From positions 1 through 64,000 of the forward strand of contig CACOGA010000002.1 in the NCBI GenBank assembly GCA_902626585.1: a stretch of DNA of 64,000 nucleotides, read 5' to 3'. The DNA is from an uncultured Bacteroidota bacterium. GTDB lineage: Bacteria; Bacteroidota; Bacteroidia; Flavobacteriales; Flavobacteriaceae. Position numbers and translations under genes: made by a program. Shown here piece after piece: positions 1 to 64,000 of this stretch. Position 1 is the stretch's first letter. Each line of letters opens with the position of its first letter. Below the pieces are notes generated by a model, which was not told the origin of the DNA, did not search any database, and saw only the letters and a list, made by a program, of their open reading frames with translations.

Positions 1-817
1 TCCTGAATATTGTCCTGAGTGCGGTTCTAAACTATATAGAATTGAAGGTGAGGCAAATCACTATTGTTTAAATTGTAATGGATGTAAGCCACAAATTATT
101 GGAAGAATTCAGCATTATATTTCAAGAAAAGCTTTGGATATTGAAGGTTTAGGACAAGAAACAGTTGCATTGTTAGTTAATGCTAATCTAATTAATAACT
201 ATTCTGACCTATACGAATTAAAATTTGATCAGATTGTAGGATTAGAAAGAATGGCTGAAAAAAGTGCAAATAATCTTATTGAAGGGATTTTAGATTCTAA
301 AAATATCCCTTTTGAAAGAGTCTTATATGGTTTGGGTATCAGATATGTTGGTGAAACCGTAGCTAAAAAGCTGGCAAAGCATTTTGAAAATATTGATAAT
401 ATATTGAATTCTAATTTCGAAGAGCTAATCTCAGTGGATGAGATAGGGGAGAAAATCGCAAATAGTATAATTGAATTTTCACAAAACTTAGAAAATATAG
501 AAATTATTAATTCGCTTAAAAATCACAATATTCAATTTGAAATAGATGATTCAAATAAAAACGTATCATCTATTTTACATGGAAAATCTTTTGTGATCTC
601 AGGTGTTTTTGCAAACTTTTCAAGAGATGAATTAAAGAAATTAATAGAGACTAATGGTGGTAAAGTATCATCATCTATTTCCTCAAAAACCACTTATCTT
701 GTGGCGGGTTCTAATATGGGTCCAAGTAAAAAAGAAAAAGCAGAAAAACTAAATATTAAAATAATTTCTGAAAATGAATTAAGTAATTTAATTTCTGGCC
801 AGAATTTGTTGTTTTAG
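1..817 (+). CDS. ligA: NAD+-dependent DNA ligase LigA, 3' part (truncated by window edge)
   Basis: LigA seals nicks during replication and repair using NAD+. Reading frame 2 is open from the first base, so only the C-terminal ~271 residues are present; the TTG at 134 is internal, not a start. The first residues hold a Cys4 zinc finger (YCPEC ... YCLNCNGC) with the C-x2-C-x14-C-x5-C spacing of LigA. Helix-hairpin-helix repeats follow (DIEGLGQ, YGLGIRYVGE, VDEIGEK), then a C-terminal BRCT domain from about base 570 (GKSFVISGVF ... TTYLVAG). The adenylation domain with KxDG and the OB fold lie upstream of the window. It converges on the 5'-nucleotidase pair with an 8-base gap and no visible terminator. 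Confidence 0.95.
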   Translation, partial: PEYCPECGSKLYRIEGEANHYCLNCNGCKPQIIGRIQHYISRKALDIEGLGQETVALLVNANLINNYSDLYELKFDQIVGLERMAEKSANNLIEGILDSKNIPFERVLYGLGIRYVGETVAKKLAKHFENIDNILNSNFEELISVDEIGEKIANSIIEFSQNLENIEIINSLKNHNIQFEIDDSNKNVSSILHGKSFVISGVFANFSRDELKKLIETNGGKVSSSISSKTTYLVAGSNMGPSKKEKAEKLNIKIISENELSNLISGQNLLF

Positions 818-825
818 AAAACAAT

Positions 826-1731
826 TTAAATCATAATAAGATTTGAATTAAAAATCTTCTTGTTATCGCTGTCAAATGAGAAGTCAATTCTCCCTAAATA
901 TAGACCGAAACAACCAACTTGATTAATCAATACGTCATTCCCAATGTTATTTTTTACAATCACTGGTTTACTCATAAAGGTGTGAGTATGTCCTCCTATT
1001 ATCAGATCAATATTTCTTGTTGATTTAGCCAGATTTAAATCAGATGCTTTGTTTGGGAACTTTTCATATTTATAACCAAGATGGGAAAGGCAAACAACCA
1101 AATCACAATTTTCTATCTCTTTTAATTTATTGGCAATATCATTAGCTATATCAATAGGATTTAGATATTTTGTTTCTTTATATAAGTCTTTTGAAACAAT
1201 TCCTTCCAGTTCAATGCCTAATCCAAAAACTCCAATTTTGATACCTGATCTATTGTAAATTTTATAATCTCTGACTTTTGATTCTAAAATCGTATTTCTA
1301 AAATCATAGTTAGAGGAGATAATATCAAATTTTGCATTAGGTAACTGCTTATCTAAACCATCAATGCCATTATCAAAATCATGATTTCCAATTGTTATAG
1401 CATCATATCCCAACATACTCATCAATTTAAATTCTATCTCACCACCATAGAAGTTAAAGTAAGGTGTACCCTGAAATACATCTCCAGCATCAAAAAGTAG
1501 TGTATTTGGGTTTTTGCTTCTAATTTCTGAAATTAAAGTAGCCCTTCTTTCGAACCCTCCCTTGTTTGGAAATTCAGAATGATCTTTTGAAAAGGGTTCA
1601 ATGTGGCTATGAACATCATTAGTATGAAGTATGGTAATGTTTTTAATAGAACTACAACTATAGTTATTTAGAGCGAGTCCAACTGCAGCAGATCCGTAGA
1701 TTGAGTTTTTTATAAAGGTTTTTCTATTCAT
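826..1731 (-). CDS. 5'-nucleotidase family metallophosphoesterase (catalytic half)
   Basis: 301 residues. Metallophosphoesterase motifs are all visible: LHTNDVHSH (metal ligands), GDVFQG, GNHDFD, LSHLGY and GGHTHTF. This is the N-terminal catalytic domain of UshA/5'-nucleotidase-type enzymes, which dephosphorylate nucleotides in the periplasm; the substrate here is inferred. The N-terminus (NRKTFIK then a hydrophobic stretch) resembles a Tat-type export signal with RK in place of RR. The usual C-terminal substrate-binding domain is absent and is encoded by the gene just upstream, whose stop overlaps this ATG by 4 bases, so the two are co-transcribed and probably translationally coupled. Confidence 0.85.
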   Translation of the reverse strand: MNRKTFIKNSIYGSAAVGLALNNYSCSSIKNITILHTNDVHSHIEPFSKDHSEFPNKGGFERRATLISEIRSKNPNTLLFDAGDVFQGTPYFNFYGGEIEFKLMSMLGYDAITIGNHDFDNGIDGLDKQLPNAKFDIISSNYDFRNTILESKVRDYKIYNRSGIKIGVFGLGIELEGIVSKDLYKETKYLNPIDIANDIANKLKEIENCDLVVCLSHLGYKYEKFPNKASDLNLAKSTRNIDLIIGGHTHTFMSKPVIVKNNIGNDVLINQVGCFGLYLGRIDFSFDSDNKKIFNSNLIMI

Positions 1732-2480
1732 TGTATTCTAATAAATCTATTATCTGTAGCCAATTTTATTGTATCATTTTTTTTAAAATAATCAATCAGA
1801 ACATCCCTCATCTTGTAATTAATGTCGATTGTTTTTGTTGTTTCCCCTAAAAAATACATTTTATCTCCACCATCTAGAAGATAGTCAGTAGTCGCAACGT
1901 AATATTTTTTATTAATATTAATTATCTCTCCATCAATATTAGCATCATTCAAGCTATAATCATTATTTAACTTGATTTGTAAACCTCTAATGGGGTGTTG
2001 TAATTTGACCAATCTTAAATAATCTATCATTTTATTTATAGATTTTCCGTTTAATTCTAGTACAACAATTCTGTTTTCAAAAGGCATTAGTTCAAAAGCG
2101 GTTTTTTCACTGATATCTCCCTTAGAAATAATTGAACGTATACCTCCGTTATTCAATAGAACGATATCAATATTATTACCTGAAATTGCTTTGAAACGCT
2201 CGTTAGACATTTCAAATGTCGCATCAGCAAACATATTGCTTAAAGTACTATTTAATTCACCATCATTTTTCTTATAAGTTTCAAAAGAATACGAGATCGG
2301 TGTATTCATGAGAGACTCCTCCAATGTTTTTTTAAAGGGCAAATAAAATTTAACAATTGAAGAGTCAATCTTAATTAGTTGATTCACTTCTATATTGTTA
2401 ATTTCTGTCTTGTAATCAGATTTTTTTGTACAAGCAGAAAGAAATAGTAATAATAATAGGTTTACTAGTAGTAATCTCAT
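1728..2480 (-). CDS. 5'-nucleotidase C-terminal domain lipoprotein
   Basis: 250 residues with a lipoprotein signal (FLSAC, acylated Cys near residue 17). The body matches the 5'-nucleotidase C-terminal substrate-binding domain: LLNNGGIRS, ELMPFENRIVVLELNG, and TTDYLLDGGD near the end. It has no metallophosphoesterase motifs of its own. It is first in a two-gene minus-strand operon with the catalytic half (4-base overlap), so the pair most likely forms one periplasmic 5'-nucleotidase from two polypeptides. A -7 promoter element on the minus strand lies at 2489-2496, leaving almost no 5' leader. Confidence 0.85.
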   Translation of the reverse strand: MRLLLVNLLLLLFLSACTKKSDYKTEINNIEVNQLIKIDSSIVKFYLPFKKTLEESLMNTPISYSFETYKKNDGELNSTLSNMFADATFEMSNERFKAISGNNIDIVLLNNGGIRSIISKGDISEKTAFELMPFENRIVVLELNGKSINKMIDYLRLVKLQHPIRGLQIKLNNDYSLNDANIDGEIININKKYYVATTDYLLDGGDKMYFLGETTKTIDINYKMRDVLIDYFKKNDTIKLATDNRFIRIQ

Positions 2481-2481
2481 A

Positions 2482-2511
2482 TTGAAAACAAAGTTAAATT
2501 AGTTATTTTTG
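2482..2511 (+). promoter_or_regulatory. Bacteroidota-type promoter of the DUF6913 gene
   Basis: A -33 TTG (2482-2484) and a -7 TATTTTTG (2504-2511, consensus TAnnTTTG) are separated by 19 bases, the usual spacing for this phylum's primary sigma factor. The -7 runs directly into TTTAAC. The start codon follows at 2529, so the leader is very short. Confidence 0.65.
2489..2496 (-). promoter_or_regulatory. -7 promoter element for the split 5'-nucleotidase operon
   Basis: On the minus strand this reads TAACTTTG, matching TAnnTTTG, 8 bases before the ATG at 2480. It lies inside the divergent DUF6913 promoter (2482-2511), so the two promoters probably compete. No convincing -33 element was found. 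Confidence 0.45.
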
Positions 2512-2528
2512 TTTAACTACATTCAAAT

Positions 2529-3050
2529 ATGTTTATAAAATTCTTTAAAAATAGATCTAATAAAAAGTTTATAAATAAAGCACTAGAAAATAGGTTGCCC
2601 TCTGTAGATACTGGCATAATCCAAACAGTGGGTATAATACTAAATATTGGTGAATTTAAAGATTATGATAAGCTTAGAGATATTTTTAAAAATTATGGTA
2701 TTAATGAAAATAAAGTCAAGTTTATAGCATTTCTTTCTGAAAATGATACAAAATTAAATCACTGGGATTCTTATTTTGAATCTAAGGATTTTGGCTGGAA
2801 TGGGCTAATAAATAATCTAGATCTGCAAGAATTTATCGATATGAAATTTGATGCCTTAGTAAGTTATTATAAAAAAGATAACCTAGAACTTAATTATGCA
2901 ACTGCATGTTCTAAAGCAAATTTCAAGATTGGAATTTCTAATTACAACCAAAAGTTGAATGATATAATTATCGATATTAACCCGAATTTCATTGATATTT
3001 TTGGCAAAGAATTAGAAAAATATTTAACAGGTTTAAAGAAGATTGGCTAA
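2529..3050 (+). CDS. DUF6913 family protein of unknown function
   Basis: 173 residues, soluble, with no signal peptide or membrane segment. It resembles the flavobacterial DUF6913 family, often found next to bamD; this is recognition from the overall sequence and neighbourhood, not from a catalytic motif. Features include a basic N-terminus (KFFKNRSNKK), a central LNIGEF strand, and a C-terminal half with NYATACSKANFKIGIS and IDINPNF. There are no invariant residues from which to infer chemistry. It has its own promoter, divergent from the 5'-nucleotidase operon, and precedes bamD by 51 bases. Confidence 0.7.
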   Translation: MFIKFFKNRSNKKFINKALENRLPSVDTGIIQTVGIILNIGEFKDYDKLRDIFKNYGINENKVKFIAFLSENDTKLNHWDSYFESKDFGWNGLINNLDLQEFIDMKFDALVSYYKKDNLELNYATACSKANFKIGISNYNQKLNDIIIDINPNFIDIFGKELEKYLTGLKKIG

Positions 3051-3078
3051 CTAAGTTTTATTATCCATAATAAATTCA

Positions 3079-3086
3079 TAATTTTG
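3079..3086 (+). promoter_or_regulatory. -7 promoter element for bamD
   Basis: TAATTTTG matches TAnnTTTG and ends 15 bases before the preferred bamD ATG (3102). The TTG at 3084 that would extend the reading frame lies inside this element, which argues against it as the start. No clear -33 match. Confidence 0.5.
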
Positions 3087-3101
3087 ACCACCAAATTGCG
3101 C

Positions 3102-3887
3102 ATGAGGAAAGTTACATATTGCATATTAATCCTAATTTCACTTAGTGCCTGTAGTGAATATCAAAAAGCTTTGAATTCTGATGAGGTTTCTGTAAAATTT
3201 AATTTAGGTACAGAGTTATTTGATGCTGAGAAATATTCAAAGGCCTCAAGATTATTTGCTCAAATATTACCTCAGTACAGAGGAAGGCCACAGGCTCAAA
3301 AATTAACATATATGCAAGCAATGTGCTTCTATAACACAAGGGATTATAGTAGCTCCTCGTATCAAATGGAAAGATTTGTCAATTCATATCCCGACAGTGA
3401 AAAGGTAGAGGAAATGGCTTTTCTAGGAGCCAAAAGCTATTATTTAATGGCTCCAATTTTTTCAAAAGATTCTGAAGACACAAAAATTGCTATCGATAAA
3501 CTACAGGAATTTATTAATGCTTTTCCTGAATCTGAATATATTAGCGATGCCAACAATTTAATATTTGAGTTAGATTACAGACTTGAAATGAAAGAATTTA
3601 ATATTGCTCTACAGTATAACGTGCTAACGGATTATCAAGCTGCAATTAAGTCTTTTGAAAACTTCTTAATAGACTTTCCAGGATCAGAATTGAGAGAAAA
3701 GGCTATGTATTACAGATTTGATTCTGCCTATAAACTGGCTGTAAATAGCGTGGTTTGGAAACAAAAGGAAAGAATTGAAAATGCTGTTACTTATTTTAAC
3801 TCATTTAAAAATAACTATAATGATTCTGAGTTTTTGACTGAAATGGAGTCAAAAATGACAGAATTATCAGAAATAAATAATATTTAA
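3102..3887 (+). CDS. bamD: Outer membrane protein assembly factor BamD
   Basis: 261 residues. BamD is the essential lipoprotein of the BAM complex, which folds beta-barrels into the outer membrane. The signal peptide ends in a lipobox (SLSAC), and the mature part is tetratricopeptide-like helical repeats (FNLGTELFDAEKYSKA, AMCFYNTRDYSSS, FVNSYPDSEKVEEMAFLGA). I chose the ATG at 3102 over an in-frame TTG at 3084 because 3102 gives a normal short n-region and the TTG lies in the -7 element. It leads a run with rpoZ (11-base gap) and coaBC, an order common in flavobacteria. Confidence 0.9.
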   Translation: MRKVTYCILILISLSACSEYQKALNSDEVSVKFNLGTELFDAEKYSKASRLFAQILPQYRGRPQAQKLTYMQAMCFYNTRDYSSSSYQMERFVNSYPDSEKVEEMAFLGAKSYYLMAPIFSKDSEDTKIAIDKLQEFINAFPESEYISDANNLIFELDYRLEMKEFNIALQYNVLTDYQAAIKSFENFLIDFPGSELREKAMYYRFDSAYKLAVNSVVWKQKERIENAVTYFNSFKNNYNDSEFLTEMESKMTELSEINNI

Positions 3888-3898
3888 TTTTAAACAAA

Positions 3899-4228
3899 AT
3901 GGATATCAAAAATACAAACGCTGCTCAAACAACTAAGACTTACAATAGAGATGCTATTGAAAATCAAACTGAAAATATATATGAGGCCATCTCAATTATT
4001 TCAAAAAGAGCAGAACAGATAAAAGGGGATGTTAAAAAGGAGTTGATTGAAAAGTTAGAGGAATTTGCTACTTACAATGACAGCCTTGAAGAAATTTTTG
4101 AAAATAAAGAACAAATAGAAGTTTCAAAATTTTATGAAAGACTTCCTAAACCTCATGCAATTGCAATTCAAGAGTGGCTTGAAGATAAAGTCTACCACAG
4201 AGATAGCAATGAAGAAATAGAAGAGTAA
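3899..4228 (+). CDS. rpoZ: DNA-directed RNA polymerase omega subunit (Bacteroidota type)
   Basis: 109 residues. Omega helps assemble and stabilise RNA polymerase around beta-prime. The family signature is NIYEAISIISKRAEQI near residues 26-41, followed by the conserved flavobacterial tail (YNDSLEEIFENKEQIEVSKFYE, read in two parts, then LPKPHAIAIQEWL). It sits 11 bases after bamD and 2 bases before coaBC, so it is very likely co-transcribed with both. Annotation pipelines often miss this divergent form; the match to the Bacteroidota family is clear here. Confidence 0.88.
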   Translation: MDIKNTNAAQTTKTYNRDAIENQTENIYEAISIISKRAEQIKGDVKKELIEKLEEFATYNDSLEEIFENKEQIEVSKFYERLPKPHAIAIQEWLEDKVYHRDSNEEIEE

Positions 4229-4230
4229 TA

Positions 4231-5433
4231 ATGTCTGTACTAAGTGGTAAAAAGGTACTTCTAGGAATCTCAGGTGGTATTGCTGCTTATAAAACTCCAA
4301 ATTTAGTTAGATGTCTTGTAAAAAATGGGGCTGAGGTTAAGGTCGTCATGACCGACTCTGCTAAAGACTTCGTAACACCTCTTTCACTTTCTACGGTTTC
4401 AAAAAATCCAGTTTATTCCTCTTTTAAGTCAGATGATGATGATGCATTGTGGAATAATCATGTGGAGTTAGGTATCTGGGCTGACTTTATGCTTATTTGT
4501 CCAGCAACTGCAAATACTTTGTTTAAAATGGCTAATGGTAATTGTGACAATATTTTGTTAGCAACTTATTTATCTTGTAAAACTCAGGTTTTTTTCGCTC
4601 CAGCCATGGATTTGGATATGTATAAGCATCAGTCAACTAAAGAATCAATAAATAAATTAATTTCATTTGGAAATATATTAATTCCACCAGCCAGTGGTGA
4701 ACTAGCCAGTGGTCTTTCAGGTGAGGGTAGGTTACCTGAGCCTGAAGAAATAGTTGAATTTATTGATAATTTTTATTCCAAAGGTCTACCCTTAATAGGT
4801 AAAAAAGTTTTAATATCTGCTGGTCCCACTATTGAAGAAATAGATCCTGTGAGATATATTTCTAATTACTCATCTGGAAAAATGGGTTTTGCTCTAGCTG
4901 AGACTGCATTGATGCTTGGCGCTCAGGTTAAATTAGTTAGTGGACCAACTGACCAATCTATTAGTACAAAAAAAGTTAATCTTATCAAGGTTAAGACTGG
5001 TTCCGAAATGAGAAAAGTAATTTTAGAAAATTATTCTGATTCAGAAATAGTCATAATGGCAGCGGCTGTTTGTGACTACAAACCCAAAGAGTTTTCTAAA
5101 AAAAAGTTGAAGAAAGACAATAAAGAAATAAATATCAAGTTTGAAAAGACTGCTGATATATTAATGGAGCTAGGTAAAAGAAAAGAAAATCAAATTTTAA
5201 TTGGCTTTGCGCTTGAAAATAGTGAAGAACTAGTCAATGCAAAAAATAAGCTGAAAAATAAAAATTTAGATTTAATCGTTCTAAATTCATTAAATGATAA
5301 AGGTGCAGGTTTTGGTCATGATACAAACAAAGTAACTCTGATAAGCAGTTCGGGAAAAATAACTCCCTATAAACTTAAAGAAAAGACCGAGGTTGCAAAT
5401 GATATTTTTAAACATATAATCGAATTGGTTTGA
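4231..5433 (+). CDS. coaBC: Bifunctional phosphopantothenoylcysteine decarboxylase / phosphopantothenate-cysteine ligase
   Basis: 400 residues, full length for CoaBC (Dfp), which carries out two consecutive steps of coenzyme A synthesis. The N-terminal flavin-dependent decarboxylase half shows GGIAAYKTPNLVR, the active-site His region NHVELGIWAD, CPATANT, and PAMDLDMY in the substrate clamp. The CoaB half starts near residue 190 with ISAGPTIEEIDPVRYISN, followed by SSGKMG and the K-rich segment KKKLKKDN. The stop TGA overlaps the TTG start of the next gene (TTGA). Together with coaE at 13.8 kb, the window encodes three CoA-pathway steps. Confidence 0.95.
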   Translation: MSVLSGKKVLLGISGGIAAYKTPNLVRCLVKNGAEVKVVMTDSAKDFVTPLSLSTVSKNPVYSSFKSDDDDALWNNHVELGIWADFMLICPATANTLFKMANGNCDNILLATYLSCKTQVFFAPAMDLDMYKHQSTKESINKLISFGNILIPPASGELASGLSGEGRLPEPEEIVEFIDNFYSKGLPLIGKKVLISAGPTIEEIDPVRYISNYSSGKMGFALAETALMLGAQVKLVSGPTDQSISTKKVNLIKVKTGSEMRKVILENYSDSEIVIMAAAVCDYKPKEFSKKKLKKDNKEINIKFEKTADILMELGKRKENQILIGFALENSEELVNAKNKLKNKNLDLIVLNSLNDKGAGFGHDTNKVTLISSSGKITPYKLKEKTEVANDIFKHIIELV

Positions 5434-6317
5434 AGAGTAAACTATTAATAATCTTTTTATTTTTTTCAGGAATTTTAAATTCACAAGAATTAAATTGTGA
5501 AATAGTAGTTGAAGCAAGACAAACAGGTAATGAAAATCTTCAGATTTTTAAAACTCTTCAATCCCAGCTTACAGAATTTGTAAATAATACCAGTTGGACA
5601 AAAAAGCAAGTTCGACAGAATGAAAAGATTGATTGCACAATGTTTATTAACATCAGTTCGTATGAGAATGACACTTTTCAAGGTACCCTTCAAATCCAAT
5701 CATCAAGGCCAATATTTAACTCTTCATACAGCTCACCAACATACAATTTTAACGACAGAAACTTTTCATTTAGATACCAGGAATTTCAAAATTTAAACTT
5801 TAATGAGAATCAATTCGAAAACAATCTAGTTTCTGTTATTGCATTTCACATATATATGATTATTGGTATTGATGCTGATTCTTTTAAACTTAATTCTGGA
5901 ACTGTTTTCTTTGAACAGGCTCAAAAAATTCTTGATTTTTCTCAACAGCAAGGTTATAGAGGATGGAGCGCTGGTGATGGACTGCAATCCAGATATTATT
6001 TAATAGATAATATTCTTTCGACAACTTTCAAGGAATACAGAAATGTAATGTACGATTACCATATAAAAGGATTGGATATAATGGTTAATGAGCCAAAAGC
6101 CGCAAAAGAAGCTGTTGCAAAATCTATTCTTATGCTTGATCAAATGAATAGGAGAAGACCAAATTCTTATATCCTAAGGGTTTTTTTTGATACAAAATCT
6201 GATGAAATTTTAGATATATTTAGTGGTGGTCCTAGCGTTCCAGTAACAAATCTAATTTCAACCCTAACAAAAATAGCTCCTAATCACTCTGATAAATGGA
6301 GAAATATTAGTTTTTAA
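5430..6317 (+). CDS. porD: DUF4835 family exported protein, PorD-like (T9SS-associated)
   Basis: 295 residues. The signal peptide (LLIIFLFFSGILNS) is cut before Gln (QELNCEIV). The body matches the DUF4835 family, which sits between coaBC and recN across flavobacteria and has been named PorD, a type IX secretion-associated protein; the symbol rests on my memory of that naming. Visible motifs: NTSWTKKQV, CTMFINISSY, QIQSSRPIF, RNFSFRYQEFQNL and HIYMIIGIDADSF. Start is TTG at 5430, overlapping the coaBC TGA; there is no in-frame ATG before the signal peptide. Exact role in secretion is unknown. Confidence 0.78.
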   Translation: MKSKLLIIFLFFSGILNSQELNCEIVVEARQTGNENLQIFKTLQSQLTEFVNNTSWTKKQVRQNEKIDCTMFINISSYENDTFQGTLQIQSSRPIFNSSYSSPTYNFNDRNFSFRYQEFQNLNFNENQFENNLVSVIAFHIYMIIGIDADSFKLNSGTVFFEQAQKILDFSQQQGYRGWSAGDGLQSRYYLIDNILSTTFKEYRNVMYDYHIKGLDIMVNEPKAAKEAVAKSILMLDQMNRRRPNSYILRVFFDTKSDEILDIFSGGPSVPVTNLISTLTKIAPNHSDKWRNISF

Positions 6318-6357
6318 TCAAAAACAATTTTATTTTTAAGTACAAGAAAATACCAAA

Positions 6358-8010
6358 TTGCTTAAAAACTTATCTATAAAAAATTATTTGTTGATTGATG
6401 ACCTTTCGGTCTCTTTTAATAACGGGTTTACTGTTATTACCGGAGAGACTGGAGCAGGAAAATCGATATTAGTTGGTGGAATTTCTTTAATTCTAGGAAA
6501 AAGAGCCGACCTTTCAGTCAATCGGGACAAGTCTAAGAAGTGTATCATCGAAGGGGTTTTTGATATTGGTTCATTTAATTTGAAATCCGTGTTTGACGAA
6601 AATGATTTGGATTACGAGACAGAAACCATACTTAGAAGGGAAATTTTGGTTTCTGGAAAATCCAGAGCCTTTATTAACGATAGCCCAGTCAATCTGAATC
6701 AATTATCTATTATAGGATCTAAAATTATTGATATACATTCTCAACATCAAAATATTGAAGTTTTAAATAGTGAATTTCAATTTGAATTACTTGATTTAAT
6801 CTCAACAAATGAAGAAAATATTCGTACTTATAAAAAATTATATGAGGAATTTAAACTTAAATCTAAGGTTCTAGAGGAGTTAATCGAGAAAAAGCAAAGT
6901 TTAATTCAGTCAATGGATTACAATAAATATATTTTAGAAGAAATAGATAACTCTAATATTTTAGAGGAGGATTTGAATGACCTGGAAAACTTGCAAAACT
7001 CATTATCAAATTTTGAGGAATTTTCTAAAGAGTTAAATCAAAGTTCACAAATAATTTCTGATGATGACATCGGATTAATTTCATCTTTATCCAGATTGAA
7101 AACTTCAATCGATAAAATTTCAAATAATTCACAAAAATTCAATTCGATATCTGAAAGAATATTATCAATAAAAATTGATTTAGAGGATATTTCAAGTGAA
7201 ATTGATGATTCACTAAATTCTCTAGAACAAAATCCAGAAAAACTTAATACTATAATTAATAAGATTGATAAAATTAATAATCTGCTTAGAAAACATTCTT
7301 TAAACTCAGTTAATGAGTTATCGATATTTAGAGATAATTTAGCTGAAAAAGTTAATACAACCGAGAATATTGATGGTGAAATTGAACATCTTCAAAAGGA
7401 ATGTGAAAATCTAAAAATTAAATTGAAAAGTAGTGCAGTTAACATCCATGAAAAAAGAAAATCTGTAATCTTTGATTTAACGAGTCAAATTGAAAATGTA
7501 TTAAGTGAATTAGGAATGGTTAACAGTAAATTCAAAATAAACTTATCTAAAACGACAAATTTTTATTCGAATGGTATGGACTTGATTGATTTTGAGTTTC
7601 TTGCAAACAAAGGATATGAATTTAAAAAAATTCAAGATTCAGCCTCTGGTGGAGAGATGTCAAGAATAATGCTTTCAATAAAATCAATCATGGCTAAGTA
7701 TAAACAGTTGCCATCCATTATTTTTGATGAAATTGATACCGGAGTTTCTGGGGAAATTTCCAAAAAAATGGGGCTTATAATGAAGGAGCTTGGTACCAAA
7801 ATACAAACATTTTCGATAACTCATTTACCTCAAATAGCTGCCATGGGTGAGTCACATTTTATGATTTACAAAAATGATACTGATGGATATACAAAAACTA
7901 AGATTTCAAGGTTAAATGATAATGAGAGAATAGTTGAAATCGCTAAAATGTTAGAAGGTAATAATGCATCTGAATCTGCATATACTCATGCAAAGCAGTT
8001 GCTTAATTAA
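6358..8010 (+). CDS. recN: DNA repair protein RecN
   Basis: 550 residues. RecN is an SMC-like ATPase acting at double-strand breaks. The Walker A GETGAGKS is near residue 30, followed by the conserved IIDIHSQHQN motif. A long coiled-coil middle (about residues 150-370) separates the two ATPase halves. The C-terminal half carries the signature SGGEMSRIMLS and Walker B IIFDEIDTGVSG. Start is TTG at 6358 (MLKNLSIKNYLLIDDL), the position expected for RecN; no ATG lies nearby in frame. It follows porD after 40 bases and precedes fabI, which has its own promoter element. Confidence 0.95.
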   Translation: MLKNLSIKNYLLIDDLSVSFNNGFTVITGETGAGKSILVGGISLILGKRADLSVNRDKSKKCIIEGVFDIGSFNLKSVFDENDLDYETETILRREILVSGKSRAFINDSPVNLNQLSIIGSKIIDIHSQHQNIEVLNSEFQFELLDLISTNEENIRTYKKLYEEFKLKSKVLEELIEKKQSLIQSMDYNKYILEEIDNSNILEEDLNDLENLQNSLSNFEEFSKELNQSSQIISDDDIGLISSLSRLKTSIDKISNNSQKFNSISERILSIKIDLEDISSEIDDSLNSLEQNPEKLNTIINKIDKINNLLRKHSLNSVNELSIFRDNLAEKVNTTENIDGEIEHLQKECENLKIKLKSSAVNIHEKRKSVIFDLTSQIENVLSELGMVNSKFKINLSKTTNFYSNGMDLIDFEFLANKGYEFKKIQDSASGGEMSRIMLSIKSIMAKYKQLPSIIFDEIDTGVSGEISKKMGLIMKELGTKIQTFSITHLPQIAAMGESHFMIYKNDTDGYTKTKISRLNDNERIVEIAKMLEGNNASESAYTHAKQLLN

Positions 8011-8015
8011 AACAC

Positions 8016-8032
8016 TATATTTGTTTAACAAA
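8016..8032 (+). promoter_or_regulatory. fabI promoter -7 element with palindromic initiation region
   Basis: TATATTTG at 8016-8023 matches TAnnTTTG. Its last bases begin a near-palindrome TTTGTTTAACAAA (8020-8032), a block also present in the glyA promoter and partly in the DUF6913 promoter. ATG follows at 8043. The nearest upstream TTG is only 14 bases away, so no good -33 element was seen. Confidence 0.5.
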
Positions 8033-8042
8033 AAAATTAATT

Positions 8043-8858
8043 ATGTCAAATAATTTACTAAAAGGAAAGAGAGGAATTATTTTTGGTGCTTTAGATTCTA
8101 ATTCAATTGCTTGGATCACTGCAGAACGTGTTTTTGAAGAAGGTGGGACATTTGTTCTTACAAATGCCCCGGTAGCTATGCGAATGGGTCAAATTAACGA
8201 ACTAGCAGAGAAAACAAATTCTACCGTGATTCCTGCGGATGCTACATCACTTGAAGATTTAGAAAATTTGGTAATTAAGTCAATGGAAGTTCTAGGCGGA
8301 AAATTAGATTTTATTCTTCATTCCATAGGCATGTCGGTAAATGTTAGGAAAGGAAAATTATATACTGACCAAAATTATGATTGGACTCACAAAGGATTAG
8401 ATGTTTCTGCGATGTCCTTTCATAAGGTTATGCAAACTTTATATAAAAACGATGCAATGAACGAGTGGGGTAGTATCGTCGCTCTTTCCTACATGGCTGC
8501 TCAGAGAGTTTTTCCGGATTATAACGATATGGCTGATAACAAAGCTTTCCTTGAGAGCGTAGCCAGAAGTTTTGGATACTTCTTTGGAAAAGATAAAAAG
8601 GTTAGAGTAAATACAATTTCCCAATCACCAACTCCAACAACAGCTGGAAAAGGGGTAAAAGGATTTGACGGGTTTATAAAATACGCTGATAAAATGTCAC
8701 CGCTCGGCAATGCAACTGCTATGGATTGTGCCAATTATACAATTACTCTGTTTAGTGACTTAACTAAAAGAGTAACTCTTCAAAATCTTTATAATGATGG
8801 TGGATTCAGTAATATGGGTGTTAGCGACAGCATTATGGATATAATTGATAAGTCTTAA
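8043..8858 (+). CDS. fabI: Enoyl-[acyl-carrier-protein] reductase (NADH), FabI type
   Basis: 271 residues. FabI performs the last reduction of each fatty-acid elongation cycle. As in FabI, the nucleotide-binding region is a variant of the SDR motif (IIFGALDSNSIAW rather than TGxxxGIG). The catalytic Tyr-x6-Lys is visible as YNDMADNK, preceded by SYMAAQRVFPDY. LHSIGMSVN, VRVNTISQSPTPTTAG and NLYNDGGFSNMGVS are typical of the Bacteroidota enzyme. It is transcribed from its own promoter after recN. No terminator is visible after it; the 134-base gap downstream holds repeats. Confidence 0.92.
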   Translation: MSNNLLKGKRGIIFGALDSNSIAWITAERVFEEGGTFVLTNAPVAMRMGQINELAEKTNSTVIPADATSLEDLENLVIKSMEVLGGKLDFILHSIGMSVNVRKGKLYTDQNYDWTHKGLDVSAMSFHKVMQTLYKNDAMNEWGSIVALSYMAAQRVFPDYNDMADNKAFLESVARSFGYFFGKDKKVRVNTISQSPTPTTAGKGVKGFDGFIKYADKMSPLGNATAMDCANYTITLFSDLTKRVTLQNLYNDGGFSNMGVSDSIMDIIDKS

Positions 8859-8907
8859 CTCACTATTTTATTAAAAGACTAAACAACATCAGTGTGACAT
8901 TTTTAAC

Positions 8908-8968
8908 ATTTTTAGTGTAAAGAATCATTTATTTTAATATTTTTAAGTGTAAAGTGATTACGCATCAC
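8908..8968. repeat. Direct repeat pair and inverted repeat upstream of the T9SS protein
   Basis: ATTTTTAGTGTAAAG (8908-8922) recurs as ATTTTTAAGTGTAAAG (8939-8954), starts 31 bases apart, close to three helical turns. It is followed at once by the inverted repeat GTGAT-tacgc-ATCAC (8954-8968). The block lies 25-85 bases before the ATG at 8993 and could be a regulator-binding region; a degenerate -7 (TATTTTTA, 8938-8945) overlaps the second copy. Confidence 0.45.
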
Positions 8969-8992
8969 AATCATTCTTAAAAAATTTTATAC

Positions 8993-11788
8993 ATGAAAAA
9001 ACATTACACTCTTACATTAATATTTTTCTTATTTATTTCTATTCCATTATTTTCTCAGGTTTCAGTCGGAAATGGAACAAATGTGAACGAAGAACTACCT
9101 ATAGAGCCATACTATGGCTATACTTATTCTCAATCGATATATAATTCTTCTTTGATCAATGCCTCTGGATCTATTACTGGTATTAAATATTTTGCAACAC
9201 CAGAGACTACACTCGAAACAAGTAGTGAATGGGTTGTTTACATGGGTCATACTGATCAAGAAGTTTTCTCAGATGGGGATAACTGGATAGAATTCGGTTC
9301 TTTAACTCAAGTTTATTCTGCCACAACATCTATTTCAGAAGGTGTTGTTTCGATTTCTTTTGACACTCCTTTCGAATATGATGGTGTTTCTAACCTAGTT
9401 ATGGCTGTTGAAGAAAACCAAGCAGGATATGACTCAAGTAATCATGACTTTTATTGTACACCAGCCTCAGCTGGTGCATCGTTGGTTTTCTATTCAGATT
9501 CTACCGATCCAGATCCAAGTGCACCACCAACAGGTCAGTTTAGAGATTTTTTGCCAAATATTATTTTTGAAGGAATTACACAAAGTTGTTCCAACCCGAC
9601 CATATCACTAGACTTTTTAACTGGTACAACGGCAACTATCTCATGGTCAGCGGCGGATGTTACTTATTTTGAATACGCATTGCAGGAAGCCGGAAATGAT
9701 AATCCAGATTCAGGTACGCTTGTCTCTGAAACTTCAATTGAATTAACTGAGCTAACCCAGGGTCAAGAATACGAGTTTTTTGTTAGGTCTGTTTGTGGAG
9801 ACGAGACAACAGAATGGTTTAGTATATCATTTACACCCCCACCTGCTGGGAGTACTGCTGATGACCCAATTGTTATTGAATCAATTCCATATTCAACTTC
9901 CGATGATACTATAAATTACGGAGACGATTACACAAATTCCGCAACAGGATGCGAAGGAAGTGGAAGTTATCTTGGAGGTGATGACGTTGTTTATTTATAT
10001 ACAGCAGTAAGTGATACTTCTTTAAATGTAAAGTTTACTCCTGAAGGAACTTGGAGTGGGATATATGTATATGAAAATGCTGAAGATATTGGTGTGAATT
10101 GCTGGTTGGTTAACTATACCAGTTCAAGTGTAACTCAGTCTGTATTTGATTTGAATGTATTTACCGGTCAAACTTACTATTTTGTGATTTCTACTTACCC
10201 TAGTCCACAAAATGTTGCATATACACTGGATATTTCTGAAAATACCTGTGTAGACCCTGAAATAACCACTGAAATTATTCCTAATTGTAGCGGTAGTGAG
10301 GGAGATTATTCAATTATTTTCGATATCATCGACATAGGATCGGCAAATGAATTAATCCTTTCAGACGGAACTTCATCATTTGCAATTCAGGAAACTGGTC
10401 TTTATAGTTTCGGTCCCTATGAAAGTGGTGAGTCAGTAGTTGTTTCAGTTGATTCCGGTGATGTTAATTGTGATTCGACATATGAATTTTCGTACAGTTG
10501 TCCTCCAACGGGGTCAACTTGTGATGATCCTTTGATTGTTGACTCACTTCCTTATAATGTTTCTGACGATACAGCTAATTACGGGGACGATTATGATGGC
10601 AGTGCAGGTGAAGCTTGTGGTAGTCCTAGTTATATAACTGGAGATGATGTGGTATACTCTTATACTTCATCATTTGATGGAGCTATTTCAGTTCAATTAG
10701 TACCTAGTGATACTTATGCAGGTATTTACATGTATGATAGTTGTGATTCAATAGGGGTTCAATGTTATGCAGGAGCTGCAAATGGTTCTTCTTCAGATAT
10801 ATTATCTTTTGAAGCAAATGTGTCATCAGGCTCAACATATTACTTTGTTATTTCAACTTGGGCCTCTCCTCAATCAACTGCATATGATTTGATAATTAGT
10901 GAATTATTATGTGCTGCACCAACAGGAATAAATGTTACTGATGTTACATCTAACACTGCCGGTGTTGCATGGGATCAAGGAGATGCAGTTTCATGGGAGT
11001 ATGTACTTGCAGAAGGAGGTTCATCAATTCCTTCTGAATCAGGAGAATCATTAAGTGAGGCATTTGTTAATCTTGATAATATGAATTCATATACCACATA
11101 TGATGTTTGGATAAGAGGTGTTTGTGCCGATGGTTCGTTTAGTGATTGGGTATTAACATCATTTTCAACGCTTCTTGCAGCACCTGGATGTGGGGAAAGC
11201 TTGTCTTACGATTATCCAAATGCAACAAGTGGTGGATATAACTTTGCTACTAATTTCACTGAACCTAATCCAGAAGATCTATTATTTACATCAGTTGCTA
11301 ATGATCAAGATGGTGATGGTAATATTGATGAAATATCCGTTACATTATCTGGTACAACAGAAAACAACTATGACTGGATTTACATTACCAATGGATCTGG
11401 TGAGATGTTGTATGGACCTGTTTCAGGTGCACAAAGTGGTACTTACACCTCCAGCGATGGAACTATAAATGTGTATTTGGCTGCTGATACATCTGTTCAA
11501 GGTGGACCAGTTAGTTTTGATATTTCATGTGCGGGATTATCAATTGATGATCAAGAACTAATTGACTTAAGAATTTATCCAAATCCTGTAGATAATGATT
11601 TTGTTACAATATCCTCATCAGAAACTGGTGATAAATTTGTAGAGCTATTTGATATAAATGGAAGAAAAGTTCTTTCTTCAACAATAACTAATGATTTACT
11701 TGATGTTTCTAATATTGATGCTGGATTTTATTTAACGAAAGTTACAATAAATGGAAAATCATCAATTTCGAAATTAATTATCAAATAA
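8993..11788 (+). CDS. Large modular secreted protein with fibronectin-III domains and T9SS sorting domain
   Basis: 931 residues. A signal peptide is cleaved before Gln (PLFS|QVSVG). An N-terminal beta domain of about 200 residues is followed by a fibronectin type III domain (CSNPTISLDF ... FVRSVCGDE), a module of about 130 residues (GSTADDPIVIESIPY ... ISTYPSPQNVAYTL), a linker, a second copy of that module (GSTCDDPLIVDSLPY ... ISTWASPQSTAYDL), another fibronectin III domain, and a CUB-like region with Asp-rich DQDGDGNIDE. The last ~75 residues are a type A T9SS sorting domain (LRIYPNPVDN ... FYLTKV ... SKLIIK). It is probably attached to or released from the cell surface; ligand unknown. A strong terminator follows. 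Confidence 0.88.
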   Translation: MKKHYTLTLIFFLFISIPLFSQVSVGNGTNVNEELPIEPYYGYTYSQSIYNSSLINASGSITGIKYFATPETTLETSSEWVVYMGHTDQEVFSDGDNWIEFGSLTQVYSATTSISEGVVSISFDTPFEYDGVSNLVMAVEENQAGYDSSNHDFYCTPASAGASLVFYSDSTDPDPSAPPTGQFRDFLPNIIFEGITQSCSNPTISLDFLTGTTATISWSAADVTYFEYALQEAGNDNPDSGTLVSETSIELTELTQGQEYEFFVRSVCGDETTEWFSISFTPPPAGSTADDPIVIESIPYSTSDDTINYGDDYTNSATGCEGSGSYLGGDDVVYLYTAVSDTSLNVKFTPEGTWSGIYVYENAEDIGVNCWLVNYTSSSVTQSVFDLNVFTGQTYYFVISTYPSPQNVAYTLDISENTCVDPEITTEIIPNCSGSEGDYSIIFDIIDIGSANELILSDGTSSFAIQETGLYSFGPYESGESVVVSVDSGDVNCDSTYEFSYSCPPTGSTCDDPLIVDSLPYNVSDDTANYGDDYDGSAGEACGSPSYITGDDVVYSYTSSFDGAISVQLVPSDTYAGIYMYDSCDSIGVQCYAGAANGSSSDILSFEANVSSGSTYYFVISTWASPQSTAYDLIISELLCAAPTGINVTDVTSNTAGVAWDQGDAVSWEYVLAEGGSSIPSESGESLSEAFVNLDNMNSYTTYDVWIRGVCADGSFSDWVLTSFSTLLAAPGCGESLSYDYPNATSGGYNFATNFTEPNPEDLLFTSVANDQDGDGNIDEISVTLSGTTENNYDWIYITNGSGEMLYGPVSGAQSGTYTSSDGTINVYLAADTSVQGGPVSFDISCAGLSIDDQELIDLRIYPNPVDNDFVTISSSETGDKFVELFDINGRKVLSSTITNDLLDVSNIDAGFYLTKVTINGKSSISKLIIK

Positions 11789-11810
11789 ATAGATTAAACT
11801 AATAGAAATT

Positions 11811-11847
11811 AAAAAGGGTTTAGTTAAAAAACTAAACCCTTTTTTTC
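11811..11847 (+). terminator. Rho-independent terminator after the T9SS protein gene
   Basis: A perfect 15-base stem (arms 11811-11825 and 11830-11844, core AGGGTTTAGTT / AACTAAACCCT) with an AAAA loop, ending in a T-run. The A-run on the 5' side makes it potentially bidirectional, though only the upstream gene needs it here. Confidence 0.9.
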
Positions 11848-11860
11848 TGTAATTATTTTT

Positions 11861-11868
11861 TAATTTTG
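11861..11868 (+). promoter_or_regulatory. -7 promoter element for the glycosyltransferase gene
   Basis: TAATTTTG matches TAnnTTTG directly after the terminator and just before the ATG at 11872. With only 3 bases between them, initiation about 7 bases downstream would fall inside the codon, so either the element is coincidental or the next Met is used. No -33 match. Confidence 0.3.
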
Positions 11869-11871
11869 AAT

Positions 11872-12873
11872 ATGGATTTAAAAGACATCTCATTTATTAT
11901 TCCTGTTTATAATCGGCCAGATGAGATTGATGAACTTTTAAGTAGTTTTTCATGTCTTGAAGGTGATAAAGACTTTGAGATAGTTATAATAGAAGATGGT
12001 TCTACAAAAAAATGCGATCATATTGTTAAAAGATTTAGTGATTTAAATATTTCATATCATTTAAAAACTAACTCTGGACCTGGAGATTCTAGAAATTATG
12101 GTATGAAAGTCGCTAAAGGAAAATATCATATTATACTTGATTCAGATGTTATTCTTCCAGTAAATTACAATAAGGTACTAATTGAGAATTTAATAAATGA
12201 TTATTCAGATTGCTTTGGCGGTGTTGATGATTCTCATCAATCTTTTAATAATTTTCAAAAAGCAGTTAGTTATTCAATGACATCCTTTATTACAACTGGA
12301 CATATTAGAGGGGGAAGTAAATCAAAAGATTTCCAGCCAAGAAGTTTCAATATGGGAATCTCAAGAGAAGCATTTTTAAAAAGTAAGGGTTTCGGAAATA
12401 TTCATCCAGGTGAGGATCCTGATTTGTCTATAAGATTAAAAAAATTAGGATTCAGCACAAAACTTTATAGTGATTTGAAAGTTTTTCACAAAAGAAGAGT
12501 TTCTATTCCAAGTTTCTTTAAACAGGTTTATAAGTTTGGTGTAGCCAGAACAATTTTAAATAATCGTTACCCTAGTACTAAAAAAATCATTTATTGGTTT
12601 CCTTTACTTTTTTCGCTCACTTTTTTGATTTCTATATTTTTATTTTTTCTTAACATCAACAGTGTATTATTATTAATTTTTATATTTTATTTTGTTGTAA
12701 TATTTATTCAATCTTCTCTGCTTAATAACCCTCTAGTAGGCTTATTTTCCGTTTTGACCACATTAATACAGTTTTTTGGATATGGATATGGTTTTTTAAA
12801 GTCATTTATATTGATAAATATTTTTTCCAATAAAAAAATAGAGAGTATATTTCCACAAATGTTTTTTAAATAG
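11872..12873 (+). CDS. Glycosyltransferase family 2, membrane-associated
   Basis: 333 residues. A GT-A fold transferase opens the protein: ISFIIPVYNRPDEIDELL, VIIEDGS, GPGDSRNYGMKVAKG and DSDVILP (DxD-like), later GEDPDLSIRLKKLGF. The C-terminal ~100 residues contain two or three hydrophobic segments (around 236-300) that should anchor it in the inner membrane with the catalytic domain in the cytoplasm. Acceptor and sugar cannot be read from sequence; surface polysaccharide or glycolipid synthesis is likely. I chose the ATG at 11872; an in-frame TTG at 11866 overlaps the -7-like element. The YbbR-like gene follows after 5 bases. Confidence 0.82.
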   Translation: MDLKDISFIIPVYNRPDEIDELLSSFSCLEGDKDFEIVIIEDGSTKKCDHIVKRFSDLNISYHLKTNSGPGDSRNYGMKVAKGKYHIILDSDVILPVNYNKVLIENLINDYSDCFGGVDDSHQSFNNFQKAVSYSMTSFITTGHIRGGSKSKDFQPRSFNMGISREAFLKSKGFGNIHPGEDPDLSIRLKKLGFSTKLYSDLKVFHKRRVSIPSFFKQVYKFGVARTILNNRYPSTKKIIYWFPLLFSLTFLISIFLFFLNINSVLLLIFIFYFVVIFIQSSLLNNPLVGLFSVLTTLIQFFGYGYGFLKSFILINIFSNKKIESIFPQMFFK

Positions 12874-12878
12874 TTATA

Positions 12879-13802
12879 ATGAAAATTTTTTCAAGCCAAG
12901 GTAAATTCAATGTGTTTTTAATTTTTTTGATATTGGCAATTACGACTTCTCTTTTTAGTAAACTAACCTCAACATATGAAAAGAATATAATTTTCAAGTT
13001 GGTAGTTAGTGATATTCCTGAAGATAAAGTTGTCTATGAAAAATCGCATGATTCTGTTGAGGTTAAAGTGAGGGGTTATGGATTTAGTTTAGCTAAATAC
13101 TATTTAAATACTCCTGAGCTTAAAATATCATTAAAAAAATTAAAACAACTAAATAATGTATTTTTATGGGATCAAAAAGAAAATTTTATGGATACAAAAC
13201 TTAGTTTTGATTCATCCATTGAACTACTAACTATTTTTGAGGATTCCCTTCTTTTTTATTATGATCAATACATTTCTGAAATGAAATATATAAAACCCAA
13301 CTTAACTATAGATTATGAGTCAGGTTTTGATTCTTTTAAGCTGCCTTCCATTTCTAATGATTCTGTTAGAGTTTTAGGACCAAAAGACATATTAGGTGAA
13401 ATTGATTATGTTGATACAGAATTTGTAAAATTAAATAATGTTAATTCGGATATTCAAATTAATCTTAACCTTTTAAAACCTGCTTTTGAGAATCTTTCCA
13501 TTGATTTAAGTAACATCGAATACAAATTAGAGGTTGATCAGTTTACAGAAGAAACAATTAGTGTACCTGTAAATATTTTAAGTAATGAAAACATAAAGTA
13601 TAATTATTATCCTAAGGATTTAACGGTGAAATATTTAATAAGTATTGAAGATTATAAAAAAACATCACCAATTGATTTTAGAATAGAATGCGTCTTTGAT
13701 AAAAATCAAAGTATATTAATTCCATACTTGACAAAAAAACCTGACTTTATCAAAAATGCCAGGTTAAGCACTAACCAAATACAATTAATTATCCTAGAAT
13801 GA
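12879..13802 (+). CDS. YbbR-like (CdaR family) membrane-anchored protein
   Basis: 307 residues with one N-terminal membrane segment (FNVFLIFLILAITTSLFSKL) and a large extracytoplasmic part made of YbbR-type beta repeats (VSDIPEDKVVYEK, VKVRGYGFSL, IDYESGFDSFKLPSISNDS, VRVLGPKDI, VDTEFVKLNNV). In Firmicutes CdaR regulates the c-di-AMP cyclase CdaA; whether the Bacteroidota form does so is not shown here and no cyclase gene is nearby. It overlaps coaE by 4 bases (ATGA), an arrangement shared with other flavobacteria. Confidence 0.75.
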   Translation: MKIFSSQGKFNVFLIFLILAITTSLFSKLTSTYEKNIIFKLVVSDIPEDKVVYEKSHDSVEVKVRGYGFSLAKYYLNTPELKISLKKLKQLNNVFLWDQKENFMDTKLSFDSSIELLTIFEDSLLFYYDQYISEMKYIKPNLTIDYESGFDSFKLPSISNDSVRVLGPKDILGEIDYVDTEFVKLNNVNSDIQINLNLLKPAFENLSIDLSNIEYKLEVDQFTEETISVPVNILSNENIKYNYYPKDLTVKYLISIEDYKKTSPIDFRIECVFDKNQSILIPYLTKKPDFIKNARLSTNQIQLIILE

Positions 13803-14374
13803 AAAAAATTGCATTAACAGGTGTTATTGGTAGTGGTAAAACAACTGCAGCAAATTACTTTAAGGATTTTGGAGTACCTGTTTTTATTGCCGATGATTGT
13901 GCTAAAGATTTAATGTTAAATAATAATGAACTTAGATCTAAATTAATCAGTTTATTGGGTGATAAAACCTATAATGATGGTAAATTGAATAAAGAGTTTA
14001 TTTCAGATCAGATATTTAAAAATAAAAATATTCTTAATTCCGTAAATAATTTAATTCATCCGATGGTACAAAATACTTTTAATCGCTGGTTTAGGGAACA
14101 AAATTTTAAGTATGTTGTTTATGAAGCTGCTTTGATATTTGAGAATAATTCTGAGCATTTATTTGACAAAATAATTTGTATTAAAACCCCATTGGATGTA
14201 ATTCATAAAAGAATTAGTAATAGGGAAAATTACTCTAAAAACAGAGTTAAAAATATTTTAAATTTACAAATATCACAGGATATAAAGTGCTATAAATCAG
14301 ACTTTTGCATTGAAAATACCACAAAAGAAAAGTTATTTCAGGATATTAAAGAAATACATTTATCACTGTTATAA
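13799..14374 (+). CDS. coaE: Dephospho-CoA kinase
   Basis: 191 residues, normal length. CoaE phosphorylates the ribose 3'-OH of dephospho-CoA, the last step of coenzyme A synthesis. The P-loop is GVIGSGKTTAA at the N-terminus. The CoA-binding region has VPVFIADDCAKDLM, then LIHPMVQNTFNRW, YVVYEAALIFEN and ISNRENYSKNRVKN. The ATG overlaps the stop of the YbbR-like gene (ATGA), so translation is probably coupled. The next gene, a histidine kinase, has its own promoter element after a 65-base gap. Confidence 0.93.
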   Translation: MKKIALTGVIGSGKTTAANYFKDFGVPVFIADDCAKDLMLNNNELRSKLISLLGDKTYNDGKLNKEFISDQIFKNKNILNSVNNLIHPMVQNTFNRWFREQNFKYVVYEAALIFENNSEHLFDKIICIKTPLDVIHKRISNRENYSKNRVKNILNLQISQDIKCYKSDFCIENTTKEKLFQDIKEIHLSLL

Positions 14375-14427
14375 AATTTTATTGTTAATGTTTTATTAAA
14401 TATCAAAATTAGTTTTTGATTAAATAA

Positions 14428-14435
14428 TAAATTTG
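14428..14435 (+). promoter_or_regulatory. -7 promoter element for the two-component pair
   Basis: TAAATTTG matches TAnnTTTG and ends 4 bases before the ATG at 14440, so a transcript from it would be leaderless or begin inside the gene. The nearest TTG upstream is only 9 bases away. Weak support. Confidence 0.35.
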
Positions 14436-14439
14436 AACT

Positions 14440-16035
14440 ATGAGTAAGAAGATTTTTATATTACTTCTGGTTTTAATGAGTATATCATTAATCGGAATAA
14501 TTTTTATCCAATCTTTCTTCATTCTAAAAAACTATGAGGAAAATGATAAACAGTTTACTTCGAATGTAAATTATGTTCTTGAAGAAACTTCATCCCTTGT
14601 TGAAAGAAACGAATTTAGACTTTATCTCAGAAAATTTCGTGACCTTATTAGTAGTGAAACCCAGGTCGACACCATTGCAATTCAAAATCTAATTTTCATA
14701 AACCAAAATCCAGAAAAAAAAGAAACAATAGTTTATAAAAATGGAGTAATTGAAGAGAATATCATTATTCCAAAAACAAAAAGTTATTATGATAATATAA
14801 TTGATTTAATTTCTGAAGAGGAAAATATCTCGATAAAAAGGGTTTCAAATCAAAGAGAGGAAAAAGTTTTTTCAAATCAGCGAATTGAGGATGATATGAG
14901 TCCAGAAGAATTTTTATTAAAAGTGGGTAAAATTTCAAAAAGTAAGGAAGTATTGTTTGAAACTGCATATAATGATCTTTCTAAAAGAAATCCAATTCAA
15001 GAAAGAATAGGTGATATCAATAAGTTTGAAAAAGTTTTAGAAGGAAATTTTAAAAAAATGAATATTAATTTAGATTTTGAATATGCCATTTTTGAAAAAG
15101 ATAGTATATCAAAGGTCTCATCAGATGACTTTAATGTTTATAGCCCAAATTATTCTTCACTCATTTTTAAAGATGAGAATGATTTGAGTGATTACTCATT
15201 AAAAGTATATTTTCCTGGGAGAACTCCATTTTTATTGTCCTCATTGATTTCTGTCATTATCACTTCAGTAATTTTTACTTCCATTATAATTATTGCGTAC
15301 ATTACTACAATTCTGTTATTACTTAGACAAAGACAAATCTCTCAAATTAAGTCAGATTTCATTAATAATATGACACATGAGTTTAAAACACCAATAGCTA
15401 CAATTAATTTAGCTTTATCAGCCATAAAAAATCCTAAAACCATTGTCAATAAAGAAAAAGTTAAAAAGTATCTTCAGATGATATATGATGAAAATAATAG
15501 GATGCATGATCAGGTAGAAAATGTACTAATGATAAGTCATTTGGAAAGAAATGAACTTAATATTGATAAATCAAGGCAAAATATTCATGAAATTATTGAT
15601 CTTGCCATCTCTCATTTAAGTTTAATAGTAGAAAATAAAAATGGGAAAATAATAACAGAGAAGAATGCTTTGAATTCGTATGTTATTGGGAACGAAACTC
15701 ATTTAATAAATGTTTTAGTAAATATTTTAGATAATGCCATAAAATACAATGATAACATTCCCGAAATTAAGGTGGAAACCCAAAATATTAATGACAAAAT
15801 TTTTATAAACATTATCGATAATGGTATTGGTATGAGTAAATCTGTACAATCAAAAATATTTGAAAAATTTTACAGAAAACAAACGGGCGACCTACACGAT
15901 GTTAAGGGCCACGGTCTGGGATTGGCCTATGTCAAGAAAATTATAAATTTTCACAATGGAAATATTTCTGTTGAAAGCGTGATAGGAGAGGGAAGTACTT
16001 TTACTATTCAATTAAATACATTAACAAATAACTAA
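14440..16035 (+). CDS. Two-component sensor histidine kinase
   Basis: 531 residues. Two membrane segments (about residues 5-28 and 266-295) bracket an extracytoplasmic sensor region of roughly 235 residues with no recognised fold. The cytoplasmic part has a HisKA domain with the phospho-accepting His313 in MTHEFKTP, then an HATPase domain with the N box ILDNAIKYND, G1 IIDNGIGMS, F box FEKFYR and G2 GHGLGLAYVKKI. It autophosphorylates and passes phosphate to the response regulator that follows after 2 bases. The stimulus is unknown. The layout resembles Bacteroidota RprX/RprY-type systems, but that equivalence is only inference. Confidence 0.92.
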   Translation: MSKKIFILLLVLMSISLIGIIFIQSFFILKNYEENDKQFTSNVNYVLEETSSLVERNEFRLYLRKFRDLISSETQVDTIAIQNLIFINQNPEKKETIVYKNGVIEENIIIPKTKSYYDNIIDLISEEENISIKRVSNQREEKVFSNQRIEDDMSPEEFLLKVGKISKSKEVLFETAYNDLSKRNPIQERIGDINKFEKVLEGNFKKMNINLDFEYAIFEKDSISKVSSDDFNVYSPNYSSLIFKDENDLSDYSLKVYFPGRTPFLLSSLISVIITSVIFTSIIIIAYITTILLLLRQRQISQIKSDFINNMTHEFKTPIATINLALSAIKNPKTIVNKEKVKKYLQMIYDENNRMHDQVENVLMISHLERNELNIDKSRQNIHEIIDLAISHLSLIVENKNGKIITEKNALNSYVIGNETHLINVLVNILDNAIKYNDNIPEIKVETQNINDKIFINIIDNGIGMSKSVQSKIFEKFYRKQTGDLHDVKGHGLGLAYVKKIINFHNGNISVESVIGEGSTFTIQLNTLTNN

Positions 16036-16037
16036 TT

Positions 16038-16736
16038 ATGAATAATAAAAAAAGAATTTTATTAGTTGAAGATGATCCAAATTTTGGGATAATATTGAGA
16101 GATTTTTTAAAAATGAATGATTATGATGTCATATTGGCTAAGAATGGGATGGAAGGTTTTGAAAAGTTTAAAAAATTTGAATTTAATCTCTGTATTTTGG
16201 ATGTAATGATGCCTTATAAGGATGGTTTCACACTAGCAACTGAAATAAAAAGCATTGCGCCAGATATTCCAATTATTTTCTTGACAGCAAAATCCATGAA
16301 AGAAGATGTACTTAAAGGTTATAAAGTAGGAGCTGATGATTACTTAAAGAAGCCTTTTGATAGTGATGTTTTACTATTCAAAATCAAAGCTATTCTAAAA
16401 AGGAATAAACTTTCATCAATAATTGACACTGAAGAAACCGAATTTAATTTTAGTTCTTTCCATTTTAATTCAAAATTGCGTCATTTAAAGTTTAAAGATG
16501 AAACGCCTGTAAAATTATCTCCCAAAGAAAATATGTTATTAAAATTATTATTGATACATGTTAACGATTTAATGCCAAGGGAACTAGCACTAACTAGAAT
16601 CTGGCATGATGATAATTATTTTACTTCTAGAAGCATGGATGTCTATATTGCAAAACTTAGGAAACAACTTCAAAAAGATCCAAATGTAAGTATCAACAAT
16701 ATACATGGAGAAGGGTTCAGGTTGATTGTTGAATAG
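16038..16736 (+). CDS. Response regulator, OmpR/PhoB family
   Basis: 232 residues. The receiver domain has the acidic pair EDD (ILLVEDDPNFG), phospho-acceptor Asp55 in LDVMMPYKDG, the Thr in IIFLTAKS and the Lys in DDYLKKPFD. The C-terminal winged helix is of OmpR type (LSPKENMLLKLL, SRSMDVYIAKLRKQL, NIHGEGFRL). It should bind DNA as a dimer under control of the adjacent kinase; targets unknown. The last 20 bases overlap the 3' end of miaA on the other strand, the longest convergent overlap in the window. Confidence 0.94.
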   Translation: MNNKKRILLVEDDPNFGIILRDFLKMNDYDVILAKNGMEGFEKFKKFEFNLCILDVMMPYKDGFTLATEIKSIAPDIPIIFLTAKSMKEDVLKGYKVGADDYLKKPFDSDVLLFKIKAILKRNKLSSIIDTEETEFNFSSFHFNSKLRHLKFKDETPVKLSPKENMLLKLLLIHVNDLMPRELALTRIWHDDNYFTSRSMDVYIAKLRKQLQKDPNVSINNIHGEGFRLIVE

Positions 16737-17637
16737 AAGGATGTTTGTCAATTTGGTTTATAATATTTTCAATTTTATATTCATAATCGAACCAGTTAAT
16801 CATTTTATTTGATTTAAACCAAGTAATTTGTCTTTTAGCATATCGCCTGGTATTTGTTTTTATATTCTCAATTGCTTGCTCTAGATTCATTTTATCCTCT
16901 AAATAATCAAATATTTCTTTGTATCCAATTGTATTTAATGAATTTAAATGTTTGAATTTTCTAAGTTTTTTAACTTCTTCAACTAAACCACATTCAATCA
17001 TTTCCTCAACTCTTTTGTTTATCATTGAATGTAATCTAGTTCTGTCGGTATTTAAACCAATAATTACTTCATTATAACCAGGTTTTCTGTCACTATCCTT
17101 TAGAAAAGAGGAGTAGGGTTTTTTTGATGAAATAGTAACCTCAAGTGCTCTAATGACTCTTCTATGGTTGTCTAAATCTATTTTTTCATATGAAATCGGA
17201 TCTAATTTTTTCAGTTTATCATGTAAATTTCTCAAACCATTATTTAGATACTCTGAGTTCAGTTTTTCCCTTAAAGAATCGTCAACTTTTGGCATTTTAT
17301 CGATTCCATATAATATCGTGTTAATATATAATCCAGATCCTCCAACAACAATAGCATAATCTTTTGTTTTAAATAGATTATCTATATTTTCTTTTGCATC
17401 CGATTCAAACTGTGAGATGTTATAATTATCGCTTATGGAAATATTATCAATCAAATGATGTCTAATCGATTGCAATTGTTTGTTTGATGGTTTAGCTGTT
17501 CCGATATTAAGCTCTTTGTAAAATTGCCTTGAGTCTGCTGATATTATCTCAGTTTTGTAGTGTTTTGCTAATTTTATAGCCAGAGCTGTCTTCCCAATTG
17601 CCGTTGGGCCTACTATTACAATCAATAACTTACTCAT
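16717..17637 (-). CDS. miaA: tRNA dimethylallyltransferase
   Basis: 306 residues. MiaA adds a dimethylallyl group to A37 of tRNAs reading codons that begin with U. The P-loop is GPTAIGKTALA; the family motifs DSRQFYKELNIGTAKP, GGSGLYI and the Tyr/Arg-rich NTRRYAKRQITWF are present. It is last in the minus-strand operon that starts at 20665, and its ATG overlaps the end of the exonuclease gene by 8 bases. Its 3' end overlaps the response-regulator gene by 20 bases in convergent orientation. Confidence 0.95.
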   Translation of the reverse strand: MSKLLIVIVGPTAIGKTALAIKLAKHYKTEIISADSRQFYKELNIGTAKPSNKQLQSIRHHLIDNISISDNYNISQFESDAKENIDNLFKTKDYAIVVGGSGLYINTILYGIDKMPKVDDSLREKLNSEYLNNGLRNLHDKLKKLDPISYEKIDLDNHRRVIRALEVTISSKKPYSSFLKDSDRKPGYNEVIIGLNTDRTRLHSMINKRVEEMIECGLVEEVKKLRKFKHLNSLNTIGYKEIFDYLEDKMNLEQAIENIKTNTRRYAKRQITWFKSNKMINWFDYEYKIENIINQIDKHPSIQQST

Positions 17638-18166
17638 TTGAATTTTTAATAAATCTATTTAAATCATCTGCCTCCATCTTTGATTTTATCATTAAAAATA
17701 AATCTAGAGTAGCTTTTGCATCACCATCAGCTCTATGTCTATTATTAATTTTTATTCCAAGGCTTGATACCAGCTTTCCTAAGCTGTATGACTCAATTTC
17801 AGGAAAAACCTCCTTTGAAAGTTCAATTGTACAAAGTAAATCTCTATCAAATTTTTGTCCAATATTTAAAAACTCTTTTCTTATTACTCTGAAATCAAAT
17901 TTTACATTATGGGCAACGAAAATACAGCCTTTGGTAAAACGATTAATCTCCTCAGCAATCTCATTAAAAACGGGCTTATCTAAAAGCATATCGTTATTTA
18001 AACCTGTTAGTTTTTCAACAAAAGGTTGAATTTTCTTCATCGGATTTATTAATCTGTGATACTTTAAGATATTTCCATCGCTTTTGATTTTAAAAATTGC
18101 AATTTCAGTTATCTTTTCTTCATTGAATTTCCCTCCGGTTGTCTCTATGTCAATAATTGAGTAAAT
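17630..18166 (-). CDS. DnaQ-like 3'-5' exonuclease with probable ATT start
   Basis: 178 residues if begun at ATT (18166). This DEDDh exonuclease, homologous to DNA polymerase III epsilon, shows the first catalytic motif IIDIETTGGKF, ExoII AHNVKFDFRVI and ExoIII HRADGDAKATL. The first ATG (18040) lies after the DIET motif and would give an inactive fragment. Upstream of the motif the frame reads stop-stop (TGA TAG) then ATT ATT TAC TCA, so the only place to begin is ATT, giving the N-terminus MYSIIDIETTGG expected for this family. It starts 6 bases after the YggS stop, so coupling may help. Proofreading or repair is inferred. Confidence 0.82.
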   Translation of the reverse strand: MYSIIDIETTGGKFNEEKITEIAIFKIKSDGNILKYHRLINPMKKIQPFVEKLTGLNNDMLLDKPVFNEIAEEINRFTKGCIFVAHNVKFDFRVIRKEFLNIGQKFDRDLLCTIELSKEVFPEIESYSLGKLVSSLGIKINNRHRADGDAKATLDLFLMIKSKMEADDLNRFIKNSNE

Positions 18167-18172
18167 AATCTA

Positions 18173-18823
18173 TCAGTTTCTTTCACCAAAAATTAAACTT
18201 CCAACCCTAATCATATTACTGCCACAATTAATTGCTAATTGATAGTCATTACTCATACCCATAGAAAGTATTTCTAAATTATATCCTGAGCTATTGATTT
18301 CATCAAATGTTTTTTTAGCAAACATAAACTCACTTTTAATAACATTAGTGTCAGGTGTGTTGGTCGCCATAGCCATTATCCCTTTAATTTTAACATTTTT
18401 CATTTTTAGATATTCTTCAGAGAATATAATTTCTTTAAGATCTTCTTTTTCTAATCCAAATTTTGAGTCTTCATCTGAAATTTTCAATTGTAATAAACAA
18501 TTTATTACCCGACTATTTTTATTGCCTTCCTTGTTGATGATCCTTACAGACTTAAAAGAATCGATACCGTGAATTAATTCAACGAACGGAGCCATATATT
18601 TTATTTTATTACTTTGAACATGACCAACCATATGCCAGTTTATATCTTTTGGTAATTCACTAAACTTTCTTGACATTTCTTGTATCTTATTTTCACCAAA
18701 GAATCTATGTCCATTTTTGTAAGCCGTCATGATATCTTCATTGGGCTTTGTTTTTGAAATTGCTATTAGTTTAACATTTTCAGGGATATCAGAAATAATA
18801 TTATTTATGTTTTGAGCGATCAT
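18173..18823 (-). CDS. YggS/ProSC family pyridoxal-phosphate-binding protein
   Basis: 216 residues. YggS proteins bind PLP without known catalysis and keep free PLP and amino-acid pools balanced. The PLP-binding lysine lies in KLIAISKTKP near the N-terminus, followed by GENKIQEM, WHMVGHVQSNKIKYM, LLQLKISDE and SMGMSNDYQLAI. The fold is that of the N-terminal barrel of alanine racemase. The ATG overlaps the stop of the upstream dehydrogenase (TAATG), and the exonuclease gene begins 6 bases after its stop. The operon context is housekeeping and gives no pathway clue. Confidence 0.93.
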   Translation of the reverse strand: MIAQNINNIISDIPENVKLIAISKTKPNEDIMTAYKNGHRFFGENKIQEMSRKFSELPKDINWHMVGHVQSNKIKYMAPFVELIHGIDSFKSVRIINKEGNKNSRVINCLLQLKISDEDSKFGLEKEDLKEIIFSEEYLKMKNVKIKGIMAMATNTPDTNVIKSEFMFAKKTFDEINSSGYNLEILSMGMSNDYQLAINCGSNMIRVGSLIFGERN

Positions 18824-19707
18824 TATGAAAACCTTTTGGAAACATACTCAGCTTTTTTAGAATCAGAGTAATCGTAGAATCCTTCTCCTGACTTAACCCC
18901 TAATTTACCGTCGTTTACCAACTCAACTAATAGGTTATTTGGCTTATATTTTTCCTTATTTAACCCATCAAACATCACTTCTAAAATAGATTTACATACA
19001 TCCAAACCAATAAGATCAGCAAGTTGAAGTGGACCCATAGGATGTCCCATTCCTAATTTCATAATTCCATCAATATTTTTAACATTAGCTACGCCTTGCT
19101 CTAAAGACTCAATTGCCTCATTTATCATCGGCATTAATATTCTATTAGAAATAAAACCAGGGTAATCATTTACGGTTAATGGGATCTTATTTAATTTTTT
19201 TGATAGATTTAATATAGTTTCTGTTGTTTCTTTACTTGTATATTTTGAGTTTATTACTTCAACTAGTTTCATAATAGGAACCGGGTTCATAAAATGCATT
19301 CCAATAACTTTATCTTTTCTTTTCGTTATTTCTGCAAGTTTAGTGATAGATATTGAAGATGTATTAGATGCTATTATGGTGTTTTTGGGGCATTTTGAAT
19401 CTATATCTTTAAAAATAGATTTTTTTATTTCAATATTTTCGGTGACTGCTTCGATAACTAAGTCAGAATTAATTACGGAATTAAAATTATCAGAGTATAA
19501 AATATTTCTACAAGTATTTTCTAAATCCTCTTCGGAAATAGTCTCTCTATTAACCATTCTTTGCAAATTTCTATTAATATTTTTTTTTGCATTTTCTAAG
19601 CTTTCAGTACTTATATCAAACAATGTAACATTGAAATCATATAGTGCAAATGTTTGGGCAATACCGTTACCCATCGTTCCTGAACCTATAACGGAAATCT
19701 GTTTCAT
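18823..19707 (-). CDS. 3-hydroxyacyl-CoA (3-hydroxybutyryl-CoA) dehydrogenase
   Basis: 294 residues, the size of single-function enzymes of the HbdA/PaaH type. NAD-binding motif VIGSGTMGNGIAQTFA opens the protein. The catalytic His is in GMHFMNPVPIMKLVE, with SNTSSISIT before it and PGFISNRILMPMINEA after it; the C-terminal domain has GHPMGPLQLADLIGLD. It oxidises (S)-3-hydroxyacyl-CoA in fatty-acid breakdown; butyryl-CoA preference is inferred from length only. It is second in a five-gene minus-strand operon, 1 base from the Gfo/Idh gene and overlapping yggS by 1 base. Confidence 0.9.
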   Translation of the reverse strand: MKQISVIGSGTMGNGIAQTFALYDFNVTLFDISTESLENAKKNINRNLQRMVNRETISEEDLENTCRNILYSDNFNSVINSDLVIEAVTENIEIKKSIFKDIDSKCPKNTIIASNTSSISITKLAEITKRKDKVIGMHFMNPVPIMKLVEVINSKYTSKETTETILNLSKKLNKIPLTVNDYPGFISNRILMPMINEAIESLEQGVANVKNIDGIMKLGMGHPMGPLQLADLIGLDVCKSILEVMFDGLNKEKYKPNNLLVELVNDGKLGVKSGEGFYDYSDSKKAEYVSKRFS

Positions 19708-19708
19708 A

Positions 19709-20665
19709 TTATTTAAAGTTTTTGATTATTGTTATTGCTACGTCTAAAGCATTATGACCATCTTTTATATCGACTTTTGGTCTAGTATCATTTTTTATAG
19801 AAATAGCAAAGCTATCCAATTCATCAAGAATAGCATTTCTTTCGTTAACAACAGCTTTATTAAAATAAATTTTCTTTTTATTGCCCTCTTCAGTTTCTAA
19901 AACCATAATTGGTAATTCAGACTTTTTTTCATCTATTTCTATTATTTGAGATTCACGTTTTAAAAAATCAACAGAAATATATTTACCAGATTGAAAAAAT
20001 CTTGTTTTTCTCATGTTTTTAAGTGAAACCCTGCTAGCAGTAAGATTGGCAACACATCCATTTTCAAATTCTATTCTTGCATTGGCTATATCAGGACTGT
20101 CACTAATAACTGAAACCCCACTTGATGAAATTTGCTTAATGGGAGATTTAACCGAATTTAAAATAATATCAATATCATGGATCATTAAATCTAAAACAAC
20201 TGAAACATCCGTTCCCCTAGGGTTAAATTGTGCTAATCTATGGGATTCAATAAACATAGGTTTATTGATATTTTTTTCAATTGCTGTGAATGCAGGGTTA
20301 AATCTTTCTACATGTCCTACTTGAATCTTTACATTATTTAATTTTGAAAACTCAATTAACTTTAAAGATTCTTCAGTGTTAGTACAAACAGGTTTTTCTA
20401 TAAAAACATGAACTCCTTTTTCAATAGCTTTAATTGCATAATTGAAATGATAGGGAGTAGGTGTAACGATATCAAGAATATTAATGTCGTCTAACATTTG
20501 TTCAAAACTTTCATAGGGCTTGCATCCAAACTCTTTCGCTACACCTTTACAAATAGCATCGTCTTTGTCATAAACACCTAATAATGAATAGTTTTCGGAT
20601 TGAATTAAAAGCCTAATATGAATTTTACCCAAATGACCACACCCAACTACACCTGCTTTTAACAT
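19709..20665 (-). CDS. Gfo/Idh/MocA family NAD(P)-dependent oxidoreductase
   Basis: 318 residues. The Rossmann motif GVVGCGHLGKIH is at the N-terminus and the family motif EKPVCTN near residue 95; the C-terminal half has the usual VLDLMIHDIDII and a mixed beta sheet. Members reduce or oxidise sugars and related compounds. In flavobacteria this gene commonly accompanies the 3-hydroxyacyl-CoA dehydrogenase, but its substrate is not known to me. It leads the operon ending with miaA and has a -7 promoter element 13 bases before its ATG. Confidence 0.85.
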   Translation of the reverse strand: MLKAGVVGCGHLGKIHIRLLIQSENYSLLGVYDKDDAICKGVAKEFGCKPYESFEQMLDDINILDIVTPTPYHFNYAIKAIEKGVHVFIEKPVCTNTEESLKLIEFSKLNNVKIQVGHVERFNPAFTAIEKNINKPMFIESHRLAQFNPRGTDVSVVLDLMIHDIDIILNSVKSPIKQISSSGVSVISDSPDIANARIEFENGCVANLTASRVSLKNMRKTRFFQSGKYISVDFLKRESQIIEIDEKKSELPIMVLETEEGNKKKIYFNKAVVNERNAILDELDSFAISIKNDTRPKVDIKDGHNALDVAITIIKNFK

Positions 20666-20678
20666 ATATTTTTTTTTA

Positions 20679-20686
20679 CAAATTTA
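20679..20686 (-). promoter_or_regulatory. -7 promoter element for the Gfo/Idh-to-miaA operon
   Basis: The minus strand reads TAAATTTG, matching TAnnTTTG, 13 bases before the ATG at 20665. No TTG at 17-23 bases upstream was found. Confidence 0.5.
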
Positions 20687-20735
20687 ATATTTTGAGATCA
20701 ATATGTTTTAAATTTAATTCTAAATAATTTTAGCT

Positions 20736-21374
20736 ATTGATTCATTTAAACATAAAGGGTTAAGGAATAAGCTAGTTGCTGAATTACTTAAAAAAGGTAT
20801 AAAAGATCCTTTGGTGCTAGATGCTATTTCAAAAGTACCTAGACATATGTTTATGGACTCTGGTTTTATTGATCACGCATATCAAGATAAAGCATTTCCA
20901 ATTTCATCAGGACAAACAATTTCTCAGCCCTTTACAGTAGCTTTTCAAACACAATTACTTCAAATTAAAGAGGGTGACAAGATTCTTGAAATAGGAACAG
21001 GAAGTGGTTATCAGGCAGCTGTATTATGTGAAATGGGTGCAAAGCTTTACACGATTGAAAGAATCAAAGAACTCTACAGAAAAACATCATCATTTTTACC
21101 TTCAATTAGTTATAACCCAAAAAAAATGATTTATGGAGATGGTTTTAAGGGATATTTGGATGAAGCTCCATATGACGGAATTATTGTTACAGCTGGAGCA
21201 CCTGTAGTGCCAGAAAATTTGTTGTTACAATTAAAGATTAATGGAAAAATGGTGATACCTCTTGGTGAAAGTGTTCAAAAAATGTTACGATATAAAAAGA
21301 TATCGACTAATGAATATGATATTGAAGATTTTGGAGATTTTCAATTTGTACCAATGTTAAAAGATAAAATTTAG
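20736..21374 (+). CDS. pcm: Protein-L-isoaspartate O-methyltransferase, probable ATT start
   Basis: 212 residues if begun at ATT (20736). Pcm methylates L-isoaspartyl residues so damaged proteins can revert. Motifs: ISSGQTISQPFTVA (post-motif of the active site), the SAM-binding motif ILEIGTGSGYQAAVL, and DGIIVTAGAPVVPENLL. The first canonical starts (TTG 20811, GTG 20814) would remove the family's conserved N-terminal helix, which is clearly encoded upstream (KHKGLRNKLV ... VPRHMF). The frame is open only from 20724 and holds no ATG, GTG or TTG before 20811; ATT at 20736 gives the best N-terminus. It converges on smpB with a 4-base overlap. Confidence 0.85.
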   Translation: MDSFKHKGLRNKLVAELLKKGIKDPLVLDAISKVPRHMFMDSGFIDHAYQDKAFPISSGQTISQPFTVAFQTQLLQIKEGDKILEIGTGSGYQAAVLCEMGAKLYTIERIKELYRKTSSFLPSISYNPKKMIYGDGFKGYLDEAPYDGIIVTAGAPVVPENLLLQLKINGKMVIPLGESVQKMLRYKKISTNEYDIEDFGDFQFVPMLKDKI

Positions 21375-21826
21375 CTTTTTGTTTTATTTATTCGATCAAG
21401 GTTTCTTTTATTATCTTTTTCCTTTAACGTACTTCTCTTATCATATAATTTTTTACCAGTTGCAGTATAAATTTCCAGTTTTGCTAACCCCTTTTCATTG
21501 ATAAATAATTTTAATGGGATGATAGATGCACCTTTTTGATCAACAGATTTTCTTAGTTTTTTTAATTCAAGTCTGTTTAGCAATAATTTACGAGGTCTTT
21601 TTGGATTATACCCATCATCATTTGTAAAATCATATTTTTCAATATTCATATTGATAATAAAAAGTTCATTGTCTGTGAATTTGCAAAAACTTTCTCTTAT
21701 CGATGCCTTACTATTTCTAATTGATTTTATTTCAGATCCAGTTAAAACAATACCAGAAACATATGAATCTTGTAGAATAAATTCAAATTTTGCTTTCTTA
21801 TTAAGAATTTTAACGGACTTTTTCAT
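21371..21826 (-). CDS. smpB: SsrA-binding protein SmpB
   Basis: 151 residues. SmpB binds tmRNA and brings it to stalled ribosomes. Motifs: NKKAKFEFI, VLTGSEIKSIRNSKASIRESF near residue 30-50, RKLLLNRLELKKL, IIPLKLFINEKGLAKLEI and the basic tail GKKLYDKRSTLKEKDNKR. It follows the lipoprotein gene by 9 bases on the same strand and is probably expressed with it. Its stop overlaps the stop of pcm on the other strand (TTAG, 21371-21374). The tmRNA gene itself is not in this window. Confidence 0.95.
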   Translation of the reverse strand: MKKSVKILNKKAKFEFILQDSYVSGIVLTGSEIKSIRNSKASIRESFCKFTDNELFIINMNIEKYDFTNDDGYNPKRPRKLLLNRLELKKLRKSVDQKGASIIPLKLFINEKGLAKLEIYTATGKKLYDKRSTLKEKDNKRNLDRINKTKS

Positions 21827-21835
21827 AATACATTA

Positions 21836-22996
21836 TTATTTGAAAGATTTATAGATAATATTCTTCATCTTTCTCTTAATATTTTCCGAATTGTTAAATA
21901 TTAAAACTTCGTCTGGAGGAAACGGTAAAAATCTGTTTTTTGACAACTTAGCTTCATCTTTTGTTAACACTCTTTTATCTCCATCATACTCAAGAAATCT
22001 ATTTCTAAACCAAAATTCGCTTTCTAGAGGAAATCTATCCACAATATTTTTTTTCTGATCCAGAAATCTAATTTCTGCAATAACTTTTGCAGATTTTGAT
22101 TGTATTGATTCAATGGTTTTAACTGAAATTTTAATAATCTTATCTACTTTAATATCATTACCTAAACTATCTTTCATAACATTACCGTCTTCATCTAATT
22201 GGTAGGTTAAACCATCAATTATATTTTTTTCTTTATTCTCCTCTTTTTGGACTAGTCTTTCGGGTGAAATAATAAACGATTTAAAGGCTAAATCAATATA
22301 AAAGTCATATTTACCTTTGTATGAATCATTTTTTGTGTAAAATGATTGCCATTTGGAATTCAAATCATAACCGTTAATATTTAAAATATCATTTTCTAAA
22401 TCTTTGAATAGTACAGATTTTGATTCGTTAAGCACAGTCAAAAGTATATTATCCCTTCCCTTTAAAAGGCATAATTCAATTAGAAACCTTGTATTTTGAT
22501 AATTGGGATTTATGCCCTCGATTGTTGTTAAATAATTATATGCCTTACGATAATCAAATTTATTATCATTGGAAATTAGAGAATTTGATATTTTGAGGTA
22601 GTAATCTGATGTCTTGTATCTAAAGTTTATTAATTCTGAACTATAATCTTCAAAATTGAAATTTAATCTTTCGCTGGAAATATTTTTTAGCTTTTCTTGT
22701 CTTTTCACCAACTTTTCATATTCAAAATATATATCATCTAAAAACTCAGGATTACCATCCTTTTCAAATCTGGATATTTTATCCCTTGAATTTATAACAG
22801 ATCTATCATAAATATCAGTTAAGATTAATTCGTATTGATTTTTTTTCTTCTTATTTTTTGTCTTTTTTAATTCAGAAATAGTCTTATCAATAGCCTTATC
22901 AAATTCACCAGAAATAACATTGTTATTTATTTTTTTTATAGGACTACAGCCAAAACTCATTAATAAAATTGATGATATTAAAATTCTCTTAATCAT
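21836..22996 (-). CDS. Lipoprotein of unknown function
   Basis: 386 residues with a lipobox (LLMSFGC, Cys near residue 17). The N-terminal third is rich in Lys, charged and helical (GEFDKAIDKTISELKKTKNKKKKNQ split over adjacent helices), suggestive of tetratricopeptide-like or coiled-coil repeats. The C-terminal region is mixed alpha/beta with IIKISVKTIESIQSKSAK and ending PPDEVLIFNNSENIKRK. No catalytic motif was recognised. Similar lipoproteins occur next to smpB in other flavobacteria, by my recollection. It is divergent from glyA and upstream of smpB. Confidence 0.7.
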   Translation of the reverse strand: MIKRILISSILLMSFGCSPIKKINNNVISGEFDKAIDKTISELKKTKNKKKKNQYELILTDIYDRSVINSRDKISRFEKDGNPEFLDDIYFEYEKLVKRQEKLKNISSERLNFNFEDYSSELINFRYKTSDYYLKISNSLISNDNKFDYRKAYNYLTTIEGINPNYQNTRFLIELCLLKGRDNILLTVLNESKSVLFKDLENDILNINGYDLNSKWQSFYTKNDSYKGKYDFYIDLAFKSFIISPERLVQKEENKEKNIIDGLTYQLDEDGNVMKDSLGNDIKVDKIIKISVKTIESIQSKSAKVIAEIRFLDQKKNIVDRFPLESEFWFRNRFLEYDGDKRVLTKDEAKLSKNRFLPFPPDEVLIFNNSENIKRKMKNIIYKSFK

Positions 22997-23067
22997 AGCT
23001 GTTAATTAGTTATTAATAAGTAATATATTAATCTAGTTAATTCTGATATTTTTTTTTTCCAATTGTT

Positions 23068-23086
23068 TAATTTTGTTTAACAAAAT
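23068..23086 (+). promoter_or_regulatory. glyA promoter -7 element with overlapping perfect palindrome
   Basis: TAATTTTG (23068-23075) matches TAnnTTTG and overlaps a perfect inverted repeat ATTTTGTT-t-AACAAAAT (23070-23086) that covers the expected transcription start. ATG follows at 23098. The block TTTGTTTAACAAA is shared with the fabI promoter. A CTG at 22-base spacing is the nearest thing to a -33 element. Confidence 0.55.
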
Positions 23087-23097
23087 ATATTACAAAT

Positions 23098-24372
23098 ATG
23101 CAAAAAGATAAGGAGATATTTGATTTAATTGATGCTGAAAAGAATCGTCAAATTGAAGGAATAGAACTTATAGCTTCGGAAAATTTCACTAGTAATCAGG
23201 TAATGAACGCTACAGGATCAATCCTTACCAATAAATATGCAGAGGGGTATCCCGGAAAAAGATATTATGGAGGTTGTCAAATAGTTGATGAAATAGAAAG
23301 CCTTGCTATAGCAAGAGCTAAAGAATTATTTGGTGCTTGTTGGGCAAATGTGCAACCACACTCTGGTAGTCAGGCTAATTCAGCTGTCTTTTTTGCCTGT
23401 TTAACACCCGGTGATACTATACTGGGCTTTGATCTAGCTCACGGAGGTCATTTAACCCACGGATCCAGTGTGAATTTTTCAGGAAAATTATATAACCCTG
23501 TTTTTTATGGCGTGGATGAAGAATCAGGCATGCTTGATTATGACAAAATTGAAAGTATAGCAAAAAAAGAACAACCAAAGATGATTATTGCTGGTGCATC
23601 TGCTTATTCCAGAGATATTGATTTCAAGAGATTCAGAGAGATTGCGGATTCTGTCAATGCTTTATTACTCGCTGATATTTCTCATCCATCAGGTTTGATA
23701 GCAAAAGGAATTCTCAATGATCCCATTCCTCATTGTCATATTGTTACCACAACAACACACAAGACCCTAAGAGGGCCAAGAGGAGGTTTAATTTTAATGG
23801 GACAAGATTTTGATAATCCATTTGGTATTAAACTAAAAAGCGGAAAATTAAAGAAAATGTCTTCATTATTAGATTCAGCGATATTTCCGGGAAATCAAGG
23901 TGGGCCATTAGAACATGTTATTGCTGCAAAAGCCGTAGCTTTTGGTGAAGCACTTTCGGAAGATTTCCTCTATTATATGATTCAGGTTAAGAAAAATGCA
24001 CAATTAATGTCAGAAGAATTCATTAAAAGAGATTATAAAATAATTTCAGGTGGAACAGACAACCATATGATGCTTATAGACTTAAGAAATAAAAATATTA
24101 CGGGAAAAGATGCTGAGGCTGTTTTAGGTAAAGCTGAGATTACAGTTAATAAAAATATGGTTCCTTTTGATGATAAATCTCCTTTTGTGACATCTGGAAT
24201 CAGGATTGGAACAGCTGCTGTTACAACAAGGGGTTTAAAAGAGGAAGATATGCTAAAAATTGTTGATTTTATTGATCAAGCGATAAACAGTAAGGATGAT
24301 GATGAGTCTTTGAATAGAATTGCCTCTGATGTCAAGAGTTTTATGGGTCACAGGCCTTTATTTAAAAACTAA
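23098..24372 (+). CDS. glyA: Serine hydroxymethyltransferase
   Basis: 424 residues. GlyA interconverts serine and glycine with tetrahydrofolate, the main source of one-carbon units. Motifs: [42 protein letters not shown], and the PLP-lysine in [15 protein letters not shown]. The C-terminal domain has [15 protein letters not shown]. Length and motif order are standard. Its promoter carries a palindrome. The last bases overlap the stop codon of the beta-helix lipoprotein on the other strand (CTAA, 24369-24372). Confidence 0.97.
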
Positions 24373-25952
24373 TCTTCAATTATAACGTGTTGGTAAGCCC
24401 CCAAATCACTATTTTCTAATCTATTCATATTTAGTATATCAAATGGTGTTTGAGCTGAAAACTCAGGAGCACCTAAACCTATAACTTGTGAATTTTGGTT
24501 AATCCTAAGATCATTTTGAATTGGATTAATAAATTCCGGCAGTAAATTATTGAAAAGGTTTTGGTAGTATAGTTCATTTGAAAAATCATATTTTGGATCG
24601 TTTTCAAAATAGTTATTAACGTCGTTAAATTTTATTAGCGTATTAAAAAGTTTAAAATCCAATTCTGTTTCCTCTAAATTCTCAACAAGAAATTCAATGT
24701 TTTGATTTCCATAAATTATTGAATTAGAAATGTCAACATCAAATAAATCATTTACATATTCATTATTTTCTGAATCAATATAAAAATTGTTAAAAAGGGC
24801 TGATGGAAATTGTCTGATTCCAGAGTTCCAAAAATTTGATATTGTACAATGATTTAATCTGTATTTTCCGCCATATGTACCAGCAAAAGATGCTTGTCCA
24901 GATTTATTAATTACAAGGTTTTCGGCATCAATTGAAGACGACAAGGATAGAATTCCAAAATTGCTGCTATTATATATCTGAACGTTTGATAAATCTAGTT
25001 TGTATTCAATGTTATTTCCACCGCCGGTAGTATATATTCCAACTGAAGCATTTTTAATGGTGCAAAAACTGAATTCGTTTTCAATACTACCATCTAATAA
25101 CCAAATTGTTCCCCATTGTCCTGGAATATTTTCAAAGAATGGTTCCAGTCTGTCACCTTCAAAAATAATTTCATTCTCCAAACCTTGATTTTGGCTAAAT
25201 TCTCCATTTGCCTTGATACTTCCTCCACTGGTAACGATTAATCCTGAATTATTATGAAAATGAATTCTTGATCCTTTTTCGATGTTCAACTCTTGACCAT
25301 TCCCAACTGCTGCATATCCATATACAACATATGGTTTTTCATTGGTAAATTCGAGTTCTTCCTCATTTAAATATCTACCTCTAATTTCAGTTTCCTCACT
25401 TATTCCGTCTCCATCAAAATCAATTTCTAAAGTTTCATAAATATATTGTTGGTCATTTAAATATCTATCTGGATATATAAATATTGCATCCTTTACCAAA
25501 GAAATAAGGTTAACGTTTTGCGTATTATTGGAATTTAAGAACTCAATTTTATCTTCATACAAGAAAGAGTTTTGTTCTGAGTTAATATCATCGATATTAA
25601 TTGTTGTCTCTATAAATATATAGAGGCTATCATTAGCTAAAAGTTCAATGTTCTCAAATCTTTTTCCCTGATCATCGTTTTGGTTATAAATTCCATCAAC
25701 ATTAAGTCTAAAGAAGGAATCATTTCCATTTGATAGTTTAATCTCAGGTATTAATATATTTTTGTTTGAATTATTATATACTTTTAGGTTGTAAGTGCTG
25801 GAGCCAATATTTGTAAAGACCGTATCTAGATATACTGTATCTTTTGAAAATAACAGGTCATTATCATTAATTTCAAATTCAATATCATTATTACATGAAC
25901 TCCAGAAAAATAAAATAAAAACTACTGAAAATAATTTTATAAGAATATTCAT
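24369..25952 (-). CDS. Surface lipoprotein with right-handed beta-helix-like repeats
   Basis: 527 residues. The signal ends in FFWSSC; the mature N-terminus (CNNDIEFE) is acidic, as in flavobacterial surface-export signals of lipoproteins. Residues ~30-160 look like an immunoglobulin-type strand domain ([18 protein letters not shown]), then [10 protein letters not shown]. The C-terminal half has parallel beta-helix character ([72 protein letters not shown]). It is the second gene of an operon, 2 bases after the glutaminyl cyclotransferase. Function unknown; polysaccharide binding is only a guess. Confidence 0.72.
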
Positions 25953-25954
25953 AT

Positions 25955-27010
25955 TTATTTTTTAATTCTTATTTCAAACAGCTTATCCCACATTTTACCG
26001 GTTACAAATATTGAATTCCTTTTTTTATTATAAGCTATCCCATTAATCACATCTAAATTTTCATGCTGCGTTACTTTATTCTTGAGTGTAGATAAATTAA
26101 TTACTCCTTCAATAGCACCATTTTCTGGGTTTATTATGGCAATGCCGTCAAACAAATACCTATTTGCATAAATTTTTCCGTTAATCCACTCAAGTTCATT
26201 TAGCCCCACAACTTTATTTTTGTTTGTATATATTTCTATATAATCCTCTTCTTTTAAATTTTCAGGATCAAGTAACCATATTTTTTCAGTTCCGTCACTT
26301 TTGTATAGTTTAATACCATTATTGCAAATTCCCCAGCCTTCTAAACTATTTTCATATTCGAACGAATTAATTTTATTAAAATTATCTATGTCATAAACAA
26401 AACCAACCTTTTCTTTCCATGTTAGTTGAAAGATTTTATTGTTCAGTATGGTGATTCCCTCAGCAAAATATTCTGAAGCGAGATTGATTTCTTTTAGTTT
26501 TTTCCCAGTTCTAAACTCAACTTTAACAAGTTTTGATTGACCGTATCTACCTAAACTTTCATAAAGGGTGTCATTATAAAACTCAAGACCTTGGGTATAT
26601 GAATTCATTGATCTTGGAAATTCATTTATTATTTCATAGTCATATACTTTTGGTGCTATATTATTTAGCAGTGTAAAGTTTACCTTTTTTTCTGTATTAA
26701 CAGATTTAATGATAAGTTCTTTTTTCCCAAGAGTCAGATTGTTAAGCAGAAAATTGTATTGATTGTTATTTTCAATATTTAAATCTACAGGGGTAATTTT
26801 CTTGATTTGATTGTTAGTTTTTATTTCAAATACCAAGTTTTTTAAGCTTTTACTTAATATAATCTTGAGGGTATCATTTAACTGTATTTTTTTATCTGTA
26901 ATGTTAGTGCTAACAGAAATATTATCACTTTCCGAGTTTTCATCACAAGATTCTAACTGTAATACACTTAATAAAAAAAGAAAAATTATTAGTCTTCTTG
27001 ATTTTTTCAT
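25955..27010 (-). CDS. Glutaminyl-peptide cyclotransferase family lipoprotein
   Basis: 351 residues. Lipobox LQLESC, then an acidic mature end (CDENSES). The C-terminal ~240 residues match the beta-propeller glutamine cyclotransferase family (PF05096 type): SYTQGLEFYNDTLYESLGRYGQS, read in two parts, then ILNNKIFQLTWKEKVGFVYD, GWGICNNG and LNELEWINGKIYANRYL. Such enzymes turn N-terminal Gln into pyroglutamate. Five exported proteins in this window expose Gln after signal-peptide cleavage, which fits that role. The N-terminal ~100 residues form an extra beta domain. It leads the operon with the beta-helix lipoprotein from a well-formed promoter. Confidence 0.85.
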   Translation of the reverse strand: MKKSRRLIIFLFLLSVLQLESCDENSESDNISVSTNITDKKIQLNDTLKIILSKSLKNLVFEIKTNNQIKKITPVDLNIENNNQYNFLLNNLTLGKKELIIKSVNTEKKVNFTLLNNIAPKVYDYEIINEFPRSMNSYTQGLEFYNDTLYESLGRYGQSKLVKVEFRTGKKLKEINLASEYFAEGITILNNKIFQLTWKEKVGFVYDIDNFNKINSFEYENSLEGWGICNNGIKLYKSDGTEKIWLLDPENLKEEDYIEIYTNKNKVVGLNELEWINGKIYANRYLFDGIAIINPENGAIEGVINLSTLKNKVTQHENLDVINGIAYNKKRNSIFVTGKMWDKLFEIRIKK

Positions 27011-27050
27011 AGCTTATCCAAATTTAAGCTATATTTTTCAACATAGTCAA
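27009..27050 (-). promoter_or_regulatory. Promoter and operator-like inverted repeat of the glutaminyl cyclotransferase operon
   Basis: On the minus strand a -33 TTG (27048-27050) and -7 TAAATTTG (27019-27026) are 21 bases apart, close to consensus. A perfect 8-base inverted repeat, ATAGCTTA (27009-27016) and TAAGCTAT (27025-27032), brackets the -7 element and touches the ATG, so a bound protein or an RNA hairpin could affect expression. Confidence 0.6.
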
Positions 27051-27080
27051 AAATTATTATTCTCTAATTCTAATTAATTG

Positions 27081-27088
27081 TATATTTA
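27081..27088 (+). promoter_or_regulatory. Putative -7 element for the SRP RNA gene
   Basis: TATATTTA differs from TAnnTTTG only in its last base and lies 5 bases before the first paired base of the RNA. No -33 TTG was found at normal spacing. Confidence 0.35.
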
Positions 27089-27092
27089 TATT

Positions 27093-27186
27093 GGCAAGTC
27101 CTACACAACTAGCTCCTGATTAATCCTCCAGGGTGGGAACACAGCAAAGGTATTCGGTTGTAGCAGTGTGATGTAGATAGCTTGCC
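27093..27186 (+). ncRNA. ffs: Signal recognition particle RNA (small bacterial 4.5S type)
   Basis: About 94 bases. The ends pair (GGCAAG with CTTGCC). The apical part contains the Ffh-binding signature of bacterial small SRP RNAs in its Bacteroidota form: CCTCCAGG-GTGGGAACACAGCAAAGGTA (given in two parts), with a loop of GGGAAC type and the asymmetric AGCA/ACAGC internal loops. The RNA guides signal-peptide-bearing ribosomes to the membrane with Ffh. A short T-run (ATTTTTG) follows the closing stem and may end transcription; the SDR gene begins 14 bases later. Confidence 0.85.
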
Positions 27187-27200
27187 ATTTTTGTATCATT

Positions 27201-28001
27201 ATGTCAAAAGTAATACTAGTAACAGGTGGTTCCTCGGGAATTGGAAGAGCGATAGCAACATACGTTAATGAAAAAAATAATTATGTTGTATATGGTTCTA
27301 GCAGAAACCTAAAAAAACTTGATGATGTTGCATTTGTGCCAATTGAATTGGATGTAACATCAGAAAAATCTATAAATGAATGTATTGAAAAAATTATTAG
27401 CGAGAATGGAAAAATTGATGTTCTCATAAATAATGCAGGTGTTGGTATTACTGGTCCATTGGAGGAAACCCCTAATTCTGAAATTGAAAAACATTTTAAA
27501 ACAAATTTATACGGCCCTATTAATCTTATTAAAAAGGTTTTGCCATACATGAGAAAAAATAATGGTGGGCTAATTATTAACATAACTTCAATTGCTGGGT
27601 ATATTGGTACACCATATAGATCTATTTATAGTGCTGGAAAATCCTCTTTAGATATAATTTCAGAAACCTTGAATATGGAGACAAAAGATTTTAATGTTAA
27701 GGTAGTCTGTGTAGCACCTGGAGATTATTTGACTAATATTTCAAAAGGAAGGTTTCATTCGCCGGTTATCGAAGGATCCACATATCAGCACAAATATGAG
27801 TCCTCACTAAGGAAAATGAATGAAAATATATCCAAGGGTGCAAATCCTTTAAAAGTTGCACAATTAATTAATAAAATTATTCATCTAAAAAACCCTAGAA
27901 AAAAATATGTTTCTGGTTCATTTCTTGAAAGATTTGGAATAATACTAAAGTTTATTTTACCTCAAAGACTTTTTGAATACTTGGTGTTAAAACTTTTTTA
28001 A
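27201..28001 (+). CDS. Short-chain dehydrogenase/reductase (SDR)
   Basis: 266 residues. Classical SDR with the cofactor motif TGGSSGIGRAIA, NNAGVG and the catalytic SITSIAGY...YSAGKS series (Ser, then Tyr-x3-Lys as YSAGK). It has an extended C-terminal part (RKKYVSGSFLERFGIILKFILPQRLF) that is hydrophobic and may bind a lipid-like substrate or membrane; no real membrane span is clear. Substrate unknown. It begins only 14 bases after the SRP RNA, with no separate promoter visible, so co-transcription with the RNA is possible. Confidence 0.85.
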   Translation: MSKVILVTGGSSGIGRAIATYVNEKNNYVVYGSSRNLKKLDDVAFVPIELDVTSEKSINECIEKIISENGKIDVLINNAGVGITGPLEETPNSEIEKHFKTNLYGPINLIKKVLPYMRKNNGGLIINITSIAGYIGTPYRSIYSAGKSSLDIISETLNMETKDFNVKVVCVAPGDYLTNISKGRFHSPVIEGSTYQHKYESSLRKMNENISKGANPLKVAQLINKIIHLKNPRKKYVSGSFLERFGIILKFILPQRLFEYLVLKLF

Positions 28002-28045
28002 TTTTTTAATCCTAAATAAGTTTATATTTATTGTAAATTTATGTT

Positions 28046-28699
28046 ATGAAATTTTTTATTGATACAGCTAATCTAGACCAAATAAAAGAAGCACAAGACT
28101 TAGGTATTCTTGACGGAGTCACAACCAATCCATCATTGATGGCTAAAGAAGGAATAACCGGAAAAACTAACATTCTTAGGCACTATAAAAATATTTGTGA
28201 TATTGTTAATGGTGATGTTTCAGCAGAGGTAATTGCAACTGATTTTGAAAATATGATAAAAGAAGGTGAGGAGTTAGCTTCACTTGATAATCAAATAGTT
28301 GTAAAACTACCAATGATTAAGGACGGTGTAAAAGCAGCTAAATATTTTTCAAATAAAGGAATTAAAACAAACGTAACCTTGGTTTTTTCCCCAGGACAAG
28401 CTTTGTTGGCTGCTAAGGCTGGGGCTAACTATGTATCTCCTTTTTTGGGCAGACTTGATGATATTTCAACTGATGGATTGAATTTAATATCTGAGATAAG
28501 AGATATATATGACAATTACAATTTTGAAACTGAAATTTTAGCGGCATCAATTAGACATACAATGCACATAATTGATTGTGCAAAAATTGGTGCAGATGTA
28601 ATTACATCTCCACTTTCTTCCATTACAGGCTTACTAAAACATCCACTAACTGATATAGGACTAGATAAATTTTTAAAAGATCATAAAAAAGGGAATTAA
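28046..28699 (+). CDS. fsa: Transaldolase / fructose-6-phosphate aldolase family protein
   Basis: 217 residues, the short TalC/FSA-type barrel. Motifs: MKFFIDTANLDQIKEA, GVTTNPSLMAKEG, the Schiff-base lysine in QIVVKLPMIKDG, NVTLVFSPGQALLAAKAGA, SPFLGRLDDI and ILAASIRHTMHI. It transfers or cleaves dihydroxyacetone units of sugar phosphates in the cytoplasm. True transaldolase and fructose-6-phosphate aldolase activity cannot be separated from sequence, and in Bacteroidota with this gene alone a pentose-phosphate role is likely. The ABC-F gene follows from its own promoter element. Confidence 0.88.
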   Translation: MKFFIDTANLDQIKEAQDLGILDGVTTNPSLMAKEGITGKTNILRHYKNICDIVNGDVSAEVIATDFENMIKEGEELASLDNQIVVKLPMIKDGVKAAKYFSNKGIKTNVTLVFSPGQALLAAKAGANYVSPFLGRLDDISTDGLNLISEIRDIYDNYNFETEILAASIRHTMHIIDCAKIGADVITSPLSSITGLLKHPLTDIGLDKFLKDHKKGN

Positions 28700-28703
28700 T
28701 TTC

Positions 28704-28711
28704 TATTTTTG
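28704..28711 (+). promoter_or_regulatory. -7 promoter element for the ABC-F gene
   Basis: TATTTTTG matches TAnnTTTG, 19 bases before the ATG at 28731 and just 4 bases after the transaldolase stop codon. No -33 TTG at normal spacing. Confidence 0.5.
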
Positions 28712-28730
28712 CGGCAAATAAAAATTTGTA

Positions 28731-30353
28731 ATGCTTTCAGTTTCTAATTTATCTATTCAGTTTGGAAAAAGGGTTTTGTTTGACAATGTTAATACATCTT
28801 TCAATAATGGTAACTGTTATGGTATAATTGGTGCAAATGGAGCAGGTAAATCAACATTTTTAAAGATACTTAGCGGAAAAATAGATCCAACATCAGGAAA
28901 TGTTCATCTTGAGCCTGGTAAAAGAATGTCTGTGCTTGAGCAAGATCACAGTCTTTTTGATTCCAATACGGTTTTAGAAACAGTTATTATGGGTAATCTT
29001 ACGCTATACGATGTAAAAAAAGAAATCGATTCTTTATATGAAAATTATTCTGATGAAAATGCTGAAAAAATTGGTTCACTTCAGGTTAAGTTTGAGGAAA
29101 TGGATGGCTGGAATGCCGAGAGTAATGCAGCTTCGTTGTTATCAAATTTAGGAATTAAAGAATCTATGCATCAAACTAAAATGAATGATATTGATCCAAA
29201 GCTCAAAGTACGTGTTTTACTGGCAAAGTCATTATTTGGAAATCCTGATGTTTTAGTAATGGATGAACCAACAAATGATTTGGATTATGAAACAATTACG
29301 TGGTTAGAGGATTATCTTGCAAATTTTGATAATTGCATTATCGTTGTTTCGCATGACAGGCATTTTCTTGACTCTGTATGTACACATATTTCTGATATAG
29401 ATTTTGGTAAAATAAATCACTATTCTGGCAACTACACTTTTTGGTATGAATCATCCCAGCTCGCAGCTAGGCAAAGGGCTCAGCAGAATAAAAAAGCCGA
29501 GGAGAAAAAGAAAGAACTAGAAGAGTTTATTGCACGTTTCAGCGCTAATGTTGCTAAAAGTAAGCAAGCAACTAGTCGAAAGAAAATGATTGAAAAACTA
29601 AATATTCATGAAATAAAACCATCAAGCCGTAGATATCCTGCAATAATTTTTGAAAGGGAAAGAGAAGCTGGTGATCAAATTTTAAATGTTGAAAATCTTT
29701 CAAAATCAGTTGATGATGAACTTTTATTTAGTCAAATCGACTTAAATCTAGTAAAAGGTGATAAGGTCCTACTTTATTCTAAGGATTCTAGAGCTACGAC
29801 ATGTTTTTATCAAATAATCAATGAGAACCTTGCTGCTGACTCTGGAAATTATAAATGGGGAATAACAACTAATCACTCATATCTACCACTAGACAACAGC
29901 GAGTTCTTTAATAAAAATATTTCGCTGGTTGACTGGCTAAGAAATTGGGCTAAAACTGAAGAAGAGCGTGAAGATGTATATCTCAGGGGATTTTTAGGTA
30001 AAATGATTTTTTCTGGAGATGAGGCATTAAAAAAATGTACAGTTCTTTCAGGTGGGGAGAAAGTTAGATGTATGCTCTCTAAAATGATGATGAAGAAAGG
30101 AAATGTATTGATTTTAGATGAACCTACAAACCATTTAGATTTAGAAAGTATAACGGCATTTAATAATTCATTAAATAAATTTAAAGGTACCGTTTTACTG
30201 TCTACTCATGATCAACAATTTGCTCAAACAATTGCTAATAGAATAATTGAAATAACTCCTAAGGGAGTGATTGATAGATATATGAAATTTGACGAGTATA
30301 TGAATGATGATAAAATCAAACAACTCAGGAATGATATGTACGAATTATCTTAA
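28731..30353 (+). CDS. ABC-F family ATP-binding protein (YbiT/YkpA-like)
   Basis: 540 residues, two ABC domains and no membrane segments, so an ABC-F translation factor rather than a transporter. Domain 1 has Walker A IGANGAGKSTF and Walker B VLVMDEPTNDLD, but its signature is degenerate (IDPKLKVRVLLAK). A charged linker follows (KKAEEKKKELEEF ... SRKKMIEKL). Domain 2 has LSGGEKVRCMLSK and LILDEPTNHLD, but its Walker A is lost (LLYSKDSRATTC). Thus one composite ATP site is intact and the other is not. It likely acts at the ribosome in translation quality control. It converges on pheT with a 9-base overlap. Confidence 0.88.
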   Translation: MLSVSNLSIQFGKRVLFDNVNTSFNNGNCYGIIGANGAGKSTFLKILSGKIDPTSGNVHLEPGKRMSVLEQDHSLFDSNTVLETVIMGNLTLYDVKKEIDSLYENYSDENAEKIGSLQVKFEEMDGWNAESNAASLLSNLGIKESMHQTKMNDIDPKLKVRVLLAKSLFGNPDVLVMDEPTNDLDYETITWLEDYLANFDNCIIVVSHDRHFLDSVCTHISDIDFGKINHYSGNYTFWYESSQLAARQRAQQNKKAEEKKKELEEFIARFSANVAKSKQATSRKKMIEKLNIHEIKPSSRRYPAIIFEREREAGDQILNVENLSKSVDDELLFSQIDLNLVKGDKVLLYSKDSRATTCFYQIINENLAADSGNYKWGITTNHSYLPLDNSEFFNKNISLVDWLRNWAKTEEEREDVYLRGFLGKMIFSGDEALKKCTVLSGGEKVRCMLSKMMMKKGNVLILDEPTNHLDLESITAFNNSLNKFKGTVLLSTHDQQFAQTIANRIIEITPKGVIDRYMKFDEYMNDDKIKQLRNDMYELS

Positions 30354-32768
30354 TTCGACATTGAACTCTTTTTTTAACTTTTCCACAACTTTATTCATTA
30401 CACTTTCAATTTCAGTTTCAGATAATGTTTTCTCATCATCCTGAATCTTGAAGGAAATTCCATAGCTTTTTTTGTTTTTTGGCAGGTTTTCCCCTTCGTA
30501 TACATCAAATAGAGATATCTCTTTTATAAGTTTTTGATTTATCTGCTTTGAAGCATTGTGTATTTTATCAAAATTTAATTCATTGTCTATTAAAATTGAT
30601 AAATCCCGAGTTACTTCTGGGAATTTTGAAATACTTTTAAATTGAATTGGATTTCTTGAATATTTTTTTAAAACCGCTTTTATATCAATTTCAGCATATA
30701 AAATATCCATTTCAATGTCAAAGCTTTTACAAATATCTTTTTCCACCAAACCGAAACTTACAATTTCAGATTTTTGGTAGGAAACGGTTTCACCTTCATA
30801 AAAATTATTTTTTGTTATAGGTTTTAGTTTTACACTATTAAATCCTATTTTTTGCGTTATGGAGTTAACAATGCCCTTTAGATAGAAATAATCAGATTTT
30901 CTGTCCAAGCTATTCCAATTACTATTATTTTTATTTCCACATACGAATATAGCCAGCTTCTCATGCTCATCAAATCTATCATCATTTCTGTTATATATTT
31001 TTCCAAATTCAAATAACTTTAAATTACTTCTTTTCCTGTTAATGTTGTGTTTAATAACACTAAGACCTGATGGTATCATTGAATTCCTTAATTGTGATTG
31101 ATCAGTACTTGAAAAATTAAGTATTTCAACATTCGGATTTTTTGATTCCCTATTAATTTCGTTACTTTTCGGCGATACTAAGGAATTCGTCATTATTTCA
31201 TAAAAACCCAAGGAGACAAGATGATTAGAAATCAAACCAGTTATTTTATTTTTATAATCTTGCCCTACAGAATTAAGAGATTGATTAATTTTCTTTGAAG
31301 ATTCAATATTGTTGTATCCATATATTCTTAAAATTTCTTCAATCACATCTGCTTCTCTGTTGACATCATTTCTGTAGCTGGGTATAGACAGCCCCAAATT
31401 AGATTCTGTTATGCTGTTTATTTTAATATCAAGGGAACTAATTATGTTTTTTATAATCTCTTTTTCTATTTTTTGACCTATAATTTTTTCAACTTTATCA
31501 AAACTCAAAATTATTTGAATATCTTCAATGGGTTTAGGGTAAAGATCAATCAAATCACTAGAAACAATTGAGTTCTTGCATATTTCTTTAATCATCAAAA
31601 CAGCTCTCTTAAGTGCATATTTGGTAATATTAGGGTCAATTCCTCTTTCAAACCTGTATGATGAATCTGTACTTAAATTGTGATATTTTGCACTTTTCCT
31701 GATTGTTATCGGATCAAAGAAGGCGCTTTCAATAAATATTGAAGTAGTTTTTTCTGAAATTCCTGAATCAATCCCACCAAAAATACCTGCTAAACATAAT
31801 GGTTTTTTTGAATCTGAAATTGTTAAATCGTCAGGACCCAATTTTCTCTCAACCTCATCAAGCGTTATAAATTTTGTGACTTTTTGGTACTTTTTAATAT
31901 TTATTGTTTGATCTTCGATTTTGTCGTAGTCAAAAGCATGAAGTGGCTGCCCTATATCATGTAAGATGTAGTTAGTTATGTCAACTATATTGTTTATCGG
32001 GGTAAGTCCAATTGAAGTAATTTTATTTTGCAGCCATTTTGGAGAATCCTGAACATTGATGTTTTCCATAATAATTCCACAATATCTAGGGCAGGACTCG
32101 TAGTCTTCAATATTAATTTTAATATTTTTAGTTCTGTTGTCAACTGTAAAATCACTCACTGATGTTGTTTTAAGGTCAAGTTTTTTACCCTCATGCATGA
32201 GTCTAGCTCTTAAGTCTCTTGCTGTTCCGTAATGACTCATGGCATCAGCCCTGTTTGGAGTTAATCCAATTTCATAAATCCAATCATTTTCAATATTAAA
32301 TATTTCGGTTAGTGGGGTGCCAGCTTTATAATTATTGTCAAAAATCATTATTCCTTGATCAAATTCACCAAGATTAAGTTCGTCTTGACCACATATCATT
32401 CCATTACTCACTTCTCCTCTTATCTTACTTTTCTTTATTTTAAGTTTTTTATTGTTAGGGTATAGAGTAGTACCTGCTGTAGCCACAGCTACCGTTTGAT
32501 TTTTATCAACATTAGGGGCTCCACATATAATTTGTAGTAAATCTTCTTTGCCTACATCGACTGTTGTGATTTTTAGTCTATCGGCATTTGGATGTTTTTT
32601 TATAGATTTTGTTTTGCCTATTACGACGCCTTCCAGTCCTCCTGGGACGGACTCTTGTTTCAATATTCCTTCAACTTCTAAGCCTAAAGATGTTAATTTT
32701 TCACCAATTGTTTTATGATCATCTTTGAAATCTAAATATTCTTTTAGCCAGTTGTAAGAAATTTTCAT
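30345..32768 (-). CDS. pheT: Phenylalanyl-tRNA synthetase beta subunit
   Basis: 807 residues, full length. PheT pairs with PheS to charge tRNA(Phe). Order of domains: N-terminal B1, a tRNA-binding EMAP-like domain (VVIGKTKSIKKHPNADRL, QIICGAPNV), B3/B4 editing domain (GLTPNRADAMSHYGTARDL, NIVDITNYILHDIGQPLHAFD in parts), B5 (EADVIEEILRIYGYNNI), the catalytic-like core, and the C-terminal anticodon-binding FDX-ACB domain (KFPEVTRDLSILI). pheS is not in this window. A -7 element lies upstream at 32791-32798. recG lies further upstream on the same strand, 103 bases away. Confidence 0.97.
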   Translation of the reverse strand: MKISYNWLKEYLDFKDDHKTIGEKLTSLGLEVEGILKQESVPGGLEGVVIGKTKSIKKHPNADRLKITTVDVGKEDLLQIICGAPNVDKNQTVAVATAGTTLYPNNKKLKIKKSKIRGEVSNGMICGQDELNLGEFDQGIMIFDNNYKAGTPLTEIFNIENDWIYEIGLTPNRADAMSHYGTARDLRARLMHEGKKLDLKTTSVSDFTVDNRTKNIKINIEDYESCPRYCGIIMENINVQDSPKWLQNKITSIGLTPINNIVDITNYILHDIGQPLHAFDYDKIEDQTINIKKYQKVTKFITLDEVERKLGPDDLTISDSKKPLCLAGIFGGIDSGISEKTTSIFIESAFFDPITIRKSAKYHNLSTDSSYRFERGIDPNITKYALKRAVLMIKEICKNSIVSSDLIDLYPKPIEDIQIILSFDKVEKIIGQKIEKEIIKNIISSLDIKINSITESNLGLSIPSYRNDVNREADVIEEILRIYGYNNIESSKKINQSLNSVGQDYKNKITGLISNHLVSLGFYEIMTNSLVSPKSNEINRESKNPNVEILNFSSTDQSQLRNSMIPSGLSVIKHNINRKRSNLKLFEFGKIYNRNDDRFDEHEKLAIFVCGNKNNSNWNSLDRKSDYFYLKGIVNSITQKIGFNSVKLKPITKNNFYEGETVSYQKSEIVSFGLVEKDICKSFDIEMDILYAEIDIKAVLKKYSRNPIQFKSISKFPEVTRDLSILIDNELNFDKIHNASKQINQKLIKEISLFDVYEGENLPKNKKSYGISFKIQDDEKTLSETEIESVMNKVVEKLKKEFNVELR

Positions 32769-32790
32769 TTGAAATTAAATCTATTAGTAA

Positions 32791-32798
32791 CAAATATA
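32791..32798 (-). promoter_or_regulatory. -7 promoter element for pheT
   Basis: The minus strand reads TATATTTG, 22 bases before the ATG. A TTG (complement of 32823-32825) is 24 bases upstream, slightly longer than the usual spacing, so a -33 element is possible. Confidence 0.5.
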
Positions 32799-32871
32799 AC
32801 AATACTATCAATCTAATAAAATCAAAACATTTATAATCATGATTTTAAAAATTCTCTGATTCCATACAGGT

Positions 32872-34980
32872 TTAGCTAATGTATTCCCAAATATCTTTTT
32901 TTTCGATTATCATTTTTAGGTTTTTATGAATTAGCAAATTATTTTCATTTTCTAGTCTTGGGTCTTTAGAAATAATTCTTTCAACCAATTTTCTAATTTT
33001 TAGTATTATTTTGCTGTCAGAAATAAGATTAGTAATCTTAAATGGCATATCGCCACTTTGTTGAGTACCCATAATATTGCCTGGTCCTCTAAGTTCAAGA
33101 TCTTTTTCTGCAATTATAAAACCGTCGTTGGTTTGTACCATTGTATCCATTCTGATTTGACTTTCCTTTGTTTTCTTAACACCTGTTATCAAAAAACAAT
33201 AGCTTTGATATTTTCCTCTTCCAACTCTTCCTCTAAGCTGATGTAGTTGAGATAACCCAAATCTTTCAGCACTTTCAATAACCATAACTGTTGCATTAGG
33301 AATGTCAACACCTACTTCAATTACCGTCGTTGACACTAATATTTGTGTTTTGTTTTCAATAAATCTTTGCATCTCATATTCCTTGTCTTCATTATTCATT
33401 TTTCCGTGAATGATTGAAATGTGATAATCTGGCATTGGAAAATCTCTAGAAAATGTTTCATATCCATCTAAAAGATCTTTAAAATCTAGCTTTTCACTCT
33501 CTTTTATTAATGGGTATACTACATACACTTGCCTGCCATGATTAATTTCATTTTTTAAAAAGTCAAGTAATTTAAGCCTATCTCTGTTTGTTTGATGAAA
33601 AGTCTTTATATGTTTTCTTCCAGGCGGCAGCTCATCTATAATAGACATATCTAAATCCCCATAAACTGACATTGCTAATGTTCTCGGGATTGGAGTTGCA
33701 GTCATAATCAGTACGTGTGGTGGGAATTTATTTTTATGCCATAATTTACTTCTCTGTGCAACACCAAATTTGTGTTGTTCATCAATAATTGCTAAACCTA
33801 AATTTTCAAAATCAACACTATCATAAATTAAGGCGTGAGTGCCCACCAGCAAGTTAATTTTACCACTTTTAAGGTCTTCTTTCAGCTCTCTTTTATATGA
33901 AGTTTTACTTGATCCAGTTAATACTTGAATGTTGATATTCAGTGCTTTACAAATATTTTTAAACTTATTATAGTGTTGATATGACAAAATTTCAGTAGGA
34001 GTCATTATACAGGCTTGATAACCATTACCTATTGCAATTAAAGCAGACATAAAAGCTACAATAGTCTTTCCTGAGCCAACATCACCTTGTAGAAGTCTAT
34101 TCATTTGCGCACCACTTCCTAAGTCATTTCTTATTTCTTTAATTACCCTTTTTTGAGCATCAGTTAGATTAAATTTTAACTGATTTTTATAAAAATTATC
34201 GAATTTATCACCGATTTTTTCAAACCTATAACCTTTAATTTTTTCTTTTCTAGTAATATTTTTTTTGATAAGTCTTATTTGTAAATAAAAAATTTCCTCA
34301 AACTTTAGTCTTTCAATCGCCAGTTTTAATTCTGAAATAGCTCTTGGCTTATGAATGCATATTAGGGCTTGACGACGTCCCATTAATTTATATTTATTCA
34401 ATATATACTCAGGTAAATTTTCTTTTATCTCTTTATTGATATTAATAAGTAATTCTTCTATTAATTTTGAAAAAACCTTATTTGTAACACCTTTTTTATT
34501 TAAATTTTCAGTTGAGGGATAAACTCCAAATAAATTTGTTCTTTTTTTAATATTATCATTATTAAAAATTTCGAGCTCTGGATGTGGTATTGACTTGGAA
34601 CCATTGAATTCGTTGACTTTTCCAAAAAGAATATATGTTTTGTTTAATTTTATAGAGTCAACCAACCATTTGTTTGTTTTGAACCACACCAGTTGAATAT
34701 TTCCAGTTTTATCATAAAAATTTGCTACCAGTCTTTTTTTTGATCCTATTCCAATTTCTCTGAGTTCTTTAATTGAACCTATTAATTGTACTTCAGAACC
34801 GGAGGAGTTGATCTCTGAAATTTTATGATATTTAGTCTTGTCAATATATCTGTAAGGAAATTGAAAAAGTAATTCTTTAAAATTTGATATATTCAGCTCA
34901 TTTTTAATGAGTTTAGCCCTATTAGGCCCAACTCCTTTTAGAAACTCAATTGAAGTATTTAAAATATCACCATTCATCAT
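32872..34980 (-). CDS. recG: ATP-dependent DNA helicase RecG
   Basis: 702 residues. RecG remodels stalled forks and branched DNA. The N-terminal wedge/OB region has FLKGVGPNRAKLI and FPYRYIDKT; the helicase core has Walker A LLQGDVGSGKTIVA, motif II IIDEQHKFGVAQR, motif III MTATPIPRTLA, STTVIEVGVDIPNA and LHQLRGRVGRG. The C-terminal part has the RecG-type GPGNIMGTQQSG motif. All needed motifs are intact. Two start codons in tandem (34980 and 34977) are possible. It is divergent from the pcrA-like helicase gene across 102 bases. Confidence 0.97.
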   Translation of the reverse strand: MMNGDILNTSIEFLKGVGPNRAKLIKNELNISNFKELLFQFPYRYIDKTKYHKISEINSSGSEVQLIGSIKELREIGIGSKKRLVANFYDKTGNIQLVWFKTNKWLVDSIKLNKTYILFGKVNEFNGSKSIPHPELEIFNNDNIKKRTNLFGVYPSTENLNKKGVTNKVFSKLIEELLININKEIKENLPEYILNKYKLMGRRQALICIHKPRAISELKLAIERLKFEEIFYLQIRLIKKNITRKEKIKGYRFEKIGDKFDNFYKNQLKFNLTDAQKRVIKEIRNDLGSGAQMNRLLQGDVGSGKTIVAFMSALIAIGNGYQACIMTPTEILSYQHYNKFKNICKALNINIQVLTGSSKTSYKRELKEDLKSGKINLLVGTHALIYDSVDFENLGLAIIDEQHKFGVAQRSKLWHKNKFPPHVLIMTATPIPRTLAMSVYGDLDMSIIDELPPGRKHIKTFHQTNRDRLKLLDFLKNEINHGRQVYVVYPLIKESEKLDFKDLLDGYETFSRDFPMPDYHISIIHGKMNNEDKEYEMQRFIENKTQILVSTTVIEVGVDIPNATVMVIESAERFGLSQLHQLRGRVGRGKYQSYCFLITGVKKTKESQIRMDTMVQTNDGFIIAEKDLELRGPGNIMGTQQSGDMPFKITNLISDSKIILKIRKLVERIISKDPRLENENNLLIHKNLKMIIEKKDIWEYIS

Positions 34981-35082
34981 CTTAAATTTAAGATTTTTTA
35001 GTTATTGATATTGTTTATAACTAACTAAATTATTCCCAGTATTTCTATCAAACTATAATTAATTTAACATCAAAATAAAGTA

Positions 35083-37338
35083 TTGAACGAATTTTTAAAT
35101 AATCTTAATAGTTCCCAACTCGAAGCCACTCTGCAAACAGATGGCCCAATGATTGTAATTGCAGGAGCTGGTTCAGGAAAAACAAGAGTCTTAACATATA
35201 AAATTGCTTATTTAATGACTCAGGGTGTAGATCCATTCAATATTCTTTCCTTGACCTTTACAAATAAGGCTGCTAAGGAAATGAAAGAGAGGATTATTTC
35301 TATTGTTGGGGATGAAGCTAAAAATCTTTGGATGGGAACTTTTCACTCTGTTTTTGCTAGAATATTAAGAATTGAAGCGCATAAGATCGGATATACTTCA
35401 AATTTTACAATATATGACTCCGACGATTCTCAAAAACTTGTTTCAAGGATAATTAAAGAACTAAATTTAGATAAAGAACAGTATAAGTATAAAATCATTT
35501 TTTCTAGAATTTCATCTATGAAAAATAATTTCATCTCTGCTCAAAATTATATAAATGACGATGAATTATTATTATCTGATAAAATTTCAAATAGACCGAA
35601 ATTTCATGAAATTTATAAACAATATGTTGAAAGATGCTTCAAAGCTGGTGCTATGGATTTTGATGACCTTTTACTAAAAACCAATGAACTTTTAAACAGT
35701 TACCCGGAAACTTTGTCAAAGTATCAAAATATTTTCAAATATATATTGGTAGACGAGTATCAAGATACTAACCATTCTCAGTACTTAATAATAAGATCTC
35801 TTTCTGATAAATTTCAAAATATATGTGTGGTTGGTGATGACGCACAGAGTATATACAGTTTTAGGGGAGCAAACATAAATAATATTTTAAATTTTCAAAA
35901 AGATTTTCCTGATTCGAAACTTTTTAGATTAGAACAAAATTATAGATCAACCAAGAACATTGTAAACGCAGCAAATAGTATAATTGAAAATAACCAAAAG
36001 AGATTAAAGAAAAATGTATGGACAAATAATGAGTCAGGTGAGAAAATAAGTGTAAATAAGTTATTAACGGATGGTGAGGAGGGGCGCTTTGTAGCAAGTT
36101 CTATTTTTGAAAATAAGATGCAGCAACAAATGCAAAACAGAGATTTTGCTATTCTATACAGAACAAATGCGCAATCACGTTCATTTGAAGATGCACTTAG
36201 AAAAAAAAATATACCCTACAGAGTATATGGGGGTCTTTCTTTCTACCAAAGAAAAGAAATTAAAGATGTTTTAGCCTATTTGAGATTATTAATAAATAAT
36301 GATGACGAACAAGCTTTTAAGAGGATTATAAATTTTCCAGCTAGAGGAATTGGATTAACAACTTTAAATAAAATCTCAGTTGAAGCAAAAAAAAACTCTG
36401 TTTCTGATTACAACTTCATAAAAAATTATTCTAAATCTTCATCATTACTAAACAACTCAACAAAAAATAAGTTATTAGATTTTATTGTTATGATAGAGTC
36501 AATCAAAACTAAATTAGAATCTCATGATGTATTTGACATAACTAAGGAAGTTTTAAAGCAATCTGGATTATATAATCTTTATAAGAATGATGAATCAATA
36601 GAGGGTATCAACAGAATTCAAAATATTGAGGAGCTATTAAACGGAATTAAAGATTTTGTTGAAAATAATGATAAAAGTCAGGTTTCAGTTTCAACTTTTT
36701 TACAGGATGTAGCTTTGGCAACAGATCAGGATAGTGAAAGTAATGACGATAATAAAGTTTCCTTAATGACAATTCATCTCGCAAAAGGTCTTGAATTCCC
36801 TTATGTTTACATAGTTGGTCTAGAAGAGAATTTATTTCCAAGTGCTATGAATTTAAATTCAAGAAGTGAATTGGAGGAGGAGAGAAGATTGTTTTATGTG
36901 GCTCTTACTAGAGCAGAAAAAAAGATAAATCTTTCCTACGTGTTATCTCGATACAGGTGGGGAAAACCAGTAGATTCAGAGAAAAGTAGGTTTATTGATG
37001 AAATAAAAGATGAGTTTCTAGAAAATAGTATAATTCAAAATTCAATTTCGAGAAATTTTTCAAAAAATGAAGAATTTAATCAAGTAGGGGTTAGATATAA
37101 AAGGCCCGAAAAAAAACCCCCGTCAAATTTTGTAAAAATTAAATCATCAAATGAAAAGTCAAATCTTTTTGATTCAAAATTAGTAATCGGAAATATTGTA
37201 ATACATGAAAGATTTGGTAAGGGTAAAGTTGTCTCGATTGAGGGTAGTGGAGGTGATAGAAAGGCTGAAATTAAATTTGAAAAAAATGGAACAAAAAAAT
37301 TATTACTGAGATTCTCAAAACTTAGAATTATCTCATAA
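35083..37338 (+). CDS. UvrD/PcrA-family ATP-dependent 3'-5' DNA helicase
   Basis: 751 residues, superfamily 1. Motifs in order: Q-motif LNSSQLEATLQTDGP, Walker A VIAGAGSGKTRVLTYK, LTFTNKAAKEMKERI, motif II YILVDEYQDTNHSQY, VVGDDAQSIYSFRGA, QNYRSTKNIVN, LMTIHLAKGLEFPYVY and VALTRAEKKI. The C-terminal end (IGNIVIHERFGKGKVVSIEG) is the Tudor-like domain that binds RNA polymerase in PcrA, supporting a PcrA/UvrD identity over Rep. Start is TTG at 35083; no in-frame ATG precedes the Q-motif. A bidirectional terminator follows. Confidence 0.94.
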   Translation: MNEFLNNLNSSQLEATLQTDGPMIVIAGAGSGKTRVLTYKIAYLMTQGVDPFNILSLTFTNKAAKEMKERIISIVGDEAKNLWMGTFHSVFARILRIEAHKIGYTSNFTIYDSDDSQKLVSRIIKELNLDKEQYKYKIIFSRISSMKNNFISAQNYINDDELLLSDKISNRPKFHEIYKQYVERCFKAGAMDFDDLLLKTNELLNSYPETLSKYQNIFKYILVDEYQDTNHSQYLIIRSLSDKFQNICVVGDDAQSIYSFRGANINNILNFQKDFPDSKLFRLEQNYRSTKNIVNAANSIIENNQKRLKKNVWTNNESGEKISVNKLLTDGEEGRFVASSIFENKMQQQMQNRDFAILYRTNAQSRSFEDALRKKNIPYRVYGGLSFYQRKEIKDVLAYLRLLINNDDEQAFKRIINFPARGIGLTTLNKISVEAKKNSVSDYNFIKNYSKSSSLLNNSTKNKLLDFIVMIESIKTKLESHDVFDITKEVLKQSGLYNLYKNDESIEGINRIQNIEELLNGIKDFVENNDKSQVSVSTFLQDVALATDQDSESNDDNKVSLMTIHLAKGLEFPYVYIVGLEENLFPSAMNLNSRSELEEERRLFYVALTRAEKKINLSYVLSRYRWGKPVDSEKSRFIDEIKDEFLENSIIQNSISRNFSKNEEFNQVGVRYKRPEKKPPSNFVKIKSSNEKSNLFDSKLVIGNIVIHERFGKGKVVSIEGSGGDRKAEIKFEKNGTKKLLLRFSKLRIIS

Positions 37339-37368
37339 AAAAAAACCCACATAATGTGGGTTTTTTTT
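37337..37368. terminator. Bidirectional terminator between pcrA-like gene and OmpA lipoprotein gene
   Basis: CCCACA-TAA-TGTGGG flanked by an A-run on the left and eight Ts on the right, so it can serve both converging genes. It is the only convergent junction in the window with such a structure. Confidence 0.88.
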
Positions 37369-37381
37369 GAAAGTATAATAT

Positions 37382-38233
37382 CTAATTTGATAGATTTTGC
37401 ATTTCTTTTTCGATCATATCATAAAACTGATCAATTTTAGGCATGATAATTATTCTAGTTCTTCTATTCGTCGCTCTATTTTCAGCGGTATCATTATCAA
37501 CTAACGGATCGTAAAAGCTTCTTCCTGCAGCAATTAATCTTCCAGGATTTACGTCTAGGTCCTCAAGAACTCTAACAATAGAGGTAGCTCTTTTTACACT
37601 TAAGTCCCAATTATCAATAAGTACTCCTCTTTCATAAGATCTACTATCTGTGTGTCCTTCTACCATGCACTCAAAGTCAGGCTTACCATTAACAACGGTT
37701 GCAACCTTACCTAGAATTTCCTTGGCTCTGTCAGATACTTCATAGCTTCCTGTTTTAAATAATAATTTATCAGATAATGAAATGAAAACAACAGCTTTGT
37801 CAACATTAACTTCAATATCAGGGTCATTTATTCCTATTTCTTTCTTTAGGCTTGTCACCAAGGCAAATGTTACACTATCTTTTCTGTTAAGTGCATCTTG
37901 AATCCTGGTGATTTTTAAATCTTTTTCCTTCATACTTTCAAGTGTTCTTTCTAAGTTTTCAGCACCTTTAGATGTCAATTCAAGATAATCTTGACTTTGA
38001 ACAAACAACTGATCATTTCTTCTCTTTAAGTCTGAGATTTGTTCTTTGTAAGCATTAGCAAGTGTTTCTGATGTGGTTTTTTCCTCTAAACATGCATTTA
38101 ATTTAATCGTAGCAGTATTTAAGAGATCTTGTGTTTTCTTGTGTCTATTTTCGAGGGATGTATACTCTTTTTTACTAACACATGAGGACATTACTAATAA
38201 AGTAATTAAGCTTAAAAAAAATATTCTTTTCAT
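37382..38233 (-). CDS. OmpA-family peptidoglycan-associated lipoprotein
   Basis: 283 residues. Lipobox LLVMSSC, then a long coiled-coil spacer (about residues 20-125: YTSLENRHKKTQDLL, LKRRNDQLFVQSQDYLE) and a C-terminal OmpA-type peptidoglycan-binding domain with FECMVEGHTDSRSY, DLSVKRATSIVRVL, AAGRSFYDPLVDN and NRRTRIII. The coil would span the periplasm and tie the outer membrane to the wall. It is shorter than full OmpA porins and has no beta-barrel. It is transcribed alone, with a clear terminator shared with the opposing gene. Confidence 0.9.
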   Translation of the reverse strand: MKRIFFLSLITLLVMSSCVSKKEYTSLENRHKKTQDLLNTATIKLNACLEEKTTSETLANAYKEQISDLKRRNDQLFVQSQDYLELTSKGAENLERTLESMKEKDLKITRIQDALNRKDSVTFALVTSLKKEIGINDPDIEVNVDKAVVFISLSDKLLFKTGSYEVSDRAKEILGKVATVVNGKPDFECMVEGHTDSRSYERGVLIDNWDLSVKRATSIVRVLEDLDVNPGRLIAAGRSFYDPLVDNDTAENRATNRRTRIIIMPKIDQFYDMIEKEMQNLSN

Positions 38234-38302
38234 TTTATAATATTTATTGTTAAATGTATTTAGTAAAATTAGGAAAAAGAAAAAATTAATTTATAGATAT
38301 TT

Positions 38303-39277
38303 TTACCTTTTGTAAAATAGATATTCACAAATTATAGAAATATTTTTATAATGCTTTATTTTCCTTTTGTTGTCTTTTCTAAATTTCATTAACAGGTTAA
38401 TATGCTTATAAAACGAAAGATATGCTTTAATTATTGCTATAAAATGGTTTACGCCTCTGTTAAATAGAATATAAAATGCGACGATTATATCTATGAAAAA
38501 CTTTTCTGTAAGTAAAAAAAATAGGTTGTTTTTAGAATTTTTTGTTATTGTAAATAACATATTTCTGAAGTTATAATATGTTTTTTTGGGGTTGTTTTGA
38601 ACAAGCGTGGCTGCATTAGCATGAAAAACGATTGAATCAGTGTTTAAACTTATTTTATACCCCTTGTTTTTAAGTCTCCAGCATAAATCAATTTCTTCAA
38701 AGTGAGCCCAAAAACTTTCATCAAAACCTCCATACTTTTTAAAAATTTGATTTCGAATAAAAAAACAAGCTCCACAAGCCCAAAATATTTCACTTACATT
38801 ATTATATTGATTATTATCTTTTTCAATTTTATTGTAAATTCTACCATTACAATATGGGTATCCAAACTTATCTAAAAATCCACCTGCTGCACCAGCATAA
38901 TCAAAATAAGGTTTATTATAATAGTCCCTGAGCTTAGGTTGAATTACTGCGGTTAGAGGTTCATTATTAAATTGTCTTAATATTTCTTTTGTCCATCCCC
39001 TCGAAACTTCAACATCATTATTTAATAAACACACAATATCATCGTCGATATTTTTCAAACCAATATTATATGCTTTGGCATATCCATAATTTTTATCCAA
39101 TGCAATAATCTTTATCCTTTTAAAATTTGTTTTTATAAATTCAACAGAACCATCAGTTGATCCATTGTCAATAAAATAAATGTTATGAATATTTGGTGTA
39201 TTATTTATAACAGAAGGTAGAAATTTTTCGATTAAAGTTTTACCGTTCCAATTTAATATAACAATGCCGAGACTCAT
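38303..39277 (-). CDS. Glycosyltransferase family 2 (rhamnosyltransferase-like)
   Basis: 324 residues. GT-A fold with GIVILNWNGKTLIEKF, IYFIDNGSTDGSVEFI, NYGYAKAYNIGL, LLNNDVEVSRGW (DxD-like NDVE), WACGACFFIRNQIF and SFWAHFEEIDLCWRLKNKGYK in parts. A hydrophobic stretch near residues 250-290 may contact the membrane. It is of the type that extends surface polysaccharides, but the donor sugar is unknown. Its ATG overlaps the stop of the upstream HsdR-N-like gene by 4 bases, so both are in one operon although their roles look unrelated. Confidence 0.85.
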   Translation of the reverse strand: MSLGIVILNWNGKTLIEKFLPSVINNTPNIHNIYFIDNGSTDGSVEFIKTNFKRIKIIALDKNYGYAKAYNIGLKNIDDDIVCLLNNDVEVSRGWTKEILRQFNNEPLTAVIQPKLRDYYNKPYFDYAGAAGGFLDKFGYPYCNGRIYNKIEKDNNQYNNVSEIFWACGACFFIRNQIFKKYGGFDESFWAHFEEIDLCWRLKNKGYKISLNTDSIVFHANAATLVQNNPKKTYYNFRNMLFTITKNSKNNLFFLLTEKFFIDIIVAFYILFNRGVNHFIAIIKAYLSFYKHINLLMKFRKDNKRKIKHYKNISIICEYLFYKR

Positions 39278-39717
39278 TTATTGATGGGTATTTCTTTTAC
39301 AAATTCAATCTTATTCTGAAGATTATTGACTTTACAATAATAATGAATTATTCCATTTGTAACCATTAAAAATTTTGCATTTATAACCTGATTGTATCTC
39401 AAAATTTGATCAAAACTTTTCTGATCAATTTTTATATTTGGAGCTTTGCACTCAACTAATAAAACACATGACCCCATGTTATTATAAGCTAAAATATCGA
39501 ATCTCTTGTTTGTACTATTAAGACTAATTTTTTTCTCTACAGAAATTAGACCTCTTTTAAATTTTTTTTCTGTTATAAGAAATCTAATACAATGCTGCCT
39601 CACCCATTCCTCAGGTGTCAATTCAATATATTTTTTTCTAATTTCATCAAAAATAAACTTCTTTTGATTAATTTTTTTTAATCTAAATTCATAATTTGGG
39701 AATGATAATTTTAACAT
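39274..39717 (-). CDS. Orphan HsdR N-terminal domain (PD-(D/E)xK nuclease-like) protein
   Basis: 147 residues from ATG 39717 (MLKLSFPNYEFR), which matches the usual start; an upstream in-frame ATG at 39771 would lie inside the holA coding start. The body has the nuclease-like core: ELTPEEWVRQHC, RFDILAYNN (Asp), VLLVECKAP (Glu-x-Lys) and the QILRYN motif typical of restriction-type enzymes. The helicase, specificity and methylase parts of a type I system are absent, so this is not an active type I restriction system. Role unknown; solitary copies next to holA occur in flavobacteria, by my recollection. Confidence 0.8.
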   Translation of the reverse strand: MLKLSFPNYEFRLKKINQKKFIFDEIRKKYIELTPEEWVRQHCIRFLITEKKFKRGLISVEKKISLNSTNKRFDILAYNNMGSCVLLVECKAPNIKIDQKSFDQILRYNQVINAKFLMVTNGIIHYYCKVNNLQNKIEFVKEIPINK

Positions 39718-39731
39718 TAATTTTTTGATTT

Positions 39732-40739
39732 TTGAATACTCTTTCCGAAATAAAAAATGATATAAAAACATTAAATTTTTCTCCTATTTACCTGTTAATG
39801 GGCGAGGAGGAGTTTTATATTGACAATATAACTAATTTATTTATTGAAAGTGTTCTTACAGAGCAAGAGAAGCAGTTCAACTTAAATGTTTTATATGGCA
39901 AAGAAACATCTGTAGACCAAATAATTTCAATTTGTAAAAAATTTCCAATGATGTCAAAATTTCAGATTGTTTTGGTTAAAGAAGCCCAAGATTTATCAAG
40001 AACTTTTGACGGTTTAATAGAATATTTTAAAAAGCCTCTAAAATCCACCATCTTAATCATTAATTACAAACACAAGTCAATTGATAAAAGAAAGGCTTCA
40101 TTTAAAGAACTTAAAAAGAATGCAAAGATTTTTGAATCAAAAAAATTATATGACAATCAGGTTCAAAATTGGATTAGTGAAACAATAACTTCAGCTGGTT
40201 TTTCTATTGACAGAAAATCTGTGAGCTTAATAAATGAACATTTAGGTAATAATTTGAGTAAGATTTCAAATGAGGTTGATAAGTTATTAGAAATAAAGAA
40301 AGATGAGAGAATAATTGAATTGAATGATATCGAAAAATATATAGGGATTTCTAAAGAGTTCAATAATTTTGAGTTAAGAAAAGCCCTTGGAGAAAAAAAT
40401 TATAATAAAGCATTTCAGATTTCTCATTATTTTGCTGAAAACCCAACTTCAAACCCTTTAGTTGTAACTATTTCAATAATATTTGATTTTTTTAGCAAGC
40501 TACTTCTGTTTCATTCAAACAGCACTTTAAATGAAAGTAAAATGGCATCAAAACTTGGGATTAATCCTTTCTTTTTGAAAGAATACAAAATTGCTTCAAC
40601 AAACTATGACTTAAAACAGGTAGTAAGCGTTATATCGATAATAAGGGAATATGATATGTTTTCCAAAGGGGTAGGCGTGAAAAAAGCACATTCATCACTT
40701 TTGAAAGAGTTGGTAGTAAGGATTATTAACATAAACTAA
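39732..40739 (+). CDS. holA: DNA polymerase III delta subunit
   Basis: 335 residues. HolA opens the sliding clamp within the clamp loader. Motifs: SPIYLLMGEEEFYIDNI near the N-terminus, IVLVKEAQDL, ILIINYKHKSIDKRK, and the C-terminal clamp-loader helix region. Start is TTG at 39732 with 14 bases between it and the divergent HsdR-N gene. The start is preceded by a T-rich stretch with no good promoter, so initiation signals probably lie inside the neighbouring coding sequence. It converges on the E1 gene with overlapping stops (CTAA). dnaN, its partner clamp, is encoded at 61-62 kb. Confidence 0.92.
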   Translation: MNTLSEIKNDIKTLNFSPIYLLMGEEEFYIDNITNLFIESVLTEQEKQFNLNVLYGKETSVDQIISICKKFPMMSKFQIVLVKEAQDLSRTFDGLIEYFKKPLKSTILIINYKHKSIDKRKASFKELKKNAKIFESKKLYDNQVQNWISETITSAGFSIDRKSVSLINEHLGNNLSKISNEVDKLLEIKKDERIIELNDIEKYIGISKEFNNFELRKALGEKNYNKAFQISHYFAENPTSNPLVVTISIIFDFFSKLLLFHSNSTLNESKMASKLGINPFFLKEYKIASTNYDLKQVVSVISIIREYDMFSKGVGVKKAHSSLLKELVVRIININ

Positions 40740-43132
40740 ACAGGGTATTTCTCAGGGTTTAGTTCATTCATAATGGAATATATTTTATTAAAAATTTCAT
40801 CAACAGAAGGCTTTGAAAAGTAGTCACCGTCTGTTCCATATGCAGGTCTGTGATCTTGAGCAGATAAGGTGAACGGGCTACTATCCAGATAATTATAAAT
40901 ATCCTGTTTTTTTATCAGGTTGTCTAATATGTAGGCACTGGCACCTCCAGAAAAGTCCTCATCAATAATTATTATTCTATTAGTCTTTTTAACACTTTCA
41001 GAAATATCTTTGTCCAAATCAAATGGGATTAAGGTCTGACAATCAATTATTTCACAATTAATATTGAATTTTTCTAGCTCTGTTGCAGCATACTCGACTA
41101 ACTTTAATGTAGAACCATAGGAAACAACTGTAATGTCATCACCAGCCTTGATTTTTTCTACTTTACCAATTTGAACAGTAAAATCACCAATATTATTTGG
41201 GATTTTCTCCTTGGTTCTGTATCCATTCAAGCATTCCACAACGATTGCTGGCTGATCTCCCTTCAGTAGTGTATTGTAAAAACCTGCTGCTATTGTCATA
41301 TTCCTTGGAACTAAAAGGAAAATTCCACGAAGAAGGTTAATTATTCCTCCCATCGGTGAACCTGAGTGCCATATTCCTTCCAATCTATGCCCTCTGGTTC
41401 TTATAATTAGTGGGGCCTTTTGCTTACCTCTAGTTCTGTAGTGAAGCGTCGCTAAGTCATCACTTAATATTTGTATTGAGTAAAGTAAATAATCCAAGTA
41501 TTGTATTTCTGCAATAGGTCTCAATCCTCTCAAAGCTAATCCGATTCCCTGACCAATGATGGTAGCTTCACGAATTCCAGTATCAAAAACTCTGCTTTCA
41601 CCAAATATTTCTTGTAAACCCTCAAGCCCTTGATTAACTCCTCCAATTTTACCTGAATCCTCTCCGAATATTACAACGTTTTCATGCTTTTCTAATATAC
41701 TTTTAAAATTTTCTCTCAAGATAATTCTGCCATCAACCATTTTTGAGCTTTCATCATAGACAGGATTAGTGAGTGTAATTTTTGATGGATTATAGTCTGA
41801 CTCACTATATAAATGTGAGCTGTATTCATATTGGGTTTTTTTGTGTAGTTCCTCCATCCAATTCCTGACCATGTTGATCTTGTTATTTTTTTCTAACATC
41901 AATTCTCGAATAACTTTGTATGCAGAAGTGAATAAATCCTTCTTATATGGTTCTTTTATCTTATTTAATTCATCTAAAGTATTGATGATAGCAGAATTAT
42001 TAATTCCAATTTTTTCTTTCAATATAGTATTCAGTTCTTGAATGTTATGAATCGTTTTATTTACTGAATTTCTTTTTGCTTCATTTTTAGAATTACTAAC
42101 ATGTTTTTTGCTTTCACTCTCGATTTTATCAAGCTCTTTTGCAGTAACAATTTTATTTTCAAGAATCCATTCTCTCATTTTTTTTATACAATCATATTCA
42201 CTTTCCCACTCCAATCTTTCTTTTGATTTGTACCTTTCGTGTGAGCCAGAGGTTGAATGTCCAAGAGGTTGTGTGAGCTCACTTACGTGGATTATTACAG
42301 GGATGTGTTCTTTTCGACATATTTTCTCTGCTTTTTCGTAAGTTTTCATAAGCTCCACATAGTCCCAGCCTTTTACCTTAAATATTTCATATCCATTAGA
42401 GTTCTTTTCACGTTTAAAACCTTTTAAAACTTCTGAAATATCACCTTTAGTGGTCTGATATTCAACCGGGACAGAAATACCATAGTTGTCATCCCAAATA
42501 CTAACAATCATTGGTACTTGCATAACTCCTCCCGCATTAATACTCTCAAAGAAAAGCCCTTCACTGGTAGCCGCATCCCCGATAGTACCCCATGCTATTT
42601 CATTGCCCTTATCTGTGAATTTTTCAGAATTTGAAACTTTGATGTTTTTATAGATTTTGGAAGCTTGAGCTAAACCAACGAGTCTTGGCATTTGGCTAGC
42701 TGTGGGAGATAAGTCTGCACTTGAATTATACTGATTTATGATTTTTTTCCAGTTGTAATTTTCATCAAGACTATGAGTTGAGAATGAACTGCCCATTTGT
42801 CTGCCAGCACTCATCGGGTCGTAATTTATATCGGTATGAGCATATAGCCCAGCAAAAAATTGTTTAGGAGTTACTTCATGTAATGAAAACATAAAGGTTT
42901 GGTCTCTATAATATCCAGAACGAAAGTCGCCTTTTTTGAAGAACTTAGCCATTGCAATCTGAGGAAGTTCCTTTCCATCACCAAAAATACCAAAACTAGC
43001 CTTACCAGTAAGAACCTCTCTTCTTCCAATTATACTACATTCTCTACTGGTAAAAGCCACCTTATAATCTTCAAGAATCTCCTCTTTAAATTGATTAAAT
43101 GAGATTTGATTTTTATTGGTATTAGATTGCAT
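40736..43132 (-). CDS. 2-oxoacid dehydrogenase E1, alpha and beta subunits fused
   Basis: 798 residues from ATG 43132. The N-terminal alpha-like half has GYYRDQTFMF, SAGRQMGSSFSTHSL and a ThDP motif GTIGDAATSEGLF; the C-terminal beta-like half has VVIFGEDSGKIGGVNQGL, IGLALRGLRPIAEIQYLDY and the transketolase C-terminal domain VVSYGSTLKLVEYA. Substrate (branched-chain 2-oxoacid or pyruvate) cannot be set from sequence. E2 and E3 are elsewhere. An in-frame ATG at 43153 is possible but lies at the -7 promoter element, so 43132 is preferred. Convergent stop overlap with holA. Confidence 0.9.
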   Translation of the reverse strand: MQSNTNKNQISFNQFKEEILEDYKVAFTSRECSIIGRREVLTGKASFGIFGDGKELPQIAMAKFFKKGDFRSGYYRDQTFMFSLHEVTPKQFFAGLYAHTDINYDPMSAGRQMGSSFSTHSLDENYNWKKIINQYNSSADLSPTASQMPRLVGLAQASKIYKNIKVSNSEKFTDKGNEIAWGTIGDAATSEGLFFESINAGGVMQVPMIVSIWDDNYGISVPVEYQTTKGDISEVLKGFKREKNSNGYEIFKVKGWDYVELMKTYEKAEKICRKEHIPVIIHVSELTQPLGHSTSGSHERYKSKERLEWESEYDCIKKMREWILENKIVTAKELDKIESESKKHVSNSKNEAKRNSVNKTIHNIQELNTILKEKIGINNSAIINTLDELNKIKEPYKKDLFTSAYKVIRELMLEKNNKINMVRNWMEELHKKTQYEYSSHLYSESDYNPSKITLTNPVYDESSKMVDGRIILRENFKSILEKHENVVIFGEDSGKIGGVNQGLEGLQEIFGESRVFDTGIREATIIGQGIGLALRGLRPIAEIQYLDYLLYSIQILSDDLATLHYRTRGKQKAPLIIRTRGHRLEGIWHSGSPMGGIINLLRGIFLLVPRNMTIAAGFYNTLLKGDQPAIVVECLNGYRTKEKIPNNIGDFTVQIGKVEKIKAGDDITVVSYGSTLKLVEYAATELEKFNINCEIIDCQTLIPFDLDKDISESVKKTNRIIIIDEDFSGGASAYILDNLIKKQDIYNYLDSSPFTLSAQDHRPAYGTDGDYFSKPSVDEIFNKIYSIMNELNPEKYPV

Positions 43133-43154
43133 GGAGCTATAAAATTGCGGCATG

Positions 43155-43185
43155 CAAATTTACTTAATCATCAATGCAATTGCAA
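43155..43185 (-). promoter_or_regulatory. Promoter of the fused E1 gene with palindrome over the -33 region
   Basis: On the minus strand a -33 TTG (43183-43185) and -7 TAAATTTG (43155-43162) are 20 bases apart, near-consensus. Initiation would fall near 43148, between the two candidate ATGs, and favours 43132. A 10-base palindrome TGCAATTGCA (43175-43184) overlaps the -33 element. Confidence 0.6.
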
Positions 43186-43231
43186 TTTTCTTTTACTTTT
43201 TAAGCGTAATTCTTGTGTGGTAACCTGAAAA

Positions 43232-43918
43232 TTAAAAATTTGGTGTAAAAACATAATTTTTATGAAACTCTTCTAGAATATCTATTACTTCTTCTTTTGT
43301 ATCCACAGTAATAAACAGATCCAAATCTGATTTGCTAATGTTTTTATTTTCTGAGAGAAGTGATTTTTTAATCCAATCAATCATACCAGACCAAAATTCT
43401 GTTCCAACCAAAATTATTGGAAATTTTTCAGCTTTGTACGTCTGAATTAAAGTGATGGCTTCAAAAAGTTCATCAAGGGTCCCAAAACCGCCTGGCATAA
43501 CAACAAACCCTTGAGCATATTTGACAAACATTACCTTTCGAACAAAGAAATAATCAAAATTCAACTGTTTATCCTTGTCAATATACTTATTATTAGTGTC
43601 TTCGAAAGGAAGATTAATACATAAACCAACAGACTTCCCCTTAACTCGGTTAGCCCCTTTATTGGCGGCTTCCATAATTCCTGGACCACCTCCCGTGATA
43701 ACTCCATATCCTCTCTCAACAATTGCCTCAGAAATGTCCTCTGCTAACTTGTAGTATTTGTTTTCAGGTTTTGTTCTGGCAGATCCAAAAATTGAAATAC
43801 AAGGACCGATTGCACTTAGTTTTTCATAACCCTCAACAAATTCGCCCATGATTTTAAAAATTGACCATGAATCATTTGTCTTAGTTTCATTCCATTTTTT
43901 GTTTCTTCTTTCTTTCAT
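43232..43918 (-). CDS. TIGR00730/LOG family Rossmann-fold protein
   Basis: 228 residues. The hallmark PGGFGTLDELFEAI (PGGxGTxxE) is at residues ~140-153, preceded by GVITGGGPGIMEAANKGA. LOG proteins release cytokinin bases from nucleotide monophosphates; in bacteria the physiological substrate is a 5'-nucleotide and the former label lysine decarboxylase is wrong. It follows uvrA by 8 bases and is probably the last gene of the ggt-uvrA operon; the E1 gene downstream has its own promoter. Cytokinin synthesis itself is not implied. Confidence 0.87.
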   Translation of the reverse strand: MKERRNKKWNETKTNDSWSIFKIMGEFVEGYEKLSAIGPCISIFGSARTKPENKYYKLAEDISEAIVERGYGVITGGGPGIMEAANKGANRVKGKSVGLCINLPFEDTNNKYIDKDKQLNFDYFFVRKVMFVKYAQGFVVMPGGFGTLDELFEAITLIQTYKAEKFPIILVGTEFWSGMIDWIKKSLLSENKNISKSDLDLFITVDTKEEVIDILEEFHKNYVFTPNF

Positions 43919-43926
43919 TTCAATAT

Positions 43927-46752
43927 CTAAGTTAGTTCTTTTTTGAGAAAATGAGCGGTTGCACTTGATTTACAATCTAAAAATTTATCAATGTATCCCT
44001 GAAATATCATTTCCCCACCCTTTTTACCACCTTCAGGCCCCAGGTCAACAATGTAATCAGCTTTTTTTATAACGTCCATATTATGCTCTATTATAATAAC
44101 CGAATTTCCTTTATTGATAAGTGTTTCAATTACCTCTAGTAAAACCCTAATATCTTCAAAGTGTAATCCCGTAGTTGGTTCATCGAGTACATACAATGTA
44201 TTTCCTGTGTCTCTTTTGCTTAATTCTGTTGCTAATTTAATTCGTTGAGCTTCACCGCCTGATAATGTGGTACTTTGTTGTCCTAGCGTTAAATATCCTA
44301 ATCCAACATCTTTAATAGTCTTAAGTTTTCTGTAAATTTTTGGAATGTGTTCAAAAAAATCTGTTGCATCATTAACGCTCATATTTAATACATCATTGAT
44401 TGATTTTCCTTTATATTTAATTTCTAAAGTTTCTCTGTTAAACCTTTTTCCCATACATGCTTCACACTCAACATAAACATCGGGAAGAAAATTCATTTCA
44501 ATTTGTTTTAATCCAGCGCCTTTACATTCTTCACATCTTCCCCCAGGAACATTAAAGCTAAATCTACCAGGCCTGTAACCTCTAATTATTGATTCACTTA
44601 GCTTTGAGAAAATATTTCTAATTTCAGCAAAAATCCCACAATATGTAGCTGGGTTGCTTCTAGGTGTTCTACCAATTGGAGATTGATTTATATTTACAAT
44701 TTTATCAATTTCACTTAAACCCTCAATTTTTTTATAAGCATGCGCGCTTTTTTCAGCATTGTAAATTTTATTATGAATTATGGGGAATAAAGTTTCATTT
44801 ATCAATGTTGACTTTCCGCTTCCTGAAACACCTGTAACCAATGTTAATGTATTTAACGGAATTTTTAGGTCTATATTTTTCAGATTATTTCCTGTGCACC
44901 CTGTTAATTTAATAAGTTTTCCATTTCCTGAACGGTGCTTTTTTGGTATTGGAATTTTCCTTTTGTTATTTATATATTGTGCGGTTAATGAATCGCAATT
45001 TAGAAGTTCTTTTTTATTACCAGAAAATATTATTTCACCTCCGTTTTTTCCTGCGAGAGGGCCAATATCAATGATATGATCTGACTTTAGTATCATATCC
45101 CTATCATGCTCTACTACTATGACTGAATTTCCGATATCGCGTAAATTAATTAGTGAATTTATAAGCTTTTGATTATCGCTTTGATGTAATCCAATGCTTG
45201 GTTCATCTAGAATGTATAAAACCCCTGTAAGTTGTGAGCCAATTTGAGATGCTAGTCTAATTCTTTGACTCTCACCTCCAGAAAGGGTTTTGGATGTTCT
45301 ATTCAAAGTTAAGTATCCAAGACCAACATTATCAAGAAATTTTATTCTCTCTGAAATTTCTTTAATTATTTCTGATGAAATAATATTTTGTTTTTGATTC
45401 AGTTTTGAGGGAAGATTTTTGAACCAAATTCCCAAATCTTTTATCTCCAGGTTTACAACTTCGTTAATATTTTTACCATCGATCTTAAAGTATAATGCTT
45501 CTTTTTTTAGCCTACAGCCTTCGCATTCATCACATATAACTTCCTTAAAATAGTTATTTGCCCATCTTCTTAATCTGACTGAGTCGTTATTTTGATATTG
45601 TTCTACAATAAAATTGCTAATACCTTCAAATGATATTAGATAATCAATATTAACTCCAATAGATTTATTTTCAACTATAATTTCATCTTTAAGTCCATAT
45701 AGAATAGCATTCATAGCTTTTTTTGGTATCTTTTTTATCGGATCATTTAGGGAGAATTTAAGCTTTTTTGAAATGAGCTCAATTTGCTTATATATCCAAG
45801 ACTTTTTTGATTTAATCAAATCAATTCCACCATCATTGATTGATATTTTATCATTAGGTATGATTTTTTTTAAATCTACCTCTTTTACTATCCCTAATCC
45901 CTTACATTTCTTACAAGCACCCCTTGGTGAATTGAATGAGAAGTTATTCGGATCAGGGAGTTGATAAGAAATCCCAGAATCCTCACACATTAGGTTTAAA
46001 CTAAAATATCTGACATCGTTAGTTTCATTTTCAATTATGAGTATTGATTTATTACCATGAAAAAAACAAGTCTCAATACTTTGTTGTAGTCTTTTTTTTG
46101 AAAATTTATTTTTTTCTAGAAATAATTTATCAATTACTATTTCAATATCATGATTTTTATACCTCTCAAGACTAGTGTTGTTTGAAATATCCTGAATTTT
46201 TCCGTCAATTCGGCATTGAGTAAACCCCTTTTTAATAGTTTGCTGGAATAGCTCTTGATAATTACCTTTCCTTGACTTTACTACCGGAGATAATAGTATG
46301 ATTTTTTTATCAATATATATGGATTCAATTAGTTCTAAAATCTGATCTGATGTGTAGCTAACCATTCTTTTATTTGTAACATAACTATATGCTTCAGAAC
46401 ATCTAGAATAAAGTAGTCTCAAAAAATCATATATTTCAGTTGTAGTACCAACAGTTGAACGAGGTGATTTATTTACGGTTTTCTGTTCAATTGAAATTAC
46501 AGGGGATAAACCTTCTATTTTATCAACATCTGGTCTCTCCAATTTGGATAAAAATTGCCTGGCGTAAGCAGAAAAGGTTTCTACATATCTCCTTTGACCT
46601 TCAGCGTATATAGTGTCAAATGCTAAAGATGATTTTCCACTTCCTGAAAGACCGGTTATTACAACAAGTTTATCTCTGGGAATTGAAAGGTCTAAATTTT
46701 TTAAATTGTTTGATTTAGCACCAAAAATTAATATGTCATTTATTTCGCTCAT
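43927..46752 (-). CDS. uvrA: Excinuclease ABC subunit UvrA
   Basis: 941 residues, full length. UvrA is the damage-recognition ATPase of nucleotide excision repair. Two ABC modules are visible: Walker [17 protein letters not shown] and [13 protein letters not shown], signatures [15 protein letters not shown] and [15 protein letters not shown], and the matching Walker B motifs ([24 protein letters not shown]). Zinc modules are [17 protein letters not shown] and CEECKGAG...CEACMGKRF. The CEGCRL motif has an extra Cys compared with the usual CxGxRL. It is the middle gene of ggt-uvrA-LOG, with 6- and 8-base gaps. uvrB and uvrC are not in the window. Confidence 0.97.
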
Positions 46753-46758
46753 AATGAC

Positions 46759-48429
46759 CTAAAATCCTAGTGCAGTATCGTCACCACGTTTATCAGCTCC
46801 ACCTTCTAACATTTTATCATCTCTTATTAAAATCCCATCAACTCTCCCGATAGTTCCTTTATCATTTAACCTGTAACCTGATTTCAAAAGACCTTCTATA
46901 ACATCTCTATCAAAGTAGTCTAATTCGATTCTTATTGAGTCAGGTTTCCATTGATGATGAAATCTTGGGGAGTTCACCGCTTCATTCATTGTCATTTCAA
47001 ATTCATGAACATTTAAAATGGTTTGTACAACAGAAGTGATAATTGTTGAACCACCGGGAGTACCTAATGTCATATACAGTTCACCATCTTTTTCAACAAT
47101 GGTAGGCGACATTGAACTTAGCATTCTTTTTTTTGGTTCAATTTTGTTTGCCTCACCACCAATTAAACCATACATATTAGGAAAACCAGGTTTACTGGAA
47201 AAATCATCCATCTCATTATTCAGAAAGAAGCCTAATTCATCAGCAAATAATTTTGAACCAAAAGTTCCATTTAGAGTAGTGGTAACCGCAATTGCATTAC
47301 CAAATTGATCAACTATTGAGTAGTGTGTGGTTTCATTAGCTTCAGGTATTAATATATCTCCGTAACCAATCTTATTTGAATCTGTAGATTCTTCAAAAGA
47401 AAAATCAACCATTCGATTTTCTAAATAATCTTTGTTAGTCAGCATTTTGGTCGGAATTGAAATAAAATCAGGATCACCCAAAAAATGACTTCTGTCAGCA
47501 AATGATCTTCTTTCAGCTTCAACTAGTAGCTTTATGTAATTAATTGAATTATGGCCAAAAGATTTCAAATTATATGGTTCAATCATTGTCATGATTTGAT
47601 TTATACAAATTCCTCCACTAGAGGGAGGTGACATTGAAATTATTTTTAAGCCATCATAGTTAAATGTGATTGGATCTCTCCAAATAGGCTTATAAATTTT
47701 AAGATCTTCTAAGGATATAATTCCACCATTTTTATTAATGAATTCAACCAATTTTTTTGCAGTCTCCCCATGATAAAATTCATTTTTACCATTTACCATT
47801 ATTCTTTCTAGTGTCGCAGCAAGTTTGTGATTTCTTATAGTATCATTTTTTTTGAAGTTATCATCAAACAATATTTTGGACTTATTTGCAAGCTGAAAAT
47901 ATTTTCGATTTTCATTTATTCTCATTTGCTGATTTTCTGTTATTACAAAACCATTTTTAGCTAAATCAATTACTGGACTAATTATTTCTTCAATTTCTAA
48001 CTTGCCAAACTTTTCATGAGCTTCAAAAATTCCGGCAATTGTACCGGGAACCCCAATCGATAAGGCTCCAATCATACTTAGACCTTCAATAATGTTACCA
48101 TTATCATCAAGGTACATATCCCGGGATGACTTAATGGGTGCTCTTTCTCTGTAGTCCAGGGCACCAATTGTGCCATCAGACATCCTGTAAACCATGAAGC
48201 CGCCACCACCAATATTTCCAGCTGAAGGATATGAAACTGCTAATGCTAACTCAGTAGCCATCATTGCATCAAAAGCGTTACCTCCTTTTTTAAGAATCTT
48301 AATTCCGATTTTACTAGCCTCCTCTCTTGCAGAAACAACCATAGCATTTTCTGAAACTACACCTTCATCAACTTTGCTGCATGAAAAAATAATTAAAAAA
48401 AGGGCGAAGTATTTAATTGAATATTTCAA
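46759..48429 (-). CDS. ggt: Gamma-glutamyltransferase, exported lipoprotein
   Basis: 556 residues. GGT cleaves the gamma-glutamyl bond of glutathione and related peptides and matures by autocleavage. The catalytic Thr begins the small subunit in [22 protein letters not shown] (in parts), with [10 protein letters not shown] and [12 protein letters not shown] near the end. N-terminal motif: [18 protein letters not shown]. The signal ends in IIFSC, a lipobox, so it is periplasmic. Start is TTG at 48429; ATG alternatives are downstream of the signal. It leads the minus-strand operon with uvrA and LOG. Confidence 0.93.
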
Positions 48430-48486
48430 TTTTGATATTTTGTATGAATTTACAAATTCAATTTTTTACACTAGTATAATTAAAAG

Positions 48487-48494
48487 TATATTTG
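48487..48494 (+). promoter_or_regulatory. -7 promoter element for glmM
   Basis: TATATTTG matches TAnnTTTG, 15 bases before the preferred ATG at 48510. The TTG at 48492 that would lengthen the protein lies inside it, so it is not the start. No -33 TTG at normal spacing. Confidence 0.5.
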
Positions 48495-48509
48495 CAAAAA
48501 ACAATTATA

Positions 48510-49889
48510 ATGCCACTTATAAAATCTATTTCAGGAATTCGTGGAACTATTGGGAACACCAAAGGAGAGGATCTAACCAAAGATGATATAATTCTTTACA
48601 CAAAGTCATTTGTTTTGTGGCTATTTTCTGAAGGAAGAATTGTTAACAGCAAAATTGTTGTTGGAAGAGATGCTAGAATTTCCGGTAAAATGGTAGAAGA
48701 TTTGGTTCTCGAAACCTTGACAAAAATGGGGATAAATGTAGTTTGTTTGGGGTTATCGACAACACCAACTGTGGAAATTGCTGTGCCCTTGGAGGGAGCA
48801 GATGCTGGTATTATAATTACAGCGAGTCATAATCCAAAAAACTGGAATGCTCTAAAGTTATTAAATAAAAAAGGCGAGTTTATAAGTGCAAAGGACGGTG
48901 AGAAACTACTTGAAATTGCCAATTCAAATCCGTCAGAAGAACTTAATAAAAATATCGGAAAGGTTGAATTCACTAACAAGTACATAGATATACATACCGA
49001 TTTAATTACTAGTCTACCTGCTGTTGAGGTTGATTTAGTTAAAAATAGTAATCTAAAGGTTGTAGTTGATGCAGTCAATTCAACCGGAGGGATAGCCGTG
49101 CCAAACTTACTAAAAAAACTTGGGGTACAAGTGATTGAACTTTTCTGTGAACCCAATGGTGAATTTCCTCATAATCCTGAGCCCTTAAAAGAGAATCTAA
49201 AGGAATTAACTGAAATGGTTTTGAAAGAAAAGGCAGATTTAGGAATTGTGGTTGACCCTGATGTTGATAGACTAGCTTTTGTTTCTGAAAATGGTGATGT
49301 TTTTGGAGAGGAATATACTTTAGTTGCATGTGCCGATTACTTTCTTAAAAAAAATCCAGGAAATACTGTTAGTAATTTGAGCTCCTCAAGAGCACTTAAG
49401 GATATAACCGAAATGAATGGATGTAAACACTATTTTAGTGCAGTTGGTGAAGTTAATGTTGTTGAAATGATGAAGAAAAAAAATGCAGTAATTGGTGGAG
49501 AGGGTAACGGAGGTATTATTTTACCAGAACTTCACTATGGACGTGATGCATTGGTTGGTATTGCTTTGTTTTTAACTTATTTATCCAAGCAAAAAATTCC
49601 ATGTTCAGAACTAAGAAAGACTTACCCTAATTATTTTATGTCTAAAGAAAAAGTCAAATTGGAAAAGGGGTTAGATGTTGATTATGTGCTGGAGCAGATT
49701 AAAATCAAGTATTCAAATGAGCAGATAAACACTGAAGATGGTTTAAAAATTGATTTCCAAGAATCATGGGTTCAGCTGAGAAAAAGTAATACTGAACCTA
49801 TTGTAAGAGTTTATTCAGAGGCTAAATCCCAACAGACTGCAGATGAATTGTCATCAAATTTTATTAAAGAAATAAAGTTATTTAGTTAG
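48510..49889 (+). CDS. glmM: Phosphoglucosamine mutase
   Basis: 459 residues. GlmM makes glucosamine-1-phosphate for cell-wall and lipopolysaccharide synthesis. The phospho-serine motif is TASHNPKNWNAL, the metal-binding motif DPDVDRLAF, the sugar-specificity motif GEGNGGIILPELHYGRDA, and the C-terminal phosphate loop LRKSNTEPIVRVYSEA. ATG 48510 gives MPLIKSISGIRGTIG, the family's N-terminus. Divergent from ggt. The stop overlaps the end of the acyltransferase gene by 8 bases. Confidence 0.93.
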   Translation: MPLIKSISGIRGTIGNTKGEDLTKDDIILYTKSFVLWLFSEGRIVNSKIVVGRDARISGKMVEDLVLETLTKMGINVVCLGLSTTPTVEIAVPLEGADAGIIITASHNPKNWNALKLLNKKGEFISAKDGEKLLEIANSNPSEELNKNIGKVEFTNKYIDIHTDLITSLPAVEVDLVKNSNLKVVVDAVNSTGGIAVPNLLKKLGVQVIELFCEPNGEFPHNPEPLKENLKELTEMVLKEKADLGIVVDPDVDRLAFVSENGDVFGEEYTLVACADYFLKKNPGNTVSNLSSSRALKDITEMNGCKHYFSAVGEVNVVEMMKKKNAVIGGEGNGGIILPELHYGRDALVGIALFLTYLSKQKIPCSELRKTYPNYFMSKEKVKLEKGLDVDYVLEQIKIKYSNEQINTEDGLKIDFQESWVQLRKSNTEPIVRVYSEAKSQQTADELSSNFIKEIKLFS

Positions 49890-50763
49890 GTGGCTTTTTT
49901 CTATGTTTAAATCGTTTGTGTGTCCAAGTGTAATACTCCGGACGATTTATTATTTGCTTTTCGACAATTCTGATATACTTTTCGGTCAATTCAAAGTTTT
50001 TAAAATTTTTTGGATTTTCACTGATTATCGAAAATGAAGCATCATAATATCCTCTTTTAATTTTTTGTACATCCATAAATACTATAGCCATATTGTATTT
50101 TTTTGCAATAAATTCTGCACCGGTGTGAATTGGTACATAGTTGTTTAAAAAATTACCCCAATACAAGGCCTTACTCTTTTTAGGAGACTGATCAGACGCA
50201 AATCCGTAAAAATTTAATTCATTTAATTTGGAAATGCGACTTATTTCCCTAAATGTATCTTTTGTTTTTATCATATTTGCACCATATTGACTTCTTCTTT
50301 TTTTTGTCCATTGGTCAAAATATTTATTAGAAAGTTCCTTATAAATTGCATTGATTTTAAACCTAGTGACTCTATCAATTACAAAAACCCATTCCCAACT
50401 ACAATAGTGACTACACATTACAATAACATCTTGATTATTATCATAAATTTTTTCAAGTACTTCAGGGTTTTTAAAAGTGAATCTTTTTTTTAGTTCATCT
50501 TCTTTGATGTTAATTGATTTAAAGGTCTCTAAAAAAATATCTGTTAAATTTCTGAAATTTTTTTTCTCAATTGTTAGTCTTTGGTTATCAGACATTTCTG
50601 GAAAAGCTAATTTTAGATTTTCTCTAACGACTTTTTTTCGGTAAGAAAATATATAATAAAGAACATAGTAAAGAATATCAGAAATTAAATATATCAATTT
50701 GAAATTTAATCTGGATATGAACCATATAAAAGGGTAGGCTAAGATGTATACAACTAGATTCAT
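49882..50763 (-). CDS. Lipid A biosynthesis-type acyltransferase (LpxL-like)
   Basis: 293 residues. One N-terminal membrane segment (VVYILAYPFIWFISRLNF) and the LPLAT motif HYCSWEW (His-x4-Glu), followed by the lipid-binding YGFASDQSPKKSKALYWGNF region and PEYYTWTHKRFKHR near the C-terminus. It transfers a secondary acyl chain to lipid A precursors in the inner membrane. Its -7 promoter element is the left half of a palindrome shared with the divergent rhomboid gene. The 3' end overlaps glmM by 8 bases. Confidence 0.9.
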   Translation of the reverse strand: MNLVVYILAYPFIWFISRLNFKLIYLISDILYYVLYYIFSYRKKVVRENLKLAFPEMSDNQRLTIEKKNFRNLTDIFLETFKSINIKEDELKKRFTFKNPEVLEKIYDNNQDVIVMCSHYCSWEWVFVIDRVTRFKINAIYKELSNKYFDQWTKKRRSQYGANMIKTKDTFREISRISKLNELNFYGFASDQSPKKSKALYWGNFLNNYVPIHTGAEFIAKKYNMAIVFMDVQKIKRGYYDASFSIISENPKNFKNFELTEKYIRIVEKQIINRPEYYTWTHKRFKHRKKPPN

Positions 50764-50778
50764 TTAAATCCTTTGAGG

Positions 50779-50786
50779 CAAATATA
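50779..50786 (-). promoter_or_regulatory. -7 promoter element for the acyltransferase gene
   Basis: The minus strand reads TATATTTG, 15 bases before the ATG at 50763. It forms the left arm of the palindrome CAAATATA-tgt-TATATTTG (50779-50797), whose right arm is the -7 element of the divergent rhomboid gene. Confidence 0.5.
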
Positions 50787-50789
50787 TGT

Positions 50790-50797
50790 TATATTTG
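50790..50797 (+). promoter_or_regulatory. -7 promoter element for the rhomboid-mnmE operon
   Basis: TATATTTG matches TAnnTTTG, 21 bases before the GTG at 50819. Only 3 bases separate it from the opposing -7 element, so RNA polymerase cannot occupy both promoters at once. Confidence 0.5.
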
Positions 50798-50818
50798 ACA
50801 TCATTTAAATAATTTTCT

Positions 50819-51451
50819 GTGAACTCTGTTTTAATTCTAATTGTCGCACTGAATGTATATCTCTCATATAAAGGCTTTAGGGACAGAGTTTTTTTTAATA
50901 AATATAAATTCAGCCCAAATCAAATTAAAAAAGGTGAAAAAATTAGATACATATCATCAGGCTTTTTACATGTTGACTCTACTCATTTATTTGTAAATAT
51001 GTTTACCCTTTTCTTTTTTACCGATGCAGTAATTTTCAGAGTAGGTGAGTTAAGTTTTTTAATTATTTATTTGATAAGCCTAATTTTTGGAAACTGGCTA
51101 ACATATAGAATTAATTCAAATAAACTAAATTATAGTGCAGTAGGTGCAAGTGGAGCTGTTATGGGTATAGTGTATTCAGCTATTCTTTTAAATCCAGACA
51201 TGACATTATTTTTCTTTATTATTCCTATGCCAGGCTATATATTTGGTTTAGGTTATTTATTCTATTCGATTTATTCTATGAATAGATTTAATGATAATAT
51301 AGGTCATGAAGCTCATTTAGGTGGAGCTATTGCAGGGTTTTTTAGTACAATTTTAATATCTCCTTTAACAGTCGTAGCAAATTTATTTACTGTTTTCATT
51401 TTATTGATACCTATTATATATTTTTATATTAAATCTAAAAGCAATTGGTAA
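50819..51451 (+). CDS. Rhomboid family intramembrane serine protease
   Basis: 210 residues, about six membrane segments. The catalytic Ser111 is in VGASGAVMG and the catalytic His166 in GHEAHLGGAIAGF, with HLFVNMFTLFFF as the conserved early transmembrane motif. It cleaves membrane proteins inside the bilayer; substrates unknown. Start is GTG at 50819 (no ATG nearby). mnmE starts 7 bases before its stop, so the pair is translationally linked, an arrangement with no obvious functional reason. Confidence 0.9.
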   Translation: MNSVLILIVALNVYLSYKGFRDRVFFNKYKFSPNQIKKGEKIRYISSGFLHVDSTHLFVNMFTLFFFTDAVIFRVGELSFLIIYLISLIFGNWLTYRINSNKLNYSAVGASGAVMGIVYSAILLNPDMTLFFFIIPMPGYIFGLGYLFYSIYSMNRFNDNIGHEAHLGGAIAGFFSTILISPLTVVANLFTVFILLIPIIYFYIKSKSNW

Positions 51452-52830
51452 AAAACGATAACATATTAGCACTAGCAACACCATCTGGAGTGGGTGCTAT
51501 TTCTTTAATTAGAATTTCTGGTCCTGAAAGCATTTCAATTGTAAATAACATATTTCACGGATCTGAAAATATAAAGCTTATTGATCAGGAACCCAACAAG
51601 GTTCAGTTAGGTTACATAATTGACAATGACACAACAATTGATAAGGTTTTAATTACCGTTTTTAAAAACCCTAAATCATACACGGGTGAAGATTTAGTTG
51701 AAATTTCCTGTCACGGAAGCACTTTTATTCAGGAATCTATTATACAACTTTTATTAAAGTTTGATTGCAGAGTTGCTAAGCCAGGTGAGTTTACCATGCG
51801 TTCTTTTTTAAATGGAAAAATGGATTTGGGTCAGGCCGAGTCAGTTGCAGATTTAATTTCAAGCAATTCCGAAGCCTCGCATAGGTTAGCCATGAATCAG
51901 ATGAGGGGTGGTTTCAAAAAAGATATAAATGATTTAAGAACTGAGCTGGTAAACTTTGCTTCTTTAATTGAATTAGAACTTGATTTTTCTCAGGAAGATG
52001 TGGAGTTTGCTAATATGAAGGAGTTAAATAAATTACTAGATAAGATAGTTTTAAATCTAAAAAAATTGATTGATTCTTTTAAAACTGGAAATGTTATTAA
52101 AAATGGCCTTCCTATTGCTATTGTTGGAGAGCCTAATACAGGTAAATCTACATTGTTAAATACATTATTAAATGAAGATCGTGCTATTGTAAGTTCGATT
52201 GCCGGAACAACTAGAGATACAATTGAGGATCAAATAAATATAAATGGGGTTAATTGTAGATTTATTGATACAGCTGGAATAAGATCAACTGATGATGAAA
52301 TTGAGAGTATTGGAATTGAAAGGACATTTAAAAAAATGGGGGAATCAGAAATAATTATTTTCATTATTGATTATTCAATCTTAGATAAAGCTAAACTAGA
52401 TTATTATATAAAATATCTTGGTGGTATTCAGGATAAATTTCCAAAAACTAAGTTGATTACAATTCTTAATAAAAAAGATATTAAGGCCGAAACATCTATA
52501 GTTGACCTACAAAAATTTAATCCTATTGAAATCAGTGCTAAAAATAAAACGAATATTCAATCTTTAAAAGATGAAATCAGTGATTACATTAAAAATCTGA
52601 CCAATCAGATTAATAATTCAACAATCTCAAATTCAAGACATTATGATTTATTAAACAAAACTTTTGAGGAAATCCATAAAGTTAAACTTTCAATTGCCAA
52701 TCAAATTTCGTCTGATTTGCTAGCAATTGACATCAAACAGGCTATTTACTATTTAGGTGAGCTTACAGGTGAGATTTCAAATGATGAGATACTAGGAAAT
52801 ATATTTTCTAAGTTTTGTATCGGAAAGTAA
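51445..52830 (+). CDS. mnmE: tRNA modification GTPase MnmE
   Basis: 461 residues. MnmE with MnmG modifies U34 of certain tRNAs. Motifs: N-terminal ATPSGVGAISLIRISGP, KSYTGEDLVEISCHGS, GEFTMRSFLNGKMDLGQAESV in parts; G domain with Walker A GEPNTGKSTLLN, switch II GTTRDTIED, DTAGIR and NKKD; C-terminal FCIGK, whose Cys is needed for the family's activity. Start TTG at 51445, overlapping the rhomboid stop by 7 bases. It abuts the HDAC-family gene on the opposite strand with no gap. Confidence 0.96.
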   Translation: MVKNDNILALATPSGVGAISLIRISGPESISIVNNIFHGSENIKLIDQEPNKVQLGYIIDNDTTIDKVLITVFKNPKSYTGEDLVEISCHGSTFIQESIIQLLLKFDCRVAKPGEFTMRSFLNGKMDLGQAESVADLISSNSEASHRLAMNQMRGGFKKDINDLRTELVNFASLIELELDFSQEDVEFANMKELNKLLDKIVLNLKKLIDSFKTGNVIKNGLPIAIVGEPNTGKSTLLNTLLNEDRAIVSSIAGTTRDTIEDQININGVNCRFIDTAGIRSTDDEIESIGIERTFKKMGESEIIIFIIDYSILDKAKLDYYIKYLGGIQDKFPKTKLITILNKKDIKAETSIVDLQKFNPIEISAKNKTNIQSLKDEISDYIKNLTNQINNSTISNSRHYDLLNKTFEEIHKVKLSIANQISSDLLAIDIKQAIYYLGELTGEISNDEILGNIFSKFCIGK

Positions 52831-53733
52831 TTAAAAATAAATTTCTTGTGCTAATCTGAATGTGTTGGCATGTGCCTCAATAATATCTTTCAATACTGGA
52901 GAATAACCACCACCCATACTAACCTGTATTGGGATGCTGTTGGATTTACAATAATTCAGTACATATTTATCTCTTTCTTTACAGCCTTTTATTGAAACAG
53001 ATAATCTTCCTAGTTTATCATTTTCAATTATATCTACACCTGATAAGTAAAAAATAAAATCAGGTTCGAAATTTTCGATAAGTCTTGGAATTTCATAACT
53101 TATTTTTTCTAAGTATTCCATATCAGATGTTCCATCGCTAAAACCATAATCATAATCACTTTTTTCTTTTCTAAATGGATAGTTTTTTTCTCCGTGAAAA
53201 GAAACTGTAAAAACATTTTTATTATCTCTGAATATCTCAGCTGTTCCATTTCCTTGATGAACATCTAAATCTAGTATTAATATTCTCTTACAGTGATCAT
53301 AATTAATTAAAAAGTTTGCAGCTATTGCTTGATCATTTAATATACAGAAGGCCTCTGCACGATTTGTAAAAGCATGATGTGTACCTCCGGCTATATTCAT
53401 TGATATTCCGTGTTCAATTGAATACAATGCACTTTCAATAGTACCCTGAACAATCATTTTTTCTCTCTCAATTAATTTCTCAGACATTGGAAATCCTATT
53501 GCTCTAATTTCTTTTTTATCTAGTTGTTGATTTTTTAATTTATCATAATAAATTTTATCATGAGTTAGAAGAATATTTTTATCAAGAATTAGTCCTGGTT
53601 TAAAAAAGTTATTTTCTACACAAGTGTTCTCCATAATCAGTTGTTCAGGGATAAGTTCATATTTAATCATTGGAAATCTATGATTTTCCTTTAAAGGATG
53701 ATTATAAAGAACATCATGCGCTATTTTAAGCAT
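52831..53733 (-). CDS. Histone deacetylase family protein (acetoin-utilization/amine deacetylase-like)
   Basis: 300 residues. A zinc-dependent arginase/deacetylase fold: GGTHHAFTNRAEAFC (His pair), ILDLDVHQGNGTAEIF (zinc-ligand Asp-x-His), TVSFHGEKNYPFRKEKSD, YLSGVDIIENDKLGRLSV (second zinc-ligand Asp) and MGGGYSP. Bacterial members deacetylate acetylated amines, polyamines or proteins; the substrate here is unknown. No signal peptide. It is transcribed alone; its stop abuts mnmE with no intervening base, and the upstream neighbour DUF1028 is divergent. Confidence 0.9.
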   Translation of the reverse strand: MLKIAHDVLYNHPLKENHRFPMIKYELIPEQLIMENTCVENNFFKPGLILDKNILLTHDKIYYDKLKNQQLDKKEIRAIGFPMSEKLIEREKMIVQGTIESALYSIEHGISMNIAGGTHHAFTNRAEAFCILNDQAIAANFLINYDHCKRILILDLDVHQGNGTAEIFRDNKNVFTVSFHGEKNYPFRKEKSDYDYGFSDGTSDMEYLEKISYEIPRLIENFEPDFIFYLSGVDIIENDKLGRLSVSIKGCKERDKYVLNYCKSNSIPIQVSMGGGYSPVLKDIIEAHANTFRLAQEIYF

Positions 53734-53788
53734 ACTTATTTTTATTAATGGAATAAAGTTTGATATTTGTAATCATAAAATATGCCAT

Positions 53789-54760
53789 ATGAGATATATA
53801 GTTTTTACTTTACTGTTATCATTTTCTTTTCAATCATTTTCACAGGATACCTTTTCTATAATTGCTGTTGACCCTAATACCGGCGAAGTAGGAGCAGCTG
53901 GTGCAACATGTTTATTCAATCAAAATGATGGAATTGTAGATATCATTTCAAGTATTATCCCTGGTAAAGGTGGTATTTTATCTCAAGCATATGTTTGTGT
54001 TCCAAATATTAACCTACAAAATGGAATAGATCAAATGAATAACGGTTTATCACCTAATGAAATTATAGATTGGTTAGTTGAAAATGACCAATGTAATGCG
54101 CTTTCATTTTATTACAGACAATATGGAATAGTAGATTTTGATGAAAATGGAGATGTAAGAACAGCTGGCTACACCGGAACTTTTGCTGACAATTATAAAG
54201 AAGATAGGCAGGGTGAAACTTACAGTATCCAAGGAAACATATTACTTGATCAATCCGTAATTGATAATATGGAAAACAACTTCAATAGTACTGAAGGTAG
54301 TTTGGCTGAAAAGCTTATGAGTGCAATGCAAGGAGCAAATTTTGCTGGCGCAGACAGTAGATGTCTTGATGAAGGAACTTCATCAGCCACAGCATTTCTG
54401 ATTGTATATCAGTCAGATGATGTTGAAGGACAACCCTCTTTAGAACTTAATGTTGGATCACAACAACCAGGTGTTGAGCCCATTAACATACTACAAGATA
54501 TGTTTGATAATTATTTATCACTGGATGGTAATAATGAGGAGCAATTGGTAAAATTATTTCCGAACCCTACAGGCGGGATAGTTAAATTGAATAGCTCAAA
54601 TATGTACAAGATTGATGTTTTTGACTCAGTTGGTAAAAATGTATTAACAACTATTGGCAACTCAATTAATATTCAATCATTAGAGAAGGGCACCTATGTA
54701 TTCAAACTAAAAAATATTCAGTCCTCAGCTATATCAACGTATAAAATAGTTAAACAATAA
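53789..54760 (+). CDS. DUF1028 (Ntn-hydrolase-like) protein with T9SS sorting domain
   Basis: 323 residues. The signal peptide is cleaved before Gln (SFS|QDTFS). The mature part is DUF1028: FSIIAVDPNTGEVGAAGATC, GKGGILSQAYVCVP, NQNDGIV and AMQGANFAGADSRCL, a family predicted to have an Ntn-hydrolase fold. The last ~70 residues are a type A T9SS sorting domain (VKLFPNPTGG, IDVFDSVGKNV, LEKGTYVFKL, TYKIVKQ), so the enzyme is moved across the outer membrane. It is followed by the S9 peptidase after 11 bases on the same strand. Confidence 0.87.
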   Translation: MRYIVFTLLLSFSFQSFSQDTFSIIAVDPNTGEVGAAGATCLFNQNDGIVDIISSIIPGKGGILSQAYVCVPNINLQNGIDQMNNGLSPNEIIDWLVENDQCNALSFYYRQYGIVDFDENGDVRTAGYTGTFADNYKEDRQGETYSIQGNILLDQSVIDNMENNFNSTEGSLAEKLMSAMQGANFAGADSRCLDEGTSSATAFLIVYQSDDVEGQPSLELNVGSQQPGVEPINILQDMFDNYLSLDGNNEEQLVKLFPNPTGGIVKLNSSNMYKIDVFDSVGKNVLTTIGNSINIQSLEKGTYVFKLKNIQSSAISTYKIVKQ

Positions 54761-54771
54761 TCACAAAATTT

Positions 54772-57192
54772 ATGTTTATGACAAGATTAATTATCATTTC
54801 ATTTTTATTCTCAATTTCCTTTTGTTATTCACAAGAAAATATCTCCTATCAAAAACCGCCTAAGGAAATATTAGATTTAGTTGATTTTGAAAGACCACCA
54901 AGTGTAATATTTGATGATAATAAGGATTATCTAGTCTTTTTGTTCAGCAATAATTATAAATCAATTGAAGAACTTTCAGATAAAGAGCTGAGATTAGCAG
55001 GTTTAAGAATTAACCCCAAGACTAATATTGGAAGCAGAGTAAGTTTCTATAATAACATTAAAATAAAATCCTTGAAAAATGATTCAGGGGTGGTAAGTCA
55101 AATTTCTGGATTACCTAAAAATCCAAAGATCAGTAATTTAAATTGGTCACCTGATCAAAATAAAATTGCTTTTACAAATACCACTGAAAATGGTGTGAAT
55201 CTATGGATTTTGGATTTAAATAGTGCTAGGGCAAAAAAAGTTTCTGAATTAAAATTAAATGCAAATATTGGTAGTGTAATCAATTGGTTTTCAGATAGTA
55301 ATTCGTTACTTATTAAAGTTATTCCCGAAGAAAAGACTGAATTAATTAACTCTGGGAGTGTTGTTCCAGTTGGACCAAAAGTATCCACAAATTTTGGAGA
55401 AAAAGCACAAAATAGAACATATCAGGACCTGTTAAAAAATAAAGTCGATGAATATAACTTTCAGCAGCTGGTAACATCAGATCTTTTCATTGTTTCAATT
55501 AACGGCATTGCCAAAAAATGGTTAGATAGTAATATGTTCACTAACATATCAATTTCTCCTGACGGAAATTATGTGATGGTGACCAAAATTAATAAACCTT
55601 TTTCTTATTTGGTAACCTACAGAAGCTTTCCTACTTCAGTAGATGTGTATTCCAAAGATGCAAAGTTTATTTCAAACCTTGTTAATGTTCCTCTTATTGA
55701 AGAGCTTCCTAAGGGATTTATGTCTGTAAGAAAAGGAAAAAGAGGTTTTAGTTGGAGGTCAGATAAACCCTCAGTTTTAACATATGTAGTGGCGCTAGAC
55801 GGAGGAGATCCACAAAAAAATAGTGAATATAGGGATGAAATTTTTGAAATCAATGCGCCTTATAAAGGTAAAGGAAAAAGTATTTTAAAGACAATCAACA
55901 GATTTAGAGGTATAGATTGGGGAAATAGTAATTTTGCAATAGCTTATGATTATTGGTGGAATACAAGAAATGAAAAAACATATGTGTTTAATCCTTCAAC
56001 TAACAAAAAACCAAAAATAATATTTGATCGAAATTATCAGGATAGCTACAGTGACCCTGGATCTTTTATAAGTGAAAGAAATAAGTTTAATAAAAATATT
56101 ATTAAGATAAATTCAGGAAAAGCATTTTTAATTGGAGATGGTTTTAGCGATAGTGGACAGTTTCCGTTTATTGATGAATTTGATACAAAAAGTTTTGAAA
56201 AGAAAAGACTTTATCAATCTTCCTATTTAGACAAATACGAGTCAATTTATGATTTTGATCCAATAAGTAAAGAGTTATTCGTAAGAATAGAGTCTTCAGT
56301 CGATTTTCCTAATTATTTTTTCAAAACACTTTATACAAATAATCTTAGAAAAATAACATCATTTGAAAGTCCTTTCGAAAAAATAAAAGACGCTTACAAA
56401 GAGGTTGTTAAATATAAGCGCAGTGATGGACTAGAGCTTTCAGGTATTTTGTATCTACCTGTAAATTATGATCTAAAGTCAAAAGAAAAACTACCGATGA
56501 TATTGTGGGCATATCCAAGAGAGTTCAAGGATAGAAAAAGTGCTGGTCAAAGTACTAAAAATTCAAATAGATTTACCTATCCATATTATGGTTCGATGGT
56601 TTATTGGATCACAAAAGGATATGCTGTTTTGGATGATGCTTCATTTCCGATAGTTGGTGAGGATAATATTGAGCCAAATGATAGTTTTAGAAATCAGTTA
56701 GTCGATAATGCAAAAGCAGCAATTGACGCTGTAGATAAACTTGGTTTTATAGATAGGAAAAGGGTAGCTGTAGGAGGGCATAGTTATGGTGCATTTATGG
56801 TAGCTAATCTATTATCACATAGTAATTTATTTGCAGCAGGAATTGCAAGAAGCGGTGCATATAATAGAACATTAACCCCATTTGGATTTCAAAGTGAAGA
56901 GAGAAGTTATTGGGATGCACCAGATGTTTATTATTCAATGTCCCCATTTATGCACTCGGATAAAATGAAAACGCCACTACTTCTGATTCACGGGGAAGAT
57001 GATAATAATTCAGGTACTTACCCAATGCAAAGTGAAAGATATTTCAATGCTCTAAAGGGGTTGGGCGCCACAGTAAGATTGGTTATGTTACCAAAAGAAA
57101 GTCACGGTTACAAGTCTAAAGAAAGTATTTTCCACGTTTTATGGGAACAAGATAAATGGTTGGATAAATATGTGATGAATAAAGAAAAATGA
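54772..57192 (+). CDS. S9 family (prolyl oligopeptidase-like) exported peptidase
   Basis: 806 residues. Signal peptide cleaved before Gln (SFCYS|QENIS). The N-terminal ~540 residues form a beta-propeller (WSPDQNKIAFTN, SPDGNYVMV); the C-terminal alpha/beta hydrolase has catalytic Ser671 in GGHSYGAFM, Asp744 in HGEDDNNSG and His778 in KESHGYK. These Bacteroidota S9 enzymes cleave small peptides in the periplasm or outside. ATG at 54772 or 54778 are both possible. It shares the run with DUF1028 upstream; the following small membrane protein begins inside its stop (ATGA). Confidence 0.9.
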   Translation: MFMTRLIIISFLFSISFCYSQENISYQKPPKEILDLVDFERPPSVIFDDNKDYLVFLFSNNYKSIEELSDKELRLAGLRINPKTNIGSRVSFYNNIKIKSLKNDSGVVSQISGLPKNPKISNLNWSPDQNKIAFTNTTENGVNLWILDLNSARAKKVSELKLNANIGSVINWFSDSNSLLIKVIPEEKTELINSGSVVPVGPKVSTNFGEKAQNRTYQDLLKNKVDEYNFQQLVTSDLFIVSINGIAKKWLDSNMFTNISISPDGNYVMVTKINKPFSYLVTYRSFPTSVDVYSKDAKFISNLVNVPLIEELPKGFMSVRKGKRGFSWRSDKPSVLTYVVALDGGDPQKNSEYRDEIFEINAPYKGKGKSILKTINRFRGIDWGNSNFAIAYDYWWNTRNEKTYVFNPSTNKKPKIIFDRNYQDSYSDPGSFISERNKFNKNIIKINSGKAFLIGDGFSDSGQFPFIDEFDTKSFEKKRLYQSSYLDKYESIYDFDPISKELFVRIESSVDFPNYFFKTLYTNNLRKITSFESPFEKIKDAYKEVVKYKRSDGLELSGILYLPVNYDLKSKEKLPMILWAYPREFKDRKSAGQSTKNSNRFTYPYYGSMVYWITKGYAVLDDASFPIVGEDNIEPNDSFRNQLVDNAKAAIDAVDKLGFIDRKRVAVGGHSYGAFMVANLLSHSNLFAAGIARSGAYNRTLTPFGFQSEERSYWDAPDVYYSMSPFMHSDKMKTPLLLIHGEDDNNSGTYPMQSERYFNALKGLGATVRLVMLPKESHGYKSKESIFHVLWEQDKWLDKYVMNKEK

Positions 57193-57446
57193 TTTCTAAG
57201 TATTTTTTTATAGCATTATTAGTTTGGGGTATACCAAGCACCTTTTTTAGAAGTAAATTTAGAAAGATAGTATACCAAACAGATGATTGGAAAATTAATA
57301 TTAAGCCATTATTCATAAAAGAATTGAAGGGGCTTTTTTTTAATATTTTGCCTGGAAATAAAGATTACATGAAGGTCAGAAATCAATACAGGCTCTATTT
57401 ACTGGTATACTTATTGCTTTTTCTAATTTATATATTAACAAAATGA
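57189..57446 (+). CDS. Small conserved membrane protein of unknown function
   Basis: 85 residues. A hydrophobic N-terminal stretch (FFIALLVWGIPSTFF) and a C-terminal one (RLYLLVYLLLFLIYIL) flank a short polar middle (KIVYQTDDWKINIKPLF). It overlaps the S9 peptidase stop and the next gene's start by ATGA junctions at both ends, so it is translated within the operon and is probably real. I do not recognise a named family. Confidence 0.72.
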   Translation: MISKYFFIALLVWGIPSTFFRSKFRKIVYQTDDWKINIKPLFIKELKGLFFNILPGNKDYMKVRNQYRLYLLVYLLLFLIYILTK

Positions 57447-58288
57447 AGAACCATATATTTAATTTATTATCATCTGTAATAGCATTTTACATCCCATTTC
57501 AAATAGCCCTTTTAACCGACTTACCATTAGTGAAAAATTTAATTTTATTAATTTTTTTCATTCAATGGATAAGTTTTATACCAGCATTCATTTTTCAGAC
57601 TGAAAAGTTTTTTGATCTTTTCGGAAGTTTAACATATTTGACAGCTATTTTATACACATTGCATGTAACAGGTTCAACTCGTTTATCGGACTACATAATT
57701 GTTGGATGTATTGCTGTTTGGGCAATTAGATTAGGCTCGTTTCTATTTTTAAGAATTCATAAAGCTGGAGAAGACAGAAGATTTAGGACAATTAAGCCAA
57801 ATTTTACAAGATTTTTAATGACATGGACTTTGCAGGGCATGTGGGTTTCTATGTGTTTATTGTGTGTTTTAACAGCTTTGTCTTCCTATACTGGTGTCAT
57901 AATGAATAATGTCTTTTTTGTTGGTTTAGTTATTTATGTTCTTGGGCTAGTGATCGAGATAGTTGCTGATCAACAAAAAACAGTATTTAGAAGAGAGCCA
58001 AAAAATAAAGATAAATTTATTACAACTGGCTTATGGTCTTTATCTAGACATCCTAATTATCTCGGTGAAATTTTGTTATGGTCAGGCATAGCAATAATGT
58101 CAGTTTCATCTTTACAAGGATTACAATATCTAACACTAATTTCTCCCTTATTTGTCTACATATTACTTGTTTACATTTCAGGAATTAGACTCTTAGAGAA
58201 TCAAGCAGAAAAAAAATGGGGACATTTAGACTCCTATAAAGAATACGTTAAAAACACTCCATCTCTTTTTTTTAAAATTTTTAGTTAA
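57443..58288 (+). CDS. DUF1295 family (steroid 5-alpha-reductase-like) membrane protein
   Basis: 281 residues, about seven membrane segments. The C-terminal half carries DUF1295 motifs: VADQQKTVFRREPKN, FITTGLWSLSRHPNYLGEILLW and the final KKWGHLDSYKEYVKNTP. The LSRHPNYLGE block corresponds to the ICMT/5-alpha-reductase superfamily. Substrate unknown; lipid or isoprenoid reduction is a guess. It follows the small protein by an ATGA overlap and precedes the DUF805-like gene by 25 bases, forming a membrane-protein run from 57.2 to 59.4 kb. Confidence 0.85.
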   Translation: MKNHIFNLLSSVIAFYIPFQIALLTDLPLVKNLILLIFFIQWISFIPAFIFQTEKFFDLFGSLTYLTAILYTLHVTGSTRLSDYIIVGCIAVWAIRLGSFLFLRIHKAGEDRRFRTIKPNFTRFLMTWTLQGMWVSMCLLCVLTALSSYTGVIMNNVFFVGLVIYVLGLVIEIVADQQKTVFRREPKNKDKFITTGLWSLSRHPNYLGEILLWSGIAIMSVSSLQGLQYLTLISPLFVYILLVYISGIRLLENQAEKKWGHLDSYKEYVKNTPSLFFKIFS

Positions 58289-58313
58289 TTTAGGTGAACC
58301 TTAATAAACTAAA

Positions 58314-58838
58314 ATGAAAAAATTCTTTTCCTTTTCGGGTACGATTAGTGGTAAAATTTTCTTTTTGAGAATACTTTTCATTGCGGTTTTGATTTTTCCT
58401 GTCTTTATAGCTTTAATTTCAAAATGGACATCTTATTTTATGTCACTTGGTGATTTTGATATTTCAGATTCATCCATGGAAAATCAAATTCTGATTCAAT
58501 CATTTGGAGATGAATTAGCTCAGAAAATCGCTGAAAACCCAGAATTCTACATGAATGATTTTATGAATTCGTTTACGATTGGGTGGGTTTTTATATTTAT
58601 TATATGTGTCATCCCACCAATTTGGTTTGGCATGGCTACCTATTATAAACGAGTTTCTGCTCTTTTTTTTGAACAAAGAAATGGGGTTTTTGCGGCTTTA
58701 ATTTTATTCGAAGCAGTTTCAGACTATATCGTGTTAAGTAGTTCAGGAATCATTAATACGATAGTTTCATTAATCGGGTTACTAATTTTCGGATTCCTTA
58801 TATTCAATAATTCTAAATTTGAAAATCATGAAGGTTAA
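58314..58838 (+). CDS. DUF805-like small membrane protein
   Basis: 174 residues, four hydrophobic segments (about 18-38, 90-110, 125-140 and 150-168). The N-terminus FFSFSGTISGKIFFLRILF resembles the FSFxGRISRxxFW opening of DUF805 proteins, and the C-terminal membrane region ends in a short charged tail. The DUF805 assignment is tentative. Its stop overlaps the next gene's ATG at 58828. Function unknown. Confidence 0.6.
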   Translation: MKKFFSFSGTISGKIFFLRILFIAVLIFPVFIALISKWTSYFMSLGDFDISDSSMENQILIQSFGDELAQKIAENPEFYMNDFMNSFTIGWVFIFIICVIPPIWFGMATYYKRVSALFFEQRNGVFAALILFEAVSDYIVLSSSGIINTIVSLIGLLIFGFLIFNNSKFENHEG

Positions 58839-59316
58839 TTTCCAGATACTATTAATTATTTTTTTATTTAATTCTTGCTTGTCAAAAGTTGATAATGCTG
58901 ATTTTAATGAAAATTCATTGAAAAATCCAGTATCAATTGAATTCATAAATTCTCAGGAAAACATCGATAGGGGGTATCCATTTTCAGAGGCTACAATAGT
59001 TAATGGTATAATATATCTTTCAGGTGAAATTGGCACATTACCTGATGGCTCATTAATTGATGGTGGTATTATCCAAGAAACCAGACAAACACTTACAAAT
59101 ATCAAAAATAAGATAGAGAAATTAGGTGGCTCAATGGATGATGTATTTAAATGCACTTGTATGCTAGCGGATATTAAGGATTGGCCACTAATGAGTCAGG
59201 AATACAAAAAATTTTTTAACTCTGAAAAATTACCTGCAAGAAGTGCGTTTGCAGGAAGTGGATTAGCTTTAGGGGCTAAACTGGAAATCGAGTGTATGGC
59301 AATAAAAAGATACTAA
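58828..59316 (+). CDS. RidA family lipoprotein
   Basis: 162 residues. RidA proteins deaminate reactive enamines/imines. Motifs: GYPFSEATIVNGIIYLSG, ETRQTLTNIKNKIEKLGGS, VFKCTCMLADIKDW, LPARSAFAGSGLALGAKLEIECMA in parts; the conserved Arg in PARSAF is present. A lipobox (IIFLFNSC) puts it in the envelope, unlike cytoplasmic RidA, so its substrate is probably periplasmic. ATG 58828 gives the best signal; TTG 58819 is possible. It overlaps the DUF805-like gene and is followed by a very small ORF. Confidence 0.88.
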   Translation: MKVNFQILLIIFLFNSCLSKVDNADFNENSLKNPVSIEFINSQENIDRGYPFSEATIVNGIIYLSGEIGTLPDGSLIDGGIIQETRQTLTNIKNKIEKLGGSMDDVFKCTCMLADIKDWPLMSQEYKKFFNSEKLPARSAFAGSGLALGAKLEIECMAIKRY

Positions 59317-59319
59317 GCT

Positions 59320-59448
59320 TTGCTCAAGAATAAAACTTTTTGGATTTTTTTAATGATAATCATTCCAGTGGTTGGGCTAATATTTAAAGTATATGCTCTT
59401 TTTTTAATTTTCCCCTTGGGATATTTTTTTGGAAAGAGGACTAAGTAA
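59320..59448 (+). CDS. Tiny membrane protein, 42 residues (unlisted small ORF)
   Basis: 42 residues from TTG 59320, 3 bases after the RidA stop. The sequence is one or two hydrophobic segments (FWIFLMIIIPVVGLIF, YALFLIFPLGYFF) ending in GKRTK, so a short membrane protein with a basic cytoplasmic end. Its tight position, and the overlap of its stop with the TauE gene by 8 bases, fit the gene-junction pattern of this window. There is no independent evidence such as homology or codon comparison, so it may be non-coding. Confidence 0.5.
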   Translation: MLKNKTFWIFLMIIIPVVGLIFKVYALFLIFPLGYFFGKRTK

Positions 59449-60247
59449 ATTCTATAATAAGTATACTAGCTCCTATCACAATAACAAATAAACCAAAAAC
59501 AAACTTCAATTTACTTTCTGGTACTTTTTGGGAAAATATTTGTCCAATAAAAATACCAATTACAGAAATTAAGGTAAATAGAATAAGAAATACCCAATCA
59601 ATCTCTAGATTTTGAACATCCCCGATAAATCCAACAAGAGATTTCAATGAAATAATAGCCAAAGATGTTGCTATCGCAGCTTTCATTCTTAGATTAGAAA
59701 GTATCACAAGAATTGGTATAATAATAAAACCACCTCCAGCCCCGACTAGACCTGTTAAAAACCCTATCAAAGAGCCCTCAGCAAATATTAACAGTTTATT
59801 AGGTGCTATTGTTTTTGTTTGTTTTAATCCCACTATTGTTTTTGGTGTCCTTTTAATCATCAAAAAACCTGCAACAAGCATTAATAAAGCGAATAGCAAC
59901 ATAATTAATTGATTCTTGCTTAAAAATATTGATTCGGTATTGATTATTGTTTCTGGAATTAAGTGAATCAAATATTTTCTTGTTACATAAACCGTTATAA
60001 CAGCTGAAAATGAAAAAAGAATTGTTGATGAGTAATTAATAAGTTTATCCATAAAGTTTTTGACGGAACCAATTAACGATGTTGTACCAACAATGAATAA
60101 TGAATAGGCTGTAGCAGTAACTGGGTTAATACCAAATAAATAAACAAGAATAGGTACAGAAAGAATAGATCCACCACTTCCGATTAATCCTAAAATAAGG
60201 CCAACCAAAAAAGCGCCAAAAAATCCTAATAATTCAAACGTTTCCAA
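59441..60247 (-). CDS. TauE/SafE family sulfite/sulfonate exporter-like permease
   Basis: 268 residues, about eight membrane segments. Two internal repeats are visible: FLVGLILGLIGSGGSILSVPILVYL and GSLIGFLTGLVGAGGGFIIIPILVIL, each with the family's GxGG...P pattern. Members export sulfite, sulfoacetate or other organosulfur compounds; the substrate here is unknown. It stands alone on the minus strand, with a convergent tiny ORF and a divergent secreted protein. Confidence 0.9.
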   Translation of the reverse strand: METFELLGFFGAFLVGLILGLIGSGGSILSVPILVYLFGINPVTATAYSLFIVGTTSLIGSVKNFMDKLINYSSTILFSFSAVITVYVTRKYLIHLIPETIINTESIFLSKNQLIMLLFALLMLVAGFLMIKRTPKTIVGLKQTKTIAPNKLLIFAEGSLIGFLTGLVGAGGGFIIIPILVILSNLRMKAAIATSLAIISLKSLVGFIGDVQNLEIDWVFLILFTLISVIGIFIGQIFSQKVPESKLKFVFGLFVIVIGASILIIEFT

Positions 60248-60323
60248 TGAAAATATTTAGTTAGTTTTTCTAGAATACCGTTAAGATAAGTCTAATATTT
60301 TAAAATCTGACAATCATTTTAAA

Positions 60324-60331
60324 TATCTTTG
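60324..60331 (+). promoter_or_regulatory. -7 promoter element for the secreted protein gene at 60347
   Basis: TATCTTTG matches TAnnTTTG, 15 bases before the ATG. No -33 TTG at normal spacing. Confidence 0.45.
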
Positions 60332-60346
60332 TAAGAGCTAATTTTA

Positions 60347-61003
60347 ATGCATATGAAGTATTGTAAAATATTCTTTATTCTATTATTAATACATGTAAAT
60401 TCATTTGCTCAGGAAATAGCAATTAAGTCACTGAAAATAAAATCATTAGACACAAACAATATAAATAATGAGAGCTTCAATCTTAACAGAATTCAACCAA
60501 TTGGTCTCACTAATAAACAACCAAAAAGTTTTTTTGATTATAATTTAGATTTTGATATTAAGTCCAACGAAAAAGAAATTGATATTACAACTAAAACTGA
60601 TCTAGTTACGCCAACATGGAAAATTCGTCAAACATTTAACGAGGGAGGAGCTAATAAATCTAAGTTTAGTAAAGATTTTTATCTAGGTGATTTAGAGACA
60701 GAATCCCAGTATATTATTATCAAATGCAGAGACCATGAATATGTGGATGGTGATAGAATTCGACTAATGATAAACGGAGCTGTGATACACCCAAATATTT
60801 TATTGAGTTCGGTTTATTACGTGGTAGATGTGGATTTAGAGGATGGTTATAATAACATTGATTTTATAGCTCTAAATGAGGGAGAGTCAAGTCCTAACAC
60901 AGCCCAATTAATAGTACAAGATGAATTTGGAAAACAGCTATCAAATAAAAAATGGTTGATTTCAACTGGTTATAAAGCAAAGCTGGTTGTTTTTAAAAAA
61001 TAG
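60347..61003 (+). CDS. Secreted protein of unknown function
   Basis: 218 residues. Signal peptide (FFILLLIHVNSFA) cut before Gln (QEIAIK). The mature part has a charged N-terminal half (NLNRIQPIGLTNKQPKS), then a beta-rich C-terminal domain: YIIIKCRDHEYVDGDRIRLMINGAVIHPN in parts, VYYVVDVDLEDGYNNIDFIALNEGE and TAQLIVQDEFGKQL. This resembles a carbohydrate-binding-like or Ig-like beta sandwich, but no family is claimed. ATG at 60347 or 60353. Its stop is 1 base from dnaN's stop on the other strand. Confidence 0.72.
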   Translation: MHMKYCKIFFILLLIHVNSFAQEIAIKSLKIKSLDTNNINNESFNLNRIQPIGLTNKQPKSFFDYNLDFDIKSNEKEIDITTKTDLVTPTWKIRQTFNEGGANKSKFSKDFYLGDLETESQYIIIKCRDHEYVDGDRIRLMINGAVIHPNILLSSVYYVVDVDLEDGYNNIDFIALNEGESSPNTAQLIVQDEFGKQLSNKKWLISTGYKAKLVVFKK

Positions 61004-61004
61004 T

Positions 61005-62120
61005 TTAGTTGTTAAGCATTACCGGCATTACAAGCATAATGAGCTCTTCATCGTCTGAATATCCATCCATAGGTTTAAGAATTCCAGCTCTGTTCGGAAG
61101 GCTCATTTCCAATTTAACCTCCTTACAATCTAAATTATTAGTCATTTCAATTAAGAATCTAGAATTAAAACCTATTTCAATATCTTCACCTTTATAATCG
61201 CAAGTCAATCTTTCCTCAGCTTTATTACTAAAATCAACATCCTCTGCAGAAATATTTAATTCAGCACCTGCAATTTTAAGTCTTACCTGGTGAGTAGTTT
61301 TGTTTGAAAAAATTGATACTCTTTTGAGTGAGCTGAGTAGTAGTGATCTATCAATTGTTAAAACATTTGGATTTTCTGTAGGAATAACTGCTTCATAGTT
61401 GGGGTACTGCCCATCAATTAATCTACATATTACTGTTAAGCCATCCATTTCGAATTTAGCATTTGAATTGTTGTATTCAATCGTCACCTCCTGATCAGAG
61501 TCTATAATATTTTTTAATAGATTTAAGGGTTTTTTTGGCATTATAAATTCTGCTAGCGTGGTTGCCTTTAAATCATTTCTTTTGTATTTAACCAACTTGT
61601 GGGCATCAGTTGCAACAAAAGTTAAATTATCAGAACTTAACTGAAAAAAAACACCACTCATAACAGGTCTTAAATCATCATTTCCTGAGGCAAATATTGT
61701 TGAATTAATCGCCTTAGCTAAAACCATACTTGAGATTTTAGTATTTGAAGGGTTTTCAAGAGAAATGGTTTTTGGAAATTGATCGCCCTCTGTATATGCT
61801 AGGGCATATTTTCCATGATTTGAACTTATTTCAACAGTATTATTATCTTCAACAGTAAAAGTAAGTGGTTGTTCGGGAAATGTTTTTAATGTATCGATTA
61901 ATAGTTTTGAAGGTATCGCCACAGAACCTTTGCTTGAACTATCTACTTCAATAGAAGAAATCATCGTAGTTTCAAGATCGCTTGAGGTAATTTTTAATTT
62001 AGAACCATCTAAATCAAACAAAAAATGGTCTAGTACTGGGATTGTATTTGAGGTATTTATCACACCCCCAAGCATTTGAAGTTTCTTTAAAAGTGTGTTA
62101 CTAGAAACAATAAATTTCAT
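61005..62120 (-). CDS. dnaN: DNA polymerase III beta subunit (sliding clamp)
   Basis: 371 residues, three clamp domains. Motifs: MKFIVSSNTLLKKLQMLGGVI at the N-terminus (in parts), IPSKLLIDTLKTFPE, GVFFQLSSDNLTFVATDAHKL, CRLIDGQYPNYEAVIP, and the C-terminal LVMPVMLNN. The clamp holds replicative polymerase on DNA. It is not next to dnaA in this window, and DUF62/SAM hydrolase is upstream on the same strand. A -7 element lies at 62144-62151. Two copies of TTATTAACAA stand in its upstream region. Confidence 0.97.
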   Translation of the reverse strand: MKFIVSSNTLLKKLQMLGGVINTSNTIPVLDHFLFDLDGSKLKITSSDLETTMISSIEVDSSSKGSVAIPSKLLIDTLKTFPEQPLTFTVEDNNTVEISSNHGKYALAYTEGDQFPKTISLENPSNTKISSMVLAKAINSTIFASGNDDLRPVMSGVFFQLSSDNLTFVATDAHKLVKYKRNDLKATTLAEFIMPKKPLNLLKNIIDSDQEVTIEYNNSNAKFEMDGLTVICRLIDGQYPNYEAVIPTENPNVLTIDRSLLLSSLKRVSIFSNKTTHQVRLKIAGAELNISAEDVDFSNKAEERLTCDYKGEDIEIGFNSRFLIEMTNNLDCKEVKLEMSLPNRAGILKPMDGYSDDEELIMLVMPVMLNN

Positions 62121-62143
62121 AGTTAATGATTAGGAATTATTAA

Positions 62144-62151
62144 CAAATATA
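62144..62151 (-). promoter_or_regulatory. -7 promoter element for dnaN
   Basis: The minus strand reads TATATTTG, 23 bases before the ATG. It overlaps one copy of the repeat TTATTAACAA (62137-62146); the second copy is at 62181-62190. No -33 TTG found. Confidence 0.5.
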
Positions 62152-62197
62152 TCATATTGATAAATTATTCTTAAATAAACTTATTAACAACAATGAA

Positions 62198-63028
62198 TTA
62201 ATTAAATGAAATGGTAACAGAGTCATATATTTTTAGCCCCATTAGAGATGAAGCCGTGCCAACATTCTGTGGATTGCTTCTGTATATCGATATTTGGAGA
62301 AGATCGTTTGAGTTAAAGACAACTAATCCCTTACCTTCATCATTTCTTTCATTTATCGCCGTTTCAAAGTTTACTATGTCACTATACTTTTTATATATAT
62401 TTTTAAACTTATAGTTTCTAACCGAAATCTCAAAAGTTCTGCCTTTTTGAATTTTTTCAAATACATCCTTTTTGAGATTTGTTACAACATTCCCAAAATT
62501 ATCAATATAGATAACACTCGAAACAATTTGAGATAAGTCTTCGTTAATAAAAGGTTTAAGGTTTTTTACAAGCTTGATTTTATTTATTTCTTTTCCGACA
62601 AGTTCTGGCTTGCCACCTTTAGCTAAATGACACGCCACCTGAGAAAATATTAGAGTGCTTGAATCTATTTGATTTAATTCTTCATGAATATTGATTTCAT
62701 AAATTTTTTCAGGATTAATGCTTTGTGACAAGATGCTTAAAATACCGTTATCTGCTGCAATAAAATAATGATTGTCTAAATAGACTATAATGTGTTTTTT
62801 TTCTACTGTCTTTTCAGAATCAACATCAATAATGTGTACAGTTTTTTCAGGAAAACTTTTGTATGAATTTTCTAAGATATATGCAGCTTCCATAATGTTA
62901 AAAGGAGACACATTATTAGAAATATCAACTATCTTAGCCTCATTATAATTTCTGTATATATCACCTTTGATTTTTGCGACAAAATGATCTTTGTTTCCGA
63001 AATCAGTAATAAGAGTAATAATAGACAT
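62198..63028 (-). CDS. SAM hydrolase / SAM hydroxide adenosyltransferase (DUF62)
   Basis: 276 residues. The family opens with LITDFGNKDHFVAKIKG; GNVVTNL (in FGNVVTNLKKDVF) and VVDISNNVSPFNIMEAAYIL resemble the fluorinase/chlorinase family motifs. Bacterial members hydrolyse S-adenosylmethionine to adenosine and methionine; the fluorinase-specific loop is not evident, so hydrolysis is favoured. It is transcribed divergently from phoH and precedes dnaN by 77 bases. Physiological role not known. Confidence 0.9.
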   Translation of the reverse strand: MSIITLITDFGNKDHFVAKIKGDIYRNYNEAKIVDISNNVSPFNIMEAAYILENSYKSFPEKTVHIIDVDSEKTVEKKHIIVYLDNHYFIAADNGILSILSQSINPEKIYEINIHEELNQIDSSTLIFSQVACHLAKGGKPELVGKEINKIKLVKNLKPFINEDLSQIVSSVIYIDNFGNVVTNLKKDVFEKIQKGRTFEISVRNYKFKNIYKKYSDIVNFETAINERNDEGKGLVVFNSNDLLQISIYRSNPQNVGTASSLMGLKIYDSVTISFN

Positions 63029-63076
63029 TAAATTGTTAATATTTAATAATGTAAGTAGTTATGAAATTACGTATTT

Positions 63077-63092
63077 TAGATTAAGTAATCTA
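63077..63092. repeat. 16-base palindrome between the SAM hydrolase and phoH genes
   Basis: TAGATTA-ag-TAATCTA, perfect arms of 7 bases around a 2-base centre. It sits between divergent genes (starts at 63028 and 63127), where an operator would be expected. No -7 element was found close to it. Confidence 0.35.
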
Positions 63093-63126
63093 GAAAAACA
63101 TATTCTGATTAATAACAATTTATAGT

Positions 63127-64000
63127 TTGGAAGAAAAAGTCATTAAAATTGAAAATATTGACCCAAAAGATTTTTTTGGTCCACAAAACAAAAATATTAA
63201 GGTTTTAAAAAATAATTTCCCAAATTTAAAGATTGTTGCAAGGGGGAGTCAAATTAAGGCATACGGTAAATCTGAAGATCTTTCCGAATTAGAAATTAGA
63301 ATTAATAAAATTATTAATTATTTTTTAAAATATAATATTATCTCAGATAATGAAATTGAAACTCTCCTAACTAAATCAGATACTGAATTAGAAACATCTG
63401 CTGAAAGTCATAAGCCAATTCTACACGGTGTGAATGGTAGAATTATTAAAGCAAGAACCTTAAATCAAAGAAAAATAATTGACAGTGTAACCAACAACGA
63501 TATGGTGTTTGCTATAGGTCCTGCAGGTACCGGAAAAACATACACAGGAATAGCATTAGCAGTTAAAGCTTTAAAAAATAAAAATGTTAAAAGAATAATA
63601 TTGACAAGGCCAGCGATAGAAGCGGGCGAAAATTTAGGTTTTCTGCCTGGAGATCTCAAAGAAAAACTAGATCCATACATGCAACCTTTATATGATTCCT
63701 TGAAAGACATGATTCCATCTGAAAAACTAAAGAAATATATGGAGGATGAAGTCATTCAGATAGCTCCTTTAGCTTTTATGAGAGGGAGAACTCTTGATAA
63801 TGCATTTGTTATACTAGATGAAGGTCAAAATACGACACATTCACAAATGAAAATGTTTCTAACAAGAATGGGTAAGAATGCAAAATTTATCATAACTGGA
63901 GATCCTGGTCAAGTTGATTTACCAAGAAATACAATGTCTGGAATCAAAGAGGCTATATTAATCTTGAAAAATACTTCAGGTGTTGGTATTGTTCATTTAG
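63127..64000 (+). CDS. PhoH family P-loop ATPase/RNase, 5' part (truncated by window edge)
   Basis: 291 codons visible, frame open to the end. PhoH proteins are cytoplasmic ATPases linked to RNA metabolism and phosphate stress; the exact role is uncertain. Walker A is GPAGTGKT near residue 130; TRPAIEAGENLGFLPGDL and Walker B FVILDEGQNTTHSQMKMF, then ITGDPGQVDLP, all match. The N-terminal half (MEEKVIKIENIDP ... KIVARGSQIKAYG) is the family's KH-like region. Start is TTG at 63127. The C-terminus lies past 64000. Confidence 0.93.
   Translation, partial: MEEKVIKIENIDPKDFFGPQNKNIKVLKNNFPNLKIVARGSQIKAYGKSEDLSELEIRINKIINYFLKYNIISDNEIETLLTKSDTELETSAESHKPILHGVNGRIIKARTLNQRKIIDSVTNNDMVFAIGPAGTGKTYTGIALAVKALKNKNVKRIILTRPAIEAGENLGFLPGDLKEKLDPYMQPLYDSLKDMIPSEKLKKYMEDEVIQIAPLAFMRGRTLDNAFVILDEGQNTTHSQMKMFLTRMGKNAKFIITGDPGQVDLPRNTMSGIKEAILILKNTSGVGIVHL

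Follow-up and report, generated by a model that had tools for sequence, protein, structure and literature searches.

A sequence block shared by the glyA, fabI and DUF6913 promoters of a flavobacterial genome, compared among its congeners

Housekeeping promoters of the Bacteroidota carry a −7 element whose consensus is given as TANNTTTGY in the available excerpts of two publications (PMC12632263, PMC8748976). The available part of a study of F. johnsoniae places many transcription starts 4 or 5 nt past the −7 box and describes the −33 motif as much less evident (PMC6847099); similar excerpts report that starts in B. thetaiotaomicron are 45% A and 41% G (PMC7366714), and that Flavobacterium psychrophilum has variants around TAnnTTTG together with a related TAnnTTGY motif (PMC9723704). 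The three sites described here, upstream of glyA, fabI and a DUF6913 gene, resemble the housekeeping (sigma-A/sigma-ABfr) promoter in having TAnnTTTG and a pyrimidine shortly before the start codon, and the genome itself has Flavobacteriaceae and Bacteroidetes records as its best named relatives. Palindromic repressor operators that overlap the start site are a general kind of regulatory element. The glyA site resembles these in having symmetric, A+T-rich arms where transcription would start, and is unlike them in that its exact form is not kept in congeners and has one full copy in the genome.

The stretch of DNA analysed (64,000 nt, here called the window) belongs to a 1.49-Mb assembly of 35 contigs with a completeness of 87%. 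Eighty named loci were used, solely to name relatives; the best of these by GlyA, both labelled MAG and both, presumably, marine, are a record of an uncultured Bacteroidetes at 84% identity and one of Flavobacteriaceae at 82%. We consider it very likely that the glyA, fabI and DUF6913 sites are ordinary Bacteroidota housekeeping promoters, probably without a separate element; the comparison of orthologous promoters is the decisive test.

Three promoters with a common block

The 10-mer TTTGTTTAAC occurs in the window at 2508, 8020 and 23072, each time on the + strand, and has no other copy there on either strand. Each copy completes a TAnnTTTG box (beginning at 2504, 8016 and 23068), which bears out the claim of the first-pass annotation that three promoters share a block. 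Since the window holds three copies only, the remaining TAnnTTTG boxes named in that annotation (glmM, pheT, dnaN and HK) lack the block, as it had stated, and its gene names, glyA (SHMT), fabI-like enoyl-ACP reductase and DUF6913, hold up. The features are as follows.

2504..2511, + strand: −7 box of the DUF6913 gene, TATTTTTG, kept in 10/10 congeners
2512..2517, + strand: TTTAAC, putative start region of the DUF6913 gene, with TTTTAA at the same six places in 10 congeners
2529..3050, + strand: DUF6913 protein, 173 aa
8016..8023, + strand: fabI promoter −7 box, TATATTTG, with TTTG in 8/13 congeners and TTTA in 5/13
8024..8029, + strand: TTTAAC, putative start region of fabI, kept in 2/13 congeners
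8043..8858, + strand: fabI-like enoyl-ACP reductase, 271 aa, with FabI as the best NCBIfam models, under their equivalog cut-offs
23068..23075, + strand: glyA promoter −7 box, TAATTTTG, its six fixed letters kept in 15/15 congeners
23076..23081, + strand: TTTAAC, putative start region of glyA (−4 to +2), spaced by analogy with F. johnsoniae (available part of PMC6847099)
23070..23086, no strand: 17-base palindrome ATTTTGTTtAACAAAAT, perfectly symmetric at glyA, with AACAAAAT as its right arm
23098..24372, + strand: glyA, serine hydroxymethyltransferase, 424 aa

Divergent from glyA lies a gene for a 386-aa protein (21836-22996, − strand), for which searches of Pfam and NCBIfam gave no match at E 0.001.

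Three copies of TTTGTTTAAC compare with 0.64 expected from shuffles, and three were reached in 1 of 100 shuffles. In this window of 30% G+C, 5,941 of the 98,218 distinct 10-mers are present at least three times (both strands counted), so that the threefold occurrence is unremarkable alone and its significance modest. TAnnTTTG per se shows no enrichment there, with 102 sites vs 113.7 expected.

The ATG lies 17 nt from the G of TTTG at the DUF6913 gene, 19 nt at fabI and 22 nt at glyA. T directly follows TTTG at all three genes, in agreement with TANNTTTGY. Judged by eye against the −33 element, DUF6913 has a clear TTG 19 nt before the TA, fabI has a TTG 14 nt before it, and glyA has none at the usual distance. 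No feature outside the Bacteroidota housekeeping promoter family was seen at the three sites.

Because many starts in F. johnsoniae lie 4-5 nt past the box and those in B. thetaiotaomicron are mostly A or G, TTTAAC would span about −4 to +2. The +1 of glyA is then probably A 23080, and the leaders would measure ~18 nt (glyA), ~15 nt (fabI) and ~13 nt (DUF6913). In the mechanism that we propose, a holoenzyme with what would be the housekeeping sigma recognizes TAnnTTTG (−12 to −5), transcription would begin 4-5 nt past the box, and the six letters that follow it (−4 to +2) would comprise the discriminator and the start site. This region would be loosely constrained, with a pyrimidine mostly at −4, little G and an A near the start, and TTTAAC would be one fitting solution in a 30% G+C genome.

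Constraint on the start region and its drift among congeners

The sequence context of TAnnTTTG boxes was compared in a 464-kb sample from the own genome and in 400 kb from three congeners. Promoter counts from these samples are approximate, because the gene-calling script was a basic one (ATG, 80 aa, with the longest taken first). A pyrimidine directly follows TTTG in 39/49 own promoter boxes vs 191/609 genic boxes (Fisher P ~4e-11) and, in the congeners, in 35/40 vs 198/552 (Fisher P ~1e-10), or 80-88% at promoters and 31-36% within genes; other intergenic boxes share part of this preference (49/81 own, 43/79 congeners). At the fourth place after TTTG the commonest base is A, with 53-57% at promoters vs 32-33% in genic boxes.

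The exact hexamer TTTAAC follows 4/49 own promoter boxes, where column shuffles give 0.32 (P 0.0002), and the probability of any hexamer being that common is 0.0036; the test is not independent, as three of the four were picks of the first-pass annotation and the sample includes the window. Scaled to the ~157 promoters of the own genome, the four compare with 0.17, 0.65 or 1.04 expected, depending on the column frequencies chosen (P <0.0001, 0.0045 and 0.0218, respectively). TTTAAC follows none of the 690 non-promoter boxes of the own sample. In the congener sample it follows TAnnTTTG at 0/40 promoters, with 0.04 expected; since the expectation is that low, this result leaves room for a mild preference for TTTAAC, which the own species may have.

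For the comparison of orthologous promoters, 16 of the 31 glyA matches were counted (own and 15 congeners, all within the genus; twelve more, L027-L038, belong to other families), along with 14 of the 19 fabI matches, the five set aside being weak ones (paralogues, 22-25% identity). Eleven of 13 DUF6913 orthologues and 12 of 14 carA orthologues were counted, own included in both, the others (L151 and L152; L187 and L188) having no readable start; 11 weak carA matches out of 25 were excluded. The genus genomes are incomplete, so that those with no match, 3/18 congeners for glyA and 6/21, 8/21 and 4/21 genomes for fabI, DUF6913 and carA, are uninformative. Hexamers were aligned without gaps, and the single extra T at DUF6913 is therefore scored as a change.

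Congeners retain the −7 box but not the block. At glyA the six fixed −7 letters stand in 15/15 congeners and TTTAAC in 0/15, its place being taken by TCTTGT, TTTTAC, TAATTA, TACTTA and others. DUF6913 has the box in 10/10 and TTTAAC in 0/10 (TTTTAA, with the extra T, in all ten). At fabI the TTTG box stands in 8/13 and TTTAAC in 2/13, with CTTAAT, CTAAAC, CTAAAA and others elsewhere. At carA, a fourth promoter with the block that lies outside the window, the box is kept in 11/11, TTTAAC in 3/11 and TCTAAC in 7. Identity to the own sequence over the six fixed −7 letters is 100% for glyA, 94% for fabI and 100% for both DUF6913 and carA; over the start hexamer it is 39%, 62%, 67% and 85%, respectively. 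A kept TTTAAC element at glyA, fabI and DUF6913 is thus contradicted by the sequences of the relatives. In this little-studied flavobacterial genus, the −7 box and the next pyrimidine are constrained, whereas the other letters of the start region drift. In five congeners (L130-L134), TATATTTA or TATCTTTA replaces TAnnTTTG ahead of fabI, and the otherwise-kept G of the −7 box is therefore lost there.

These data bear on a second reading, that TTTAAC (or YYTAAY) is a preferred initiator, strong or metabolite-sensing, of a subset of biosynthetic promoters, responding for instance to nucleotide pools at carA. In its favour are the contrast of 4/49 with 0/690 in the own genome, T[CT]TAAC in 10/11 of the carA promoters counted, and a congener (L171) with TTTAAC before a pyrE-like gene; the congener sample (0/40) and the poor retention at glyA, fabI and DUF6913 speak against it, as does the carA upstream region, which by eye is well kept throughout, so that its start region is not singled out. 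We regard this reading as very unlikely. An initiator defined by the exact hexamer was tested by column shuffles, with an excess in the own stretches and 0/40 in those of congeners, and was not adopted. The first-pass annotation had offered a common initiator as one possibility; what stands of it is the placement of the block in the putative −4 to +2 region, the pyrimidine after TTTG and the common A that follows, but the exact TTTAAC is kept in too few orthologues (carA included, at 3/11) for the remainder.

Copies of the block across the genus and at carA

Across the whole own genome TTTGTTTAAC has 10 copies and its reversed control 24. Open frames of at least 80 codons contain six of the ten, on one strand or the other, and the other four stand behind TAnnTTTG ahead of carA, DUF6913, fabI and glyA. 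The 14-mer TAnnTTTGTTTAAC likewise has four copies in the own genome, every one at a promoter, the fourth being that of carA (own locus L001, C1:10900-13909). Over 21 genus genomes it occurs 24 times vs 36 for the reversed control, with 4 vs 2 in the own genome. Of its 20 copies in congeners, seven sit 8-42 nt upstream of a gene starting with ATG (carA in three, fabI in two, a gyrA-like gene in one and the pyrE-like gene of L171, named by reading its protein only, in one). Two more precede the TTG starts of a truA-like and a phosphoesterase-like gene. Another six are found 12-13 codons from the 3' end of an ORF, which overlaps or adjoins a gene resembling a nucleotidyltransferase; one is inside an ORF and four are antisense to open frames. 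The block was to fail, by the first-pass annotation, if it were as frequent in genes or away from starts. The outcome of this check is mixed. Seen behind the box it is a promoter feature (4/49 own promoter boxes, 0/609 genic and 0/81 other intergenic), but open frames, read in sense or antisense, hold 6/10 own copies of the bare 10-mer and 11/20 congener copies of the 14-mer.

More than the other three genes, carA retains a related start region, with T[CT]TAAC in 10/11 congeners counted. That T[CT]TAAC at carA, with TTTAAC at the pyrE of one congener, is a nucleotide-pool-sensitive initiator kept in the genus and since shared by glyA, fabI and DUF6913 of the own species seems to us very unlikely; if true, it would mean shared start-site control over one-carbon, lipid and pyrimidine genes.

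Just upstream of most carA promoters a likely terminator, a GGAG-loop-CTCC hairpin followed by a T run, was seen by eye (L001, L178-L190). Two genes upstream of carA, an ORF (L001:2289-2939, − strand) that we take to be ribosomal protein L17 has a long repeat tail at its end (EEAPAEEAPA). In six congeners (L154, L158, L160, L163, L164 and L165), TATATTTGTTTAACCC is kept close to the 3' end of an ORF, encoding the peptide YLFNPNA, 31-34 nt ahead of the ATG of a nucleotidyltransferase-like gene; either coding constraint or an embedded promoter could account for this.

The palindrome at glyA

The palindromes are as the first-pass annotation described them, ATTTTGTTtAACAAAAT at glyA with 17 bases and TTTGTTTAACAAA at 8020 (fabI) with 13. 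The window holds 6 inverted repeats whose 8-bp arms flank a 1-nt loop, where 20 shuffles average 3.95, and 21 with loops of 0-4 nt, where the shuffles average 20.15. When the 101 nt upstream of glyA were shuffled, an 8-bp-arm, 1-nt-loop repeat appeared in 29/2000 cases, and one with loops of 0-4 nt in 152/2000. As a T-rich promoter precedes an A-rich leader there, the glyA palindrome is most likely a by-product of chance.

The full glyA palindrome is unique as an exact match in the own genome, where near-palindromes (up to 2 mismatches) number 20 vs 12 for the reversed control. Exact sites of its 13-base core TTTGTTNAACAAA are two in the own genome (glyA and fabI) vs 0 in the control, and over the 21 genus genomes they are 11 vs 11. 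At glyA the exact palindrome occurs in 0/15 congeners, among them two whose GlyA is 91% identical; the core occurs at fabI in 2/13, and the palindrome in 0/10 at DUF6913 and nowhere at carA. A looser ATTTTG/CAAAAT repeat with 6-7 nt between its arms remains at glyA in 3/15 congeners, which is unremarkable, because inverted repeats with arms of at least 6 occur in 7/49 own promoters, glyA among them.

On these counts depends the reading of TTTGTTTAACAAA as an operator, at which a dimeric regulator bound over the start site would repress glyA and fabI. The perfect symmetry at both genes, a position over about −10 to +7 that would block initiation, the restriction of exact TTTGTTNAACAAA in the own genome to these two sites and the looser repeat in three congeners all suit it, but a full palindrome borne by glyA alone, its loss even from close relatives, the retention of the core at fabI in 2/13 only and the parity with the control across the genus make it extremely unlikely. 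This reading, which the first-pass annotation had put forward as an operator for one-carbon and lipid genes, was dropped after the orthologous-promoter comparison and the genome-wide palindrome search; no new regulator is indicated, and a promoter palindrome in AT-rich DNA calls for a comparison of relatives before it is named an operator.

Two further candidates were rejected. An RNA hairpin would require both arms, and a start at 23080, as proposed above, would leave the first arm untranscribed and the second alone in the RNA. For a divergent minus-strand promoter within the palindrome, TATATTTTG is one base too long for TAnnTTTG, and the box scan of the window found no minus-strand TAnnTTTG inside it.

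Ordinary housekeeping promoters thus remain the reading that we prefer for all three sites. Other stretches around glyA are kept better than TTTAAC: CAATTGnTTAATTTTG, in the upstream region 23052-23075, stands in 12/15 congeners, and in 15/15 the ATG is immediately preceded by TACAAAT (23091-23100).
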